This document shows positions 1 through 64,000 of a stretch of DNA of 64,000 nt, in pieces. Under the pieces are notes generated by a model that was given only the letters and a program-made list of their open reading frames with translations, searched no databases and was not told where the DNA came from. The number at the start of each line of letters is the position of its first letter. Position 1 is the first letter of the stretch. The stretch comes from Thauera propionica (lineage in GTDB: Bacteria > Pseudomonadota > Gammaproteobacteria > Burkholderiales > Rhodocyclaceae), in assembly GCF_002245655.1 (NCBI RefSeq), contig NZ_NOIH01000001.1:1-64000 (forward strand). The letters run 5' to 3'. Both the position numbers and the translations under genes were made by a program.

Positions 1-167
1 ATGTTTGTTGAGAAGTCAATTTCCACTGGAAACGGCATAGAGCCCTTGATACTGGCGCCGTGTGTTTTCAGCGCGGCTGCGGATGTGCTGGTGTTCATGG
101 TTCGTCCCTATTTGGTGCGGCTTGGGACGAACTTTGAAGAACGGCTATCGGGGTGCCTACGGGGAAA
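1..167. other. Left window edge, no supported gene
   Basis: No convincing gene is visible. A reading frame open from base 1 on the plus strand has no recognisable domain and runs antisense into the next gene. The stretch is less GC-rich than most of the window, consistent with belonging to the integrated element whose integrase lies at 761-2005. A GGGGAAA/TTTTCCCC inverted repeat (161-185) straddles the stop codon of the neighbouring minus-strand gene but has no T-run behind it. Confidence 0.4.
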
Positions 168-659
168 TTACCCGGTGTTTTCCCCGGCCACCTTTCGTTT
201 ATTTCTTTCCTTTTGTGCTCGCTCGTACTCTCGCCGGATGGTATCGGGAGCCTTGCAGTACTTTTCAGCCACCTCCTTGTAAGCCGCGCTGGCGGTCATG
301 CCTTCCCGAATGCGCTGAGTTACCGCCCATGATCTGTGGAAGGCTTCCTGCTTGCTGATCTTCTTTCGGCCGGGCTTTTCTGGATTGCACAGGCGTTTGA
401 CTATGGCTTCATTGGCAGCCGCCTTCGCAATTTCCGAAAGCACGGCGTCAGCAAAAGCCGCGTTTGCCGACGCGGGCAACAAGCCATCTTTCAGTAAGAG
501 CGAGGCAATTACCAGATCAAAGTCCTTTTGAAGCTCTATTTCATTCTTGTCCTGAATTGACCACTTTTGTACCAACTCTTCGGCATACAGAAGCCAGTCG
601 TCAAGCCTGTCAGCCACATAGGCAAACCTCCAAATTGCATGCTCTGGTGAGAACATCAT
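168..659 (-). CDS. Hypothetical protein of the integrated element
   Basis: I do not recognise this family. The protein is about 164 residues, soluble, with no signal peptide or membrane segment. Its C-terminal third is basic and helical (AAYKEVAEKYCKAPDTIRRE, then ERAQKERNKRK), which could be a helix-turn-helix-like DNA-binding tail; that is only an inference. Two adjacent ATG codons (659 and 656) are possible starts, preceded by a purine-rich AAGGGAAG ribosome-binding site; extending further upstream would run into the integrase end. Base composition is more AT-rich than the core genes to the right. With the integrase next door, this suggests cargo of a horizontally acquired island rather than a core gene. 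Confidence 0.6.
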   Translation of the reverse strand: MMFSPEHAIWRFAYVADRLDDWLLYAEELVQKWSIQDKNEIELQKDFDLVIASLLLKDGLLPASANAAFADAVLSEIAKAAANEAIVKRLCNPEKPGRKKISKQEAFHRSWAVTQRIREGMTASAAYKEVAEKYCKAPDTIRREYERAQKERNKRKVAGENTG

Positions 660-760
660 GCTTCCCTTTGCGCTTGCCCTTGAAAGCTGGTGCCGCACCT
701 GCCGGGCAAGGGACCCCGGTTTTCCTAACGTCGGAGTAGGCGCGGCAAATCTCAACCGTC

Positions 761-2005
761 CTAACCGTTCGCACCGTTGCGGAACGGGATGATCTTCGCG
801 CCTGTCTGCAGCGCGTCTAGGTGGTCCGCCCACGCCTGCATCATCGCGCGGCGCTCGGCCATGAACTGCGCATGGTGGCTGTAGGCCGCGAATACTTGTT
901 TCCGCTCGCGGTGGGCGAGCTGGCGGTCGATCACGTCAGGTCGATAGCCCAACTCTAGGAGCGCGCCGGTTGCTGTGGCTCGGAAGCCGTGCCCGGTCAC
1001 CTGACCGGCCTGATAGCCCATCGCACGCAAGGCGCTGTTGATCGTGTTCTCGCTGATCGGCCGGCCTTGGCCGTTGCGGTTCGGAAAGAGCAGGTCGCTT
1101 CCGGCTGTGTGGTCTTGCAGCTCCCTTAGTGCTGCCACCGCTTGGCAGGAAAGCGGCACGACGTGTTCCTCGCGCATCTTCATGCCGGTCAGCCCGCGGC
1201 TACGATCACGCTCGGCGGGGACCGTCCAGGTTCCGGCTTCGAGGTCGAATTCATGCCACTGCGCACACCGCAGTTCACCAGGGCGAACGAAGGTCAGCGT
1301 CAGGAGCTGAATCGCGAGCTTGATCGGCTTCGAGATGCGTACCGCGTCCAGGCGGATGAAGAACTCGCGCAGCTCACTTGCGCGCAGTGCTGGCCTGTGT
1401 TCGCCTTGATGCGGCTTCACTGCCTTGTGAAGGCCCTCGGCCGGATTGCTCTTTGCGAGCCCGTTCGCAATCGCGTGGATGTAGATCTCGCCGATCCGCG
1501 CGCGGACTCGTTTGAGCATGTCGGTTGCGCCCTTCGCCTCGATCTTGCGCAGCAGCTCAAGCACGTCGACCGGCTGCACGGAGGTGATCGGCGTGCTTCC
1601 GATGTGCGGGAAAACGTGGTTCTCAAGCGCCCGGATGGCGGCGTGCGCTGTGCCCTCGGTGCGGCTCGTCTTCCACGAGGCCCACCAGGATCGGGCAACG
1701 GCCTCGAATGAGTTCTCGGCGGCGAGCCGGGCGGCGCGCTTTGCGTCCTTCTTGGTAGCTGCCGGATCTACGCCCGAGGCAAGTTGCTCGCGCGCGGCCG
1801 CCAGCGCCTTCCGTGCTGCAGCAAGGCTGACGGCTGGATAAGCGCCGATCGCTAGTGTCTTCCGCTTGCCAGCGAAGCGGTAGTCGTACCGCCAGAGCTT
1901 GGAGCCTGTGGGCTGCAGCAGCAGGAAGAGCCCGTCGCCATCGGTCATCTTGATGGGCTTGTCGGCGGGCTTGGCTTGGCGGATTGCAGTGTCGGTCAGC
2001 GGCAT
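761..2005 (-). CDS. Tyrosine recombinase, P4-type integrase
   Basis: This 414-residue enzyme would catalyse site-specific integration and excision of the element that extends leftwards out of the window. The N-terminal arm-binding domain of the P4 integrase class covers about residues 1-90 (LTDTAIRQAKP; DGDGLFLLLQPTGSKLWRY). A core-binding helical domain spans about 95-195 and the catalytic domain about 205-390. Visible catalytic residues are Arg241 (RPGELR), His339 and Arg342 (GHGFR), His365 (QLAH) and the nucleophile Tyr375 (FAAY), so the enzyme looks intact. It is transcribed away from tRNA-Arg(CCT), whose 3' end is only 189 bp upstream, the classic layout for a tRNA-targeting integrase. 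Five copies of GACGGTA lie immediately upstream and may be arm-type or autoregulatory sites. Confidence 0.93.
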   Translation of the reverse strand: MPLTDTAIRQAKPADKPIKMTDGDGLFLLLQPTGSKLWRYDYRFAGKRKTLAIGAYPAVSLAAARKALAAAREQLASGVDPAATKKDAKRAARLAAENSFEAVARSWWASWKTSRTEGTAHAAIRALENHVFPHIGSTPITSVQPVDVLELLRKIEAKGATDMLKRVRARIGEIYIHAIANGLAKSNPAEGLHKAVKPHQGEHRPALRASELREFFIRLDAVRISKPIKLAIQLLTLTFVRPGELRCAQWHEFDLEAGTWTVPAERDRSRGLTGMKMREEHVVPLSCQAVAALRELQDHTAGSDLLFPNRNGQGRPISENTINSALRAMGYQAGQVTGHGFRATATGALLELGYRPDVIDRQLAHRERKQVFAAYSHHAQFMAERRAMMQAWADHLDALQTGAKIIPFRNGANG

Positions 2006-2018
2006 GTCGATCTCCGGC

Positions 2019-2091
2019 TGACGGTATTTTTTGTGACGGTATCGAACTGCTGCTGTGTGTACCGTCGAAAATACCGTCGCTGTGACGGTAT
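2019..2091. promoter_or_regulatory. Cluster of five GACGGTA repeats upstream of the integrase
   Basis: TGACGGTAT occurs in plus orientation at 2019-2027, 2034-2042 and 2083-2091. The inverse TACCGTC occurs at 2060-2066 and ATACCGTC at 2071-2078. All five lie in 73 bp between the integrase start (2005) and the tRNA 3' end (2194). Placement and number fit arm-type integrase or excisionase sites, or an operator for integrase autoregulation. The repeats are seen directly; the function is inferred. Confidence 0.6.
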
Positions 2092-2123
2092 TGACATGGT
2101 GCCACTTGGGGCTGATTGAGACA

Positions 2124-2159
2124 ACAAAAAACCCGAAAGGCCAGTAACGATGCGGGTTT
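2124..2159 (-). terminator. Rho-independent terminator after tRNA-Arg
   Basis: Read on the minus strand, AAACCCG pairs with CGGGTTT across a loop of about 18 bases and is followed by TTTTTG. It lies about 35 bp beyond the tRNA 3' end and would stop the tRNA transcript before the integrase promoter region. Confidence 0.7.
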
Positions 2160-2193
2160 CTGGTGTGAGGCGATGCTGCTTGATGCTTTGTGG

Positions 2194-2268
2194 TGGTCCC
2201 GTCACCAGGAATCGAACCTGGATCTGGCGCTTAGGAGGCGCCCGTTCTATCCATTGAACTATGACGAG
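2194..2268 (-). tRNA. tRNA-Arg (anticodon CCT)
   Basis: A full cloverleaf can be drawn. The acceptor is CTCGTCA with TGACGGG (one T-G pair), the D stem GTTC/GAAC, the anticodon stem GGCGC/GCGCC around loop CTCCTAA, and the T arm CCAGG-TTCGATT-CCTGG. It ends in discriminator A and an encoded CCA. A second CCA follows at once (2191-2193), so the genomic 3' end reads ACCACCA. The gene lies 17 bp after the stop of the upstream minus-strand gene (2286-4424). The integrase beyond its 3' end marks this tRNA as the likely chromosomal attachment site. Confidence 0.93.
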
Positions 2269-2285
2269 ACTGCAGGCCGCGCATT

Positions 2286-4424
2286 CTAGCTGTTCGGCGG
2301 CGGCTCACCAATAGGCGGGGTGGTGCCCGGTGCTGTGCTGGGGGCCGGCTTGGGGCTGGCGTTGAGTGCGGCGCGGGTTTCGGTGAGCGGCGCCTCCCTG
2401 CCGGTCTCGGTGTGTGGTGCAGCAGGCGCCGGGTTGCGCAGCGGAGGCAGCAGGAAGTCCTGCGGTCGGCGCAGCAGGCGCTGCAGCAGCAGGCGGCCCA
2501 GATTCTGACCTTGGGCAAAGCTGATGCGACGCGCGCGCATCGCCACCGACAGCGTCAGCGAAAAGCTGACCGCGAGGTTGACCAGGCCGATCAGCAGCAC
2601 GCCGCCAAGCGCAAGCGTCGCCGCCTGCCACGGCAGCGAGAAATCGAGCGCGGTCGCCGCGTAACCCACATAGGCGGACGAGAAGGCGATGTGGCGGATG
2701 TCCAGCGGCAGGCCGAACAGCACGCCCAGCGCGGTGGCACCGCCGAGCAGGAAGCCGAAGAAGAAGTTACCGGCGAGCGCACCGAGATTGTTCTCGACAT
2801 AGGTCGCGATGCGCCGCATGCGCGCTTCGCCCAGCAAGCGGCGCGGCCAGCGCAACTGCAGCAGGCGCTCGGGGATGCGGTTGTAGGCCGACAGATTGTC
2901 GTAGTAGCCGGCGATCAGCCCGGACAGGAACAGGCACACGCCCGCCACTGCGGCGAAGAACAGCGCCCCACTGCGCGGGTCGACCTCGCCGAGCAGGTGA
3001 TGCGCCTTTTCCGGCGTGACGAAATGGGCTCCGGTGGTGCTCTGGATCGCCAGACCGATCAGGATGGCCATGGGGATCGCGACGCCGATGTTGCCGAGGA
3101 TGGCTGCAAGCTGGCTGCGCACCGTGCGGGCGATGAGATCGGCCAGCGCTTCAAGGTCGCGGGAGTGGCCGCGCGCCTCGCCGATCGAGGCGGCGATCGC
3201 GTTCGCCGTCATCGCAGGCTGTTTGGTAGCGACCGTGCCGCCCAGCATGTGGATCAGTACGAAGCCGAGGCCATAGTTGAGGCAGAAAGCCAGCATCTCG
3301 TTCAGCGGTGCCAGGCCCTGGTTGCCCAGCACGACCTTAATGCCCGCCATGAAGGCGATGATGAGTCCGCCCAGCATGGCTGAGCCGAGGATGCCGAAGT
3401 ATTCGCTGCGCGTGCTGGTGATGTACTTCTCACCGGTCTTGCTCGCGCTTTCCGTCATGCGCAAGGACAGGATCTCGACGTTCTTGCCCCAGTAGTCGGT
3501 CAGATGGTTCTTGCGGCATTCCGCGCGTACCAGGGTCTTGAACAGGCGAACGATGCGCGGTGCGAGGTCCTGCACGACACGGCGTTCCCGCAACTCCTTC
3601 AGCATCGACACCAGTTCGTCGATGCGGTCCAGGTGCTGGCGCAGGCGCTCGAGCTTGAAGGTGAGGGTGAGACTGGTGCCGATCTTGGTCGCGCGCTTTC
3701 GCACCCGCTGCAGCACTTCGTCGCACTGGCCGAGCATCACGGTCAGATGGGCGTCGTCCGTCACCAGCGCACCGGGGGTGGTCCACCAGGCGCTGTAGTG
3801 CTCGATATAGGTCAGGAGCTCGGCGTTCTGCGCAAGGAAGGGCGACTCGTATTCCTCGAGGTTGGGGTCGATCCGCACCAGTTCGGGATCCAGCCCGATC
3901 GCCGACACGTGGTAGGAGAGCACGCGCAAGGCTTCGAGGATCTCCGCCAGGGCAGGCGGCAGGGGGCCGGCGTCGATTTCGGCCATGGGCATTTCCTCGC
4001 CGACCAGCGTGGCGAGGAAGTCCAGCCACACCTCGTCGGCGATGCCATTGACCCAGACCTCGTCGTCGGCGCGGTGAAACACGGCCGACACCACATCGCG
4101 CAGGTAGCTGGTGTCGAGCACGTCGGGCAGCAGGCGGCGCGAGATGCGGCTGGAGGTTTCGGAGAAGAATCCGGTCGAAGGCAGAAGCCCCGACGATACG
4201 TAGAGCGACACCTGCTTGCGTTCGGCGAACAGGCGCAGGAAGGATGCGCGCACGTCGGCGAGCAGATCGGTGCGGCGCGCGAGGATGTGCGTGAGGGTGC
4301 GCAGGTTCTCGGTGGCCTTGTCGATCTGGCTGGCGCGGCGTGGACGCAGGCGATTGACGAGGGCTGCCCACAGGGCGACCGGGTCTTCATCGGCATGCGC
4401 AAAGCGCTGAAGCGTGCTTTCCAT
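2286..4424 (-). CDS. Putative membrane protein of the 'site-specific recombinase' (Gcr-like) family
   Basis: This 712-residue protein resembles the beta-proteobacterial family annotated as site-specific recombinase, after the gonococcal gcr gene. The N-terminal half (about 1-330) is helical and soluble. The C-terminal half holds several hydrophobic segments: around 345-365 (AMLGGLIIAFMAGIKVVL), 375-395, 440-460 (GNIGVAIPMAILIGLAIQ), 485-505 (ALFFAAVAGVCLFLSGLIAG), 545-570 and 600-625. A proline/alanine-rich tail follows. No tyrosine- or serine-recombinase catalytic motif is visible, so a membrane role is more likely than DNA recombination. The start at 4424 leaves a 141-bp divergent region shared with uup. 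Function is unknown; family assignment is by overall pattern. Confidence 0.6.
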   Translation of the reverse strand: MESTLQRFAHADEDPVALWAALVNRLRPRRASQIDKATENLRTLTHILARRTDLLADVRASFLRLFAERKQVSLYVSSGLLPSTGFFSETSSRISRRLLPDVLDTSYLRDVVSAVFHRADDEVWVNGIADEVWLDFLATLVGEEMPMAEIDAGPLPPALAEILEALRVLSYHVSAIGLDPELVRIDPNLEEYESPFLAQNAELLTYIEHYSAWWTTPGALVTDDAHLTVMLGQCDEVLQRVRKRATKIGTSLTLTFKLERLRQHLDRIDELVSMLKELRERRVVQDLAPRIVRLFKTLVRAECRKNHLTDYWGKNVEILSLRMTESASKTGEKYITSTRSEYFGILGSAMLGGLIIAFMAGIKVVLGNQGLAPLNEMLAFCLNYGLGFVLIHMLGGTVATKQPAMTANAIAASIGEARGHSRDLEALADLIARTVRSQLAAILGNIGVAIPMAILIGLAIQSTTGAHFVTPEKAHHLLGEVDPRSGALFFAAVAGVCLFLSGLIAGYYDNLSAYNRIPERLLQLRWPRRLLGEARMRRIATYVENNLGALAGNFFFGFLLGGATALGVLFGLPLDIRHIAFSSAYVGYAATALDFSLPWQAATLALGGVLLIGLVNLAVSFSLTLSVAMRARRISFAQGQNLGRLLLQRLLRRPQDFLLPPLRNPAPAAPHTETGREAPLTETRAALNASPKPAPSTAPGTTPPIGEPPPNS

Positions 4425-4565
4425 CGATCATCGGCTCCTACAGGTTGCTGATCGCCGACATGACGACAATTGTGCGGTGCATTATCGGGTAATCCGCCCC
4501 GATTGGCAGTGGGCGGCTAAAATTCGGTTTCAATCATCACCGGCCGACCTGGCCACATTCTTCCC

Positions 4566-6485
4566 ATGCCCCTGCTGTCCGTTGATAACGCCTGTCTCGC
4601 CTTCGGGCACGTCGATCTGCTGGACCACGTGGGGTTTCAGCTCGAACCGGGCGAGCGTGTCGCCCTGATCGGGCGCAACGGCTCGGGCAAGTCCAGCCTG
4701 CTGCGCGCGCTTGCGGGGCAGGCGGCGCTCGATGATGGCACGATCTGGCGCCAGTCGGGCATGGTGACCGCGTACGTACCGCAAGAGCCGGACTTCGATC
4801 TCGAGCGCGATGTCTTCGGCACGGTGGCTGACGGCCTGGGTGCTGCCGCGCAGTTGCTGGTCGACTACCATGCCGCGATGCTGGCGGTGGCGGAACAGGC
4901 CAGCCCCGAGGCCATGGCCCGGCTCGATGCGCTGCAGCACGCGGTCGAGGCGGCCGAAGGCTGGCGCCTGAATCAGCGCGTCGAGCAGATGCTGGCCCGG
5001 CTCGGACTCGATCCTGCCGCAAAGGTTTCGAGCCTGTCGGGCGGGGGCATCAAACGCGTGGCCCTTGCGCGTGCGCTGGTGGCCGAACCCGACCTGCTGC
5101 TGCTCGACGAACCCACCAACCACCTCGACCTGGACGGCATCCTGTGGCTCGAGAGCCTGATCCGCGAGTTTCGCGGGGCAGTCATCGTCATCACCCACGA
5201 CCGCGTGTTTCTCGACAACGTCGCCACCCGCATCATCGAGCTCGATCGCGGCCATCTCGCCAGCTATCCGGGGCGTTTCTCGGACTACCAGCGGCGCAAG
5301 GCGGAGGAACTCGAGGCCGAGGAGAAGGCGTCGGCACGCTTCGACAAGTTTCTCGCGCAGGAGGAGGTGTGGATCCGCAAGGGCGTGGAGGCTCGCCGCA
5401 CCCGTAACGAGGGGCGGGTGCGCCGGCTCGAGGCCCTGCGCCGCGAGCGGGCAGCGCGCCGCGACCGGCTTGGCAATGTCAGCCTCGCGGTCGACCGCGG
5501 CGAGAAGAGCGGCCAGATGGTGGCCGAGCTGACTCACGTCACCAAGCGCTATGGTGATCGCACGGTCGTGCGGGACTTCTCCACCCGCATCCTGCGTGGC
5601 GACCGCATCGGCTTCATCGGCCCCAATGGCGCGGGCAAGACCACGCTGCTCAAGCTCATCCTGGGCGAGATCGAGCCCGACGAAGGCTCGGTGCGGCGCG
5701 GCACGCGCCAGAGCGTGGCCTATTTCGACCAGCTTCGCGCCCAGCTCGATCCGGAGTTGCCGCTGACCGAAGTCATCAGCCCGGGCTCGGACTTCGTCGA
5801 GATCGGCGGCGAGAAGAAGCACGTCATCGGTTACCTCGGCGACTTCCTGTTCGCGCCGCAGCGTGCGCGCTCGCCCGTCAAGTCGCTCTCCGGCGGCGAG
5901 CGCAACCGCCTCCTCTTGGCGCGGCTGTTCGCGCGGCCGGCCAACGTGATGGTGCTGGACGAGCCCACCAACGACCTCGACATCGAGACCCTGGATCTGC
6001 TCGAGGAACTGCTGGCGGGCTACGACGGCACGCTGTTCCTCGTCAGCCATGACCGCGCCTTCCTCGACAACGTCGTTACCCAGGTGATCGCCGCGGAGGG
6101 TGACGGCGTCTGGGGCGAATATGCCGGCGGCTATGGCGACTGGCAGCGTGTGCAGGCTGCGCGGGCCGAGGAGGCCGCGGCGCGGGAGAGCGCCCGGCGC
6201 AGCCCGGCACCGGCCGACAAGCCGCGCTCCGTCGAGGCGAAGGCGGTTCGCCCTGCGAAGATGTCCTTCAACGACAAGCGCGAGCTCGAGGCCCTGCCGG
6301 ACCGCATTGCCGCGCTGGAGGAAGAGCAGGGCGCGTTGCATGCACGCATGGCTGATCCCGCCCTCTACCAGCAGGCGCCGCAAGAGGTTGCTCAGGTCAA
6401 GGCGCGTCTGGAGGCGGTGGAGGCCGAGATCGAGGCGGCCATGCTGCGCTGGGAAGAACTGGAAGCGCGCGCCGCAGCGTCCTGA
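4566..6485 (+). CDS. uup: ABC-F ATPase Uup
   Basis: This 639-residue cytosolic protein has two ABC ATPase domains and no membrane segment. The first P-loop is GRNGSGKSS (about residue 37) with signature LSGGGIKRVALARAL and Walker B LLLLDEPTNHLD. A charged linker rich in EEL/EAEEK and RRTRNEGRVRRLEALRRER connects the domains. The second domain has GPNGAGKTT, LSGGERNRLLLARLF and VLDEPTNDLD. The C-terminal 70 residues form the coiled coil typical of Uup (LPDRIAALEEEQGALHARM onwards), which binds DNA and is absent from EttA. Uup is linked to branched DNA structures, precise transposon excision and ribosome-associated functions. The ATG at 4566 has no clear Shine-Dalgarno sequence but is the only start that keeps the usual N-terminus. 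Confidence 0.93.
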   Translation: MPLLSVDNACLAFGHVDLLDHVGFQLEPGERVALIGRNGSGKSSLLRALAGQAALDDGTIWRQSGMVTAYVPQEPDFDLERDVFGTVADGLGAAAQLLVDYHAAMLAVAEQASPEAMARLDALQHAVEAAEGWRLNQRVEQMLARLGLDPAAKVSSLSGGGIKRVALARALVAEPDLLLLDEPTNHLDLDGILWLESLIREFRGAVIVITHDRVFLDNVATRIIELDRGHLASYPGRFSDYQRRKAEELEAEEKASARFDKFLAQEEVWIRKGVEARRTRNEGRVRRLEALRRERAARRDRLGNVSLAVDRGEKSGQMVAELTHVTKRYGDRTVVRDFSTRILRGDRIGFIGPNGAGKTTLLKLILGEIEPDEGSVRRGTRQSVAYFDQLRAQLDPELPLTEVISPGSDFVEIGGEKKHVIGYLGDFLFAPQRARSPVKSLSGGERNRLLLARLFARPANVMVLDEPTNDLDIETLDLLEELLAGYDGTLFLVSHDRAFLDNVVTQVIAAEGDGVWGEYAGGYGDWQRVQAARAEEAAARESARRSPAPADKPRSVEAKAVRPAKMSFNDKRELEALPDRIAALEEEQGALHARMADPALYQQAPQEVAQVKARLEAVEAEIEAAMLRWEELEARAAAS

Positions 6486-6491
6486 GCCGGA

Positions 6492-7394
6492 TCAGATGAT
6501 CCCCACCTGGCTGAACCACGCCAGGCCAGCGATGGCCGCGAGAAACAGCACGACGTGGAAGAGTGCGAGCCAGCGATAGCGGCGGGCGATGCGCTCGGGG
6601 TCGAAATCCGAGATCAGGTAGAGGCGGCCGTCGGTCGGCTGGCGAACGATATGGGCTTCGGGCGCAGCCATCGCCTCGTCGCGCCGACGCTCGACTTCGC
6701 GCCTCGCCTGCTGGCGGGCGAGTTCCCACTCCTGCAGGTCAAGTTCGCCATTGCCGTCGAGATCGAAGCGTTCGAGCAGGCGGGGGTGGTCCTTCTTCCA
6801 GCTTGCCAGCAGTTCGCGCACCTGCTCGCGAACGTTGAAGTCCGGGTCGATGCTGCCGAGGGTGGCGAAGTCGCCGAGCACGTAGACCGTGTCGTTGCCG
6901 ATCAGGGCGTGCTGGGTGTAGCGGGTGTTACCGCGGGTGGTAACGTCGCAACGCCCCACCATCATCTCCGCGCCTTCGGGGTCGACGGCGCAACTGCCGC
7001 TGCCATCCTCCAGCAGGAAGGAGGTGTCGCTCTCGGCGGTGGAGACGCGATACCACTTGCCGTCGCTGCGCTTGCGCTCGGTCACGACGCGATACCACAG
7101 TACCGGCAGGCCGTTCACCGGCGACAGCAGTGGCGTGCCGCCCAGCGCGCGCGCACGGCCGCGCAACTCAACGTAGCCCTGCGCGGCAGAGGCAATGCGC
7201 GAGGAGGGTGTATCGTGGATCAGGCGGGCGTGGCGGATGGAGCGCATCCAGCCGAAGAAGCCCGTTGCCAGCAGAACGGCCAGCGCCGCGACGCTGCCCC
7301 ATCCGGTGTCGGCATGGATTGCGACCGCAATTGCAGCGAACTGGACCAAGGGCAGGGCGGTTTCAAGCCGCCGCTGCCTGAGGCGAACCAGCAT
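6492..7394 (-). CDS. GIDE-domain membrane protein with an EF-hand
   Basis: A 300-residue protein with hydrophobic segments near residues 15-50 and 275-296, so it is probably anchored at both ends of its chain. The middle (about 65-185) matches the GIDE domain found in mitochondrial E3 ligases and in bacterial proteins beside LemA: GYVELRGRARAL, PVLWYRVVTERKR, FLLEDGSGSCAVDPEGAEM. No RING finger follows. A textbook 12-residue EF-hand loop, DLDGNGELDLQE, occupies residues 211-222 and should bind calcium. It lies 28 bp downstream of lemA on the same strand, so the two are probably cotranscribed. It ends 6 bp from the convergent uup stop codon. The molecular role is unknown; a membrane stress or envelope role is inferred from the pairing. 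Confidence 0.8.
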   Translation of the reverse strand: MLVRLRQRRLETALPLVQFAAIAVAIHADTGWGSVAALAVLLATGFFGWMRSIRHARLIHDTPSSRIASAAQGYVELRGRARALGGTPLLSPVNGLPVLWYRVVTERKRSDGKWYRVSTAESDTSFLLEDGSGSCAVDPEGAEMMVGRCDVTTRGNTRYTQHALIGNDTVYVLGDFATLGSIDPDFNVREQVRELLASWKKDHPRLLERFDLDGNGELDLQEWELARQQARREVERRRDEAMAAPEAHIVRQPTDGRLYLISDFDPERIARRYRWLALFHVVLFLAAIAGLAWFSQVGII

Positions 7395-7422
7395 GCGTGT
7401 GGGGCCCTGACGATGGCGTCGA

Positions 7423-7998
7423 TCAGGCGTTGAAGAGGGCCTTCAGGTCCACGTCGGCCTTCTCGGCCATTGCGAACTGCAGCAGGGCCTGCTCATCGAA
7501 CCCGAACATGCGCGCGACGATGAGGTCGGGGAACTGGTCGATGCGCACGTTGTGCACATTGACCGCCTCGTTGTACCACTCGCGCCGGTCGGCGATGCCG
7601 TTTTCGAGTGCGGTGATCCGCGTCTGCAGTTGCATGAAGTGCTCGTTCGCCTTCAGCTCCGGATAGGCTTCGGCAACCGCGAAGATCTGCCCCAGCCCGG
7701 CGCGCAGCAGCCCCTCGGCCGCACCCAGCGCGGGCACGTCGTGTGCCTCGCGTGCCTGGGCGACGCGGGCGCGCGCCTCGGTGACCCGGGTCAGCGTCGC
7801 TTCTTCGAACTGCTTGTACTGGCGGCAGACCTCGACCAGCTTGGGCAACTCGTCGTGGCGTTGCTTGAGCAGCACGTCGATGTTGGCCCAGGCCTTGGCG
7901 ACATTGTGCTTCAGGCTCACGAGGCCGTTGTAGACCAGCACGCCATAGGCCAGGGCCACGACGATCAGGCCCAGGATGATTGCAGCGGTGATGCTCAT
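7423..7998 (-). CDS. lemA: LemA family protein
   Basis: A 191-residue protein with an N-terminal transmembrane helix (about residues 3-22, AAIILGLIVVALAYGVLVYNG) followed by the all-helical LemA domain. The family signature is clear: AWANIDVLLKQRHDELPKL, then VEVCRQYKQFEEATLTRVTEAR and YPELKANEHFMQLQTRI, with NEAVNVHNVRIDQFPDLIVARM near the end. Length is normal for the family. LemA proteins are membrane-anchored with no agreed biochemical function and often neighbour GIDE/TPM-type proteins, as here (gene at 6492-7394). Confidence 0.93.
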   Translation of the reverse strand: MSITAAIILGLIVVALAYGVLVYNGLVSLKHNVAKAWANIDVLLKQRHDELPKLVEVCRQYKQFEEATLTRVTEARARVAQAREAHDVPALGAAEGLLRAGLGQIFAVAEAYPELKANEHFMQLQTRITALENGIADRREWYNEAVNVHNVRIDQFPDLIVARMFGFDEQALLQFAMAEKADVDLKALFNA

Positions 7999-8090
7999 CG
8001 AATGCGCTCCGGATTTGACCGTGGCATGTTACACGGGCTCACGCTCGGCGACTGTTGCATGGCGCACGCTGGCGCGCATGCGGGATCGCT

Positions 8091-8954
8091 TCAGTCGGGC
8101 TCGGGGGGCGCCAGCAGCCGCGCGCGCGCTTCCTCGGGGGCGCCGAGCCGCGCGAGCAGGCTCTCGCGCGGCAGGCGCACCAATGCTTCAAGGTCGGCAA
8201 GGTCGTCGGGCAGGCCGGCATCGTCCCAGCCGCGGGCGAGATGCCGGGCCGTGCGCGTGGCGAGCATGACGGTGCGCACGCGCGGGTCGTCCTTGAGCGA
8301 GGGGTCGAGCAGCTGCACCAGCAGCGCGGGCAGGCGCCAGGCGCGAATGAGTTCGAGCTGGATCTCGGCGGCGGTGACGCCGAACACGCGGCGCTGCGCA
8401 TCCGCCGAACGCAGCGTGCGGTCCGCGAGCTGCAGCGCATAGACCCGCTCGGTGAGCGCAGGCGCGAAGACCCAGCACACGATCTCGGTCGCCTCGTGCA
8501 GGGCGGCGGCGACGGTGATCTCCTGGACATCGAGATCGTGACGGGCGATCGCGAACTCACGCGCAAGGTCGGCGGCGCGCCGGGCGCGCGCGATGACACG
8601 CAGCACCTTCACCAGCGCTTGCGGCGAAGCCTTCAGCGCCTCCTCCACGGTGGGGAGCTGATCGAACAGGCGGAAGAACGGCTCCACGCCCAGCATCATC
8701 ACGGCGCGCTCGATCGTCGTGATGTCGTGGTTCTGCGACTGGCGGCGATGGGTTTCGAGGTAGGTCAGCAGCCGCATCGTCATCAGAGGGTCGCTGAGCA
8801 CGACGGCCGCGATCTGGCGACCCCCCACCCGGTCCATGTCGGCGCGCAGTGCGTCGAGTTCGCGGACGGTCCGTCGCAGCACCGGCAGCGGCTGATGCGA
8901 GAAGTAGGCGACATAGTCGCCGACGGTCGGCAGGGGCGATACCAGCTGGCTCAT
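8091..8954 (-). CDS. HDOD domain signalling protein
   Basis: A 287-residue cytosolic protein starting MSQLVSPLPTVGDYVAYFS at 8954. The HDOD fold is recognised from VRELDALRADMDRVGGRQIAAVVLSDPLMTMRLLTYL, the early helix-loop that gives way to the degenerate HD region (ERAVMMLGVEPFFRLFDQLP; LAREFAIARHDLDVQEITVAAALHEATEIVCWVF). The residues AALHEATEI occupy the place where a catalytic HD pair would sit, so it is probably a non-enzymatic scaffold, as is usual for HDOD. Such proteins act in regulatory networks often linked to cyclic-di-GMP. An upstream extension to 9098 exists but would overlap the promoter region of acuI and adds no domain. Confidence 0.82.
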   Translation of the reverse strand: MSQLVSPLPTVGDYVAYFSHQPLPVLRRTVRELDALRADMDRVGGRQIAAVVLSDPLMTMRLLTYLETHRRQSQNHDITTIERAVMMLGVEPFFRLFDQLPTVEEALKASPQALVKVLRVIARARRAADLAREFAIARHDLDVQEITVAAALHEATEIVCWVFAPALTERVYALQLADRTLRSADAQRRVFGVTAAEIQLELIRAWRLPALLVQLLDPSLKDDPRVRTVMLATRTARHLARGWDDAGLPDDLADLEALVRLPRESLLARLGAPEEARARLLAPPEPD

Positions 8955-9118
8955 GTTCAGCGACCTGAGTGGGAGGGCTGCGACGATTATCGTCCAAATG
9001 CGCGCGAACTGAAGCGACCCCGAAGCGACACGACGGGGCGCGTCGGGTATATGGCTATAATCACGCTGAATCGCAGTACAAGCGAATGAATACGTCACGC
9101 CACGAGGAGATTGCCTGC

Positions 9119-10114
9119 ATGAGTCCGTTCAAGGCCTACCTGATCGACCAGGACGAGAACAGGAAGGTCGTCAGCCGCATGGCGACCCTTGCCCCTGAGC
9201 AACTGGACGACGGCGAGGTCACGATCCGCGTGCACTACTCGAGCATCAACTACAAGGATGCGCTGGCTGCGACAGGGGCGGGCAAGATCATCCGGCGCTT
9301 CCCGTGCGTGGGTGGCATCGACCTGTCGGGCGAGGTGGTCGACAGCACGGATGCGCGCTTCAGGGTGGGCGACAAGGTCATCGCGACCAGCTTCGACATT
9401 GGCGTTGCGCATCATGGCGGTTATGCCGAGTACGCGCGCGTGCCCGCTGGCTGGGTGGTGCCGCTGCCCGCGGGGCTGGATCTGTTCGAGGCGATGGCGT
9501 TGGGCACGGCGGGCTTTACCGCCGCGCTGGGCGTGGTGCGGATGGAGGACAACGGCCTCGCGCCCGCCAACGGGCCGGTAATCGTCACCGGCGCGACGGG
9601 CGGCGTGGGCGGCTTGGCCATCGACATGCTGGCGCAGCTTGGCTACCACGTGGTCGCCCTGACCGGGAAGGCGTCCGAAGGCGACTATCTGCGCGAGCTG
9701 GGCGCAGCCGAGGTCAAGCTGCGCTCGGAGATCGACTTCGACAAGGTGCGCCCGCTCGAGGCCGCGCAGTGGGCGGGGGCGGTCGACAACGTCGGCGGCC
9801 AGATCCTGCACTGGGTACTGGCGACGATGCAGCAGGCCGGCACGGTCGCGAGCATTGGCAACGCTGCGAGCTTCAACATCAACACCACGGTGTTCCCCTT
9901 CATTCTGCGGGGGGTCAGCCTGCTCGGCATCGACTCGGGCTACATGGGTTTCCCCACCCGTCAGCGCGTGTGGGACCGTCTGGCCACCGACCTCAAGCCG
10001 CGCCACCTCGCGAAGGTCACGCGCACGATCGATTTCGATGCACTGCCGGGCGCTTTCGATGATTTCATCCAGGGACGCATCAAGGGCCGTACGGTCGTGC
10101 GGATTGGTGCCTGA
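9119..10114 (+). CDS. acuI: Acrylyl-CoA reductase AcuI (YhdH family)
   Basis: A 331-residue zinc-free medium-chain dehydrogenase that reduces acryloyl-CoA to propionyl-CoA with NADPH. The family pattern is MSPFKAYLIDQDENRKVVSR, then VHYSSINYKDALAATGAGKIIRRFPCVGGIDLSGEV, the nucleotide-binding stretch VIVTGATGGVGGLAIDMLAQLG (about residue 152), and the C-terminal GVSLLGIDSGYMGFPTRQRVWDRL characteristic of YhdH/AcuI. The start at 9119 has GAGGAG about 10 bases upstream; a TATAAT -10 element lies at 9056-9061. A regulator gene and prpE follow on the same strand. The neighbourhood suggests a propionyl/acryloyl-CoA role, though generic detoxification of acryloyl-CoA is equally possible. Confidence 0.88.
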   Translation: MSPFKAYLIDQDENRKVVSRMATLAPEQLDDGEVTIRVHYSSINYKDALAATGAGKIIRRFPCVGGIDLSGEVVDSTDARFRVGDKVIATSFDIGVAHHGGYAEYARVPAGWVVPLPAGLDLFEAMALGTAGFTAALGVVRMEDNGLAPANGPVIVTGATGGVGGLAIDMLAQLGYHVVALTGKASEGDYLRELGAAEVKLRSEIDFDKVRPLEAAQWAGAVDNVGGQILHWVLATMQQAGTVASIGNAASFNINTTVFPFILRGVSLLGIDSGYMGFPTRQRVWDRLATDLKPRHLAKVTRTIDFDALPGAFDDFIQGRIKGRTVVRIGA

Positions 10115-10126
10115 GGTGCTCGGGAG

Positions 10127-11326
10127 ATGTGGCCGGTGACGACTGCAGACGACAAGATGGCCCGCGTGCTCGTCGTGGACGACTCGCGCATGGTGCGCGC
10201 ATCGATCATCAAGCATATCCGGGGGCGCTTCGACGCCCGCGAGGAGCCGGACGGCGAGGCCGGTTGGGAGGCGCTGCTGGTCGATCCGGCGATCGATCTC
10301 GTGGTTACGGACATCGGCATGCCGCGGCTGGACGGTTTCGGACTGCTGGAGCGCATCCGCGGCTCCAAGGTGGCACGGGTGCGCAACCTGCCTGTCGTCA
10401 TCATCTCGGGCGACGAGGACGAGAACGCGCGGGAGCGGGCCCTGAAGCTGGGGGCCAACGGCTTCATCCCCAAGGGGGTAGGCACCGTCGAGCTTCTGGC
10501 GACGCTGGATTCCCTGGTTCGTCTGGCCAAGACGCAGAACGAGCTCGAGGAGAGCCGTGCGGCGCTTGCGCGGCAGAGTCCGCAGGACCCCGAGACGGGG
10601 CTCGTGACAGGCGGCTACCTCGAGCATCACGGCGAACAGGCGATGGCCGAATCGCGCCGCCGCGAGACCGAGATCGCCGCGCTCGTCATCGAACTGGATC
10701 AGTTCGACAAGCTGGTCGAGCGTTATGGCCTGCATGTGGTCGAGCTGATCGGTCGCAAGATCTCGAAGATCGTTACCGGGCGCATCCGCGCCGAAGACAG
10801 CCTGTCCAAGCATTCGCCGTCGCAGTTCGCGCTGCTGTCGCCAGGCATCGACATGACGTCGAGTTGCGCGTTCGCGTTGCGCCTGCGCGCCAGCCTGGAA
10901 AAGCTGGTCATGGCCTACCGCGAGGAGCGTATCCGCGTCACGGTCACCATCGGGGTGGCCAACTCCGCAGTCGACGGCAAGGGCAAGGTCAGCGAAATGC
11001 TCGCCGCTGCGCGCGCACGGGTGCAGCAGGGGCAGCGTCAAGGCGGCAACTGCGTCGTGTCTGACCGCGGCTTGGTCGATCAGGCAACGCTGTCGGGCAG
11101 CACGACGCGGCTGTGCAGCATCGATGCCGCCCTGCGCCACCTGCGCGCCGGTACCTCGAAGGAGGTGGAGGCGCGGTTGCCCGATATCGTCGGTACGCTG
11201 ATGCCGCTGCTCGAGTTGATAGAATCACGCCTTCACTGCGGGTTGCCGCTGGAGCAACTCGAACAATACCAATATAAGCCGGAAACCGGCAGTGACGAGA
11301 TGGACGGCACACAGACCACCATCTGA
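10127..11326 (+). CDS. Response regulator with degenerate GGDEF domain
   Basis: A protein of about 399 residues. The N-terminal receiver has LVVDDSRMVR, the phosphoacceptor context VVTDIGMPRLDG (Asp about 64), VVIISGDEDE and GFIPKG (conserved Lys). The C-terminal 200 residues follow a diguanylate cyclase fold (DPETGLVTGGYLEHHGEQAMAESRRRETEIAALVIELDQF; VTVTIGVANS). The GGDEF signature position reads SPSQF, so catalysis is not expected; it may be a nucleotide sensor or protein-binding output. Starts at ATG 10127, GTG 10136 (GGGAG eight bases upstream) and ATG 10157 are all plausible. It sits 12 bp after acuI and is probably cotranscribed with it. Confidence 0.78.
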   Translation: MWPVTTADDKMARVLVVDDSRMVRASIIKHIRGRFDAREEPDGEAGWEALLVDPAIDLVVTDIGMPRLDGFGLLERIRGSKVARVRNLPVVIISGDEDENARERALKLGANGFIPKGVGTVELLATLDSLVRLAKTQNELEESRAALARQSPQDPETGLVTGGYLEHHGEQAMAESRRRETEIAALVIELDQFDKLVERYGLHVVELIGRKISKIVTGRIRAEDSLSKHSPSQFALLSPGIDMTSSCAFALRLRASLEKLVMAYREERIRVTVTIGVANSAVDGKGKVSEMLAAARARVQQGQRQGGNCVVSDRGLVDQATLSGSTTRLCSIDAALRHLRAGTSKEVEARLPDIVGTLMPLLELIESRLHCGLPLEQLEQYQYKPETGSDEMDGTQTTI

Positions 11327-11423
11327 GTCGAAGTGGCTGCACGTGGCGCAGGCGCTTTCCCGGCGCGGCGTTGCGGGCGGCACGTCATTTGCAAGACAGG
11401 GAATCGAATAGGGAGAGGAAGCA

Positions 11424-13316
11424 ATGACCGATTACCAGCAGTTTCACCGCCGCTCGATCGAGGATCGTGACGGATTCTGGGCCGAGCAGGCGCAGCTCGT
11501 GCACTGGAACAAGCCCGCCGACCAGATCTGCGACTTCTCGAAGCCGCCTTTCGTGAAGTGGTTCAAGGGCGGTGAGACCAACCTCTGCTTCAATGCAGTT
11601 GACCGCCACGCCGCCACGCGCCCCAACGACCGCGCGCTGGTGTACATCTCCACCGAGACCAACGAGGAGAAGGTCTATTCCTTTGCCGAACTGCAGCGCG
11701 AAGTCGAGCGCATGGCGGCAATCTACAAGGATCTCGGGGTCAAGCGCGGCGACCGCGTGCTGATCTACATGCCGATGATTGCCGAGGCCGCATTCGCGAT
11801 GCTGGCCTGCGCGCGCATCGGCGCCATCCACTCGGTGGTGTTCGGCGGTTTTGCCGCCGGCTCGCTCGCCACGCGCATCGATGACGCCAAGCCCGTGCTG
11901 ATGGTCAGCTCCGACGCGGGCATGCGCAACGGCAAGCCGGTGCCGTACAAGCACCTCGTGGACGAAGCCTGCAAGCTGGCCGAGTTTCCGCCCGCCAAGG
12001 TGCTGATCGTCGACCGCGGTCTGGACAAGGGCTTCCCGCGCGTCGAAGGCCGCGATGTCGATTACGCCGAGCTGCGCGCCAAGCACATGGACGCGAAGGT
12101 GCCGGTCGAGTGGCTGGAGTCGTCCGAGCCGAGCTACATCCTCTACACGTCCGGCACCACCGGCAAGCCCAAGGGCGTGCAGCGCGACACCGGCGGCTAC
12201 ACCGTGGCTCTGGCTGCGTCGATGAAACACATCTTCACCGGTGGCGAAGGCGAGACCATGTTCTCGACCTCGGATATCGGCTGGGTCGTCGGTCACAGCT
12301 ACATCATCTACGGCCCGCTGATCGCCGGCATGGCCACGATCATGTACGAAGGCACGCCACTGCGCCCGGATGCCGGCATCTGGTGGCAGATCGTCGAGAA
12401 GTACAAGGTCAGCGTGATGTTCTCGGCGCCGACCGCGGTGCGCGTGCTGAAGAAGCAGGACCCCGCCTTCCTCAAGAAGTACGACCTGTCCTCGCTCAAG
12501 CACCTGTTCCTGGCTGGCGAGCCGCTCGACGAGACTTCGCACCAGTGGATCATGAGCGAGCTCGGTATCCCGGTCATCGACAACTACTGGCAGACCGAGA
12601 CCGGCTGGCCGATGCTTGCCATCTGCCGTGGCGTCGAGGACAGCCCGATCAAGCTCGGCTCGCCTGCTTTCCCGGTCTACGGTTACGACCTGCGCATCTT
12701 CCGCGAGGATGGCACCGAGTGCGGCGCCAACGAGAAGGGCATCGTCGGCATCGTGCCGCCGCTGCCGCCGGGTTGCCTGTCGACCGTGTGGGGGCAGGAC
12801 GAGCGCTTCGTCAGTACCTACTTCAGCCTGTTCACCGACCCGGTGGTGTATTCCTCGTCCGACTGGGGTATCAAGGACGAGAAGGGTTACCACACCATCC
12901 TCGGCCGCATGGATGACGTCATCAACGTCGCCGGTCACCGTCTCGGCACGCGCGAGATCGAGGAAGCGGTGCAGACCCATCCGGCGATCGCCGAAGTGGC
13001 GGTGGTCGGCGTGCACGACGAGCTGAAGGGTCAGATGCCGATGGCCTTCGCGGTGGTGAAGAACGCCACCGACGTCGACACGCCCGAGAAGCGTGCCGCG
13101 CTCGAGAAGGAAGTGATGAAGAAGGTCGACGAAAGCCTGGGGGCGATCGCCCGCCCGGCCCGCGTCCATTTCATCAACGGCCTGCCCAAGACGCGTTCGG
13201 GCAAGATGCTGCGCCGTTCCATCCAGGCGCTGGCCGAAGGCCGCGATGCCGGCGACCTGACCACGATCGACGATCCGAGCACGCTGGAGCAGATCAAGTC
13301 GGTGCTGAAGGGCTGA
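11424..13316 (+). CDS. prpE: Propionate--CoA ligase PrpE
   Basis: A 630-residue adenylate-forming enzyme that makes propionyl-CoA (and less efficiently acetyl- or acryloyl-CoA) from acid, ATP and CoA. Motifs in order: the acetyl-CoA synthetase N-terminal domain (YQQFHRRSIEDRDGFWAEQAQLVHW), the phosphate loop YTSGTTGKPKG (about residue 239), DIGWVVGHSYIIYGPL, DNYWQTETGWPM (A5 motif), the hinge GRMDDVINVAGHRLGT and the acyl-CoA-synthetase lysine in GLPKTRSGKMLRR. The PFEKW-type positions and DNYWQTETGWP favour PrpE over Acs. GGAGAGGAAGCA precedes the ATG at 11424. A terminator follows at 13373. Confidence 0.9.
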   Translation: MTDYQQFHRRSIEDRDGFWAEQAQLVHWNKPADQICDFSKPPFVKWFKGGETNLCFNAVDRHAATRPNDRALVYISTETNEEKVYSFAELQREVERMAAIYKDLGVKRGDRVLIYMPMIAEAAFAMLACARIGAIHSVVFGGFAAGSLATRIDDAKPVLMVSSDAGMRNGKPVPYKHLVDEACKLAEFPPAKVLIVDRGLDKGFPRVEGRDVDYAELRAKHMDAKVPVEWLESSEPSYILYTSGTTGKPKGVQRDTGGYTVALAASMKHIFTGGEGETMFSTSDIGWVVGHSYIIYGPLIAGMATIMYEGTPLRPDAGIWWQIVEKYKVSVMFSAPTAVRVLKKQDPAFLKKYDLSSLKHLFLAGEPLDETSHQWIMSELGIPVIDNYWQTETGWPMLAICRGVEDSPIKLGSPAFPVYGYDLRIFREDGTECGANEKGIVGIVPPLPPGCLSTVWGQDERFVSTYFSLFTDPVVYSSSDWGIKDEKGYHTILGRMDDVINVAGHRLGTREIEEAVQTHPAIAEVAVVGVHDELKGQMPMAFAVVKNATDVDTPEKRAALEKEVMKKVDESLGAIARPARVHFINGLPKTRSGKMLRRSIQALAEGRDAGDLTTIDDPSTLEQIKSVLKG

Positions 13317-13372
13317 TCGCAGGCGGGCGCCGGCTCTGGCTGGCGCCTTGCACGACGCTTGTCAGATGAAGG

Positions 13373-13402
13373 CGGGGGCATGCGTGCCCCCGTCTTGTTT
13401 TT
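13373..13402 (+). terminator. Rho-independent terminator after prpE
   Basis: CGGGGGCA-TGCG-TGCCCCCG is a perfect 8-bp stem with a four-base loop, followed by TCTTGTTTTT. It lies between the convergent prpE and the SLC13 gene. Confidence 0.85.
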
Positions 13403-13429
13403 CCGACGCCGCGTTGTCGCCTGCCGGCC

Positions 13430-15232
13430 TCAGGGGTGGAAGGGCCAGAACAGCGGAATCAGCACGCTGCACAGCAGCCAGGTGATGAGGTTCATCGGGA
13501 CGCCCAGGCGGGCGAAGTCGCTGAATCGATAGTTGCCTGCGCTGTAGACCAGCGTATTGGTCTGGTAGCCGATCGGCGTGGCGAAGCTGCAGCTGGCTGC
13601 GAACATGACGCCGACGACGAAGGGGCGCGGATCGACCCCCATGTGCTGGGCGAGGCCGATCACGACCGGCGTGAATAGCACGGCGATTGCGTTGTTGCTG
13701 AGGGCCTCGGTGGCGAGCGAGGTGATCAGGATCACCAGCGACAGCATCATCCACGGCGACAGGCCGTCGCCCAGGCTGGCGAGCTGGCCGGCGAGCAGGG
13801 TGTCCAGCCCCGAATTGCGCATGCCGACGCTGATCGCGAGCATCGCGAAGATCAGCGTCAGGATCGGCCATTCGATGGACTTGTAAGCTTCATCGCTGGT
13901 GATGCAACCGGTGACGATGACGGCGACGGCGCCGATCAGCGCCAGTCCTTCGATCGGCATCACATTCAGGGTGGCGAGCAGCATCACGCCGGCGATGGTG
14001 CCGAGCGCAAGCGGTGCCTTGTGGCGTCGGCTGGCGAGTTGTCGCCCCTCGGTGATGGCGAACAGGTCGCCGTTGTCGCAAAAGCGCTTGATCTGCGCCG
14101 GCGTGCCTTCGACCAGCAGCACGTCGCCACCCGACAGCTGGAAATCGTCGCCGATCTGCGAGAAGGAGGCGTCGCGGCGATGCACTGCGATCAGGTGGAT
14201 GCCGTAGCGTGCGAGCAGGTCGAGGTCGCAGATCGGGCGCTGGATGTAGCGCGAGGTCTGGCCGACGATCGCCTCCACCATGACGACGTCGCGCCGGCGC
14301 AGGGTCTCGAGTTCGTGCGGATCGGCACCGGGTTGGGCCTGCAGGCCGACGAGGTCGGTGCTGCGCAGCTCCATCATGGCGTTGCTGCGGCTGCGCACGA
14401 CGATGCGGTCGCCGACCTCGATCCGGGTTGCCGGGTCGGGAGAGTGACGCTCGGTTTCGCCGCGCACCAGGTTCAGCACCTGAATGGTGCCATTGCTCAG
14501 GCGCGCCTCGCGCAGCGACTTGCCGGCCAGGTGCGAGCCTTCGGGCACGAACAGCTCGGTCATGAACCAGCGGTCGCCGCTGCCGGTGAACTGCTGGGTC
14601 AGGGTCTCGCGCACCGGCAGCAGGCGTGGCGCGAAGATCAGCATGAAGGTGCTGCCGACCAGGGCCATCAGCATGGCGGGCAGGCTGATCTCGAACATCG
14701 TGAAGGGCGCCAGTCCCTGGGTGCGGGCGACGCCGTCGACCAGGATGTTGGTCGAGGTGCCGACCAGGGTCACCAGGCCGCCCATGATGGTGGCGTAGGA
14801 AAGCGGGATCAGCAGGCGCGAGGGCGCAAGGCCGCTGCGACTGGCGACCGCGATCACCGCCGGGATCATCACCATCACCACCGGGGTGTTGTTGATGAAA
14901 GGCGAGACGAGCAGGCTGGCGGCGATCAGTGCGAACAACAGCTTGCGTTCGCTGCCGCCAGCGGCCGCGGACAGCCATTCGCCCAGCGTGTCGACGCAAC
15001 CGGTGCGCGACAGGGCTCCGCTGATGATGAACAGGCAGGCGATGGTGATCGGCGCGCTGTTGCCGAACACGCCGACCACGTCGCGTGCGCTTAGCACGCC
15101 GCTGGCCAGCAGGACGGCGACAGCCGCCATCGCCGCGACGTCGGGCTTGAGCCATTCGCGCACGAAGGCGACGAACAGCACGACGAGGACGAGGCCGACG
15201 AAAGGCGCGGCGAGGGTTTCCGGCAGAAGCAT
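13430..15232 (-). CDS. SLC13/DASS family permease with RCK_C domains
   Basis: A 600-residue inner-membrane carrier with about 11-12 hydrophobic segments split in two blocks (about 1-205 and 400-600). Each block carries a divalent-anion symporter motif: SPFINNTPVVMVMIPAV and VGTSTNILVDGVARTQGL in the first, EALSNNAIAVLFTPVVIGL and PIGYQTNTLVYSAGNYRFSDF in the second. Between them lie two TrkA_C/RCK_C-type regulatory domains (about 210-385; GSHLAGKSLREARLSN and ICDLDLLARYGIHLIAVHR). Proteins of this architecture are usually sulfate or other divalent-anion transporters; the substrate cannot be read from the sequence. The gene is monocistronic by spacing. Confidence 0.85.
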   Translation of the reverse strand: MLLPETLAAPFVGLVLVVLFVAFVREWLKPDVAAMAAVAVLLASGVLSARDVVGVFGNSAPITIACLFIISGALSRTGCVDTLGEWLSAAAGGSERKLLFALIAASLLVSPFINNTPVVMVMIPAVIAVASRSGLAPSRLLIPLSYATIMGGLVTLVGTSTNILVDGVARTQGLAPFTMFEISLPAMLMALVGSTFMLIFAPRLLPVRETLTQQFTGSGDRWFMTELFVPEGSHLAGKSLREARLSNGTIQVLNLVRGETERHSPDPATRIEVGDRIVVRSRSNAMMELRSTDLVGLQAQPGADPHELETLRRRDVVMVEAIVGQTSRYIQRPICDLDLLARYGIHLIAVHRRDASFSQIGDDFQLSGGDVLLVEGTPAQIKRFCDNGDLFAITEGRQLASRRHKAPLALGTIAGVMLLATLNVMPIEGLALIGAVAVIVTGCITSDEAYKSIEWPILTLIFAMLAISVGMRNSGLDTLLAGQLASLGDGLSPWMMLSLVILITSLATEALSNNAIAVLFTPVVIGLAQHMGVDPRPFVVGVMFAASCSFATPIGYQTNTLVYSAGNYRFSDFARLGVPMNLITWLLCSVLIPLFWPFHP

Positions 15233-15331
15233 GGTGGCGGTCAGGCGCTACAGAGCGTCGAAGCTTACCGCCAGCCTTATGACTGTTTTAGATCAAAAAG
15301 TGGATTACTTATTCATTCGAGTGCAATGACT

Positions 15332-15366
15332 CGCGCGCCCGCTCCTTCAGGGAAGCCGGGCGCGCG
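15332..15366. repeat. Perfect 10-bp inverted repeat (possible terminator)
   Basis: CGCGCGCCCG (15332-15341) pairs with CGGGCGCGCG (15357-15366) around a 15-base loop with its own short stem. It lies just beyond the stop of the minus-strand glycine-zipper gene (15388) in the gap before the SLC13 gene. No T-run follows on either strand, so termination would be rho-assisted if it acts as a terminator at all. Confidence 0.45.
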
Positions 15367-15387
15367 GTCAGCAAGCAGGGCCGGGTG

Positions 15388-15717
15388 TCAGCAGTTTCCC
15401 TTCTTGGCCTGTCCCGGCGGGCAGAACGTGCCGCGGTTCGGCGCGTGGCGGCGATCCTCGTAGTAGCGGCGCTCTTCGACGCGCACCGGTTCCCGCACAC
15501 GGCGGTCTTCGTTGTCATAGCCGACCGCGGCACCTACGCCGCCGCCCACTGCGCCGCCGATGATGGCGCCTTCGCGTCCGCCGATCGCCTCGCCGATCAC
15601 GGCGCCAGCACCGCCGCCGATGGCGCCACCGAGCGCGGTCGAGCCACCGGCCTGGGCCGTGCCTGCGACCAGGAGCGATAGAAGGGCGGGAAGCAGGGGC
15701 TTGAGGCAGTTGCGCAT
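15388..15717 (-). CDS. Exported glycine-zipper protein
   Basis: A 109-residue protein with a cleavable signal peptide (MRNCLKPLLPALLSLLVAGTAQAG, cleavage after AQA). The mature chain has a glycine-zipper segment (GGAIGGGAGAVIGEAIGGRE, then GAIIGGAVGGGVGAAVGY) that can form a tightly packed hairpin in membranes. A charged tail (DNEDRRVREPVRVEERRYYEDRR) and a C-terminal pair of cysteines (TFCPPGQAKKGNC) follow. No lipobox is seen; the cysteine at residue 4 precedes the hydrophobic core. Similar proteins are periplasmic or outer-membrane associated with no defined role. Confidence 0.8.
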   Translation of the reverse strand: MRNCLKPLLPALLSLLVAGTAQAGGSTALGGAIGGGAGAVIGEAIGGREGAIIGGAVGGGVGAAVGYDNEDRRVREPVRVEERRYYEDRRHAPNRGTFCPPGQAKKGNC

Positions 15718-15789
15718 GTCAGATCCGATCAGGTTGTGATGATGTGCGGATGTTACGGGGCGCGCGGACCGGCTGTCGATCGCCGCATG

Positions 15790-18255
15790 TCAGGAAATGT
15801 TGCGTTTGTCACTGCGGCGACCCGCAACCGATGCATTGAACTCGCGCCGCAACTGCACCAGCTTCTTCAGCCCCGCGACCACGCGGGCATTGACCGAATC
15901 CTCGGGCGCCATCTGGCCGTGCGAGTCGGGGGCGCCGGCGGGCAGCCCGGTCAGGCGCTCCAGCGCTTCGTCTACCTCGGCTACCGCCCAGACGCGGAAG
16001 TGACCGTCGCGCACGGCAGCAACGACGTCCTCGCGCAGCATCAGGTTGCATACGTTGGCCTGCGGGATCAGCACGCCCTGCTCGCCGGTCAGTCCGCGGG
16101 CCGCGCACAGGTCGAAGAAGCCCTCGATCTTCTCGTTGATGCCGCCCACCGGTTGCACGATGCCGAACTGGTTGACCGAGCCGGTGACGGCGATCGACTG
16201 CCGGATCGGTACGCCGGCCAGCGCCGACAGCAGCGCGGCGAGTTCGGCCAGCGAGGCGCTGTCGCCCTCGATACCGCCGTAGGACTGCTCGAACACCAGG
16301 CTCGCCTTCAGCGACAGGGGCAGGATCATGCCGAAACGTGACGCGACGAAGGACGACAGGATCAGCACGCCCTTCGAGTGGATCGGGCCGCCGAGCTTGA
16401 CCTCGCGCTCGATGTCGATCACCTCGCCTTCGCCCACGCGCACCGTGGCGGTGATCCGCACCGGATGGGCGAAGCTGTCCGAGCCGAGCGGCACGACCGC
16501 CAGGCCATTGACCTGGCCGATGTGCTCGCCGTCGGTGTCAACCAGCAACTGGCCGCGCTGGATTTCCTGCTGGTAGTGCAGGCGGACGCGCTCGTGGCGT
16601 TGGCGATGTGCGGCCAGCGCGGCATCCACGTGCTCGCGTTCGATCTGCGCACTGCCGGCCGCGGTGGCGAAATGCGCCGCCTCGCGCAGGCGGTCGTCGA
16701 TGGGTTGGGTGCGTGCACTCAGGCGCTCGGCGTCGCCCGCGAGGCGCGCGGCATCGTCGATCAGCCTTGCCACGGCGGCGGCTGACAGCGGGGGCAGGGA
16801 CTCGCGCCGCGCGAGGGCGGCGATCAGGCGCGCATAGGCGGCCGTGCTGTCCTGTGTGCGCGCGATCTCGCTTTCCATGTCGGCATTGATGCGGAAGAGC
16901 GCGGCGAACTCGGGGTCGTACTGGCCCAGCAGGTAGTAGATCAGGCGCTCGCCGATCAGGATGACCTTCAGATCGAGCGGCATCGGTTCGGGCTCGAGCT
17001 GCACCGAGCCGGTGACGCCGATCAGCTCGGACAGCGACTCGATGCGCAGCCGCTCCGACTTCAGCGCGCGCTTCAAGCCTTCCCAGGCGAAGGGCTGGGA
17101 CGGCAGCTTGACGGCGTCGAGCACCAGGAAGCCGCCGTTGGCGCGGTGCAGGGCGCCGGCCCTGATCAGCGTGAAGTTGCTGACCAGCGTGCCCATGTGC
17201 ACCAGATGATCGATGCGGCCCACGAGGTTCTGCAATGTCGGATGGTCCTCGTACACGACCGGACGTGTGCCGTCGACCGGGTTTTCGACGAGCAGGTTCA
17301 CCAGGTAGCGCTGTACGGTGATCGTGCCGGAGTAGGTGATGGTGTCCGCGTCCTCGTCGGCGTGCGGCGAGGCATGAAGCGATTCGCCGCTGGCGATGAT
17401 GTCCTGCAGCACAGCGTCGAGGTGGGCGCCGACCTCGGGCAGGTCGGCATACGTGGGCTTGAGTTCCTCGATCATGTGTTGCACGGTGACACCGAGCGCG
17501 TCGCGTCCCGCATCGCGGATGCTGTTCTGCAGTTCGCGCCGCCAGCGCGGGAAGTCACCGCCCATCAGGCGGTGCATGCGTTCGTGCAGCAGCTTGATGT
17601 TGTCGCCCAGTTCCTTCTGGCGCGCTTCGGGCAGCGCCTCGAACTCGTCCTGCGACAGCGTGCTCTCCGCATCCTTCATCGGCAGGAAGGCGAAGCCGTG
17701 CGGCGTGCGCAGCAGGGCAATGCCGAGCTTCTGCGCCTCGTCGCCGAGCGTACGCAGGGCGGTTTCCTCGCGCTGCTTGGCTTCTTCCTGCAGGGCCTCG
17801 ATGTGGTTACGGTAGTCGTCGCTCTCGAACACCGCGCCGATCGCAGGCATCAGCTCCTCGACGAAGCGCTCCATGTCGCTGCGAAAACCCGCGCCGCGCC
17901 CGCAGGGCAGGCGCAGCAGCCGCGGCTGCGAGGCGTGGGCGAAGTTCCAGACATAGCACCAGTCAGCAGGCGGCGTGCCGTGGTGGCGTTCTTCCGCGAG
18001 CAGGCGGGCGACGATGTCGTGTCGTCCGCTGCCGGCATCGCCGAGTACGAAGAGGTTGTAGCCGGGGCCTTCGATGTCCAGCCCGAGCCGGATGGCGCCG
18101 ATCGCGCGGTCGTGGATGAAGCCGACGTCGGCGTCGTCGATCTCGGCAGTGGACGTGAACCCGAGGGAAGAAGGGTCGCAGACGGTTCGGAGACGTTCCG
18201 GAGGCAGCGGGGCGACGTGCATTGCGGGACCTTGCTGTTCTTCTTGCGCCATCAT
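15790..18255 (-). CDS. Lon-like AAA+ serine protease (LonB/YcbZ-type)
   Basis: An 821-residue cytosolic ATP-dependent protease homologue. The N-terminal half contains an AAA module with an unusual P-loop, FVLGDAGSGRHDIVARLL, where Arg replaces the Walker lysine, and a long helical insertion (about 130-290). The sensor region has GALHRANGGFLVLDAVKL and FRINADMESEIARTQDS. The C-terminal Lon proteolytic domain carries the catalytic dyad Ser666 (GDSASLAEL) and Lys709 (GGINEKIEGFF), spaced 43 residues apart as in E. coli Lon. TGSVNQFGIVQPVGG is the conserved strand before the lysine. No Lon substrate-binding N-domain is present. Starts at 18255 or 18252 are equivalent. Substrate is unknown. Confidence 0.85.
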   Translation of the reverse strand: MMAQEEQQGPAMHVAPLPPERLRTVCDPSSLGFTSTAEIDDADVGFIHDRAIGAIRLGLDIEGPGYNLFVLGDAGSGRHDIVARLLAEERHHGTPPADWCYVWNFAHASQPRLLRLPCGRGAGFRSDMERFVEELMPAIGAVFESDDYRNHIEALQEEAKQREETALRTLGDEAQKLGIALLRTPHGFAFLPMKDAESTLSQDEFEALPEARQKELGDNIKLLHERMHRLMGGDFPRWRRELQNSIRDAGRDALGVTVQHMIEELKPTYADLPEVGAHLDAVLQDIIASGESLHASPHADEDADTITYSGTITVQRYLVNLLVENPVDGTRPVVYEDHPTLQNLVGRIDHLVHMGTLVSNFTLIRAGALHRANGGFLVLDAVKLPSQPFAWEGLKRALKSERLRIESLSELIGVTGSVQLEPEPMPLDLKVILIGERLIYYLLGQYDPEFAALFRINADMESEIARTQDSTAAYARLIAALARRESLPPLSAAAVARLIDDAARLAGDAERLSARTQPIDDRLREAAHFATAAGSAQIEREHVDAALAAHRQRHERVRLHYQQEIQRGQLLVDTDGEHIGQVNGLAVVPLGSDSFAHPVRITATVRVGEGEVIDIEREVKLGGPIHSKGVLILSSFVASRFGMILPLSLKASLVFEQSYGGIEGDSASLAELAALLSALAGVPIRQSIAVTGSVNQFGIVQPVGGINEKIEGFFDLCAARGLTGEQGVLIPQANVCNLMLREDVVAAVRDGHFRVWAVAEVDEALERLTGLPAGAPDSHGQMAPEDSVNARVVAGLKKLVQLRREFNASVAGRRSDKRNIS

Positions 18256-18288
18256 AAACCGCGCGGGGCAATGGAATGCAGCGCGCGT

Positions 18289-19515
18289 TCAGCGCACCAG
18301 AAAGGGCAGGTTGGCGGTGGCCGCTTTTCCCTGAGCGTTGCGCACGGTGATGAAGAGGCGGTAGGGGCCGGGCCGCGAGGGTGCGACGAAGCGCACGCTG
18401 GCGGAATCCGCATGCAGCACGCGGACATCGACCCGTTCGGGCTGCGTTTCGGCATCGCCACCTTTGCGCAGGTCGGTGGCCTCGGCAAGCACCTGCCATT
18501 CGGTGCGCAATGGCGTGTCGTCGATGGCTGCTGCGTCGATGCCGGCCGAGACTTCCGCCCCCGGCGTGAAGACGTCGGCGGCGATGCCGATGCCGCGTAC
18601 GACCGGCGCTGGCGTGCCCGGTCGCCCGCCCCAGGCCGACGTCACCGCGTCGCTCATTGCCGTCGCGCTGCCGTCGGCCAGCAGCAGCCCGTGCCAGGTG
18701 CCCGTCTGCTCCTGCTTCGCGCCCCACAGGAAAGGGAACACCCCGCGGATTTGTGCCTGCGTCTTGAGGAATGCGAGGGCGTCGTCAAAGAAGCGTGCCT
18801 TCTCGGTGCTTGTCAGCTCGACCGGTGCGCCCCAGGGCTTGCGTCCGGCCTGCCATTGGCCGAGGGGGCCCAGCTCGGCGACCACCACGGGTTTCGTTAT
18901 GCCGGCGGCGCGCAGACGCTGCGGCAGGTCGAACGCCGCACCGGCATAGACGTTGATGCCCAGCAGGTCCGCGTTCGGGCAGCAGCCGGCGAGGGCGCGA
19001 AAAGCCTCCATGCCGGTGTCGGCCACGACCATCATCGTCGGATGGGCCGGGTCTGCCTGCCGGATGAGGCCGGCGAGGCGATCGACCTCGCGCCAGAGTG
19101 GCATCGGGTCGGCCGCGTCGGTCTCCACCTCATTGCCGACGCCCCACGCGAGCAGGGCAGGATGGTGGCGATGGCGCGCGACGAAATCGAGCAGTGCCTG
19201 TTCCTGCCGCTTCACCGCTGCCGGGTCGTCGTAGCGAAAGCCGTGGCGCGGGTGCTCCAGCCACAGCCCCATCACCACCTTCATGCCGAGCCGATGGGCT
19301 TCGTCGAGTACCCAGGCGTCTTCTTGTCGATAGACACGCACCACCCGCGCTCCCGCGGCGGCCAAGCGGGCAAGACTGGCGCGATCGCCCTCGAAGGCCG
19401 CTCCGTGCCATTGCGGGCCGGCTGCGTGAATGGCAGAAGGTGCGGACAGCAGCCAGCTCGCACAGACGAGCAGCAGGGCCAGTAGCTGGCGGACGGGAGG
19501 GGTGGTCAGGCGCAT
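18289..19515 (-). CDS. Secreted TIM-barrel glycosidase-like protein
   Basis: A 408-residue protein starting MRLTTPPVRQLLALLLVCAS, a signal peptide that should be cleaved after AIHAA. The mature domain looks like a GH2-type or related (beta/alpha)8 glycosidase: LARLAAAGARVVRVYRQEDAWVLDEAHRLGMKVVMGLWLEH, then LLAWGVGNEVETDAADPM with the proposed acid/base Glu after Asn, and KPVVVAELGPLGQW with the proposed nucleophile Glu. After the barrel (about residue 285) a C-terminal region of about 120 residues resembles a beta-sandwich ending in RLFITVRNAQGKAATANLPF. Substrate cannot be told. It lies 33 bp downstream of no same-strand partner other than the Lon-like gene that follows it, which may be cotranscribed. 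Confidence 0.68.
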   Translation of the reverse strand: MRLTTPPVRQLLALLLVCASWLLSAPSAIHAAGPQWHGAAFEGDRASLARLAAAGARVVRVYRQEDAWVLDEAHRLGMKVVMGLWLEHPRHGFRYDDPAAVKRQEQALLDFVARHRHHPALLAWGVGNEVETDAADPMPLWREVDRLAGLIRQADPAHPTMMVVADTGMEAFRALAGCCPNADLLGINVYAGAAFDLPQRLRAAGITKPVVVAELGPLGQWQAGRKPWGAPVELTSTEKARFFDDALAFLKTQAQIRGVFPFLWGAKQEQTGTWHGLLLADGSATAMSDAVTSAWGGRPGTPAPVVRGIGIAADVFTPGAEVSAGIDAAAIDDTPLRTEWQVLAEATDLRKGGDAETQPERVDVRVLHADSASVRFVAPSRPGPYRLFITVRNAQGKAATANLPFLVR

Positions 19516-19752
19516 GGGGTGACGGGCTCGGGGTTGTGGGGGCGACAAGCGGGGCTGGACAGCGTGGCGGCCGGCGTGCGGCAGAGCCTGCGTGACGCAG
19601 GTTGCCGCGCGGTGTGATCGCTGCCTGGTCTCCGAGTTCGATTTCCGCACCGCGTGCGCGCGTCAGCAGGAACGGGCAAGGCACCCGAACTTTCCGTCGC
19701 GCAGGCGGCGTCTAGAATGAAAGTGAAGCCTGCTATCGACAAGGAGAGTGTC

Positions 19753-20361
19753 ATGGCCATATTCAACGTATCCGCCGGCTCATCCGCTGCGGCCCTCGAT
19801 CCCGCACGGGGGGCAGCCAGCAGCACGAATCGTCGCGACGAGGTGAGGCCCGTTAGTGCTCGCTACGAGGACGTGCGGGCAGAGAGCAATGTCCAGATCC
19901 TGCAGGCCTCGCTCAGTGTGGCCATCAATGCGGGCAACGAGAGCCAGGCGTTGCTGTTCCGTGCCGCGTTGGAGAAGATCAACGAGATCCTGAAGCCGGA
20001 ACTGGGCGAGTTGGCACTGCAGAACGCGGTGCAGGGGGACAACTCGCCCGAAGCGACGGCCGAACGGATCCTCTCGTTCGCCACGGGGCTGTTCGACCGC
20101 TATGCCGAGCAATATCCTGACAAGGACGCCGAGACCGTATTGCGCGATTTTGTCGGTCTCGTCCGCGGCGGCTTCGAGCAGGGCTACAAGGAGGCGACGG
20201 ATATCCTCAGTGGCCTGAACGTATTCGAGGGCGACATCGAGGCCGGGGTGCGCAAGACCTACAGCCTGGTGAGCCAGGGCTTCGATGATTTCCTCAGCGC
20301 GCGACTGGAAGCGCTCAAGCCGGTCGAAACGCAGACGCAAGCCGGGGCGCCCGAATCCTGA
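19753..20361 (+). CDS. DUF5610 domain protein
   Basis: A 202-residue soluble protein starting MAIFNVSAGSSAAALDPARG, with AAGGAGAG about 5 bases before the ATG. The first 45 residues are low-complexity and probably disordered. The conserved part has ILQASLSVAINAGNESQALLFRAALEKINEIL, ILSFATGLFDRYAEQYPD and LRDFVGLVRGGFEQGYKEAT, ending DILSGLNVFEGDIEAGVRKTY. This matches the DUF5610 pattern as I remember it. Function is unknown. A TAGAAT -10-like element lies at 19713-19718 in the divergent region shared with the glycosidase-like gene. Confidence 0.7.
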   Translation: MAIFNVSAGSSAAALDPARGAASSTNRRDEVRPVSARYEDVRAESNVQILQASLSVAINAGNESQALLFRAALEKINEILKPELGELALQNAVQGDNSPEATAERILSFATGLFDRYAEQYPDKDAETVLRDFVGLVRGGFEQGYKEATDILSGLNVFEGDIEAGVRKTYSLVSQGFDDFLSARLEALKPVETQTQAGAPES

Positions 20362-20481
20362 CTGGCTGTGGCTGCGCTGCGCGCGGCCGCGCGGGGCAGC
20401 CGCCGGAAGGGGGCTGTCTTGCGAAGCGTTCCCGTTCCTGCGGCAAAGTGCGGGCGAGAAAAATTTTCGCCCGACCCGCCC

Positions 20482-20536
20482 TTGAAATCCCCAAACCCCG
20501 TCCCTATTATTAGCACTCGTTGGCGGTGAGTGCTAA
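20482..20536 (+). promoter_or_regulatory. groESL promoter with CIRCE (HrcA) operator
   Basis: TTGAAA (20482-20487) and TATTAT (20505-20510) are spaced 17 bp, a strong sigma70 promoter. The CIRCE inverted repeat TTAGCACTC-N9-GAGTGCTAA occupies 20510-20536 and begins on the last base of the -10 box. HrcA bound there would block initiation until heat or misfolded protein titrates GroE. The leader to groES is about 110 bases and ends in a GGAGAG ribosome-binding site. Confidence 0.93.
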
Positions 20537-20650
20537 CAAGCTTCGGGCGATAGCGATCGCGCTGCGCCGGAGCTCACTGCGAATTTGCCTGCGGGTCTGC
20601 CCGCGAATCAATCAACCCAAACAGTTGAACCGTAGATAGGAGAGAACTCG

Positions 20651-20941
20651 ATGAAGATTCGTCCCCTGCACGATCGCGTGATCGTCAAGCGTCTGGAAGC
20701 CGAACGCAAGACCGCCAGCGGTATCGTGATCCCGGACAGCGCCGGCGAGAAGCCCGATCAGGGTGAAGTGCTGGCTGTCGGCAACGGCAAGATCCTGGAC
20801 GACGGCAAGGTGCGTCCGATGGCCGTCAAGGTGGGCGACAAGGTCCTGTTCGGCAAGTATGCCGGCCAGGCCGTGAAGGTCGAAGGCGAAGAGCTCCTCG
20901 TGATGCGCGAGGAAGACATCATGGGCGTGGTCGAGGCCTGA
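20651..20941 (+). CDS. groES: Co-chaperonin GroES
   Basis: A 96-residue cytosolic co-chaperonin, forming the heptameric lid of the GroEL chamber. Conserved features: [19 protein letters not shown] at the N-terminus, the mobile loop [19 protein letters not shown] (about 20-38) that contacts GroEL, the beta-barrel [21 protein letters not shown] and the terminal [12 protein letters not shown]. Length is exactly that of the family. It is the first gene of the CIRCE-regulated operon and lies 53 bp upstream of groEL. Confidence 0.99.
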
Positions 20942-20991
20942 GCCTCCCCCGAATCCCAGAAACGCTAACCGAAACATTTCCGGAGTTCTGA

Positions 20992-22638
<1,647 letters not shown>

Positions 22639-22685
22639 TGTCCGGTCTGCGGTCCCGGTTCGCCGGGGCTGCATCAGCTTCAAGG

Positions 22686-22713
22686 CGAAAGCCCCGCGCA
22701 AGCGGGGCTTTCG
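22686..22713 (+). terminator. groESL operon terminator
   Basis: CGAAAGCCCCGC and GCGGGGCTTTCG form a perfect 12-bp stem closed by GCAA, followed by TCGTTTA. It starts 47 bp after the groEL stop codon. Confidence 0.9.
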
Positions 22714-22798
22714 TCGTTTACGCGAGGCCGATTGCACGAATGGCGGACAGCGTGCAGGGATCACGGACGCTTGCGCAAACCGTGGGATAATCTTGAGA

Positions 22799-22942
22799 AC
22801 TCGGAAGGATTGACGACGCGACCCCGGGGCGGAGGCCCGCAGGATGAAAGGCGAGGGGATGCGTCGAAGAAAAGTCGGTAGGGAGCGGCGACCGGTTGAC
22901 CTGGCCGCTCCCTGAAGCATGCCGAGGCCGGGCCTGGCATGC
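22799..22942 (+). ncRNA. Candidate structured leader or small RNA
   Basis: The 384-bp gap between groEL and the response regulator holds more than the terminator. CGACGC (22814-22819) pairs with GCGTCG (22861-22866) around an inner GGGC/GCCC hairpin. GGGAGCGGC (22881-22889) pairs with GCCGCTCCC (22904-22912). GCATGCC (22917-22923) pairs with GGCATGC (22936-22942). No open frame with family features covers it. It could be a leader of the two-component genes or an independent RNA. I recognise no known RNA family, and GC-rich DNA gives chance hairpins. Confidence 0.25.
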
Positions 22943-22994
22943 TCCCGATGACCGAGCAAAAGGAGAACAGCGGAGCCGATGCTAGGCGTAACCG

Positions 22995-23011
22995 CTTACA
23001 CGTAACTTACA
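22995..23011. promoter_or_regulatory. 11-bp-period CTTACA direct repeat before response regulator
   Basis: CTTACA at 22995-23000 and again at 23006-23011 are spaced exactly 11 bp, the spacing expected for tandem OmpR-family response regulator binding. It ends 11 bp before the ATG of the regulator gene (23023), suggesting autoregulation. A related pair lies upstream of yjcH-actP. Confidence 0.5.
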
Positions 23012-23022
23012 TCCGGAATTTC

Positions 23023-23709
23023 ATGCGCATTCTTCTTGCCGAAGATGATCCCGTGATTGCCGACGGCATCGGTCGTGCCCTCAAGCGCAGCGGTTACGCG
23101 GTGGACCATGTCGATAACGGCATCGAAGCCGACGCTGCCCTGGCCTCCCAGCCCTACGACCTGCTCATTCTCGACCTCGGGATGCCGCGCCTGGGCGGCA
23201 TCGAGGTGCTCAAGCGCCTGCGCGCGCGCAAATCGGCGCTGCCGGTGCTGATCCTGACTGCGCAGGACGGTGTCGATGACCGCGTACGTGGCCTGGATGC
23301 GGGGGCGGACGACTACATGACCAAGCCCTTCGCGCTACCGGAACTAGAAGCGCGGGTCCGTGCGCTGACGCGTCGCGGCACCGGGCAGGCGCGGTGCCTG
23401 GAACTGGGGCGGCTGTCCTACGACCAGGCCGACCGCGTGGTGAAGGTGGACGGCCAGGTGCTTGACCTGTCCGCGCGCGAGATCGGTTTGCTGGAAGTCT
23501 TCCTGCTGCGGGTGGGCCGCCTGGTCAGCAAGGACCAGTTGGTGGATCACCTGTGCGGGTGGGGCGAGGAGGTCTCGAGCAACGCCATCGAGGTCTATGT
23601 CCACCGCCTGCGCAAGAAGCTGGAGGACAGTGGGGTACGCATCGTGACCGTTCGCGGCTTGGGGTACTGCCTGGAAAACTCGGATGCGGTCCCGGCGACG
23701 AAAGCCTGA
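23023..23709 (+). CDS. OmpR-family response regulator (TctD/QseB-like)
   Basis: A 228-residue regulator starting MRILLAEDDPVIADGIGRAL. The receiver domain has the acidic pair ED (residues 7-8), phosphoacceptor Asp51 in LLILDLGMPRLGG, the Thr in LILTAQD and the Lys in MTKPFALPEL. The C-terminal winged helix (about 125-220) has LDLSAREIGLLEVFLL, VSKDQLVDHL, CGWGEEVSSNAIEVYVHRL and the wing GVRIVTVRGLGYCL. The kinase gene starts 26 bp before its stop codon, so the pair is translationally coupled. Position upstream of yjcH-actP and matching direct repeats suggest it controls acetate uptake; this is inference. Confidence 0.9.
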   Translation: MRILLAEDDPVIADGIGRALKRSGYAVDHVDNGIEADAALASQPYDLLILDLGMPRLGGIEVLKRLRARKSALPVLILTAQDGVDDRVRGLDAGADDYMTKPFALPELEARVRALTRRGTGQARCLELGRLSYDQADRVVKVDGQVLDLSAREIGLLEVFLLRVGRLVSKDQLVDHLCGWGEEVSSNAIEVYVHRLRKKLEDSGVRIVTVRGLGYCLENSDAVPATKA

Positions 23710-25168
23710 GAAGGCGGCCGCCGCCCCGAGGCGATCCGGGCCGCCGAATTCGCTGTTCGGCGAGATCCTCGACTGGATGCTCGCGCCGCTGCTGTTCTTG
23801 TGGCCGATCTCGATCATCGTCACCCACAACGTTGCCGACAACATCGCCAACCAGCCCTACGACCTCGCGCTGGCCGACAGCGTGCGCGCGCTGTCGCGCC
23901 TGGTGACGCTCGCCGATGGCCAGATCGTCGTGCATTTCCCGGCGCCGCCGCGAGCGCTGTTCCGCGCCGACCAGGACGACGTGCTGTACTTTCAGGTGGC
24001 GGACGAGCAGGGCGTCACGATCACCGGGGACCCCGAGATCCCGCGGCCGCAGGGTGTTGTCGGCCCGGTGGGCGAGGAAGTGCTGTTCCGCGACGAGATC
24101 ATCCACGGTGAGGAGACGCGGGTGGCCTATCGGCTGCTGCGTCCGGGAGAGGGCGATGAGTCGCCCCTGGTGCTGGTGCAGGTGGCCGAGACGCGCAACA
24201 AACGCAGCGACCTCGCGTCGCGAGTCGTGACCGGGGTGTTGCTGCCGCAGTTCGCGATCATCCCCTTGGCCGTGGTGCTGGTATGGGTGGGCCTGTCGCG
24301 CGGCATCGCGCCGCTGAACCGCTTGCAGAGCCTGATCCGTCGCCGGCGTCCGACCGACCTGTCACCGGTGGCGCCGGCCAGCGTGCCCGAGGAGGTGCGC
24401 CCGCTGATCATCGCTTTCAACGACATGATGGCGCGGCTGGAAGAGAACCTCCAGGCACAGCAGCGCTTCATCGCCGACGCTGCGCACCAGATGCGCACAC
24501 CCCTGACCGGCCTGAAGATGCAGACCGACCTCGCTTTGCACGAGACCGATCCCGAGCAACTGCGGCAGTCGCTCGCCCACATTGCCGAGAGTACGGACCG
24601 TGCCGCTCACCTCATCAACCAGTTGTTGTCGCTGGCACGGGCCGAGGCGAGCTTCGAGAAGCTGTATGCGGTCGAGCCGGTGGACCTGGGTGCCGTGGTG
24701 CGCGAGGTGGCGCTGGAGCTGTTTCCGCGCGCGCAGGCCAAGAACATCGATCTGGGTGCCGAGGGCAGCGAAGCCGCACTGCTCGTCGAAGGCAATGCCG
24801 TGCTGTTGCGCGAGCTGGTGAAGAACCTGGTGGACAACGCGGTCAAGTACACGCCGCGCGGCGGCCATGTCACCTTGCGCACGCGCTTCGCCGGGTCCCC
24901 GATCCTGGAGATCGAGGATACCGGCCCGGGCATCCCCGACGCCGACCGGGAGCGGGTGTTCGAGCGCTTCTATCGCGTACTGGGCAGCGGCGTCGATGGC
25001 TCCGGCCTGGGGTTGCCGATCGTGCGCGAGATCGCCGAGCTGCACCGCGCCACAGTCACGCTGGACGCAAACCCTGCAGGGCAGGGCACGCTCGCGCGCG
25101 TCGTCTTTCCGCGCACCCACCTGCAGGCGCCGCCGGCCGTGCAGGGCGACGTCTATCCGCTGGGCTGA
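23684..25168 (+). CDS. Sensor histidine kinase (TctE-like)
   Basis: A 494-residue inner-membrane kinase. A first transmembrane helix (about residues 30-48, LAPLLFLWPISIIVTHNV) and a second (about 190-208, LLPQFAIIPLAVVLVWVGL) bracket a periplasmic sensor of about 140 residues typical of TctE-type kinases (two-component sensor kinase N-terminal domain). HAMP-like linker, H-box AAHQMRTPLTGL with the phosphoacceptor His, N-box LVKNLVDNAVKYTP, G1 IEDTGPGIP and G2 GSGLGLPIVREI follow in order. It overlaps the regulator gene by 26 bp. The signal is probably a carboxylate, by analogy with TctE, but no ligand residues can be assigned. Confidence 0.9.
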   Translation: MRSRRRKPEKAAAAPRRSGPPNSLFGEILDWMLAPLLFLWPISIIVTHNVADNIANQPYDLALADSVRALSRLVTLADGQIVVHFPAPPRALFRADQDDVLYFQVADEQGVTITGDPEIPRPQGVVGPVGEEVLFRDEIIHGEETRVAYRLLRPGEGDESPLVLVQVAETRNKRSDLASRVVTGVLLPQFAIIPLAVVLVWVGLSRGIAPLNRLQSLIRRRRPTDLSPVAPASVPEEVRPLIIAFNDMMARLEENLQAQQRFIADAAHQMRTPLTGLKMQTDLALHETDPEQLRQSLAHIAESTDRAAHLINQLLSLARAEASFEKLYAVEPVDLGAVVREVALELFPRAQAKNIDLGAEGSEAALLVEGNAVLLRELVKNLVDNAVKYTPRGGHVTLRTRFAGSPILEIEDTGPGIPDADRERVFERFYRVLGSGVDGSGLGLPIVREIAELHRATVTLDANPAGQGTLARVVFPRTHLQAPPAVQGDVYPLG

Positions 25169-25180
25169 TGTGTTCAGCTA

Positions 25181-25247
25181 GCGTTAAGATTGCGTTAAGC
25201 ATCTGTTATTAAAAGATATTTTTATGATCGCGTAAGCGGAATGTAAG
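25181..25247. promoter_or_regulatory. yjcH-actP control region with two 11-bp-period direct repeats
   Basis: GCGTTAAG at 25181-25188 is repeated at 25192-25199, and GTAAG at 25232-25236 is repeated at 25243-25247; both pairs have an 11-bp period. On the opposite strand they read CTTAACGC twice and CTTAC twice, close to the CTTACA pair before the response regulator at 23023. The AT-rich tract between them (25202-25225) is the likeliest core-promoter area, though no clear -35/-10 pair stands out. These look like tandem OmpR-type regulator sites. Confidence 0.5.
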
Positions 25248-25318
25248 TCTTCGCCCCTACCTTTTGCCGGACTGGGCGCTTGCCCGGCGGGTTCACTTAA
25301 AAGGCGAGGAGGGGAAAC

Positions 25319-25627
25319 ATGGAAGACGATCTGGTGAAGAAAATCACCGCCAATCCGAAATACCAGAAGCTCGTGGGGACGCGTACGTCCTACGGCTGGC
25401 TGCTGACGATCATCATGCTGGTCGTGTACTACGGCTACATCGCAGTGATCGCGTTCAGCAGGGAGTCGCTGGCCGTCCGGCTCGGCGAGGGGGTGATGAC
25501 CGTCGGCATTCCCGTCGGCCTGGGCGTCATCGCGTTCACCATCATCATCACAGGCATCTACGTGCGCCGCGCGAACTCCGAGTTCGATGCGCTGACCGCC
25601 GATATCGTCAGGGAGAGCGGCAAATGA
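25319..25627 (+). CDS. yjcH: DUF485 membrane protein YjcH
   Basis: A 102-residue inner-membrane protein with two transmembrane helices (about 24-46, [22 protein letters not shown]; about 60-82, [22 protein letters not shown]). The DUF485 signature is [19 protein letters not shown] and the ending [10 protein letters not shown]. YjcH is the usual partner encoded directly before ActP. AGGCGAGGAGGGGAAAC precedes the ATG. Its TGA overlaps the actP ATG as ATGA, so the two are translationally coupled. Confidence 0.95.
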
Positions 25628-27342
25628 ACGCTCATCTCGCACGTATCTCCACAGGGGTGGCGCTGGCCGCACTGTCTGCCGTTGCGCTCGCCGCCGGGGG
25701 TGACCTTGGCCAGGCCGAGAAGCAGGCGACCAACTGGACCGCGATCATCATGTTCGGCGTGTTCGTGCTGGGCACCTTGTACATCACCAAGTGGGCCGCG
25801 GCGAAGACCAAGTCGGCGGCGGACTTTTACACCGCCGGCGGCGGCATCACCGGCTTCCAGAACGGGCTCGCGATCGCCGGCGACTACATGTCGGCCGCGT
25901 CCTTCCTCGGCATCTCGGCGGCAGTGATGATCAGCGGCTACGACGGCCTGATCTACTCCATCGGTTTCCTTGTCGGCTGGCCGGTGATCACCTTCCTGAT
26001 GGCGGAGAAGCTGCGCAACCTCGGCAAGTTCACCTTCGCCGACGTCGCCGCTTACCGCTTCAAGCAGACGCCGATCCGCGCCTTCGCGGCCTCGGGCACG
26101 CTGGTCGTGGTGGCCTTCTACCTGATCGCGCAGATGGTCGGCGCGGGCCAGCTCATCAAGCTGCTGTTCGGGCTCGAGTACTGGATGGCGGTCGTGATCG
26201 TCGGTGCGCTGATGATGGTGTATGTGCTGTTCGGCGGCATGACGGCGACGACCTGGGTGCAGATCATCAAGGCCTGCCTGCTGCTGGGCGGCGCCTCCTT
26301 CATGGCCTTCATGGTCCTGCTTGCCTACGGCTTCTCGCCCGAGGCGCTGTTCGCCGACGCGGTGCGCATCAAGACCGAGGGTGCGATCGCCGGGGGCAAG
26401 ACGGCAGAGGAGGCCGGATTGCTCGGCCAGGCCATCATGGGACCGGGTTCCTTCATCAAGGACCCGATCTCGGCCATCTCCTTCGGCATGGCGCTGATGT
26501 TCGGCACCGCAGGCCTGCCGCACGTGCTGATGCGTTTCTTCACCGTGCCGGACGCCAAGGAGGCGCGCAAGTCGGTGTTCTGGGCGACGACCTGGATCGG
26601 CTACTTCTACATCCTGACCTTCATCATCGGCTTCGGTGCGATCGTGCTGGTGTCCACCAACCCCAGCTTCCTCGATGCTAAGGGCGGCCTGATGGGCGGC
26701 GGCAACATGGCGGCGATCCACCTGGCGAACGCGGTCGGCGGCAACGTCTTCCTCGGCTTCATCTCGGCGGTCGCCTTCGCCACCATCCTGGCGGTGGTTG
26801 CCGGCCTGACGCTCTCCGGCGCCTCGGCGGTGTCGCATGACCTTTACGCCACGGTGTTCAAGCAGGGCAAGGCCGACTCGGCTGCCGAGCTGAAGGTGTC
26901 GCGCATCACGACGCTGGTGCTGGGTTTCGTTGCCGTCATCCTGGGCATTGCGTTCGAGAAGCAGAACATCGCCTTCATGGTGTCGCTGGCCTTCGCGATC
27001 GCCGCTTCGGCCAACTTCCCGGTGCTGTTCATGTCGGTGCTGTGGAAGGACTGCACGACGCGCGGCGCGACCATCGGTGGCTTCATCGGCCTCATCACCG
27101 CGGTGGCGCTCACGATCGTGTCGCCGTCGGTGTGGGAGGTCACGCTGGGCAATCCGAAGGGGTCGGCGCTCTTCCCCTACACGTCGCCCGCGCTGTTCTC
27201 GATGGCGGCCGGCTTCATCGGCATCTGGCTGTTCTCGATCCTCGACAGCAGCGCGCGTGCCCGTGAAGACCGCGCCGGTTATCTCGCGCAGCGGGTGCGT
27301 GCGGAAACTGGCATCGGCGCTGCGGCGGCATCGAGCCACTGA
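25624..27342 (+). CDS. actP: Cation/acetate symporter ActP
   Basis: A 572-residue sodium:solute symporter that imports acetate and related short carboxylates. A cleavable-looking N-terminus ([26 protein letters not shown]) precedes a 12-14 helix SSS fold. Family stretches are [91 protein letters not shown] and [20 protein letters not shown]. Length is slightly longer than E. coli ActP. It is flanked on both sides by TctDE-like two-component systems. Convergent hairpins follow at 27353-27432. Confidence 0.96.
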
Positions 27343-27352
27343 TTCGTATCCC

Positions 27353-27432
27353 TGGCCCCTTCCTCAAGCGGGAAGGGCCAAGGGCGTGCGGCAGGACAGG
27401 GGGCGGTGAGCGAGGGCTCACCGCCCCCTGTC
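27353..27432. terminator. Two hairpins between convergent actP and sensor kinase
   Basis: The first (27353-27380) pairs TGGCCCCTTCC with GGGAAGGGCCA, with one bulged C. The second is a perfect 17-bp stem: GACAGGGGGCGGTGAGC (27395-27411), loop GAGG, and its complement (27416-27432). The second stem covers the last codons and stop of the minus-strand kinase gene. Neither has a T-run, but their position between convergent genes supports bidirectional termination or RNA protection. Confidence 0.6.
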
Positions 27433-28857
27433 GTTCGAGGCGGGCAGGCTGACGCGAACGACCGTGCCATGCCCGTGAGCGCCGTCGGCGAGGGTGATGT
27501 GGCCGCCGTGGCAGCGCACGATCTCGCGCGCGATCGGCAGCCCGAGCCCGCTGCCGCCCACGGTCGTGCCGGTGTGGCGATAGAAGCGCTCGAACACTTG
27601 TTCGCGGACGGATTCGGGGATGCCCGGACCGGTGTCCGCGACCTCGATCTCGATGTTGCGGCCGTCGGGCGCCGGACTGCAATGGAGGGTGACGCTGCCG
27701 CCGGCGGGCGTGTACTTCAGTGCGTTGTCCATCAGGTTGGAGATCAGCTCCTGCAGCAGGGTGGGGTCGCCGACGAGGCTCACCGCCTCGCGCTGGATGC
27801 CGAGATCGATGCCGCGGCGGTCGGCGATCTCCAGCCAGCCCTCGACCAGGTCGTCGATCAGCGGCGCCAGTTCGACCGGCGTGGCGTCCGCGAGCATGCG
27901 GCCACCAGACTCGGCGCGCGCCAGTGCCAGCAGCTGGTTTGCCAGCCGGGTGACGCGATCGACCGAACTCCGCAGGTGGGCCCGTGCGGTCTCGTCCAGC
28001 GGCCGGGCTTCGAGCAACTCGAGCTGCATCTGCAATCCGGCGAGCGGCGTGCGCAACTGGTGTGCTGCGTCCTGCAGGAATTCGCGCTGCCGGGCACTGG
28101 CCTTGCGCAGGCGTTCGAACAAGGCATTGAGCGCACCAACGACCTCGCGGATCTCGTCGGGCACGGCGGCGAGGTCGATCGCGGACAGGTCAGTACCGGC
28201 GCGTCTGCGCAACGAGTCGGCCAGGTGTTGCAGCGGGGCAAGGCCGGAAGGGATGCCGAAGCGCGCGGCGACGGCCGCGGCGAGCGCCAGCAGCACGCTG
28301 GCAGAGACGAAGCCCAGCAGCAACCTATCCATCGCGTCCCGGCGCTTGTGCAGGGTCTCCCCCACCGTGACGTAGATGCCGCCGTCGCCCACGCTTCGGT
28401 ACAGGCGCACGGCGCGCACCGGCTCGCCCCGATATTCCAACTCACGAAACACCGTCGTCTGCAGGAGCTTCGGCGGCTGACTGTTCGCGCCGGTCGCGAA
28501 CTCGGACTGGTAAGGGATCGGCAAGGTCGAGGCTGGATCGAGGTCGTCCAGTATGGGGAAATCGGCATCCCCGCCCAGCACGCGATTCTGCTTGTCGCGC
28601 ACTCGGAAGAAGATTTCGTCCCTGGTGTCGGTGCGCAGTATGCGTTCAGCTTCGGCCGGAAGGTGCAGCTCGGACCAATTGCCGATCGGATGGACGTGAC
28701 TTGCGACGCCGTGCGCGAGGTTGAGCAGGTTCTGGTCGTACGCGCTGTTGACGACACCCTTGGCCGTGCCGTAGGCCACGGCACCTGCGGCGAGGATCAA
28801 CAGCGTGGTCGGGCCGGCAAGCGCCTGCAGTAGGTTGCGGCGAAGGCTAGGCTGCAC
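27418..28857 (-). CDS. Sensor histidine kinase (TctE-like), second copy
   Basis: A 479-residue inner-membrane kinase with transmembrane helices at about 13-33 (LAGPTTLLILAAGAVAYGTA) and 178-198 (LLLGFVSASVLLALAAAVAA) around a periplasmic TctE-type sensor domain (VVNSAYDQNLLNLAHGVASHV; EIFFRVRDKQNRVLGGDADFP). Cytoplasmic motifs: H-box AAHQLRTPLAGLQMQ, N-box LISNLMDNALKYTP, G1 VADTGPGIP, G2 GSGLGLPIAREIVRCHGGHI. It overlaps its regulator gene (28847-29515) by 11 bp. It is a divergent paralogue of the kinase at 23684 rather than a recent duplicate: the motif order is the same but the sensor sequences differ. Confidence 0.9.
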   Translation of the reverse strand: MQPSLRRNLLQALAGPTTLLILAAGAVAYGTAKGVVNSAYDQNLLNLAHGVASHVHPIGNWSELHLPAEAERILRTDTRDEIFFRVRDKQNRVLGGDADFPILDDLDPASTLPIPYQSEFATGANSQPPKLLQTTVFRELEYRGEPVRAVRLYRSVGDGGIYVTVGETLHKRRDAMDRLLLGFVSASVLLALAAAVAARFGIPSGLAPLQHLADSLRRRAGTDLSAIDLAAVPDEIREVVGALNALFERLRKASARQREFLQDAAHQLRTPLAGLQMQLELLEARPLDETARAHLRSSVDRVTRLANQLLALARAESGGRMLADATPVELAPLIDDLVEGWLEIADRRGIDLGIQREAVSLVGDPTLLQELISNLMDNALKYTPAGGSVTLHCSPAPDGRNIEIEVADTGPGIPESVREQVFERFYRHTGTTVGGSGLGLPIAREIVRCHGGHITLADGAHGHGTVVRVSLPASNDRGR

Positions 28858-29515
28858 CGTCGCCTCGATCCTTCAGTCGTTCGAGCCGATAGCCGAAGCC
28901 GCGCACCGTGCGGATCAGGAGTCCCGCCGCTTCGAGCCGGGGACGGAGACGCGACACGTGCACTTCCAGCGCGTTGGCGCTACCGTCGCCCTGCAGGCGT
29001 TCCCGTGCCACCGTGCGCCCGTCGGCTCGCACGAGGGCTTCGAGGATGTCCCATTCGCGCCCGGTCAGCGCCAGGGCCTCGCCGTCGAGCTCAGCCAGTC
29101 GTCCTTCGGCGTCCAGCTGCAGCGGACCAAAGCTCAGCGGCGGTGCGCCCGTGGCGCCTCCTCGCCGCTGCACGGCGCGCATGCGTGCGGTCAGTTCCGC
29201 GAGCTGGAAGGGCTTGACGAGATAGTCGTCGGCGCCGAGATCGAGTCCGTAGATCCGGTCGTCGAGCGCGTCGCGCGCGGTGATCAGTATCACCGGAAGC
29301 CGCTGGCCGCGACTGCGAATCCGGCGCACGACTTCGTAGCCACCGAGTCCGGGCAGTCCCACGTCGACCAGCACGAAGTCGAAGTCCTCGTCCTGCAGGC
29401 GCCGGTCGGCGGCCAGGCCATCCGCTTCGTGGCAGGCTTCGTCCCCCTGGCCGCGCAGGAATTCAGTGATTCCGCCCGCCAAGGTCGGGTCGTCTTCAAC
29501 CAGCAGTACGCGCAT
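28847..29515 (-). CDS. OmpR-family response regulator (TctD-like) with shortened effector loop
   Basis: A 222-residue regulator starting MRVLLVEDDPTLAGGITEFL. The receiver has Asp51 in FVLVDVGLPGLGG, ILITARD and LVKPFQLAEL. The winged helix has LALTGREWDILEALVR, then RTVARERLQGDGSANALEV, HVSRLRPRLE and the wing LLIRTVRGFGYRLERL. Between the two helices that hold the transactivation loop it is about seven residues shorter than the regulator at 23023 and lacks its CGWGEEV segment. The frame is intact on both sides, so this is a real in-frame difference. It is the first gene of a two-gene unit with the kinase and diverges from tRNA-Phe. Confidence 0.9.
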   Translation of the reverse strand: MRVLLVEDDPTLAGGITEFLRGQGDEACHEADGLAADRRLQDEDFDFVLVDVGLPGLGGYEVVRRIRSRGQRLPVILITARDALDDRIYGLDLGADDYLVKPFQLAELTARMRAVQRRGGATGAPPLSFGPLQLDAEGRLAELDGEALALTGREWDILEALVRADGRTVARERLQGDGSANALEVHVSRLRPRLEAAGLLIRTVRGFGYRLERLKDRGDGAA

Positions 29516-29645
29516 CGTGTCCTCTATCGACCGGGCCCTTGGGTCGTGCGAGCGACATCGTAGCGCGCAGCGGGCGGGGCTGTGTGGCGTGCCGCACAGT
29601 TTGAGTTGGGGCCGGCGGGGCATGGAAGAAAATGAAAAATTTATC

Positions 29646-29673
29646 TTGACGGAGTCCTAGTTAGGGCTATAAT
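29646..29673 (+). promoter_or_regulatory. Promoter of tRNA-Phe
   Basis: TTGACG (29646-29651) and a perfect TATAAT (29668-29673) with a 16-bp spacer, 12 bp upstream of the mature tRNA. The GC-rich stretch expected of a stringent discriminator (GCGGACC) follows. Confidence 0.88.
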
Positions 29674-29685
29674 GCGGACCTCTTC

Positions 29686-29761
29686 GGCCAGGTAGCTCAG
29701 TTGGTAGAGCAGCGGATTGAAAATCCGCGTGTCGGCGGTTCGATTCCGTCCCTGGCCACCA
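29686..29761 (+). tRNA. tRNA-Phe (anticodon GAA)
   Basis: A 76-base cloverleaf. The acceptor GGCCAGG pairs with CCTGGCC; the D arm is GCTC-AGTTGGTA-GAGC; the anticodon arm is CGGAT-TGAAA-ATCCG with GAA; the T arm is GGCGG-TTCGATT-CCGTC. The 3' CCA is encoded. It has its own promoter (29646) and terminator (29773). Confidence 0.98.
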
Positions 29762-29772
29762 AGAACTTCGCG

Positions 29773-29801
29773 AACGGGTCGACCATGTGTCGGCCCGTTT
29801 T
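29773..29801 (+). terminator. Terminator after tRNA-Phe
   Basis: AACGGGTCGAC pairs with GTCGGCCCGTT (one T-G pair) around loop CATGT, followed by TTGC. It begins 12 bp past the tRNA 3' end. Confidence 0.82.
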
Positions 29802-29920
29802 GCTTTCAGCGGTCCAATCGCAAGTGGAAAGTGGCTGATTCCGCTCAAGTTTTGGGCGGAAACCGCGATGCTATAATCCGCGGCATCGCGTCGCAGTGCG
29901 CCGACTTAGCCAGATCTCGA

Positions 29921-31174
29921 ATGCAGCTTTACGCCCTCGGCCTGAATCACCACACGGCACCGCTCGCCATCCGCGAACGCGTTGCGTTCCAGCCTGAGCG
30001 GCTGGGGCAGGCCCTGCACGATCTGACGCATGCCGATTCGGTGCGCGAAGCCGCAATCCTGTCGACCTGCAATCGCACCGAACTGTACTTCGCTGCCGAG
30101 CAGCCGCAGCATGCGGCGGACTGGCTGGCGCGCTTCCATCAGGTCTCGCTCAACGACGTCTCGCCCTACCTGTACGCCTATCCGCAACGCGATGCCGTGC
30201 GCCACGTGTTCCGGGTCGCCAGCGGACTCGATTCGATGGTGATCGGCGAGCCGCAGATCCTCGGCCAGGTCAAGGATGCCGTGCGCCACGCCGAAGAGGC
30301 AGGCACGATGGGTACGCTGCTGCACAAGCTGTTCCAGAACACCTTTGCGGTGGCCAAGGAAGTCCGCTCCACCACCGCGATCGGCGCCAACACCGTGTCG
30401 ATGGCCGCCGCCGCCGTGCATCTCACCGAGCGCATCTTCGAGCGGGTCGCCGACCAGCACGTGCTGTTCATCGGTGCCGGCGAGATGATTGAACTGTGCG
30501 CCGCGCATTTCGCCGGCGCGCAGCCGAAGTCCATGACCGTGGCCAACCGCACGGCCGAGCGCGCCGAAGCCCTGGCGGCGCGCTTCGGCGCGCAGACCAT
30601 GCGTATCGACCAGATCGGCGACATGCTGCCGCGCTTTGACGTGGTCGTCTCCTGTACGGCCGCGCCCCTGCCCATCGTCGGGCTCGGCATGGCCGAACGC
30701 GCGGTCAAGGCCCGTCGCCACCGGCCGATGGTCATGGTCGACCTCGCCGTGCCGCGCGATATCGAACCCGAGATCGCTGAGCTCGACGACGTCTTCCTGT
30801 ACACGGTCGATGACCTGGCTCAGGTCGTCGAGGCCGGCATGGAGTCCCGCCAGCAAGCGGTGATCGAGGCCGAGCAGATCATCGACACGCGCGTCGAAGG
30901 CTTCCTGCACTGGATGGCCGGCCGCGTCACGGTGCCCGCCATCCGCGCGTTGCGCGACCACGCCGAAACGCTGCGTCAGGCCGAGCTGGAGCGCGCGATG
31001 CGCCTGCTCGCCAAGGGCGAGGACCCGCACAAGGTGCTCGAGGCGCTGTCGCACGGCCTCACCAACAAGCTGATGCACGGGCCGACCCGCTACCTCAACC
31101 AGGCCGAGGGCGAGCACAAGGCCGAAGTCGGCCAGCTCGTGCAACAGCTCTTCAACCTCCCTCGCCAGGGCTAG
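29921..31174 (+). CDS. hemA: Glutamyl-tRNA reductase HemA
   Basis: A 417-residue enzyme that reduces glutamyl-tRNA(Glu) to glutamate-1-semialdehyde, the first step of C5 tetrapyrrole synthesis. The catalytic cysteine lies in [11 protein letters not shown] (about residue 50). The N-terminus [21 protein letters not shown] is typical, [19 protein letters not shown] follows, and the NADPH domain contains [17 protein letters not shown]. The C-terminal dimerisation helices end at [19 protein letters not shown] at 29921 is preceded by a TATAAT at 29872-29877 with a weak -35. It begins a cluster with prfA and prmC, the same order (hemA-prfA-prmC) as in many proteobacteria. Confidence 0.97.
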
Positions 31175-31232
31175 CCCAGGACGACTGTCCGCCGCGCCCG
31201 CCTGCGGGGTGACGGTTGCGCACCATTCATTC

Positions 31233-32312
31233 ATGAAACAGAGCATTCGCGACAAACTCGAGCATCTCGCTGCGCGCCTCCAGGAGCTGGACCGCACCCT
31301 GGCGGCCGAGGAGTCCGCACGCGACATGAACGCCTTCCGTGATCTGTCGCGCGAGCGCGCCGAGATCGAACCGGTCGTTCTGCTCTATGCGGCCTACACC
31401 CAGGCCGAGGCCGACTGCGCGACTGCGCGCGAGCTGCTTGCTGACCCCGAGATGCGCGAACTGGGCGAAGTCGAGCTGGCGGCGGGCGAGGCGCGCATCG
31501 CCGAGTTGGAGGAGGAACTGCAGCGCGCCTTGCTGCCGCGCGACCCCAACGATGAACGCAACCTGTTCCTCGAGATCCGCGCCGGAACAGGCGGCGACGA
31601 GGCTGCACTGTTCGCCGGCGACCTGCTGCGCATGTACTCCCGCTATGCCGAGCGCCAGCGCTGGAAGGTCGAGATCGTGTCAGCGAGTGAGTCCGACCTG
31701 GGCGGCTACAAGGAAGTGATTGCCCGCATCGTCGGCAGTGGTGCGTTCTCGAGGCTGAAGTTCGAATCCGGCGGCCATCGGGTGCAGCGCGTGCCGGTGA
31801 CCGAGACGCAGGGCCGCATCCACACCTCGGCGTGCACGGTCGCGGTGCTGCCCGAGGCCGACGAGGTGGCTGCGGTCGATATCAACCCGGCCGACCTGCG
31901 CATCGACACTTTCCGCGCTTCAGGTGCCGGTGGCCAGCACATCAACAAGACGGACTCTGCTGTGCGCATCACCCACATCCCGACTGGCATCGTCGTCGAG
32001 TGCCAGGACGACCGCTCGCAGCACCGCAACAAGGCGCAGGCCATGTCGGTGCTGGCGGCGCGCCTGTACGACGCGAAGGTGCGAGCGCAGCAGAGTGCCG
32101 AAGCCGCGCAGCGCAAGAGCCTGATCGGCAGCGGCGACCGCTCGGAGCGTATCCGCACCTACAATTTCCCGCAAGGCCGGGTGACGGACCACCGCATCAA
32201 CCTGACCCTTTACAAGCTCGAGGCCGTCATGCAGGGCGAACTGGATGAGCTCGTCGCGGCACTGACGCTGGAGCACCAGGCAGAGCTGCTTGCGGCGCTG
32301 GCGGACGAGTGA
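31233..32312 (+). CDS. prfA: Peptide chain release factor 1
   Basis: A 359-residue class I release factor that recognises UAA and UAG. The tripeptide PVT (188-190) is the PxT anticodon-like motif of RF1, not the SPF of RF2. The catalytic GGQ (233-235, in [13 protein letters not shown]) enters the peptidyl transferase centre and is methylated on Gln by PrmC, encoded next. Length matches the family. The ATG at 31233 starts [16 protein letters not shown]; no frameshift site is present, as expected for RF1. Its TGA overlaps the prmC ATG (TGATG). Confidence 0.98.
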
Positions 32313-33172
32313 TGACCGAGCACGCGCGTAACGCGACGCCCGACAGCGTCGACATCGCCGGTGCGTTGGCTTGGGCGCGGGCGCGGATCGACCTGATGGA
32401 CGCACGGGTGCTGCTGCGCCATGTGCTGCAGTGCCCGGCGGCGCGGCTGGTTGCCTGGCCCGAGCAGCGCCTGGGGAGCGAGGACTGGGCGTCGTATCGC
32501 GACCTGGTGGAGCGCCGCGTGGCGGGCGAACCCGTTGCCTATCTCACCGGCGAGCGCGAATTCTTCGGCCGCGAATTTCTGGTCACCCCGGCAGTGCTGA
32601 TTCCGCGTCCCGATACCGAGCTGCTGGTCGAGTTGGCGCTGGCGCATGCTGCCGGCCGCAAGGGCATGCGGGTGCTGGACATGGGTACCGGCAGCGGCGC
32701 GCTGGCGATCACGCTGGCGCTCGAACTGGATGAGGCGGATGTCACCGCGCTGGACCGTTCTCGCGAGGCATTGTGGGTGGCGATGGCCAACGCCGCACGG
32801 CTCGGTGCGAGCGTGTCCTTCGTGCAGAGCGACTGGTTCTCCGCACTGGGCGATGAGCGCTTCGACCTGATCGTTGCCAACCCGCCGTACATCGCTGCGG
32901 CTGATCCGCATCTTGAGCAGGGTGACGTGCGCTTCGAGCCGCCAGGTGCGCTGGCGGCGGGACCGAGCGGCCTCGATGATCTGGAGGAAATCGTCATGCG
33001 GGCGCCGTCGCGGCTGGAGAACGACGGCTGGCTGTTCCTCGAGCATGGCTACGACCAGGCGGCGGCGGTGCGCGGTCTGCTGGCCGACGCCGGTTTCGCG
33101 GCGATCGCCTCGTGGAAGGACATCGCCGGCATCGAGCGCGTCTCGGGAGGGCGTTGGCTCGGGCGCGACTGA
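32312..33172 (+). CDS. prmC: Release factor glutamine methyltransferase PrmC
   Basis: A 286-residue SAM-dependent enzyme that N5-methylates the Gln of the release-factor GGQ motif. The N-terminal helical domain (about 1-85) binds the release factor. IPRPDTE (97-103) and [17 protein letters not shown] form the SAM site, and NPPY (190-193) is the catalytic motif for glutamine. The start at ATG 32312 overlaps the prfA stop as TGATG, supporting coupled translation of enzyme and substrate. A GTG three bases upstream is possible but less likely. Confidence 0.96.
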
Positions 33173-33193
33173 GTCGCTGCCGAGTTGCCGATA

Positions 33194-33222
33194 TTGACGC
33201 ACTCCTGTTGCGTTACTAGAAT
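33194..33222 (+). promoter_or_regulatory. grxD promoter
   Basis: TTGACG (33194-33199) and TAGAAT (33217-33222), spacer 17 bp. It lies just after the prmC stop and 40 bp before the grxD ATG, giving grxD its own start. Confidence 0.75.
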
Positions 33223-33262
33223 TACCCGACTATTAAACTCAACTTTTCAGGCCCCAACCATC

Positions 33263-33592
33263 ATGAGCATCCAAGACGTCATCCGCGACCAGGTCACCAG
33301 CAACGACGTGGTTCTCTACATGAAGGGTTCGCCCCAGTTCCCGCAGTGCGGCTTTTCGTCCGCCGCCGTTCAGATCCTGAAAGCCTGTGGTGTGAAGGAA
33401 GTGCTGGCCGTCAACGTGCTGGCCGACAACGACATCCGTCAGGGCATCAAGGACTATTCCAGCTGGCCGACCATCCCCCAGCTTTACATCAAGGGCGAGT
33501 TCATCGGCGGCAGCGACATCATGCGCGAGATGTACGACAGCGGTGAACTGCAGCAGATGCTGAAGGATGCGGGCGTAGTCGACGCTGCCTGA
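33263..33592 (+). CDS. grxD: Monothiol glutaredoxin GrxD
   Basis: A 109-residue class II glutaredoxin that binds a [2Fe-2S] cluster with glutathione and delivers it to target proteins. The active-site CGFS is at residues 29-32 (KGSPQFPQCGFS). The glutathione-binding WPTIPQLYIKGEFIGGSDI is complete. Length is normal. It has its own promoter at 33194 and a terminator at 33653. Confidence 0.97.
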   Translation: MSIQDVIRDQVTSNDVVLYMKGSPQFPQCGFSSAAVQILKACGVKEVLAVNVLADNDIRQGIKDYSSWPTIPQLYIKGEFIGGSDIMREMYDSGELQQMLKDAGVVDAA

Positions 33593-33652
33593 GGCTGCCC
33601 CGCCTGCCTTGCGCAGTGCGTGGGAGGTCTAGCGCAGCGTATGTTGTCCGTG

Positions 33653-33684
33653 GAAAGCCAGCCTTCAGGGCTGGCTTTCTGTTT
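33653..33684 (+). terminator. Terminator between grxD and the nucleotidyltransferase gene
   Basis: GAAAGCCAGCC (33653-33663) pairs with GGCTGGCTTTC (33669-33679), then TGTTTTC. It serves grxD and overlaps the stop codon of the convergent gene ending at 33665, so it may act in both directions. Confidence 0.85.
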
Positions 33685-34768
33685 TCTGCGCCGGGGTGCG
33701 CGTAAAGCGACCGCGCAGGCGCAATGCCGCCTTCCGCGCGAGGTGAGGCACCAGCATGGATGGCGGCATGCGCTGCAGGTGGTAGCGAGCCAGCATGGCA
33801 AGTCGTGCGACGCGTACCGGCGCCGGTGGCGGATGGTCGGGGTCGTGGGGCAGCATGGCAAGCGGGACCAGCCTGTCCATCAGGCTGCGTGAGAGCGTGG
33901 AGGGGCCAGGCAGGGCGTCCAGCGCGCCCGGTGCCAGCGGCGTCTCCATCCACGCATGGGCGAAGTGCAGGCCATACCACAGCGGAAGCTGCAGACCGAG
34001 TTGTCCGGCACGTTCGAGCAGTCGCTTCCAGAAGCCGTCCTGTGTGGCCGCCGCGCGCACGAGTCCGTCGATATCGACCACTTCGCGGACCCGCAGCGCG
34101 AGGTCACCATCCTGAAAACAGTGCACGCAGGCATGCAGTACCTGGTCCTCTGCAGACAGGACACGGAATGGGGAGTCCGCCAGCAGCACGCTCGCGTCGA
34201 ATAGCTGTGCCGGGTCGAAGCACAGGCTTCCGGTGACGGGCGTGATCGCGTGATGCAGATCGACCTCAAGGAACCGCCCCGGGAAGCGCATGGGCGGGGT
34301 TTCGTGGCTCCAGTCACGGTAATAGCGCTCGTCATACGGGTCGAGTTGGGCCGGTACCCACCCTGCCGCCCGCAAGCCTTGCTCCATGGCCCGCAGGTGG
34401 TCGCGCGGAACGAGCAGGTCGACATCGGAGACGAAGCGTCCGCGTGCGAACCGCTGGCCCTGGAGGGCGTAGGCGCCGCCCTTCACGACCAGCACCGGGA
34501 ACGATCCATCGCACAGTGCCGCGAGCTCAGTGAGTTCCGCCCGCAGCATCTGGTTGTTGAAGGCGCAGACCCGTTCGGCGGAGAGCAGGTGACGCCGCAC
34601 CGGCGCCGGCAGCGTGGGGTTGTCGCGGTTGGCCGCCGCCAGTCTTCCGTGCAGCGCAGTCATGCGCGCCAACCGCAGCAGGCGCTCCCAGGTGGTGATG
34701 TCGGTGTCCAGGGGGGCGCTCAGCGCGCGCAGGAGCAACTGAAGCTCGCGGGAGAGGGGCGGCTTCAT
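33665..34768 (-). CDS. Nucleotidyltransferase-fold protein of the HPr-rel-A cassette
   Basis: A 367-residue cytosolic protein of the uncharacterised nucleotidyltransferase family (NTP_transf_5 type). The core has VLVVKGGAYALQ (KGG at 96-98) and RGRFVSDVDLLVPRDHL, where Asp115 and Asp117 are the metal-binding pair. GRFLEVDLHHAI supplies a third acidic residue. The rest is helical (LHACVHCFQDGDLALRVREVVDIDGLV), ending in a basic tail. The ATG at 34768 overlaps the kinase stop as ATGA. Relatives occur beside HprK-like kinases and PqqD-like proteins, including in lasso peptide clusters of the paeninodin type. The transferred nucleotide and acceptor are unknown. Confidence 0.82.
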   Translation of the reverse strand: MKPPLSRELQLLLRALSAPLDTDITTWERLLRLARMTALHGRLAAANRDNPTLPAPVRRHLLSAERVCAFNNQMLRAELTELAALCDGSFPVLVVKGGAYALQGQRFARGRFVSDVDLLVPRDHLRAMEQGLRAAGWVPAQLDPYDERYYRDWSHETPPMRFPGRFLEVDLHHAITPVTGSLCFDPAQLFDASVLLADSPFRVLSAEDQVLHACVHCFQDGDLALRVREVVDIDGLVRAAATQDGFWKRLLERAGQLGLQLPLWYGLHFAHAWMETPLAPGALDALPGPSTLSRSLMDRLVPLAMLPHDPDHPPPAPVRVARLAMLARYHLQRMPPSMLVPHLARKAALRLRGRFTRTPAQKTESQP

Positions 34769-35613
34769 GCATGCTCCGCGAACAGGGCGTCGATGTGTGC
34801 GATGGCAGCGGACAAGTCGCCGTACTCCAGCTCGAAGGCGCGTGTCGCGCGGGCAAGGCGTACCACAGCGTCGAAACCGACCGTGCCGAGGGTGCGGTAG
34901 TTGAAGCTGTTCAACCCCAGCCGCATGGCAGCATCCGCCGTGTGAATGGGGGTACAGCACAGTGCCGCACCGTCCCGGAAGCGAGGGAAGATGATCAGGC
35001 GGGGGCGCGCCGGGCGGTGGCGGTCGGCGATGCTGTCGCGCAGTGGAACGAAATGTGCCACGTCGCCCTTTCGCGTTCCGTGGAAGACGGGGCCGAGCCT
35101 GGCGCGCGGGTGCTGGCCGATGATGCCGATCGAGCGGTTCTTCAGTGCGGCGGGCTTGAGCAGTGGCAGCAGATCGCCACTGTCCGGATCGAGCACGCCG
35201 AACTCATCCGACAGAAAGCGCCAGCCGGCGAGATGCAGCGCGCAGGTCAGCGTGCTTTTTCCCGAGCCGGGTGCGGCGGGCAGGATCAGTGCGCGGTCGT
35301 TGCGCGCGAGCACCCCTGCGTGCAACAGCAGATAGGCGTTCAGCCTTTGTGCGAGCAGCCAGTTGCCGCCCCATTCGAACAGCGGGAGGCCGCTGCCAAC
35401 CGGGTAGGGCTCGAACGGGCGGCTGCCTTCGGACCACAGTGCGATCTGCCGTTTCCATAGCCGCAAGGGATGGCCCGGAAGCAGTGCGACGCGCACGTCG
35501 GCGAAGCCGGCGGGGTCCTCCTCGCCGTAATCCCGATACACGAGGTCGAGTTGCTGGTGGAAGCTCTCGATGGGCGAACGAACCGCGATGCGTGCCGCGC
35601 CGAGATCGAACAT
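34765..35613 (-). CDS. HprK-related kinase A
   Basis: A 282-residue protein related to the C-terminal half of HPr kinase/phosphorylase. LLLHAGVLARNDRALILPAA leads into the P-loop APGSGKST (114-121), followed by the HprK-type acidic motif LSDEFGVLDP (135-142). LKPAALKNRSIGIIG follows in place of the HprK K-loop. No receptor for HPr is visible and PTS genes are absent nearby. In paeninodin-type lasso clusters a related kinase phosphorylates the peptide C-terminal serine, so a peptide or protein target is plausible. ATG 35613 is used; a GTG at 35631 overlaps the previous stop as GTGA and is a real alternative. It is coupled by ATGA to the nucleotidyltransferase gene. Confidence 0.85.
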   Translation of the reverse strand: MFDLGAARIAVRSPIESFHQQLDLVYRDYGEEDPAGFADVRVALLPGHPLRLWKRQIALWSEGSRPFEPYPVGSGLPLFEWGGNWLLAQRLNAYLLLHAGVLARNDRALILPAAPGSGKSTLTCALHLAGWRFLSDEFGVLDPDSGDLLPLLKPAALKNRSIGIIGQHPRARLGPVFHGTRKGDVAHFVPLRDSIADRHRPARPRLIIFPRFRDGAALCCTPIHTADAAMRLGLNSFNYRTLGTVGFDAVVRLARATRAFELEYGDLSAAIAHIDALFAEHA

Positions 35614-35627
35614 GCGATGCGAGCGTC

Positions 35628-35912
35628 TCACGCCGTCCCTCGCGTCCCGACGGGGGCGCACACCGGCAGCGTCGCGAGGCTGCGCACAAGCCGCTCCAGA
35701 CCGGGCGGCCAGCCGCCCATGTCGGCAATCTCGTGCTCGAACGCAGACAGGCGATCGTCGTCGATTGCGGCTGCCGCCTCGCGCAGGATCAGCACCGCGC
35801 CTTCGCTGAGCAGATGCGTGTCCAGCCAGAGCGGGTCCAGAAAAAGAAACTGCCCGTCCAAGGACGGGCAGTGTTCCTGAAGCCAGGCGAGCGCCCCATT
35901 TCCTGCTCGCAT
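35628..35912 (-). CDS. PqqD-like protein of the HPr-rel-A cassette
   Basis: A 94-residue protein fitting the small winged-helix PqqD/RRE fold that binds leader sequences of modified peptides. The pattern is FLFLDPLWLDTHLLSEGAVLILREAAA (two short strands, then DTHLLSEGA and a helix), then DMGGWPPGLERLVRSLATL. This matches what I know as the HPr-rel-A system PqqD family chaperone; the family call rests on pattern and neighbours. ATG 35912 has GGGAC about ten bases upstream; a TTG directly before it is also possible. A terminator-like hairpin lies inside codons 14-21. It begins 12 bp after the exported-protein gene. Confidence 0.72.
   Translation of the reverse strand: MRAGNGALAWLQEHCPSLDGQFLFLDPLWLDTHLLSEGAVLILREAAAAIDDDRLSAFEHEIADMGGWPPGLERLVRSLATLPVCAPVGTRGTA
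35835..35872 (-). terminator. Terminator-like hairpin inside the PqqD-like gene
   Basis: On the minus strand ACTGCCCGTCC (35872-35862) pairs perfectly with GGACGGGCAGT (35859-35849) across a two-base loop, and is followed by TTCTTTTTCTGG. This has the stem and U-rich tail of an intrinsic terminator, yet it lies about 14 codons into the coding sequence. It could limit transcription of the downstream enzymes relative to the exported protein. It also encodes conserved-looking residues, so the match may be coincidental. Confidence 0.55.
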
Positions 35913-35924
35913 CAATGCGTCCCG

Positions 35925-36533
35925 TCAGCCGCCGTAGGTGTAGTTGCCCGCAGCGCCCGGGTTGATCGAGTTGAGGCAGGACTCGGATGCCGGCGCGAAA
36001 CCGTCTCCGTCCATCGTGTAGGCGGGATAGGTGCCGATCTCTTCGCCGTTCTCGTCGAAATAGACGAGCACCCAGCCCACTTTCGGGTAACCGGCTGCGG
36101 TCTGCGCCTCTACACCGACGAGGGGGTCATGGGGTGGCGTGGTCGAATAGACGAGATTGCTGACCTCGAAACCTTCCACCGCGTCACTCGCTGCCTCCGG
36201 CGCCGACTGCTCGTCGGAATCCTTCTTCCTACCCTTGCCCTTGCCGGGCTGCCCCCCCGTGGCCGGCGGAGCAGCCACCACCGGCGGAGCGTACATATTG
36301 ACGGGAACCTGTCGCCACGCCCAGTTACCCGGGGTGAGGTCGGGCGGCTGATCGCCGAGGAAGAACTGGTTCGAGCCGGCAGGGTAGCCGCCGTCGACTT
36401 TCGCGATGCAGTTCAGCGACGCGGCTGCGACCGGAGCGCCATACCCGAGGGTGACGACCGTGGACGCGCCCAATGCACCCTTGAGCACACGTCGTCGTTG
36501 CTCAATGGATTTGTCTTGGGGGGCGTTTGTCAT
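35925..36533 (-). CDS. Tat-exported protein, proposed substrate of the HPr-rel-A cassette
   Basis: A 202-residue protein I do not recognise. The N-terminus has a twin-arginine signal: QRRRVLKGALG (12-22), a hydrophobic core STVVTLGYGAPVAAAS and likely cleavage near AAAS (residue 39). There is no lipobox. The mature part has a proline/glycine/lysine linker (about 88-108, GGQPGKGKGRKK) and a C-terminal domain VGWVLVYFDENGEEIGTYPAYT followed by SESCLNSINPGAAGNYTYGG. Only two cysteines remain after cleavage, Cys42 and Cys186. The ATG at 36533 has GAGG six bases upstream; upstream ATGs (36545, 36569) lack a good site. It is first in the operon, the usual place for the target of the modifying enzymes that follow. 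Confidence 0.68.
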   Translation of the reverse strand: MTNAPQDKSIEQRRRVLKGALGASTVVTLGYGAPVAAASLNCIAKVDGGYPAGSNQFFLGDQPPDLTPGNWAWRQVPVNMYAPPVVAAPPATGGQPGKGKGRKKDSDEQSAPEAASDAVEGFEVSNLVYSTTPPHDPLVGVEAQTAAGYPKVGWVLVYFDENGEEIGTYPAYTMDGDGFAPASESCLNSINPGAAGNYTYGG

Positions 36534-36569
36534 AATCAACCTCATGGAATTCTCGTCGGCTTCAAGCAA

Positions 36570-36597
36570 ATTATAGCCGCATATGTCTTGCTGTCAG
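36570..36597 (-). promoter_or_regulatory. Promoter of the HPr-rel-A cassette
   Basis: Read on the minus strand: CTGACA (36597-36592), 16-bp spacer, TATAAT (36575-36570). It is 37 bp upstream of the ATG at 36533. The remaining 160 bp to the fructosamine-kinase-like gene show no further gene or strong motif. Confidence 0.7.
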
Positions 36598-36757
36598 GGC
36601 GACTGTACCGTGAACGTAGCAAATCTCACGCCTGGACTCCGAAAACGGCCATAAGTTATTGATAGACAGTGTTGTCGCGTCCGTCGGGTGCCAACGGCGG
36701 TCAGGCAGTGTAAGAAATCCCGACAAGCGGGCCGGCCCCTCCCAGTGCGATCTGCCG

Positions 36758-37663
36758 TCAGTGCCGCCACACCGATAGTGCCTCGTTCAGGCGGGTGGTC
36801 AGCCGCAGCGCCTCCCCCAGGTATCCGCGGCCGAACAGGTTCAGGTGGTTCAGCATGTGATACAGGCTGTAGACGTCCTTGCGTCGCGGGTAGTCTTCGT
36901 GGATCGGCCACGCCTTGCGGTACTCGGCGTAGAAGCTGCCCGGGAATCCGCCGAACAGTTCGCTCATCGCCAGATCGGACTCGCGGTCGCCGTAATGAAC
37001 GGCGGGGTCGAAGATCGCGGGAGTCCCATCCTCGAGGACTGCCGCGTTCCCGTGCCACAGGTCGCCATGCAGCAGGCTTTCTGCAGGGCGGTAGTCGAGG
37101 AAGAGTGCGGGTACGCGCTCGAACAGGCGCTCGCCCTGTTTCTGGAGTTCGCCGCTGAAGCCATGCTGCCGGGCGAGCGCGAACTGGGGGCGAAGGCGGT
37201 GTTCGACGAAGAACAGCGCCCAGTTGTCGGCCGGCGTGTTGCGCTGCGGCGTGCTGCCGATGAAGTTGTCTCGCCGCCAGCCGAAACGCGTGCCGGTCGT
37301 GCGGTGCAGCTGGACGAGAGTGTCGGCGAAGCGGGTGCCCTCATCGGTCGAGTGCAGAGGCCGGAGCGCGAGGTGTTCGAGCACGAGGAAGGCGTGCGCT
37401 TCGTCCGCGCCACAGGCGATTGGTGCCGGCGTGCGGAAGCAGTTTGCGGCGGCGAGCGCAAGCAGGCCGTCGACTTCGGCTTCGAACATCGGCAGTCGTG
37501 CCGCATTACCGAGCTTGACGAAGAAGCGCTCGCGGTCGCCCGCGACGACGACGGCTTCGTGAATGCATCCGCCACCGACCGGGGCGACGTCGCGGATACT
37601 GAACGCGCTGCCGACGCGCTGGCGGATGGCGTGCTCGATGAGGGGAAGTGCAGGGTGGCTCAT
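36758..37663 (-). CDS. Fructosamine kinase family protein
   Basis: A 301-residue cytosolic protein of the fructosamine/ketosamine-3-kinase family, which phosphorylates sugars attached to protein amines and so triggers deglycation. Features: the glycine-rich VGGGCIHEA, FFVKLGNA with the ATP-binding lysine, FLVLEHLAL hinge, GWRRDNFIGSTPQRN, catalytic LLHGDLWHGNAAVLEDGTPAIFDPAVHYGDRE (HGDLWxGN and metal-binding Asp) and LNHLNLFGRGYLG. Length is normal. Its ATG overlaps the stop codon of the Ser/Thr kinase gene (ATGA), so the two kinases are cotranslated. Confidence 0.92.
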   Translation of the reverse strand: MSHPALPLIEHAIRQRVGSAFSIRDVAPVGGGCIHEAVVVAGDRERFFVKLGNAARLPMFEAEVDGLLALAAANCFRTPAPIACGADEAHAFLVLEHLALRPLHSTDEGTRFADTLVQLHRTTGTRFGWRRDNFIGSTPQRNTPADNWALFFVEHRLRPQFALARQHGFSGELQKQGERLFERVPALFLDYRPAESLLHGDLWHGNAAVLEDGTPAIFDPAVHYGDRESDLAMSELFGGFPGSFYAEYRKAWPIHEDYPRRKDVYSLYHMLNHLNLFGRGYLGEALRLTTRLNEALSVWRH

Positions 37664-38946
37664 ACGTTGGTGATGCGGGCGGTAGCAAGCGACAGGCGGG
37701 TCGCCAGGACTTCGAGGAAGGCCTTGTAGAAGCGCATGCGACAGGTGTCACTGGCGCGGCGCAGCGCTTGGGCCCGAATCGTGATGAGGCTGACTTCGGT
37801 GACGGCCTCTACGGATGCGGAGCGCACGCCCCCTGCCGCCGAGAAGACGGCGACTTCGCCGAAGCATTCGCCGGCCGTCAGGATGTTTAGCAGGTGGCCG
37901 CGCCGCTTGACGTGGGCCTCGCCCTCCAGGATGAAGCTGAACGAGTCGCCGCCTTCGTCCTCGCGCATGATCAGGGTGCCGGGCTGGACGCGGCTGAACT
38001 GGCTCAGTCCGATGACTTCCCACAGTTCGGCATCGGCGAACTCGCGGAAGAAATGCATCGCGCGCAGGGCTTCGAACTTCTCGGTGTCCGGGATCGAGCC
38101 GCGCGTGATCTCGACACTGTGGTTGCGGAAGGCGAGGGCGAGGTCGTGCGAAAACTCCGCCCAGCTCTGGTAGCGATGTTCGACGTCGCGTTCGGTGGCC
38201 CGCCGTACGATCGCGTCGAGCGCCTCCGGCACATCCGGACGCAGCTCGGAGGGCTTCGGCAGAGTGTCGTTGGCGATGCGGTAGAGCAGGGTGTAGTTGT
38301 TGTCGCTCTCGAACGGCAGGCGTCCGGTCAGCAATTCGAACATCACGACGCCGAGCGAGTAGATGTCGGTGCGATGGTCGAGCGGCACCTCGCGCACCTG
38401 CTGCGGCGACATGTAGGCAGGTGAGCCGACGCCTGCGATCTGCGTGGTTTCCTGGGCGGTGTGCAGGGCGGCACCGAAGTCGGAGACGCGGATGTCACTG
38501 CCTTCGGGAGTCATCAGCAGGATGTTGGCCGGCTTGATGTCTCGATGCGTGATGCCCTGGTGAAAGGCGTAGTCCAGCGCCCGGCTGGCCTTGAAGATGA
38601 TCTCGATCACGCGTTCGAAGGCGGCGAGCGAACTCGCTCGCGTCAGGCGTTCGAGCGTGCCGCCCGGGACATAGTCCATCACGACGTAGGCGTTGTGGTC
38701 GTCCACCACCGCGTCGTGGATCTGCACGATGTGCGGGTGGTGCAGTCGTCCCGAAAAAGCGGCTTCGTTCAGGAACAGCTGGCGATGCAGCCGACCGCGC
38801 TCCCGGTCGCGCAGGATCTCGGGGCGCAGTTGCTTGATGGCGACTTCGCGCAGGTTGAAGGGGTCCCAGGCCAGATAGACGACGCTGGTGGCCCCTTCGC
38901 CCAGCTGGCGGCGAACCTCGTACTTGCCGATCCGTTCCGCCGCCAT
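37660..38946 (-). CDS. Ser/Thr protein kinase with C-terminal cyclic-nucleotide-type domain
   Basis: A 428-residue protein with an N-terminal Hanks-type kinase domain (about 8-275): GEGATSVVYLA, VAIKQL, catalytic loop HRDIKPANILL, VSDFGAA, activation segment ending SPAYMSPQQV, and DIYSLGVVMFELLTG. The C-terminal 130 residues form a cNMP-binding fold (MHFFREFADAELWEVIGLSQ; GGDSFSFILEGEAHVKRRG; LTAGECFGEVAVFS). No transmembrane helix or PASTA repeat is present, so it is a soluble kinase that may be gated by a nucleotide or act as a scaffold. It is followed by the overlapping fructosamine-kinase-like gene and preceded by argH 11 bp upstream. Substrates are unknown. Confidence 0.92.
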   Translation of the reverse strand: MAAERIGKYEVRRQLGEGATSVVYLAWDPFNLREVAIKQLRPEILRDRERGRLHRQLFLNEAAFSGRLHHPHIVQIHDAVVDDHNAYVVMDYVPGGTLERLTRASSLAAFERVIEIIFKASRALDYAFHQGITHRDIKPANILLMTPEGSDIRVSDFGAALHTAQETTQIAGVGSPAYMSPQQVREVPLDHRTDIYSLGVVMFELLTGRLPFESDNNYTLLYRIANDTLPKPSELRPDVPEALDAIVRRATERDVEHRYQSWAEFSHDLALAFRNHSVEITRGSIPDTEKFEALRAMHFFREFADAELWEVIGLSQFSRVQPGTLIMREDEGGDSFSFILEGEAHVKRRGHLLNILTAGECFGEVAVFSAAGGVRSASVEAVTEVSLITIRAQALRRASDTCRMRFYKAFLEVLATRLSLATARITNV

Positions 38947-38957
38947 GGCGGTGCTCG

Positions 38958-40391
38958 TCAGACGATGTGCTGGCGCGCGCGCGTGATCGCCGCGCGCACC
39001 TGCTCGGGCGCCGTGCCGCCGATGTGGCGGCGAGAGGCGAGCGAGCCCTCGACCGTCAGCACGGCGAAGATGTCGTCGCCGAGTCGTTCGGCTGCGCCCG
39101 GCACATGCGCCATGGCGATGCGCAGCTCGTCGAGCGAGAACTGGGGCAGGTCGCAGCCCTTGACGTCTGCTGCCCGCACCGCCAGCGCCACGGCCTCGTG
39201 CGCGTCGCGGAAGGGCAGGCCCTTCTTGACCAGGTAGTCGGCCAGGTCGGTGGCAGTCGCGTAGCCCTGCGTCAGCGCGCCGCGCATGGCTTCGGTCTTG
39301 ACCTTGATGCCGGTGATCATGTCGGCATAGATGCGCAAGGTGTCGATCACCGTGTCGGCGGTGTCGAACAGCGGCTCCTTGTCTTCCTGGTTGTCCTTGT
39401 TGTAGGCCAGGGGCTGCCCCTTCATCAGCGTCAGCAGGGCGATCAGGCTGCCGTTGACGCGCCCGGTCTTGCCGCGGACCAGCTCGGGCACGTCCGGGTT
39501 CTTCTTCTGCGGCATGATCGAAGAGCCGGTGCAGAAGCGGTCGGCGAGGTCGATGAAGCCGACGCGCGGGCTCATCCACAGGATCAGCTCCTCGGAGAAG
39601 CGCGACAGGTGCGTCATCAGCAGCGCGCTGGCAGCGCAGAATTCGATGGCGAAGTCGCGGTCGCTGACGGCATCGAGCGAGTTGAAGCAGACCTCGTCGA
39701 AGTCGAGCTCGGCGGCGACGAACTCGCGGTCGATCGGATAGCTGGTGCCGGCCAGCGCGGCCGAACCGAGCGGCAGGCGGTTGACGCGCTTGCGGCAGTC
39801 GGCGAAGCGCTCGGCGTCGCGCCGGCTCATCTCGTAGTAGGCCATCAGGTGGTGGCCGAAGGTGACCGGCTGGGCGACCTGCAGGTGGGTGAAGCCGGGC
39901 ATCGGGGTGTCGGCGTTTGCCTCGGCAACATCCAGCAGGTTCTTCTGGAACTCGCGGATCAGTTCGAGGATCTGGTCGATCGCGTCGCGCAGCCACAGGC
40001 GGATGTCGGTGGCCACCTGATCGTTGCGGCTGCGGCCGGTGTGCAGGCGCTTGCCGGCGTCACCGACCAGCGCGGTGAGGCGCTTCTCGATGTTGAGGTG
40101 GACGTCCTCGTCGTCGAGGTTCCAGCTGAACTCGCCGCGCTCGATCTCGCCCTTGATCTGGGCCATGCCCCGCTCGATGTCGGCGAGGTCGGCCGCGCCG
40201 ATGATGCCCTGGCGGGCGAGCATCTTCGCGTGCGCGAGCGAGCCGCGGATGTCCTGGCGCGCCATGCGCTGGTCGAAGAAGACCGAGGCCGTGTAGCGCT
40301 TGACGAGATCGGAAACGGGTTCGGTGAAGCGGCCGGACCAGGCCTTGGCGGGTTCGTTGCCGCCAGCGGCCGGCGTCGTGGTGTCTGTCAT
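38958..40391 (-). CDS. argH: Argininosuccinate lyase
   Basis: A 477-residue enzyme for the last step of arginine synthesis, splitting argininosuccinate to arginine and fumarate. Family motifs: [51 protein letters not shown], the catalytic-serine loop in [24 protein letters not shown] and [16 protein letters not shown]. The start at 40391 begins [18 protein letters not shown], with an 87-bp divergent gap to algZ. The downstream kinases on the same strand are only 11 bp away, so argH probably leads that transcript. Confidence 0.97.
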
Positions 40392-40478
40392 AATGCGTGT
40401 CGCAAGAAGATGTCGGCTGGCCGGGTCCGGCTGGCCTGGCATGAGGGGACTCCGCCGCTGTCGCGGCAGGAAAGAACG

Positions 40479-41507
40479 ATGAAAAGTATAAAGCAAAAGA
40501 CCATGCCGCTCGGCGCCGGCGCCATGCCTGACTTTCGCAACCTGGGCGTGATCCTGCGGCTGCTGCTGGCGGTGAATCTGTTCGCGCTCGTCACCGTGTT
40601 GATCCGGGTGGACGAAGGCCCACGGCTCGCAGCCGAATTGACGCTGATGGCCGGTCGCGTCGAGTTCCCGTTGCTGCTCGCGGTGCTGATGCTGTATCTC
40701 GTATCGCCCCGGCTGGCGTCCCTGCCGCCGCGCGCGGCGACCGCGGTGCTGCTGGGCGTCGTGGTGCTGTCCGTGGCGCTGAGCTACCCGCTGCTGGGCG
40801 GTGGCGACAGCCTGTTCCGTCACCTCGTCTGGGCGCTCGCGGCGACGGCCTTGTGCCTGATGTATTTCGAGTATCGGAGTCGGCGCTTTTCGCCGGCGCT
40901 GGCCGAGGCGCGGCTGCAGGCGCTGACGGCGAGGATCCGGCCGCATTTCCTGTTCAACAGCCTCAATGGCGTGCTCGGTGTGATCCGGTCCGATCCGCGC
41001 CGCGCCGAGCGCGCGCTGGAAGAATTGGCGGACCTGTTCCGCGCACTGATGCAGGAGAATCGTGACCTGGTGCCGTTGGGTGACGAGCTAGCATTGTGCG
41101 AGCGTTACATCGACCTAGAGCGCCTGAGGCTGGGCGATCGTCTGAGCGTGCGTTGGGAGATGCCGGCGCCCGGCTCGGCCGACCACGCTGCACTGCTGCA
41201 GGCGCGGGTGCCGGCGTTGCTGCTGCAACCCCTGCTGGAGAACGCGGTATATCACGGCATAGAACCTTCGACTGGTCCAGGCGAAGTCGTGGTCGGCCTT
41301 GGCCGGCATGGCGACAGCCTGCGCATCGAAGTGGACAATCCGGTCTGCGACGCGGGGCGGCATCACAGCGGCAACCGCATGGCGCTCGACAACATTCGCG
41401 AACGACTGATGCTCTTCTTCGACCTCGAGGCGGGGGTGGAGATCGACTGCGCCGATGGGCGTTATCGCGTCCGTATCCGCCTGCCTTTCCGGAGTGCCAA
41501 GGGATGA
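40479..41507 (+). CDS. algZ: LytS/AlgZ-type sensor histidine kinase
   Basis: A 342-residue inner-membrane kinase. Four hydrophobic helices lie between residues 23 and 125 ([66 protein letters not shown]). The His_kinase domain has [21 protein letters not shown] with the phosphoacceptor His, and the ATPase part has [17 protein letters not shown] and [10 protein letters not shown]. This is the AlgZ/FimS architecture rather than a classical HAMP kinase. AGGAAAG precedes ATG 40479. It overlaps the regulator start as ATGA. The symbol reflects the family; alginate control is not implied. Confidence 0.85.
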
Positions 41508-42277
41508 CGATCTCGCCCCCGAGTGACGCCCTGCGCGTGCTGATCGTCGATGACGAGGGCCCGGCGCGCAGCCGGTTGCGCGACCTGCTGGGCGACATCG
41601 CCGACATGCAGCCTACGACGGTGGTCGGTATGGCTGCCAATGGCGTCGAGGCGCTGCGCCTGCTCGAACTGCAGCCTGCGGACGTGGTGCTGGCCGACAT
41701 ACGCATGCCGGGCATGGATGGCGTCGAGCTCGCGCGTCATCTGCCGCGCCTGCCGTCACCGCCTGCCGTGATCTTCGTGACGGCCTACGATCAGTACGCG
41801 GTTGAAGCCTTCGAGCTGGCGGCCGTGGATTACCTGCTCAAGCCGGTCCGTGCCGAACGGCTGGCAATGGCGCTGACCAAGTTGCGCCAGCGCCGACCTG
41901 CGCCGGTGGCCGATCTCGCAGCACTGGCGCCGGGCGAGCGCAGGCACTTCAGTGTCAGCGAGCGCGGACGAATCCTGCTGCTACCGGTGGCCGACGTCAT
42001 CTACCTGAAGGCCGAACTGAAGTACGTGACTGCGCGCACGGCCGAGCGCGACTACCTGCTCGACGAATCACTGGTGCAACTGGAGCAGGAATTCCCGCAG
42101 CGCCTTCTGCGCGTACATCGCAACTGTCTGGTGGCGCGCGATGCGGTGCAGGGCGTGGAGCGTGTCGGCGAAGGCGACGGCGAGGGTCACTGGGAGGTGC
42201 TGCTGAAGGGCCTCGACGAGCGCCTGCCGGTCAGCCGCCGGCAGTGGCCGGTGGTGAGGCAGGCGCTCGGTCTCTGA
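41504..42277 (+). CDS. algR: LytTR response regulator (AlgR-type)
   Basis: A 257-residue regulator. The receiver has LIVDDEGPARSRLRDLL, phosphoacceptor Asp in VVLADIRMPGMDGVEL, VIFVTAYDQYAVEAFELAAVDYLLKPV. The C-terminal LytTR DNA-binding domain (about 150-250) has GRILLLPVADVIYLKAELKYVTARTAER, LDESLVQLEQEFPQRLLRVHRNCLV and RLPVSRRQWPVVRQAL. It starts inside the algZ stop (ATGA). Its TGA abuts the ppc stop codon on the other strand with no base between, leaving no intergenic terminator. Confidence 0.88.
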   Translation: MTISPPSDALRVLIVDDEGPARSRLRDLLGDIADMQPTTVVGMAANGVEALRLLELQPADVVLADIRMPGMDGVELARHLPRLPSPPAVIFVTAYDQYAVEAFELAAVDYLLKPVRAERLAMALTKLRQRRPAPVADLAALAPGERRHFSVSERGRILLLPVADVIYLKAELKYVTARTAERDYLLDESLVQLEQEFPQRLLRVHRNCLVARDAVQGVERVGEGDGEGHWEVLLKGLDERLPVSRRQWPVVRQALGL

Positions 42278-45028
<2,751 letters not shown>

Positions 45029-45088
45029 CTCGAATGGGGCTGTGAGGTTGGTTGGCCGCAGGCGCCCATCGGGGACCTGACGGAGTGT

Positions 45089-45607
45089 TCAGTCGGTGGC
45101 GCCCATGCGGCGGCGCGCCTCGTCGATCGCGTTCTCGACATACTGGCCGTAGAAATCCTCGAGCCGCATGCCGACGATGTCGTCACCTACGGCGCGACCG
45201 TAGGCGTCGAACACGCGCACGGTCGGCGTGAAGCGTGCCTTCTGCGTCCTCGCCACGGCGCGGTGCGTCGACCGGGCGCCCGAAAAATCGACCAGTGCGG
45301 CATCGGAGTCGATGTCGATCTGGCGGAACAGGGCGCGCCGGCCTTGCGCCTCGGGTGCCGACATGGGCACCAGATAGCTTCGCGCCGTGTCGCAGTAGCT
45401 GCAGCCGGCCTGACTGTAGAGCACCACCATCGGCACTCGCTCGCTGCGCATCGTTGCCGCGTCGCTTGCAAGGTCGCTGGCCTTGGGCAAGGCCGGTGGT
45501 GCAGCCGAAAGTGCGATCGGCACGCATGCTAGAATCGCGGCCATCCTGCGCACCATTGGTGCGAACCCTGATGCTGCGGTGCGGCGAAAGTCGAGCCTCC
45601 CCGGCAT
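45089..45607 (-). CDS. Exported thioredoxin-fold protein
   Basis: A protein of about 172 residues with an N-terminal signal (MVRRMAAILACVPIALSAAP after a short basic extension). The thioredoxin-like core has VPMVVLYSQAGCSYCDTARSYL, where CSYC is the redox motif, RRALFRQIDIDSDAALVDF, and ARFTPTVRVFDAYGRAVGDDIVG carrying the cis-proline loop (FTPT). It resembles SoxW-type periplasmic thioredoxins. Starts at 45607 (AGGA ten bases upstream), 45559 and 45547 are all possible; I use the first. It diverges from hemC. Confidence 0.72.
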   Translation of the reverse strand: MPGRLDFRRTAASGFAPMVRRMAAILACVPIALSAAPPALPKASDLASDAATMRSERVPMVVLYSQAGCSYCDTARSYLVPMSAPEAQGRRALFRQIDIDSDAALVDFSGARSTHRAVARTQKARFTPTVRVFDAYGRAVGDDIVGMRLEDFYGQYVENAIDEARRRMGATD

Positions 45608-45638
45608 GATCGAATCCTGTTCCTGAGTGATCCCAATC

Positions 45639-46571
45639 GTGAGCCAAGCGAATCCCGAGCGCATCGTCATTGCTACCCGTGAAAGCCGCCTCGCCCTGTG
45701 GCAGGCCGAGCACATCAAGGCCCGCCTCGAGGGATTGTATCCCGGCTGCCGTGTCGAACTGCTCGGCATGACCACCCGTGGAGACCAGATCCTCGACCGG
45801 CCGCTGGCCAAGGTGGGCGGCAAGGGACTGTTCGTCAAGGAGCTCGAGACCGCGCTGCTCGACGGCCGTGCCGACATCGCCGTGCATTCGATGAAGGACG
45901 TGCCGATGGTGATGGGCGAGGAGTTCGCGCTGCCCTGCATCACCGAGCGCGAAGTACCGCTCGACGCCTTCGTCTCGAGCCGCTACGAGAGTCTTGCCGA
46001 CATGCCGCCGGGGGCGGTGGTGGGCACTTCGTCGCTGCGCCGCGAATCGCAGATCCATGCTCAGTACCCCTTCCTTGGCGTCACCAGCCTGCGCGGAAAC
46101 CTCGATACCCGCCTGCGCAAGCTCGATGAGGGCCAGTACGACGCCATCATCCTGGCCGCAGCGGGCCTGACCCGTTTGGGGCTGGGCGAACGTATCCGCT
46201 CGGTGATGCCGGCCGAAGTGTCGCTACCGGCGGCCGGGCAGGGCGCGCTCGGTATCGAGTGCCTGGCCGCGCGCAAGGACGTGATCGGCTGGCTGCAGCC
46301 GCTGGTCGACGCCGACACCACCGCCTGCGTGCTGGCCGAACGCGCCGTGGCGCGCGCGCTTGCGGGCAGCTGCGAGGTGCCGCTCGGCGCCTATGCGCTG
46401 ATGCGCGAGGGCAAGGTCTGGCTGCGCGGCTTCGTCGCCCGTCCCGATGGCAGCGAGATCGTGCGCGCCGAGCGCGAGGGCTCGCCGGCCGAGGCCGAAG
46501 CCCTGGGCCGGGCGCTGGCAGAAGACCTGCGCGCGCAGGGCGCCGAGGCGATCCTCGCCGACCTCGGCTGA
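45639..46571 (+). CDS. hemC: Porphobilinogen deaminase HemC
   Basis: A 310-residue enzyme that polymerises four porphobilinogens into hydroxymethylbilane. Motifs: [53 protein letters not shown] with the catalytic Asp, [39 protein letters not shown] and [13 protein letters not shown], whose Cys holds the dipyrromethane cofactor. The GTG at 45639 ([14 protein letters not shown]) fits family N-termini; a GTG at 45627 is a four-residue longer alternative. It begins the hemCDXY run. Confidence 0.96.
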
Positions 46572-46592
46572 GCGTTGGTGCCAGCCTCCGGC

Positions 46593-47396
46593 ATGCGCAT
46601 CGACAAACCGTCGGCTTCCCATGAGAAGTCCGCCCCGCTTGTGGGGCGCACTCTGGTCGTGACGCGACCGCTGGAGCAGGCCGACAGCCTGTGCCGGCGC
46701 ATCGAGGCAGCGGGCGGAAAGGCAATTCGCTTCCCGGTGCTGGCGATTGCGCCCGCGCCCGATCCTGCTCAGCTCGAGGCAATCGTTCCGCGCCTCGACG
46801 AATTCGATCTGGCCTTCTTCGTCAGTCCGAACGCGATACACCATGCGCTCGAGTTCGTGCTGGCTCGCCGGGCATGGCCTGCCGGTCTGCGCGTGGCGAC
46901 GGTGGGCAAGGGCAGCGAGCGGGTCCTGCTGCAGCGCGGCTTTCGCGATCCGGTGGTGCCGCAGGACGGCTTCGACAGCGAGTCGGTGCTCGCCCTGCCC
47001 GAGTTTTCCGCCGAGGCGGTCCGTGGTCGTAGGGTAGTCATCTTTCGTGGTGACGGCGGACGCGACCTGATTCGCGACACCTTGCGCGAACGGGGCGCTC
47101 ACGTCGAATATGTCACCTGCTACCGGCGCTACTGCCCGCCGCTCGATCCTGGACTCCTGCTGCAACCGGCAGCGCGCGGCGAGCTTGACGCCCTGCTGCT
47201 GACCAGCAGCGAGGGAGTACGCAATCTTGGCGGCATGCTTGGCGCCGAAGGTTTACGTGCCCTGCATGGGGTGCCGGTGTTTGCATCCCATGCCCGCATC
47301 GCCGCCGAAGCGCGGGAGGCGGGCTTTGCCGTGGTCATCGAGACGCCTGCCGGTGATGACGGGCTGCTGCAGGCACTGACGAGGCACTTTGGTTAA
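46593..47396 (+). CDS. hemD: Uroporphyrinogen-III synthase HemD
   Basis: A 267-residue two-domain enzyme that closes hydroxymethylbilane with inversion of ring D. The family is poorly conserved; supporting stretches are LVVTRPLEQADSLCRRIEAAGGKAIRFPVLAIAP, LAFFVSPNAIHHALEFV, RVATVGKGSERVLLQRGF, RRVVIFRGDGGRDLIRDTLRERGAHVEYVTCYRR and LLLTSSEGVRNL. Position directly after hemC and before hemX confirms it. ATG 46593 is preferred over a TTG at 46575. Its TAA is 9 bp before hemX. Confidence 0.93.
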   Translation: MRIDKPSASHEKSAPLVGRTLVVTRPLEQADSLCRRIEAAGGKAIRFPVLAIAPAPDPAQLEAIVPRLDEFDLAFFVSPNAIHHALEFVLARRAWPAGLRVATVGKGSERVLLQRGFRDPVVPQDGFDSESVLALPEFSAEAVRGRRVVIFRGDGGRDLIRDTLRERGAHVEYVTCYRRYCPPLDPGLLLQPAARGELDALLLTSSEGVRNLGGMLGAEGLRALHGVPVFASHARIAAEAREAGFAVVIETPAGDDGLLQALTRHFG

Positions 47397-47405
47397 ACTC
47401 TGGCC

Positions 47406-48644
47406 ATGAACGACGAAATCCCCGCACTGACCCAGCCGCCGGGCGCTGCCCAAACTTCCCGCAAGGACGAAGCAATGTCCGACCAATCGACCGCGAAGGC
47501 CGCCGCGCCTTCCGCACCCGCGTCGGCACGCCAGACGGTGGCCTGGTGGGCCCTGCTGGTTGCGCTCGCGGCCGGTGGCGCCGCGGCATGGTCTGCCTGG
47601 CAGGCGCGCGATACCCACGCACAGGCGGCGCAGTTGCGCGAGACGCTCGCCAGCCGCCTTGCCGAAGGAGAGAGCGTAGCCACCGAGGCGCGCGGCATCG
47701 TGCGCCAGCAGCAGGAAACGATCGCCTTGCTGCAGGGCAAGCTTGGTGCGCTGGAGTCGAAGGTGGAGGCGACCGAAGGTCAGGCTTCGGCACTGGAAGC
47801 GATGTACCAGGAGTTCTCGCGTTCGCGCGAGGACAGTGTGGTTGCCGAAGTCGAACAGGCGGTTGCGCTCGCGGCCCAGCAGTTGCAGTTGGCGGGGAAT
47901 CTCGAGGCCGCATTGATTGCCCTGCAGCAGGCGGAGGCGCGCCTTGCCGCGTACGACCGTGGACAGTACGCGACCTTGCGGCGTGCGCTTGCGCGCGACA
48001 TCGAGGCCCTCAAGCTGCAGCCGGTGCTCGACGTGCCCGGCCTGGGTCTGCGGCTCGAGCGCTTGCTCGAGCGTGCCGACGCGATGCCGCTTGCATTTGA
48101 GGGGCAGCTCCCCGCGACGGAGGTTGAGACGCCGGCACCGACGGCTCAGGTTGATGCGACGGCCGGAGACTGGACGGCCAGGACGCTCGGGTACGCGCGT
48201 GAGCTGTTCGACGATGTGTGGCGCGAGGTGCGCGGGCTGGTGCGCATGGAGCGGCTGGATCAGAGCGACCCGGTCCTGCTCGCGCCGGCGCAGAACACCT
48301 TCCTGCGCGAGAACCTGAAGATCCGCCTGCTCACGGCGCGCCTCGCGTTGCTCGCGCGGGACGGCCGGACCTACTCGGCTGACCTCGCCCAGGCCAGGGG
48401 GTGGATCGAGCGCTTCTTCGACCTGCGTGACGAACGTGTGCAGATGGCGCTGCAGGAGTTGAAGGAACTCGAGGCGGTCGCGATCCGCACCGAACTGCCG
48501 ACGCTGACCGACAGTTTTGCCGCGCTGCGGACCATGCAGGTGCGTGCGGACCGTCCGCTTCAGCCGGCCGCGCCGCTTGCCGAGCCGAGCGGGCCTGCGG
48601 CGGACGAGGCGTCGACAGGCGCGTCTGACGCGCCGGCGCGTTGA
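47406..48644 (+). CDS. hemX: HemX membrane protein
   Basis: A 412-residue inner-membrane protein, often misannotated as uroporphyrin-III C-methyltransferase. A cytosolic N-terminus of about 43 residues precedes one transmembrane helix (TVAWWALLVALAAGGAAAW, about 44-62) and a coiled-coil region (QLRETLASRLAEGESVATEA to about 130). The HemX domain follows (VVAEVEQAVALAAQQLQLAGNLEAALIALQQAEARL; FLRENLKIRLLTARLALLARD). It shows no methyltransferase SAM motif. Located between hemD and hemY; proposed to organise haem enzymes at the membrane. Confidence 0.92.
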   Translation: MNDEIPALTQPPGAAQTSRKDEAMSDQSTAKAAAPSAPASARQTVAWWALLVALAAGGAAAWSAWQARDTHAQAAQLRETLASRLAEGESVATEARGIVRQQQETIALLQGKLGALESKVEATEGQASALEAMYQEFSRSREDSVVAEVEQAVALAAQQLQLAGNLEAALIALQQAEARLAAYDRGQYATLRRALARDIEALKLQPVLDVPGLGLRLERLLERADAMPLAFEGQLPATEVETPAPTAQVDATAGDWTARTLGYARELFDDVWREVRGLVRMERLDQSDPVLLAPAQNTFLRENLKIRLLTARLALLARDGRTYSADLAQARGWIERFFDLRDERVQMALQELKELEAVAIRTELPTLTDSFAALRTMQVRADRPLQPAAPLAEPSGPAADEASTGASDAPAR

Positions 48645-48654
48645 GGGGGCGAAG

Positions 48655-49869
48655 ATGCGTACCCTGATCTGGCTGATCGGCATCTTCGCCGTTGCCGTCG
48701 GCGTGGCCATGGTTGCCGGGCTTAACGACGGTTATGTGCTGCTTGTGGCGCCGCCGTGGCGCGTGCAGTTGTCGCTCAATCTGCTCGTGGTCATCGTGGT
48801 CGTGGGCTTTGCGCTGGTGTATGCCCTTGTCCGCATCTTCAGTCGCACCCTCCAGTTGCCCGGCCGTGTGGCGCAGTGGCGCGAACGCCGTCGCCGCGCC
48901 CGGGCCGGCCGTGCGCTGAACGATTCGATCAATGCGCTGTTCGAGGGGCGCTTCTCGCAGTCGCTGAAGTCGGCCTCACGCGCCTATGAGACGGGCGAGG
49001 GCTCGTCGATGGCCGCGTTGATCGCGGCCCGCGCCGCGCATGCGCTGCAGGACGAACCGCGCTACCGCGAATGGCTGGGGCATGCGGCTGAGCATGGTGC
49101 GCAGGGCGAGGTCGCGCGGTTGATGACCGAGGCCGAGCTCGCGATCGAGGCGCGTCAGTTTGATGAGGCGGCGGCCAAGCTGGCCGCGTTGCGCGCGAGC
49201 GGGAACCGCCACATCGCCATGCTGCGGCTGGAGGCACAAGTGGCTTCGGCATTGGGGCGCTGGGAAGAACTGGTGCAGACGGTGCGCCAACTGCGCAAGC
49301 ACAAGGCGCTGACCGACGAGCAGGCCGCGCCCATGTTGCGCCGAGGTCACGTCGAGCGCATGCGCGAGCTGGCGGGCGACGGCAATGCGCTGGTCGCTTA
49401 CTGGAAGGGCATTCCCTCGATCGAGTTGCAGGATCGAGGGCTGATCGAGCGCGTGTTGCCGCTGCTGGCCGCAGTCGGCCGGGGCGAGCTGGCCCGCAAG
49501 CAGGTCGAGCGCTTGCTCGACGAACGCTGGGATTCGGGGCTTGCGCGCCAGTACGCCTGCTGCGCGGTGGGTGAAGGCGATGTGCGCGCCTGCCTGCAGA
49601 AAGCCGAAGGCTGGTTGCCGAAGCAGCCGCGCGATGCCGGCCTGCTGTTTGCGCTGGGTCAGCTCTGCCTGAACGCGCAGTTGTGGGGCAAGGCGCAGAG
49701 CTATCTGGAAGCGTCGGTCCAGCACGGGGCAACGGTCGATGCGCATCTGGCGCTTGCGCACCTGCTTGAGAAACTGGAGCGAACCGGCGATGCTCAAGAG
49801 CACTACCGTGCAGCCGCCGAGATCGTGGCCGGCAAGCAAAGGTCCGCTGTGGCGCTGTTGCCGGCGTAA
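48655..49869 (+). CDS. hemY: HemY membrane TPR protein
   Basis: A 404-residue protein with two N-terminal transmembrane helices (about 3-22, TLIWLIGIFAVAVGVAMVAG; about 40-62, LSLNLLVVIVVVGFALVYALV) and a long helical-repeat C-terminal part (ARAAHALQDEPRYREWLGHA; LGRWEELVQTVRQLRKHKAL; WLPKQPRDAGLLFALGQLCLNAQLWGKAQSYLEAS). This is the proteobacterial HemY of the hemCDXY locus, not the oxygen-dependent protoporphyrinogen oxidase with the same name in Gram-positives. The ATG at 48655 lies 10 bp after hemX with GGGGGCGA as ribosome site. Confidence 0.93.
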   Translation: MRTLIWLIGIFAVAVGVAMVAGLNDGYVLLVAPPWRVQLSLNLLVVIVVVGFALVYALVRIFSRTLQLPGRVAQWRERRRRARAGRALNDSINALFEGRFSQSLKSASRAYETGEGSSMAALIAARAAHALQDEPRYREWLGHAAEHGAQGEVARLMTEAELAIEARQFDEAAAKLAALRASGNRHIAMLRLEAQVASALGRWEELVQTVRQLRKHKALTDEQAAPMLRRGHVERMRELAGDGNALVAYWKGIPSIELQDRGLIERVLPLLAAVGRGELARKQVERLLDERWDSGLARQYACCAVGEGDVRACLQKAEGWLPKQPRDAGLLFALGQLCLNAQLWGKAQSYLEASVQHGATVDAHLALAHLLEKLERTGDAQEHYRAAAEIVAGKQRSAVALLPA

Positions 49870-49969
49870 GCCTGCCGAGCTTTGCCCGGACGGGGCGCGC
49901 GCCTAGCGTGGCGCGAGCGCCCCCGGTGCGGCAGAGCCCGGATTCAGCGCCGGGAATCGAGCCGAAGTT

Positions 49970-50884
<915 letters not shown>

Positions 50885-51217
50885 TCAGCTCTTGTCATCG
50901 ACCGGCGCATCGGCTGCGCCGGCCTTGGTGGCGGCGACCGCCGCTTCGCAGGCGGCGGCATCGGCGAACATCGGACTGGTGCCGATGATCTGGCCATTGC
51001 TCGCCTTGAGGTTGAAGTAAGGACGACCGTCGGAGGCCGTCTTCATGTCGTAGCGCTTGTCGTCGCCGGCATTCTTGCGCACCGATTCGACACCGTTCGT
51101 GCAACTCGTCTTGGCGTTGTAGCCCTCGCTGCGCAGCAGGGTCTTACCGTCGCCATTGAGCAGCTTGAAATAGAACTCGCCCTTGTCGTTCTTCGTGATC
51201 TCGAATTTGACGGACAT
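50885..51217 (-). CDS. DUF1508 (YegP-like) tandem-repeat protein
   Basis: A 110-residue small soluble protein made of two DUF1508 repeats: KFEITKNDKGEFYFKLLNGDGKTLLRSEGY with TSCTNGVESVRKNA, then RYDMKTASDGRPYFNLKASNGQIIGTSPMF with ACEAAVAATKAG. Each repeat is a small beta-sheet plus helix. Function is unknown in the family. GGAGG six bases before ATG 51217 fixes the start. It is encoded directly upstream of hemF and may share its transcript. Confidence 0.92.
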   Translation of the reverse strand: MSVKFEITKNDKGEFYFKLLNGDGKTLLRSEGYNAKTSCTNGVESVRKNAGDDKRYDMKTASDGRPYFNLKASNGQIIGTSPMFADAAACEAAVAATKAGAADAPVDDKS

Positions 51218-51340
51218 CCGCGCCTCCATGACTGTGAATGTGCGCACGGGATATGCGCACGGCCATAGGATAGTCGTGACAGCGGAGGATGTCAGCGCTG
51301 GCGGATGCCTGCGCCGATCGTTGCCGGTGGTCCGGAGTGC

Positions 51341-52618
51341 TCAGTTCTTGCGAGATAGCGCCCGATGGCCGATGTCGCGCCGATACTGGCGACCGTCGAA
51401 GCTGATGCCGTCGGCCACCTCGTAGGCGCGCTTCTGCGCGGTGCGCACGTTGTCGCCCAGCGCGGTAACGCACAGCACGCGACCGCCCGCGGTGACGATC
51501 TGGCCGTCCTGTTCGGCGGTACCCGCGTGGAACACGTGCGCGTCCTCGAGCTCGCCACCGGGCAGGCCGGTGATGACATCGCCCTTGCGCGGGCTGTCGG
51601 GGTAGCCTGCGGCAGCCAGTACCACGCCGAGGGCGAAACGGCGGTCCCATTCGGCTTCGGTCTGGTCGAGCTTGCCGGCGATCGCGGCTTCGACGAGGTC
51701 GGCGAGGTCGGTCTTGAGGCGCATCATGATCGGCTGCGTTTCGGGGTCGCCCATGCGGCAGTTGAACTCGACAACGCGCGGATGACCTGCGGCGTCGATC
51801 ATCAGGCCGGCGTAAAGGAAACCGGTGTAGGGCAGGCCGTCAGCCGCCATGCCGGCGAGCGTCGGATTGATGATCTCGCGCATCACGCGCGCATGCACGT
51901 CGGGCGTCACCACGGGGGCAGGCGAGTAGGCGCCCATGCCGCCGGTGTTGGGGCCTTCGTCACCGTCCTTCAGGCGCTTGTGGTCCTGGCTGGTGGCCAG
52001 GGCCATCGCGTGGCGGCCGTCGGCCATGACGATGAAGCTGGCCTCCTCGCCTTCCATGAACTCTTCGATGACGACGCGTGCGCCGGCATCGCCCATCTTG
52101 TTGTCGAGCAGCATCATGTCGATCGCGGCGTGCGCCTCTTCGGCGTTCATTGCCACGACCACGCCCTTGCCGGCGGCAAGGCCGTCGGCCTTGATGACGA
52201 TCGGCGCGCCCTCGGCGTCGATGTAGGCGTGCGCAGCTGCTGCGTCGGAGAAGGTGCGGTACTTGGCGGTCGGGATGTGGTGGCGGACCAGGAACTGCTT
52301 GGCGAAGTCCTTCGAGCTTTCGAGCTGGGCTGCGGCCTTGGTCGGGCCGAAGATCGGCAGGCCAGCGGTGCGGAAGGCATCGACCACACCGGCCGCGAGC
52401 GGCGCCTCGGGGCCGACCACGGTGAACGCAACCTGCTCGTTGCGGGCGAGTTCGACCAGGTCAGGCACCGCGGTGACGGCGACATTGTGCAGCTTGGGCT
52501 CGCGCGCCGTGCCTGGGTTGCCCGGCGCGACCAGCACGCGGGTGACCTTGGGCGACTGGGCGAGTTTCCAGGCCAGCGCGTGTTCGCGGCCGCCGGAACC
52601 GATGACGAGGACTTTCAT
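51341..52618 (-). CDS. purD: Phosphoribosylamine--glycine ligase PurD
   Basis: A 425-residue ATP-grasp enzyme joining glycine to phosphoribosylamine in purine synthesis. Motifs: [19 protein letters not shown] at the N-terminus, [37 protein letters not shown], the ATP-grasp segment [59 protein letters not shown] and [14 protein letters not shown]. It lies 31 bp after purH on the same strand. No purine riboswitch is seen; the dusB-fis-purH-purD order suggests growth-rate control through the dusB promoter. Confidence 0.98.
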
Positions 52619-52649
52619 GGGGCGCTCCGTGTTGCTGCGGGGTCGATGC

Positions 52650-54239
52650 TCAGTGGCGGAAATGGCGGAAGCCGGTGAACACCATGGCGATGTTCTGCTC
52701 GTCGGCGGCGGCGATCACTTCGGCGTCGCGCATCGAGCCGCCGGGCTGGATCACTGCGGTGGCACCGGCTTGGGCGAGCACATCGAGGCCGTCGCGGAAC
52801 GGGAAGAAGGCGTCCGAGGCGACCACGCAGCCGGCGATCTGCAGGCCGGCGTTCTCTGCCTTGATCTTGGCGATGCGGGCGGAGTCGACGCGGCTCATCT
52901 GGCCGGCGCCGACGCCGACGGTCATGCCGTCCTTGCAATACACGATGGCGTTCGACTTGACGTACTTGGCCACGCGCCAGGCGAACAGCATGTCGCGCAT
53001 CTCGGCTTCCGTCGGTGCGCGCTTGGTGACGACCTTGAGGTCGGCGATCTGGATGCGGGCTTCGTCGGCGCTCTGCACAAGCAGGCCGCCGCCTACGCGC
53101 TTGTAGTCGAAGGCGCCGGCGGGCTGGCCGAGCGCACAGGTGAGCACGCGCACGTTCTGCTTGGCGCGCAGCAGTTCGAGCGCGTCGGCGGTGTAGGCCG
53201 GCGCGATCAGCACTTCGAGGAACTGGGCGGAGACGGCCTCGGCGGCAGCGCGGTCGACTTCGCCGTTGAAGGCGATGATGCCGCCGAAGGCCGAAGTCGG
53301 GTCGGTGGAGAAGGCCTTCTTGTAGGCTTCCAGCGGGGTTGCGCCGAGGGCCACGCCACAGGGGTTGGCGTGCTTGACGATGACACAGGCCGCGGCCGTG
53401 GCGTCGAAGGCCTTGACGCATTCCCATGCCGCATCGGCGTCGGCGATGTTGTTGTACGACAGCTCCTTGCCCTGCAGCTGGGCGTAGCCAGCGATGCCGC
53501 CCTCGGCTGCACCGGGCTGGCGGTAGAAGGCCGCGGTCTGGTGCGGGTTCTCGCCGTAGCGCAGGTCCTGCACCTTGTCGAAAGCCAGCTGCAGGCGCTC
53601 GGGGTAGGTCTGCAGCGAGACGTCGCCGGCCTCGTTGGTGACCAGCGCGGTGAGGTAGTTGGAGATCGCCGAGTCGTAGCGCGCGGTGTGGGTGAAGGCC
53701 TTCACCGCCAAGGCGAAGCGGGTCTTGTTGCTGAGCTTGCCGGCGTTGGCCTTGAGCTCGGCGACGATGCCAGCGTAGTCGTCCGGGTCGGTGACGATGC
53801 CGACGCCGCCGTCCTCATTACCGTGGTTCTTGGCCGCGGCACGCACCATGGTCGGGCCGCCGATGTCGATGTTCTCGATGGCGTCTTCCAGCGTGCAATC
53901 GGGCTTGGCCACGGTCTGCTGGAAGGGGTAGAGGTTCACCACCACCAGGTCGATGCGGCCGATGTCATGCGCGGCGATCGTGTCCATGTGCTCGGCGAGG
54001 TCACGACGGGCGAGGATGCCGCCGTGCACCTTCGGGTGCAGGGTCTTGACGCGGCCGTCGAGCATCTCGGGGAAGCCGGTGTGCTCCGACACGTCCGTCA
54101 CCGGCAGGCCGGCTTCGCGCAGCAGGCTGGCAGTGCCGCCAGTAGACAGCAGCTTGATGCCGAGGGCGGAGAGTTCGCGCGCGAAGTCGAGCACGCCGCG
54201 TTTGTCGGAAACACTGATCAGGGCTTGGGTGACGTTCAT
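52650..54239 (-). CDS. purH: Bifunctional AICAR transformylase/IMP cyclohydrolase PurH
   Basis: A 529-residue enzyme for the last two steps to IMP. The N-terminal cyclohydrolase (about 1-195) has [56 protein letters not shown] and [18 protein letters not shown]. The C-terminal transformylase has [68 protein letters not shown] and [33 protein letters not shown]. Both active sites look complete. It follows fis by 114 bp. Confidence 0.98.
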
Positions 54240-54353
54240 CGTGGGACCGGAAGCGAGATTGAAGGAGAAGCGAAAAAGTCTTTGGCTGCGAGTTGCACGA
54301 GTTTGCCCGCGCTTGCGGGGGCGCGGCGCGAGCGAGCGCCGCGACGCCCGTGC

Positions 54354-54593
54354 TTACAGCAGTTCGTAGTCGGTCAGCTTGCGGCGCAGCGTGTTGCGGT
54401 TGATGCCCAGCATTTCGGCGGCGACCGTCTGGTTGCCCTTGGCCTGCTCAAGCACGAACTGCAGCATCGGGCGCTCGACGTTGCGGATCACCATGTCGTG
54501 GATGGCGGCCGGCTTTTCGCCGTCGAGGTCGCGGAAGTACTGGTCCAGCGTGCGGACGACGGCGTCCGCGATCTCGTTGCTGCGGCTGGTCAT
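54354..54593 (-). CDS. fis: Nucleoid protein Fis
   Basis: A 79-residue Fis-family protein, shorter at the N-terminus than E. coli Fis (98 residues), as is common in betaproteobacteria. MTSRSNEIADAVVRTLDQYFRDLDGEKPAAIHDM is the dimerisation part; the C-terminal helix-turn-helix reads NQTVAAEMLGINRNTLRRKL. Fis bends DNA and adjusts stable-RNA transcription and site-specific recombination with growth rate. Its ATG overlaps the dusB stop as ATGA, the conserved dusB-fis operon. It is too short to stand out except by homology and position. Confidence 0.95.
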   Translation of the reverse strand: MTSRSNEIADAVVRTLDQYFRDLDGEKPAAIHDMVIRNVERPMLQFVLEQAKGNQTVAAEMLGINRNTLRRKLTDYELL

Positions 54594-55654
54594 GCTGCGA
54601 GTTCCTGCGGGTATTCGGCTTGCGGGTCCGTCTCGTAGCTCAGGCGGGCGTCGGCCTCGGCGAGCAGGCCGAAGAATTCGTCCACTGCGGCGAGCTGGGC
54701 GGGAATGTCGGGAATCTGGTTCATCGCGCGGCGGAAGGCCGCCGAGCCCACCAGGCCCTTGGTGTACCAGGAGATGTGCTTGCGTGCGATCTTGACGCCG
54801 CGCTCGTCGCCGTAGAAACCATACAGGTCGGCGAGGTGCTCGCGGCAGACCTGATGGATCTCGCTGACCAGCGGCGGGGGCATCAGCTCGCCGGTGGCGA
54901 GGTAGTGCTCGATCTCGCGGAAGATCCACGGCCGGCCCTGTGCGGCGCGGCCGATCATGACGCCGTCGGCGCCGGTGTAGTCGAGCACGTGCTTGGCCTT
55001 CTGCGGGCTCGTGATGTCGCCGTTGGCGATCACCGGGATCTTCACCAGCGTCTTGACGTGGGCGATGGTGTCGTACTCGGCTTCGCCCATGTACTGGTCG
55101 GCGCGGGTGCGGCCATGGATGGCGATGGCGCGGATGCCGGACTCTTCGGCGATGCGGGCGATCGTCGGTGCGTTCTTGTTGGCGCGGTTCCAGCCGGTGC
55201 GGAACTTGAGCGTAACCGGGGTATCGGGCACGGCCTTGACCACCGCCTCGAGGATGCGGGCGACCAGCGGTTCGTCCTGCATCAGCGCCGATCCGGCCAT
55301 CACGTTGCACACCTTCTTGGCCGGGCAGCCCATGTTGATGTCGATGATCTGCGCGCCGTTGTCGGCGTTGTACCTGGCGGCCTCGGCCATCATCGCCGGG
55401 TCGGCGCCGGCGATCTGCACCGAGATCGGATCGACCTCGCCGGTGTGGTCGGCACGGCGACGGGTCTTCTCGCTGCCGTAGAGCAGCGAGTTGGACGTGA
55501 CCATCTCGGACACGGCCACGCCTGCCCCCAGCTTCTTGCACAACTGTCGGAAAGGGCGATCCGTCACGCCCGCCATGGGAGCGACGAAAAGGTTATTGCG
55601 CAAGGTGAAGCCGGCGAACTGCATGGGCGGGTCAGGCGAGGGAAAAGGCGGCAT
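54590..55654 (-). CDS. dusB: tRNA-dihydrouridine synthase DusB
   Basis: A 354-residue flavoenzyme that reduces uridines in tRNA. Motifs: LFVAPMAGVTDRPFRQL (FMN site), VSEMVTSNSLLYGSEKT, IDINMGCPAKKVCNVMAGSALM with the catalytic cysteine, VKFRTGWN-type LKFRTGWNRANKNAP, IAIHGRTRADQYMG, PVIANGDI and GADGVMIGRAAQGRPWIF. ATG 55654 has GAGG four bases before it; ATG 55624 (MQFAGFTLRNN) is closer to family N-termini but has no ribosome site. First gene of the dusB-fis unit, divergent from metN. Confidence 0.96.
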   Translation of the reverse strand: MPPFPSPDPPMQFAGFTLRNNLFVAPMAGVTDRPFRQLCKKLGAGVAVSEMVTSNSLLYGSEKTRRRADHTGEVDPISVQIAGADPAMMAEAARYNADNGAQIIDINMGCPAKKVCNVMAGSALMQDEPLVARILEAVVKAVPDTPVTLKFRTGWNRANKNAPTIARIAEESGIRAIAIHGRTRADQYMGEAEYDTIAHVKTLVKIPVIANGDITSPQKAKHVLDYTGADGVMIGRAAQGRPWIFREIEHYLATGELMPPPLVSEIHQVCREHLADLYGFYGDERGVKIARKHISWYTKGLVGSAAFRRAMNQIPDIPAQLAAVDEFFGLLAEADARLSYETDPQAEYPQELAA

Positions 55655-55841
55655 TTTACCTCATAGCTCAAGTGCTTGGGCGCGCTTGCCGTTGCGCCGG
55701 TACAACCCCGAGTTCGTTAACCGGCCCGCCGCAGGGCCGGAAAGCACGAACGGCTGTGTCGCCGCCTTGCGCGCAAACATGGTGCCGAATTCCGCGCGCA
55801 GGTAAAATCCGCGCCTTTTTCCCGTTCGGGACGTGGTTGCC

Positions 55842-56870
55842 GTGATCCGTATCGAAAACCTGCGCAAGACCTATCGCGCGGCTGACGGCCGCGAGGTCGA
55901 GGCGCTCACCGACATCAACCTCGAGATCGGTACCGGCGAGGTGTTCGGCATCATCGGCCGCTCGGGCGCGGGCAAGAGCACCCTGATCCGCACCCTGAAC
56001 CTGCTCGAGCGTCCCTCGGCCGGGCGCGTGCTGGTCGATGGCGAGGACATCACCACGCTCGACAGCGAAGGCCTCTACGCGCTGCGCCGCCGGGTCGGCA
56101 TGATCTTCCAGCACTTCAACCTGCTCAACGCCAAGACCGTCGCCGACAACATCGACTGGCCGCTGAAGGCGACCGGGCAGGGCAATGCCGCCGAGCGTGC
56201 CGCGCGCGTGAAGGAGCTGCTGGCGCTGGTCGGCCTGTCCGAGCAGGGTCACAAGTACCCCTCGCAGCTGTCCGGCGGGCAGAAGCAGCGCGTGGGCATC
56301 GCGCGTGCGCTGGCCAACCGCCCGCAGTTGCTGCTGTGCGACGAGGCGACCTCGGCGCTCGATCCCGAGACAACGCAGTCCATCCTGCGCCTGCTGCTCG
56401 ACATCAACCGCCAGCTGGGGCTGACCATCGTGCTCATCACCCACGAGATGCAGGTCATCCGCACGATCTGCGACCGCGTCGCGGTGATCGACGGTGGGCG
56501 CATCGTCGAGTCCGGCAAGGTCGTCGACGTCTTCCTGCATCCGCAGCATCCGGTCACGCGCAGTATGGTGGCGCAGAGCGACGCGCTCGCTGCGGCGAGC
56601 TTCGCTCCTGCCCACGCCTACATGAGCGACAAGCTGCGCGGCACGCTGGTGCGCCTGACCTACATCGGCGACGTGACCTACCAGCCCATCCTCAGCCGCA
56701 TCATGGCCGGCGCCAAGGTGCAGGTGACGATCCTTCAGGGTGAGGTCTCCAGCATCAAGGACGTGCCCTTCGGCCAGCTGCTGCTCGAACTCGAGGGTGG
56801 CGAGGATGACATCCGCGCGGTGTTCGCCGAGCTCGACCGCCACCAGATCCACCACGAGGTGCTGCAGTAA
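55842..56870 (+). CDS. metN: Methionine ABC transporter ATPase MetN
   Basis: A 342-residue ATPase of the MetNIQ importer. ABC domain: IRIENLRKTYRAADGREVEAL, P-loop GRSGAGKST, LSGGQKQRVGIARAL signature and LLLCDEATSALDPETT. The C-terminal NIL domain (about 265-342; LVRLTYIGDVTYQPILSRI and VPFGQLLLELEGGEDD) senses methionine for trans-inhibition. The GTG at 55842 gives the usual MIRIENL start; a GTG at 55833 is possible. A TAAAAT -10-like box lies at 55803-55808. The stop overlaps metI (TAATG). No SAM riboswitch was seen in the leader. Confidence 0.96.
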   Translation: MIRIENLRKTYRAADGREVEALTDINLEIGTGEVFGIIGRSGAGKSTLIRTLNLLERPSAGRVLVDGEDITTLDSEGLYALRRRVGMIFQHFNLLNAKTVADNIDWPLKATGQGNAAERAARVKELLALVGLSEQGHKYPSQLSGGQKQRVGIARALANRPQLLLCDEATSALDPETTQSILRLLLDINRQLGLTIVLITHEMQVIRTICDRVAVIDGGRIVESGKVVDVFLHPQHPVTRSMVAQSDALAAASFAPAHAYMSDKLRGTLVRLTYIGDVTYQPILSRIMAGAKVQVTILQGEVSSIKDVPFGQLLLELEGGEDDIRAVFAELDRHQIHHEVLQ

Positions 56871-57529
56871 TGGACCTGTCCGTCATCGACTGGAGCGACA
56901 TCTGGATCGCGACCTGGGAAACCCTGGTCATGACCGGCGTGTCCCTGTTCTTCACCATCCTGCTCGGGCTGCCGCTGGGCATCCTGCTGTTCGTCACCGC
57001 CAAGCGCCAGCTGCTGGAGCAGGGCTTCGTCTATACGGTGCTCTCGTTCGTGGTCAACGTGCTGCGCTCGGTGCCCTTCCTGATCCTGCTGATCGTGATG
57101 ATCCCGGTCACGGTGATCCTCATCGGCACCTCGCTCGGCGTCGAGGGCGCGATCCCGCCGCTGGTGGTGGGCACCGCACCTTTCTTCGCGCGCCTGGTCG
57201 AAAACGTGCTCCGCGAGGTCGACCGGGGCGTCATCGAGGCCTGCCAGGCGATGGGTATCCGCACTCACCGCATCATCTTCGGCGCGCTGCTGCCCGAGGC
57301 CCTGCCGGGCCTGATCGCCGCGGTGACGGTGACGGCGATCACGCTGATGTCCTACGCTGCGATGTCGGGCGTGATCGGCGGCGGCGGCCTCGGAGATCTC
57401 GCGATCCGTTTCGGCTATCAGCGCTTCCAGACCGAGGTGATGGTGATTACCGTCGCCCTGCTGGTGGTGCTGGTGCAGATCATCCAGTACTCGGGCGACC
57501 GCCTGGTGCTGTATTTCACCCGCAAGTGA
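56870..57529 (+). CDS. metI: Methionine ABC transporter permease MetI
   Basis: A 219-residue inner-membrane permease with five hydrophobic helices (first VMTGVSLFFTILLGLPLGILLF, last VMVITVALLVVLVQIIQY). The coupling-helix EAA motif is EACQAMGIRTHRIIFGALLPEALPGLI. Typical MetI stretches are NVLRSVPFLILLIVMIPVT and SYAAMSGVIGGGGLGDLAIRFGYQRF. Its ATG overlaps the metN stop, and metQ follows after 20 bp. Confidence 0.97.
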   Translation: MDLSVIDWSDIWIATWETLVMTGVSLFFTILLGLPLGILLFVTAKRQLLEQGFVYTVLSFVVNVLRSVPFLILLIVMIPVTVILIGTSLGVEGAIPPLVVGTAPFFARLVENVLREVDRGVIEACQAMGIRTHRIIFGALLPEALPGLIAAVTVTAITLMSYAAMSGVIGGGGLGDLAIRFGYQRFQTEVMVITVALLVVLVQIIQYSGDRLVLYFTRK

Positions 57530-57549
57530 TCCTCACAAAGGAGCTGTCC

Positions 57550-58350
57550 ATGTCGCATACCCTGCGCAAACTCTTCGCTGCCGCTTTCGGCACGCTCGCC
57601 CTCGCCGCCGGTTCCGCGGCAGTCGCCGCCGACCGCCTGGTCATCGCCGCCACCCCGGTGCCGCACGCCGAGATCCTCGAGTTCGTCAAACCGATGCTTG
57701 CGAAGGAGGGCGTGGAGCTCGAGGTGAAGGTGTTCACCGACTACGTCCAGCCCTCGATGCAGACCAACGAAAAGCGCGTCGACGGCAACTTTTTCCTGCA
57801 TCAGCCCTACCTCGACGAATTCAAGAAGAAGCAGAAGAACGACATCCAGACCGTGGTCGCCAAGGTGCACGTCGAGCCGCTGGGCGCCTACTCGGCCAAG
57901 CACAAGGCCGTGGCCGACATTCCCAGCGGCGCAACCGTGGCGATCCCGAACGATCCGTCCAACTCCGGTCGCGCGCTGCTGCTGATGGCGAAGAACGGTC
58001 TGATCACCCTGAAGGACCTGAACAGCGTTTCGGCCACCCAGAAGGACATCGCCGACAATCCGAAGAAGCTGAAGATCCGCGAACTCGAGGCCGCGACCCT
58101 GCCGCGCATCCTCAACCAGGTCGACCTGGCGGTGATCAACACCAACTACGCGATCGAGGCGAAGCTGAACCCGCTGACGGATTCGCTCTTCATCGAGGAT
58201 GCCAGCTCGCCCTACGCCAACCTGCTGGTTGCGCGCGAGGACAATGCCGACAGCCCGGCGATGAAGAAGCTGGTGGCCGCACTGAACTCGCCGGAAGTGA
58301 AGCAGTTCATCGCCGACAAGTACAAGGGCGCGGTGGTGCCGGCGTTCTGA
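57550..58350 (+). CDS. metQ: Methionine-binding protein MetQ
   Basis: A 266-residue NLPA-family binding protein. The signal sequence (MSHTLRKLFAAAFGTLALAAGSAAVAA) has no lipobox cysteine, so it should be a soluble periplasmic protein rather than a lipoprotein. The mature domain shows LVIAATPVPHAEILEFVKPMLAKEGVELEVKVFTDYVQPS, NEKRVDGNFFLHQPYLDEF, GATVAIPNDPSNSGRALLLMAKNGLITL and VDLAVINTNYAIEAKL. The last gene of metNIQ; a terminator follows at 58393. AAAGGAGC gives a good ribosome site. Confidence 0.96.
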   Translation: MSHTLRKLFAAAFGTLALAAGSAAVAADRLVIAATPVPHAEILEFVKPMLAKEGVELEVKVFTDYVQPSMQTNEKRVDGNFFLHQPYLDEFKKKQKNDIQTVVAKVHVEPLGAYSAKHKAVADIPSGATVAIPNDPSNSGRALLLMAKNGLITLKDLNSVSATQKDIADNPKKLKIRELEAATLPRILNQVDLAVINTNYAIEAKLNPLTDSLFIEDASSPYANLLVAREDNADSPAMKKLVAALNSPEVKQFIADKYKGAVVPAF

Positions 58351-58392
58351 TCGGACCCTGGCGCGCCGCGGGATTGTGGCGCACATGAAACG

Positions 58393-58427
58393 AAAGGCCT
58401 GCTCCCTATCAGGGGACAGGCCTTTTT
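58393..58427 (+). terminator. metNIQ terminator
   Basis: AAAGGCCTG (58393-58401) pairs with CAGGCCTTT (58417-58425) with an inner TCCC/GGGA stem, followed by TT. The AAAGG arm also gives a T-run on the minus strand, so it can serve the convergent ubiH-type gene. Confidence 0.88.
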
Positions 58428-58450
58428 GTATGGGCGACCGTCGGCTGGGC

Positions 58451-59662
58451 TCAGGGCCAGGCGCGTGCGCCGAACATCATCCGCCGCGCGATGAAGCCGC
58501 GCAGCGGCGGCAGCAGGTCGAGCGCGAGCAGCGCTGCGCCGCGCGCGTGGCGCAGCGGGGCGAAGTCCGTGCTGAACACCCGCACCAGCGTGTCGGTGAA
58601 GCGGATCGTGCCGAGGCGGTCGAGGCCGCGGGCGTCGGCGTAGGCCGCGAGGATGCGTGCCGCACCGGCATCGAAGGCCGCGCCGGTTGCGCCTGGCACC
58701 TGGCGTGCTGCCTCGTCACGCGCGCTCAGCAGCGTCTCGGCGAGCGCCCACACGTCGCGCAGCGCAAGGTTGAAGCCCTGGCCGGCCACCGGGTGCAGGG
58801 TCTGCGCGGCATTGCCGAGCCACACGGTGCGGGGGGCAATGGTCGAACGCCGGTAGCGCAGCACCAGCGGATAGCGCAAGCGCGGGCCGACGCCGGCAAG
58901 CCGTGCCCGGCCACCGATGTGCGCCTGCAGGCGGGCGAGGTAGGCGGTGTCGTCGAGGGCGAGCAGCTCGTCCGCCGTTTCCGGGCGGGCCACGTGCACC
59001 AGGGCGTAGCCCTGTCCCTTGGGAAGCAGGGCGACCGGGCCTTGCGGGGTGAAGCGCTCGAACGCCGTATGGCGATGGCCGCCGGCAACCTGCACGTCGG
59101 CGATCAGCGCATGCTGGCCGTAGTCATGTTCGACGACGTTGGCGTCACCGGCGTGCAGTCCGCCCTCGGCGCAGGCGGCGAGGCGGGCGCGCAAGGTGCC
59201 TGCCGGCCTGCCCGGGCCGGCGAGGCTGGCAATCACGTCGTCGTCGCCCGCGGCCAGATTGGTGACCTCGGTTTCGTCCAGGACCGGGATGCCGGCGGCG
59301 TCGACCGCTTCGCGCAGCGCGGCGGCGAGCGCGCCGGCGGAGGCGACGTAGCCGAGCGCCGGCAGCTCGTGTTCGGCGGCGTCGATCAGCGTGCGGCCGA
59401 GCCCGCCCTGGTGCGAGATGTGGATGTGCCGGATCGCCGTCGTCGGCAGGGTGTCGCGCACGCCGAGGCGCTGCAGCGTCAGCCGGGTGCCGTGCGCGAG
59501 CGCGAGGTCGCGCGGGTCCTTCGTCACCGCCTCGCGCGGGCGGGTGTCGGCGAGCACGATATCGAGCCCGGCGTCCTTCAGTGCCAGCGCCAGCGCCAGA
59601 CCGACCGGGCCAGCGCCGACGATCAGCAGGTCATGCACGTGCTCCGGCGCCGTCTCAGTCAT
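58451..59662 (-). CDS. ubiH: UbiH/UbiF-family FAD hydroxylase
   Basis: A 403-residue FAD-dependent aromatic hydroxylase of ubiquinone synthesis. The dinucleotide fold is DLLIVGAGPVGLALALALKDAG, followed by RDLALAHGTRLTLQRLGV with the conserved Arg. The central DG-type motif is weak (ACAEGGLHAGDANVVEHDYGQHALIADVQ). The second FAD motif reads WLGNAAQTLHPVAGQGFNLALRDVWAL, where Asn replaces the Asp of GDAAH. Which ring position it hydroxylates cannot be told from sequence; UbiH is the best guess from the pepP-ubiH linkage. Its start overlaps the pepP stop by 8 bp. Confidence 0.85.
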   Translation of the reverse strand: MTETAPEHVHDLLIVGAGPVGLALALALKDAGLDIVLADTRPREAVTKDPRDLALAHGTRLTLQRLGVRDTLPTTAIRHIHISHQGGLGRTLIDAAEHELPALGYVASAGALAAALREAVDAAGIPVLDETEVTNLAAGDDDVIASLAGPGRPAGTLRARLAACAEGGLHAGDANVVEHDYGQHALIADVQVAGGHRHTAFERFTPQGPVALLPKGQGYALVHVARPETADELLALDDTAYLARLQAHIGGRARLAGVGPRLRYPLVLRYRRSTIAPRTVWLGNAAQTLHPVAGQGFNLALRDVWALAETLLSARDEAARQVPGATGAAFDAGAARILAAYADARGLDRLGTIRFTDTLVRVFSTDFAPLRHARGAALLALDLLPPLRGFIARRMMFGARAWP

Positions 59663-61010
59663 GGCGCGCCTCGCGCATCAGCGCCTCCACGTCGTCGATC
59701 GCCTTGGGGACGCCTTCGGTGATCAGCTCGCAGCCGTCGGCGGTGACGACCGCGTCGTCCTCGATGCGGATGCCGATGTTCCAGAAGGCCTCGGGGATGT
59801 CCTCGGCCGGGCGGATGTAGCAACCCGGCTCGATGGTCAGCACCATGCCTTCGACGAGCGGCCGCCAGTCGCCGCCGAGCTTGTATTCGCCGGCGTCATG
59901 CACGTCCATACCCAGCCAGTGGCCGGTGCGATGCATGTAGAAGCGGCGGTAGTCGCCGTTCTCCAGCACAGTGTCGAGGCTACCCTTGAGCAGGCCGAGG
60001 TCGAGCATGCCCTGGGCGAGCACCTTGACGGCGGCCTCGTGCGGCTGATTCCAGTGCGCGCCGGGGCGGGTCGCGTCGCGCGCGGCAGCCTGCGCGGCGA
60101 GCACGATCGCGTAGACGTCGCGCTGAGCGGCGGAGAAGCGGCCGTTGACCGGGAAGGTCCGGGTGATGTCCGAGGCGTAGCCGTCGAGCTCGCAGCCTGC
60201 GTCGATCAGCAGCAGGTCGCCGTCCTTGAGGCGCTGGTCGTTCTCGACATAGTGCAGCACGCAGGCGTTGGCGCCGCCGGCGACGATCGAGGTGTAGGCG
60301 GGCGCCTGGCTGCCGGCGGCGCGGAAGGCATGCAGCAGTTCGGCCTCGATCTCGTACTCGAAGCGCCCCGGACGGGTGGTGCGCATCGCACGGCAGTGGG
60401 CGTCGGCCGAGATCTGCGCGGCACGGCGCATGGTGGCGAGTTCGGAGGCGTCCTTGACGAGGCGCATCTCGTCGAGTTCGGCGCGCAGGTCGCGTACCGA
60501 ATGCGGGGGGGTGAGGCCGGTGCGCGCCTTGTCGCGCACGGCGTTGAGCGCGCCCAGCACCCTGGCGTCCCAGTCGTTGTCGTAGCCCAGGCCCGACCAC
60601 AGCAGGGGCTGATCGGCCAGATAGTCCGGTAGGCGCCGGTCGAGGTCGCCGATGGTCCAGGCCTCGTCGAAGCCGAAGGCCTCGCGCGCGGCCTCGGGGC
60701 CGTAGCGGTAGCCGTCCCAGATCTCGCGCTCCTCGTTCTTCTCGCGGCAGAACAGGATCTGCTTCGTTTCCTTGCCGGCGACGAGTACGACGACCGCCTC
60801 GGGCTCGCGGAAGCCGGTGAGGTAATAGAAATAGCTGTCGTGGCGGTAGGGGTAGTGGGCGTCGCGGTTGCGAATGCGCTCGGGCGCGGTCGGCAGGATC
60901 GCGACGCCGCCGCCGGCAGCCTGCATGCGGGCGAGAAGGCGGTCGCGGCGGGCGCGGAAGGGGGCGATGTCCACGGGGGTGTTCAGGTTCGGAATCGTGG
61001 GAGCGTTCAT
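59655..61010 (-). CDS. pepP: Xaa-Pro aminopeptidase PepP
   Basis: A 451-residue metalloaminopeptidase that removes N-terminal residues before proline. The N-terminal creatinase-like domain (PFRARRDRLLARMQAAGGGVAILPTAPERIRNRDAHYPYRHDSYFYYLTGF) is typical. The pita-bread domain carries the two-metal ligands: LLIDAGCELDGYASDITRTFPVNG (two Asp), HRTGHWLGMDVHD (His), LTIEPGCYI (Glu) and GIRIEDDAVVTADG (Glu). ATG 61010 is used; ATG 61019 is an alternative and neither has a clear ribosome site. Linked to ubiH as in E. coli. Confidence 0.96.
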   Translation of the reverse strand: MNAPTIPNLNTPVDIAPFRARRDRLLARMQAAGGGVAILPTAPERIRNRDAHYPYRHDSYFYYLTGFREPEAVVVLVAGKETKQILFCREKNEEREIWDGYRYGPEAAREAFGFDEAWTIGDLDRRLPDYLADQPLLWSGLGYDNDWDARVLGALNAVRDKARTGLTPPHSVRDLRAELDEMRLVKDASELATMRRAAQISADAHCRAMRTTRPGRFEYEIEAELLHAFRAAGSQAPAYTSIVAGGANACVLHYVENDQRLKDGDLLLIDAGCELDGYASDITRTFPVNGRFSAAQRDVYAIVLAAQAAARDATRPGAHWNQPHEAAVKVLAQGMLDLGLLKGSLDTVLENGDYRRFYMHRTGHWLGMDVHDAGEYKLGGDWRPLVEGMVLTIEPGCYIRPAEDIPEAFWNIGIRIEDDAVVTADGCELITEGVPKAIDDVEALMREARHD

Positions 61011-61102
61011 GGGCGGCATTATGGCACTGGCAGGGGAGCGGGCGGGCGTGGGGGCGCCGGCGCCGTGCACCCTGCTGTTCGACGGCCTATCCGGTGCGAG
61101 GT

Positions 61103-64000
<2,898 letters not shown>

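Follow-up and report, generated by a model that had tools for sequence, protein, structure and literature searches.

A proposed RiPP-like tailoring operon for twin-arginine proteins, comprising a precursor, a PqqD-like recognition element, an HprK-related kinase, and a nucleotidyltransferase

INTRODUCTION

What do a PqqD-like recognition element (RRE), an HprK-related kinase, and a nucleotidyltransferase act on when they are encoded directly behind a protein with a twin-arginine leader? This question is raised by a four-gene cassette of Thauera propionica, found in a 64,000-nucleotide stretch (contig NZ_NOIH01000001.1, positions 1 to 64,000; here, the window). An initial annotation had proposed that the exported protein is the target of the other three products. 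We examined the gene layout, the recurrence of the cassette in other genomes, and the conserved parts of the precursor, and we consider it fairly probable that the cassette is a RiPP-like protein-tailoring operon made up of a precursor and three helpers, working in five steps.

RESULTS

Layout and expression signals of the cassette

The four minus-strand genes lie where the initial annotation had placed them, as confirmed by coordinates and the open reading frame (ORF) list (Table 1), and the reported ATGA overlap of the kinase and nucleotidyltransferase genes is present in the sequence. A GTGA overlap joins the kinase start codon to the stop codon of the PqqD-like gene. The proposed promoter also held up, being the sole promoter-like site within positions 33580 to 36800 (shuffles, 0.4 +/- 0.6). 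Among 18 loci (the window and 17 relatives), 12 have an exact TATAAT at a similar distance, and 2 others have a variant that differs by one base. The -35 element was not conserved across these 18 loci, and only 3 of them, the window included, had a total promoter score higher than that of every one of 20 shuffles.

TABLE 1 Features of the cassette in the window
Feature	Positions	Strand	Remarks
Promoter CTGACA-16-TATAAT	36570..36597	-	11/12 matches
Exported substrate/precursor protein, P0001, 202 aa	35925..36533	-	No known family; recurring partner
Leader/twin-arginine signal, residues 1-38, RR at 13-14	36420..36533	-	R13 R14 invariant
Post-leader S39 and C42	36408..36419	-	Both invariant in window protein and 17 close relatives
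C-terminal signature SCLNS, residues 185-189	35967..35981	-	C186 invariant, S189 17/18
PqqD-like recognition element (RRE), P0002, 94 aa	35628..35912	-	TIGR04353 in relatives
Terminator-like hairpin and T tract inside RRE gene	35838..35872 (stem-loop 35849-35872, tail to 35838)	-	
HprK-related kinase A, 288 aa, GTG start	34765..35631	-	TIGR04352
NTP_transf_5 nucleotidyltransferase, 367 aa	33665..34768	-	PF14907
Hairpin at operon end, around last gene's stop codon	33653..33679	-	-22.4 kcal/mol, z -3.43

The terminator-like hairpin within the second (RRE) gene is conserved. Codon evidence for it carries more weight than covariation, which is thin: the three both-side changes comprise two in L093, a locus without the hairpin, and one in L098. 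Sliding the register by +1 also gives three both-side pairs, but only 44.7% of cells are then paired, versus 91.8% for the hairpin. The operon-end hairpin is absent from the terminator scan's list.

The three helper proteins

The kinase belongs to NCBIfam HprK_rel_A (TIGR04352; 344.8 bits versus a cut-off of 200). Its annotated P-loop and LSDEFG motif were found (PAAPGSGKST and LSDEFG), and H104, G122, G124, K125, S141, D142, and E143 are invariant in 35 aligned sequences. The last gene product matches Pfam NTP_transf_5 (PF14907) at 182.5 bits versus a gathering threshold of 31.2; K96, G97, R111, D115, D117, H155, D170, and H172 are conserved at 1.00 in 89 aligned sequences, and the D-x-D formed by D115 and D117 is presumably the catalytic site.

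The label "PqqD-like" holds through relatives of the second protein: 66 of 81 proteins at the same position match TIGR04353 (PqqD_rel_X) at E 0.01. It does not hold for P0002 taken alone, a divergent protein that matches no PqqD family up to E 1. The best PDB profile matches of the RRE were lasso RREs, TfuB1 (1.1e-8) and TbiB1 (3.7e-5), and a profile-profile comparison linked the window clade with the others (93.1%, E 3.2e-7), the match covering just 33 columns. In the structure model (mean pLDDT, 83.3), RRE domains were among the weak fold matches (best Z, 3.7), and Foldseek gave no match at E 0.001, so that no use was made of the fold matches. The protein was also considered as the PqqD of PQQ synthesis; this was ruled out, since the only PF05402 match of the genome lies elsewhere, on contig C55.

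Recurrence and linkage of the precursor

HprK_rel_A scored above the cut-off in 50 of the 300 genomes sampled at the order level, 59 of the 150 at the family level, and 61 of the 398 at the phylum level, and the cassette linkage spans mainly Pseudomonadota. The initial annotation had asked whether a Tat-signal partner recurs beside the enzyme triad. A precursor was present in 94 of 95 loci. A PqqD-type peptide-binding protein adjoins the kinase in 94 of the 95, and the nucleotidyltransferase went undetected in 5. An unchanged leader HMM recovered the precursor in 47 of 49 loci of one held-out set and 44 of 54 of another, and a position-free leader search of 150 family genomes gave 12 matches, all 12 adjoining the kinase. 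Linkage of these three kinds thus strongly supports the earlier proposal that the twin-arginine protein is the target of the cassette; the lack of a recurring Tat-signal partner, named there as evidence against it, was not observed. Two loci of the first held-out set (L145 and L175) and six of the second (L207, L208, L214, L220, L230, and L245) had no precursor that we could find near the kinase, even when frames were read by eye. With our RRE model, 6 of the 49 loci in the first held-out set and 13 of the 54 in the second yielded no PqqD-like gene; the nucleotidyltransferase was undetected in 13 of those 54 by a single-sequence search, with some of the loci lying close to a contig end.

The leader model was built after seven false regex seeds (L037, L051, L097, L099, L102, L114, and L119) had been removed by eye. 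Loci left out before counting were L113 (precursor cut by a contig end) and L052 (no kinase), together with L164, L183, and L187, which duplicate training loci; exclusion of G607 (kinase cut by a contig end) left 54 of 55 new phylum loci. L101, from the same record as L047, was kept in the 95 loci and left out of the precursor class and motif counts.

XrtA/PEP-CTERM exopolysaccharide genes flank some methanotroph-type loci. This context was verified above curated cut-offs only in L100, L105, and L108, with L107 below the cut-off; wider counts overstate it, as they also contain cross-hits from related families.

A shared leader on unrelated proteins

As annotated, the first product carries a twin-arginine leader (RR at residues 13 and 14) and falls in no known family, with 0 Pfam and 0 NCBIfam matches. 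Membership of the substrate in a known family was rejected more widely, as 92 precursors gave isolated weak matches only (one NCBIfam and three Pfam, each in one member); with a single weak NCBIfam match among them, that library holds no substrate model for these proteins. R13 and R14 are invariant among the 92 aligned precursors. An A-x-[AG] cleavage-like site occurs in 146 of 184 leaders, not in all, and the genome encodes TatC (240.6 bits).

The leader is the recurring part of the precursors. The expectation of a partner "with the same C-terminal domain" was wrong outside the window's own type; C-terminal domains are not common to all, and the remainder fall into several unrelated types. 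Rough regex bins divide 140 precursors into 52 of class A, 40 of B, 9 of C, 5 of D, and 34 unassigned, with some misfiled (e.g., L048 in B). In class D, signal removal would leave only ASPSS, an odd Tat cargo. The predicted structure of the window precursor has a mean pLDDT of 66.8, with a strand-rich middle that is modeled better and a tail (residues 180 to 193) of low confidence; it matched no PDB chain at a Z of 2 or more (287 aligned).

A recurrent serine signature

Most precursors carry a serine signature directly after the leader or near the C terminus. Because the patterns were chosen after the sequences had been seen, the motif count over 135 sequences, from which the five class D precursors were left out, is not independent evidence; head and tail patterns occurred together in only 4 of the 135, as would rather be expected of a single site that can sit at either position. 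Patterns fixed beforehand were then applied to 44 new precursors. The broad patterns covered 44 of 44, versus about 4.5 expected from shuffles. Of these, 27 had the strict form, S[CAGS][WFYLMHIV]xS, in the head or the tail zone, and 16 lacked it entirely, 14 of the latter having TCxxS in its place. The signature serine is the best candidate for a phosphorylation site. Among the 18 window-type proteins, S189 is replaced only in L093, by threonine, and S39 is conserved more strictly than S189.

DISCUSSION

A five-step model

In the model, the first gene would yield an exported protein whose N terminus serves at once as twin-arginine signal and conserved leader. The PqqD-like protein would bind this precursor and deliver it to the enzymes, and the HprK-related kinase would phosphorylate one serine, possibly several times. 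In the window protein the phosphosite would most likely be S189, which lies in the flexible SCLNS tail at the C terminus; in other types, it would be an equivalent serine directly after the leader. The NTP_transf_5 enzyme would then add a sugar or nucleotide onto that phosphate. Finally, the modified protein would leave through Tat and be cut after A-x-A by the general signal peptidase, so that neither a peptidase nor a transporter would have to be encoded in the cassette. The sequences themselves show the gene set and its linkage, the invariant twin arginine, the conservation of active-site residues in both enzymes, and the serine signature; we infer the binding, the site, the chemistry, the order, and the export.

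Relation to known systems

The closest known system is that of the linear polyphosphorylated peptides (LPP) of Bacillota, published in 2026. Its clusters likewise combine an RRE, an HprK-like kinase, and an NTP transferase; LppK puts several phosphates on one serine, and LppN had no visible effect (PMC13381572). LPP precursors resemble those described here in having 35 to 200 aa, a conserved N terminus, and a variable C terminus, and LPP clusters often lie near capsular polysaccharide genes (PMC13381572). The differences are that LPP clusters have an SpI-like leader peptidase and an MsbA-like transporter, neither of which is in the ORF list among the four window genes; that their leader carries YxxPxV rather than a twin arginine; and that they are reported as restricted to Bacillota, whereas the present cassette occurs mainly in Pseudomonadota and mostly with whole proteins (PMC13381572). 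The window leader does contain YGAPVA, but just 4 of the 18 window-type leaders retain [YW]xxP, so the LPP leader motif is not maintained.

Paeninodin and pseudomycoidin are similar in coupling an HprK-like kinase with nucleotidyltransferase-like hexose addition on a C-terminal serine and in having a PqqD-like B1 protein; for pseudomycoidin, PsmK phosphorylates and PsmN adds hexose (PMC9266682). A lasso peptide cassette was rejected here: judged from the ORF list, the four genes include no macrolactam cyclase, B2 (leader) peptidase, or lasso core, in line with the initial annotation. We count LppK and PsmK/PsmN as precedents for tailoring of serine by an RRE, an HprK-like kinase, and an NTP transferase. 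Against the model stands the tail threonine of L093, whereas a Ser-to-Thr change abolished phosphorylation in LPP (PMC13381572). Also counting against it are the stricter conservation of S39, the loci in which a precursor, PqqD-like gene, or nucleotidyltransferase went undetected, the lack of a visible LppN effect, the leaders with no cleavage-like site, the very short class D cargo, and the weakness of the RRE fold matches.

Bufferins offer a RiPP precursor that also bears an export signal, and their authors describe preliminary evidence that the enzyme-partner complex reads the signal peptide as part of its recognition sequence (PMC12452194). They differ in the Sec signal, the MNIO iron enzyme, and the cysteine chemistry, and they involve no kinase or nucleotidyltransferase (PMC12452194). 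NCBIfam itself names an "HPr-rel-A system" (TIGR04352 and TIGR04353), of which the kinase is a member by score and whose TIGR04353 model matches most proteins encoded at the RRE position in relatives. A full-text search of open-licence literature for these model names found no paper; the system is named yet apparently undescribed.

Alternative readings

The modified residue could instead be S39, next to C42, with the C-terminal SCxxS being only a structural disulfide tail. The invariance of S39 and C42 in 18 aligned proteins fits this, as do the published LPP site, core residue S3 directly after the leader (PMC13381572), and the class B and D precursors, whose signature directly follows the leader. 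We nevertheless regard it as unlikely: precursors whose middle parts are unrelated, among them the minimal one of L215, share the tail signature; 39 of the 44 precursors in held-out set 2 have it at the tail only; and head and tail patterns rarely coincide. A more doubtful proposal, which we hold to be very improbable, is that the substrate of the enzymes is a polysaccharide, a small molecule, or some different protein, with the exported protein as a co-regulated neighbor or an effector of the product. The exopolysaccharide genes beside L100, L105, and L108 speak for it. Against it are the leader and serine signature shared by otherwise unrelated proteins, the PqqD-type peptide-binding protein beside nearly every kinase, and the one-to-one pairing of precursor and cassette indicated by the lack of any first-set locus with two adjacent leader matches above 8 bits.

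The leader may also be a Tat signal and nothing else, with the PqqD-like protein reading the serine motif or core. A plain Tat pattern, RRx[FLIVMYA][LIVMFGTA] (twin arginine, then hydrophobic residues), fits 183 of 184 leaders, and the lasso/LPP [Y/W]xxP motif is mostly missing from window-type leaders. However, the leader model is nearly silent outside cassettes (at least 12 bits in 0 of 14347 frames in the first set, 1 of 7174 in the second, and 1 of 6942 in the third [L205, opposite strand]), with these frames as the only background, and planctomycete-type leaders contain YVPP. This reading thus seems rather unlikely to us.

We return to the tailoring model and, more tentatively and with slightly less than even confidence, extend it as follows: the Tat signal would double as an RRE-read leader in a widespread RiPP-like class, in which whole exported proteins of several unrelated types would acquire, before export, a capped phosphate, either a phospho-sugar or a phospho-nucleotide, at a single serine of S-[small]-[hydrophobic]-x-S, and in the window clade the terminator inside the RRE gene would set the precursor-to-enzyme ratio.

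Implications

The helpers had already been named; their target seems to be described here for the first time. The substrate family, the leader, and a candidate serine make the HPr-rel-A system directly testable, and they prompt one to ask how the Tat receptor and a recognition element can both use a single signal. If the model is true, RiPP-type kinase/NTP tailoring widens from Bacillota peptides to whole exported proteins, mainly of Pseudomonadota.

Comparative evidence lends good support to the central inference of the initial annotation, namely, that the twin-arginine protein encoded by the first gene of the cassette is the putative target of tailoring. The four minus-strand genes lie where they had been placed, and the single promoter proposed for them was recovered as one sigma-70-like site (11 of 12 matches). 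The PqqD-like and kinase genes overlap as GTGA, the kinase and nucleotidyltransferase (NTP) genes overlap as ATGA, and the flanking genes are ordinary, judging from the ORF list. Among the 18 loci of the window's clade (i.e., the window and 17 close relatives), 12 have an exact TATAAT at the best-scoring site, 48 to 56 nt upstream of the codon that precedes the arginine pair (RR) by six residues, and two others have TATATT or TATAGT there. The -35 element is variable, and the total promoter score was higher than that of any of the 20 shuffles at only 3 of the 18 loci.

Features of the cassette in the window
Feature	Position	Strand	Remark
Precursor gene	35925-36533	minus	202 aa
Codon of S189	35967-35969	minus	proposed kinase target
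PqqD-like gene	35628-35912	minus	94 aa
Terminator-like hairpin and T tract	35838-35872 (stem-loop 35849-35872)	minus	inside PqqD-like coding sequence
Kinase gene	34765-35631	minus	288 aa
NTP gene	33665-34768	minus	367 aa

Recurrence of the twin-arginine partner

Genomes with a kinase scoring over the model's cutoff numbered 50 of 300 sampled from the order, 59 of 150 from the family, and 61 of 398 from the phylum. A first set of 95 loci comprised the window, 49 loci from the order survey, and 45 further loci from a scan of named genomes (one record was included twice, as L047 and L101). A PqqD-like gene, searched with a model built on 84 of these loci, adjoined the kinase on the upstream side in 94 of the 95, sharing the reading frame of the kinase in L051 and scoring only 18 bits in L050; in L049, it sits downstream. 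NTP was detected in 90 loci, twice on the opposite strand. The corresponding counts were 43 (PqqD-like) and 49 (NTP) of 49 loci in held-out set 1 and 41 of 54 for each gene in held-out set 2.

With a leader model derived from 72 loci (threshold, 12 bits), we found a match of at least 12 bits directly upstream in 82 of the 95 first-set loci. Five more (L033, L066, L073, L079, and L080) have another gene order, with the match directly downstream of the NTP gene rather than upstream of the kinase. No other match of at least 12 bits was present among the 14,347 reading frames of this set. Adding L077, which scored 10.6 bits, and the loci recognized by eye (L076 and five of planctomycete/alpha type) brought the total to 94 of 95; the precursor region of L113 is cut by a contig end. 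In L049, the precursor lies together with the PqqD-like gene downstream of the NTP gene, and genome G383 has two complete cassettes (L166 and L172) whose precursors differ: one belongs to class A, and the other is B-like but was left unassigned by the regular expression.

Because these counts are partly circular, the unchanged leader model was run on new loci. In set 1, it found the partner in 47 of 49 loci, with one stray match in 7,174 frames; the misses were L175 and L145, the latter close to the start of a contig. In set 2, for which the test was fixed in writing beforehand, the partner was found in 44 of 54 loci. Of the other ten, L205 had an opposite-strand match, L227 fell just under the threshold (11.4), L233 was visible by eye, and L226 was cut by a contig end; neither the model nor reading frames inspected by eye yielded a precursor in L207, L208, L214, L220, L230, and L245. 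All of the ten except L245 also lacked a PqqD-like match with our model, as did L229, L231, L232, and L234, in which a precursor is present. In L205, L207, L208, L214, and L220, the kinase was over the cutoff, and no same-strand PqqD-like gene or precursor was seen adjoining it. A position-free search with the alignment of window-type precursors gave matches in 12 of the 150 genomes of the family. Each of these genomes has a kinase over the cutoff, and the match is always on the kinase's strand, at a distance of 0.3 to 0.7 kb. A Tat-signal partner thus recurs beside the triad, as had been anticipated.

Precursor classes and serine signature

The expectation that every partner would share the same C-terminal domain did not hold, as the proteins behind the leader are very different. 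The window's precursor has no family match, and 92 precursors gave only isolated weak matches in NCBIfam and Pfam. All 92 aligned precursors have both arginines; RR occurs in 184 of 184 collected precursors and RRx[FLIVMYA][LIVMFGTA] in 183. Because RR served in part as an anchor in assembling this collection, its held-out sets are the fairer sample. An A-x-[AG] site follows the leader in 146 of the 184. Rough binning of 140 precursors gave class A, which includes the window's (n = 52; an early Cys, with tails like SCWTSL, SCLNSI, or TCYASL), class B (n = 40; a post-leader PS[GA]xxS-like stretch, mostly with a GYWK-type domain), class C (n = 9; SATAFTSL-like tails at the end), and class D (n = 5; ending directly after the signal as AASPSS), with 34 in no class. 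The minimal precursor of L215, with about 20 residues behind the leader, still has the early Cys and an SCLDSF tail. In L105, the leader part and SCWTSL tail fall in separate reading frames, either because of a sequence error or because the gene is broken. Planctomycete/alpha-type loci L122 to L125 and L127 have an RR leader with YVPP and end five residues past A-x-A as ASPSS; a search with the window's NTP protein found no NTP gene there.

The pattern S[CAGS][WFYLMHIV]xS occurs in 86 of the first 135 precursors (shuffles: mean, 15.7; maximum, 26), within the first 25 mature residues in 39 and the last 45 in 44. Broader patterns cover 120 of the 135, of which only 4 have both a head and a tail pattern; all of these patterns were chosen on the same data. 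Applied unchanged to 44 new precursors, the broad patterns covered all 44 (39 tail, 4 head, 1 both), and shuffles left 39.5 uncovered on average and never fewer than 32; the strict pattern was found in 27. The precursors are related, and these counts are hence not independent. Since the signature is common to classes with unrelated-looking middles, we propose its serine as the kinase target, which in the window would be S189. This residue lies in a tail predicted with low confidence and probably flexible. Against S189 stand a Thr at that position in L093 and the post-leader S39, invariant in 18 of 18 loci.

A terminator-like hairpin inside the PqqD-like gene

Region 33580-36800 contains four terminator-like sites (shuffles, 1.5 ± 1.3), and the stem-loop (ACTGCCCGTC-CTTG-GACGGGCAGT, then TTTCTTTTTCT) is among them. 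This stem-loop is kept in 16 of the 18 window-type loci (absent in L089 and L093), which share ancestry and so count as less than independent; a comparable hairpin occurs at 0 of 18 kinase or NTP starts and in 3 of 77 loci of other clades. Pairing is preserved in 91.8% of cells. Covariation is thin, with only one both-side change (L098) among sequences with the hairpin. The F-L-F codons are TTT in 14 of 17, CTT/GTT in 16 of 17, and TTT in 15 of 17, whereas TTT accounts for 21% and CTT for 5.5% in the kinase and NTP genes; the Gly of the stem is encoded by GGG in 15 of 16 cases, versus 90 of 593 in those genes. Codon choice says more for the hairpin than covariation does; the amino acid sequence by itself would not require such codons. 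The hairpin is a probable attenuator that would end most transcripts behind the precursor gene, so that substrate would be abundant and enzyme scarce.

Probable recognition element and enzymes

The window's PqqD-like protein has a single, meaningless weak family match. Of 81 proteins of the same gene position, 66 match TIGR04353 (HPr-rel-A system PqqD family peptide chaperone) and 30 match Pfam PqqD. Their profile finds lasso-peptide recognition elements (RREs) in PDB (TfuB1, 1.1e-8; TbiB1, 3.7e-5), and profile comparison joins the window's clade to the remaining PqqD-like proteins (93.1%; E, 3.2e-7; 33 columns). The predicted structure (mean pLDDT, 83.3) gave weak fold matches, with RRE domains frequent among them. 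By profile, the second protein is probably an RRE.

The kinase matches TIGR04352 (HprK_rel_A; 344.8 bits; cutoff, 200) and the last product PF14907 (NTP_transf_5; 182.5 bits; cutoff, 31.2). Judged by conserved residues, both look active: H104, P-loop G122, G124, and K125, and S141-D142-E143 are invariant in the kinase (n = 35), and K96, G97, R111, D115, D117, H155, D170, and H172 are at 1.00 in the NTP protein (n = 89). Lasso tailoring kinases are reported to require a His-Lys-Asp-Asp set (PMC9266682); in our reading, E143 would replace its last Asp.

Relation to known tailoring systems

PsmK is described as phosphorylating the lasso C-terminal Ser, to which PsmN adds hexoses (PMC9266682). In the linear polyphosphorylated peptides (LPPs) of Bacillota, an RRE, HprK-like kinase, and NTP transferase reportedly go with linear precursors; LppK places several phosphates on one Ser, lppN deletion is described as without visible effect, and an SpI-like peptidase removes the leader (PMC13381572). 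In contrast, the four genes of the window's cassette, judging from the ORF list, include neither a peptidase nor a transporter gene; a Tat-type signal would hand both tasks to the cell's general export route and signal peptidase. In bufferins, which are exported through Sec, the signal peptide is reported, on preliminary support, to form part of the recognition sequence (PMC12452194).

In a flank survey (124 frames, 30 loci), several frames match XrtA/PEP-CTERM models, counts that include cross-hits. Methanotroph-type loci L100, L105, and L108 have XrtA amidotransferase and glycosyltransferase genes over curated cutoffs beside the cassette, exopolysaccharide flanks that recall the polysaccharide neighborhoods of LPPs. 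The genome that contains the window also encodes an XrtA amidotransferase, on a different contig.

Among open-licence papers, none was found with the HPr-rel-A/TIGR model names, none combined any four of HprK, nucleotidyltransferase, PqqD, precursor, and twin-arginine, and three lasso-peptide papers with HPr kinase, nucleotidyltransferase, and RiPP did not mention "Tat signal"; one paper, on hot-spring metagenomes according to its title, contains both RRE and twin-arginine. By its kinase, the cassette belongs to a named enzyme system, HPr-rel-A, that seems undescribed. By analogy, it would work like LPP/paeninodin tailoring, but it is a member of neither. What is new here is a putative substrate family with a twin-arginine leader, a serine signature, and a built-in hairpin.
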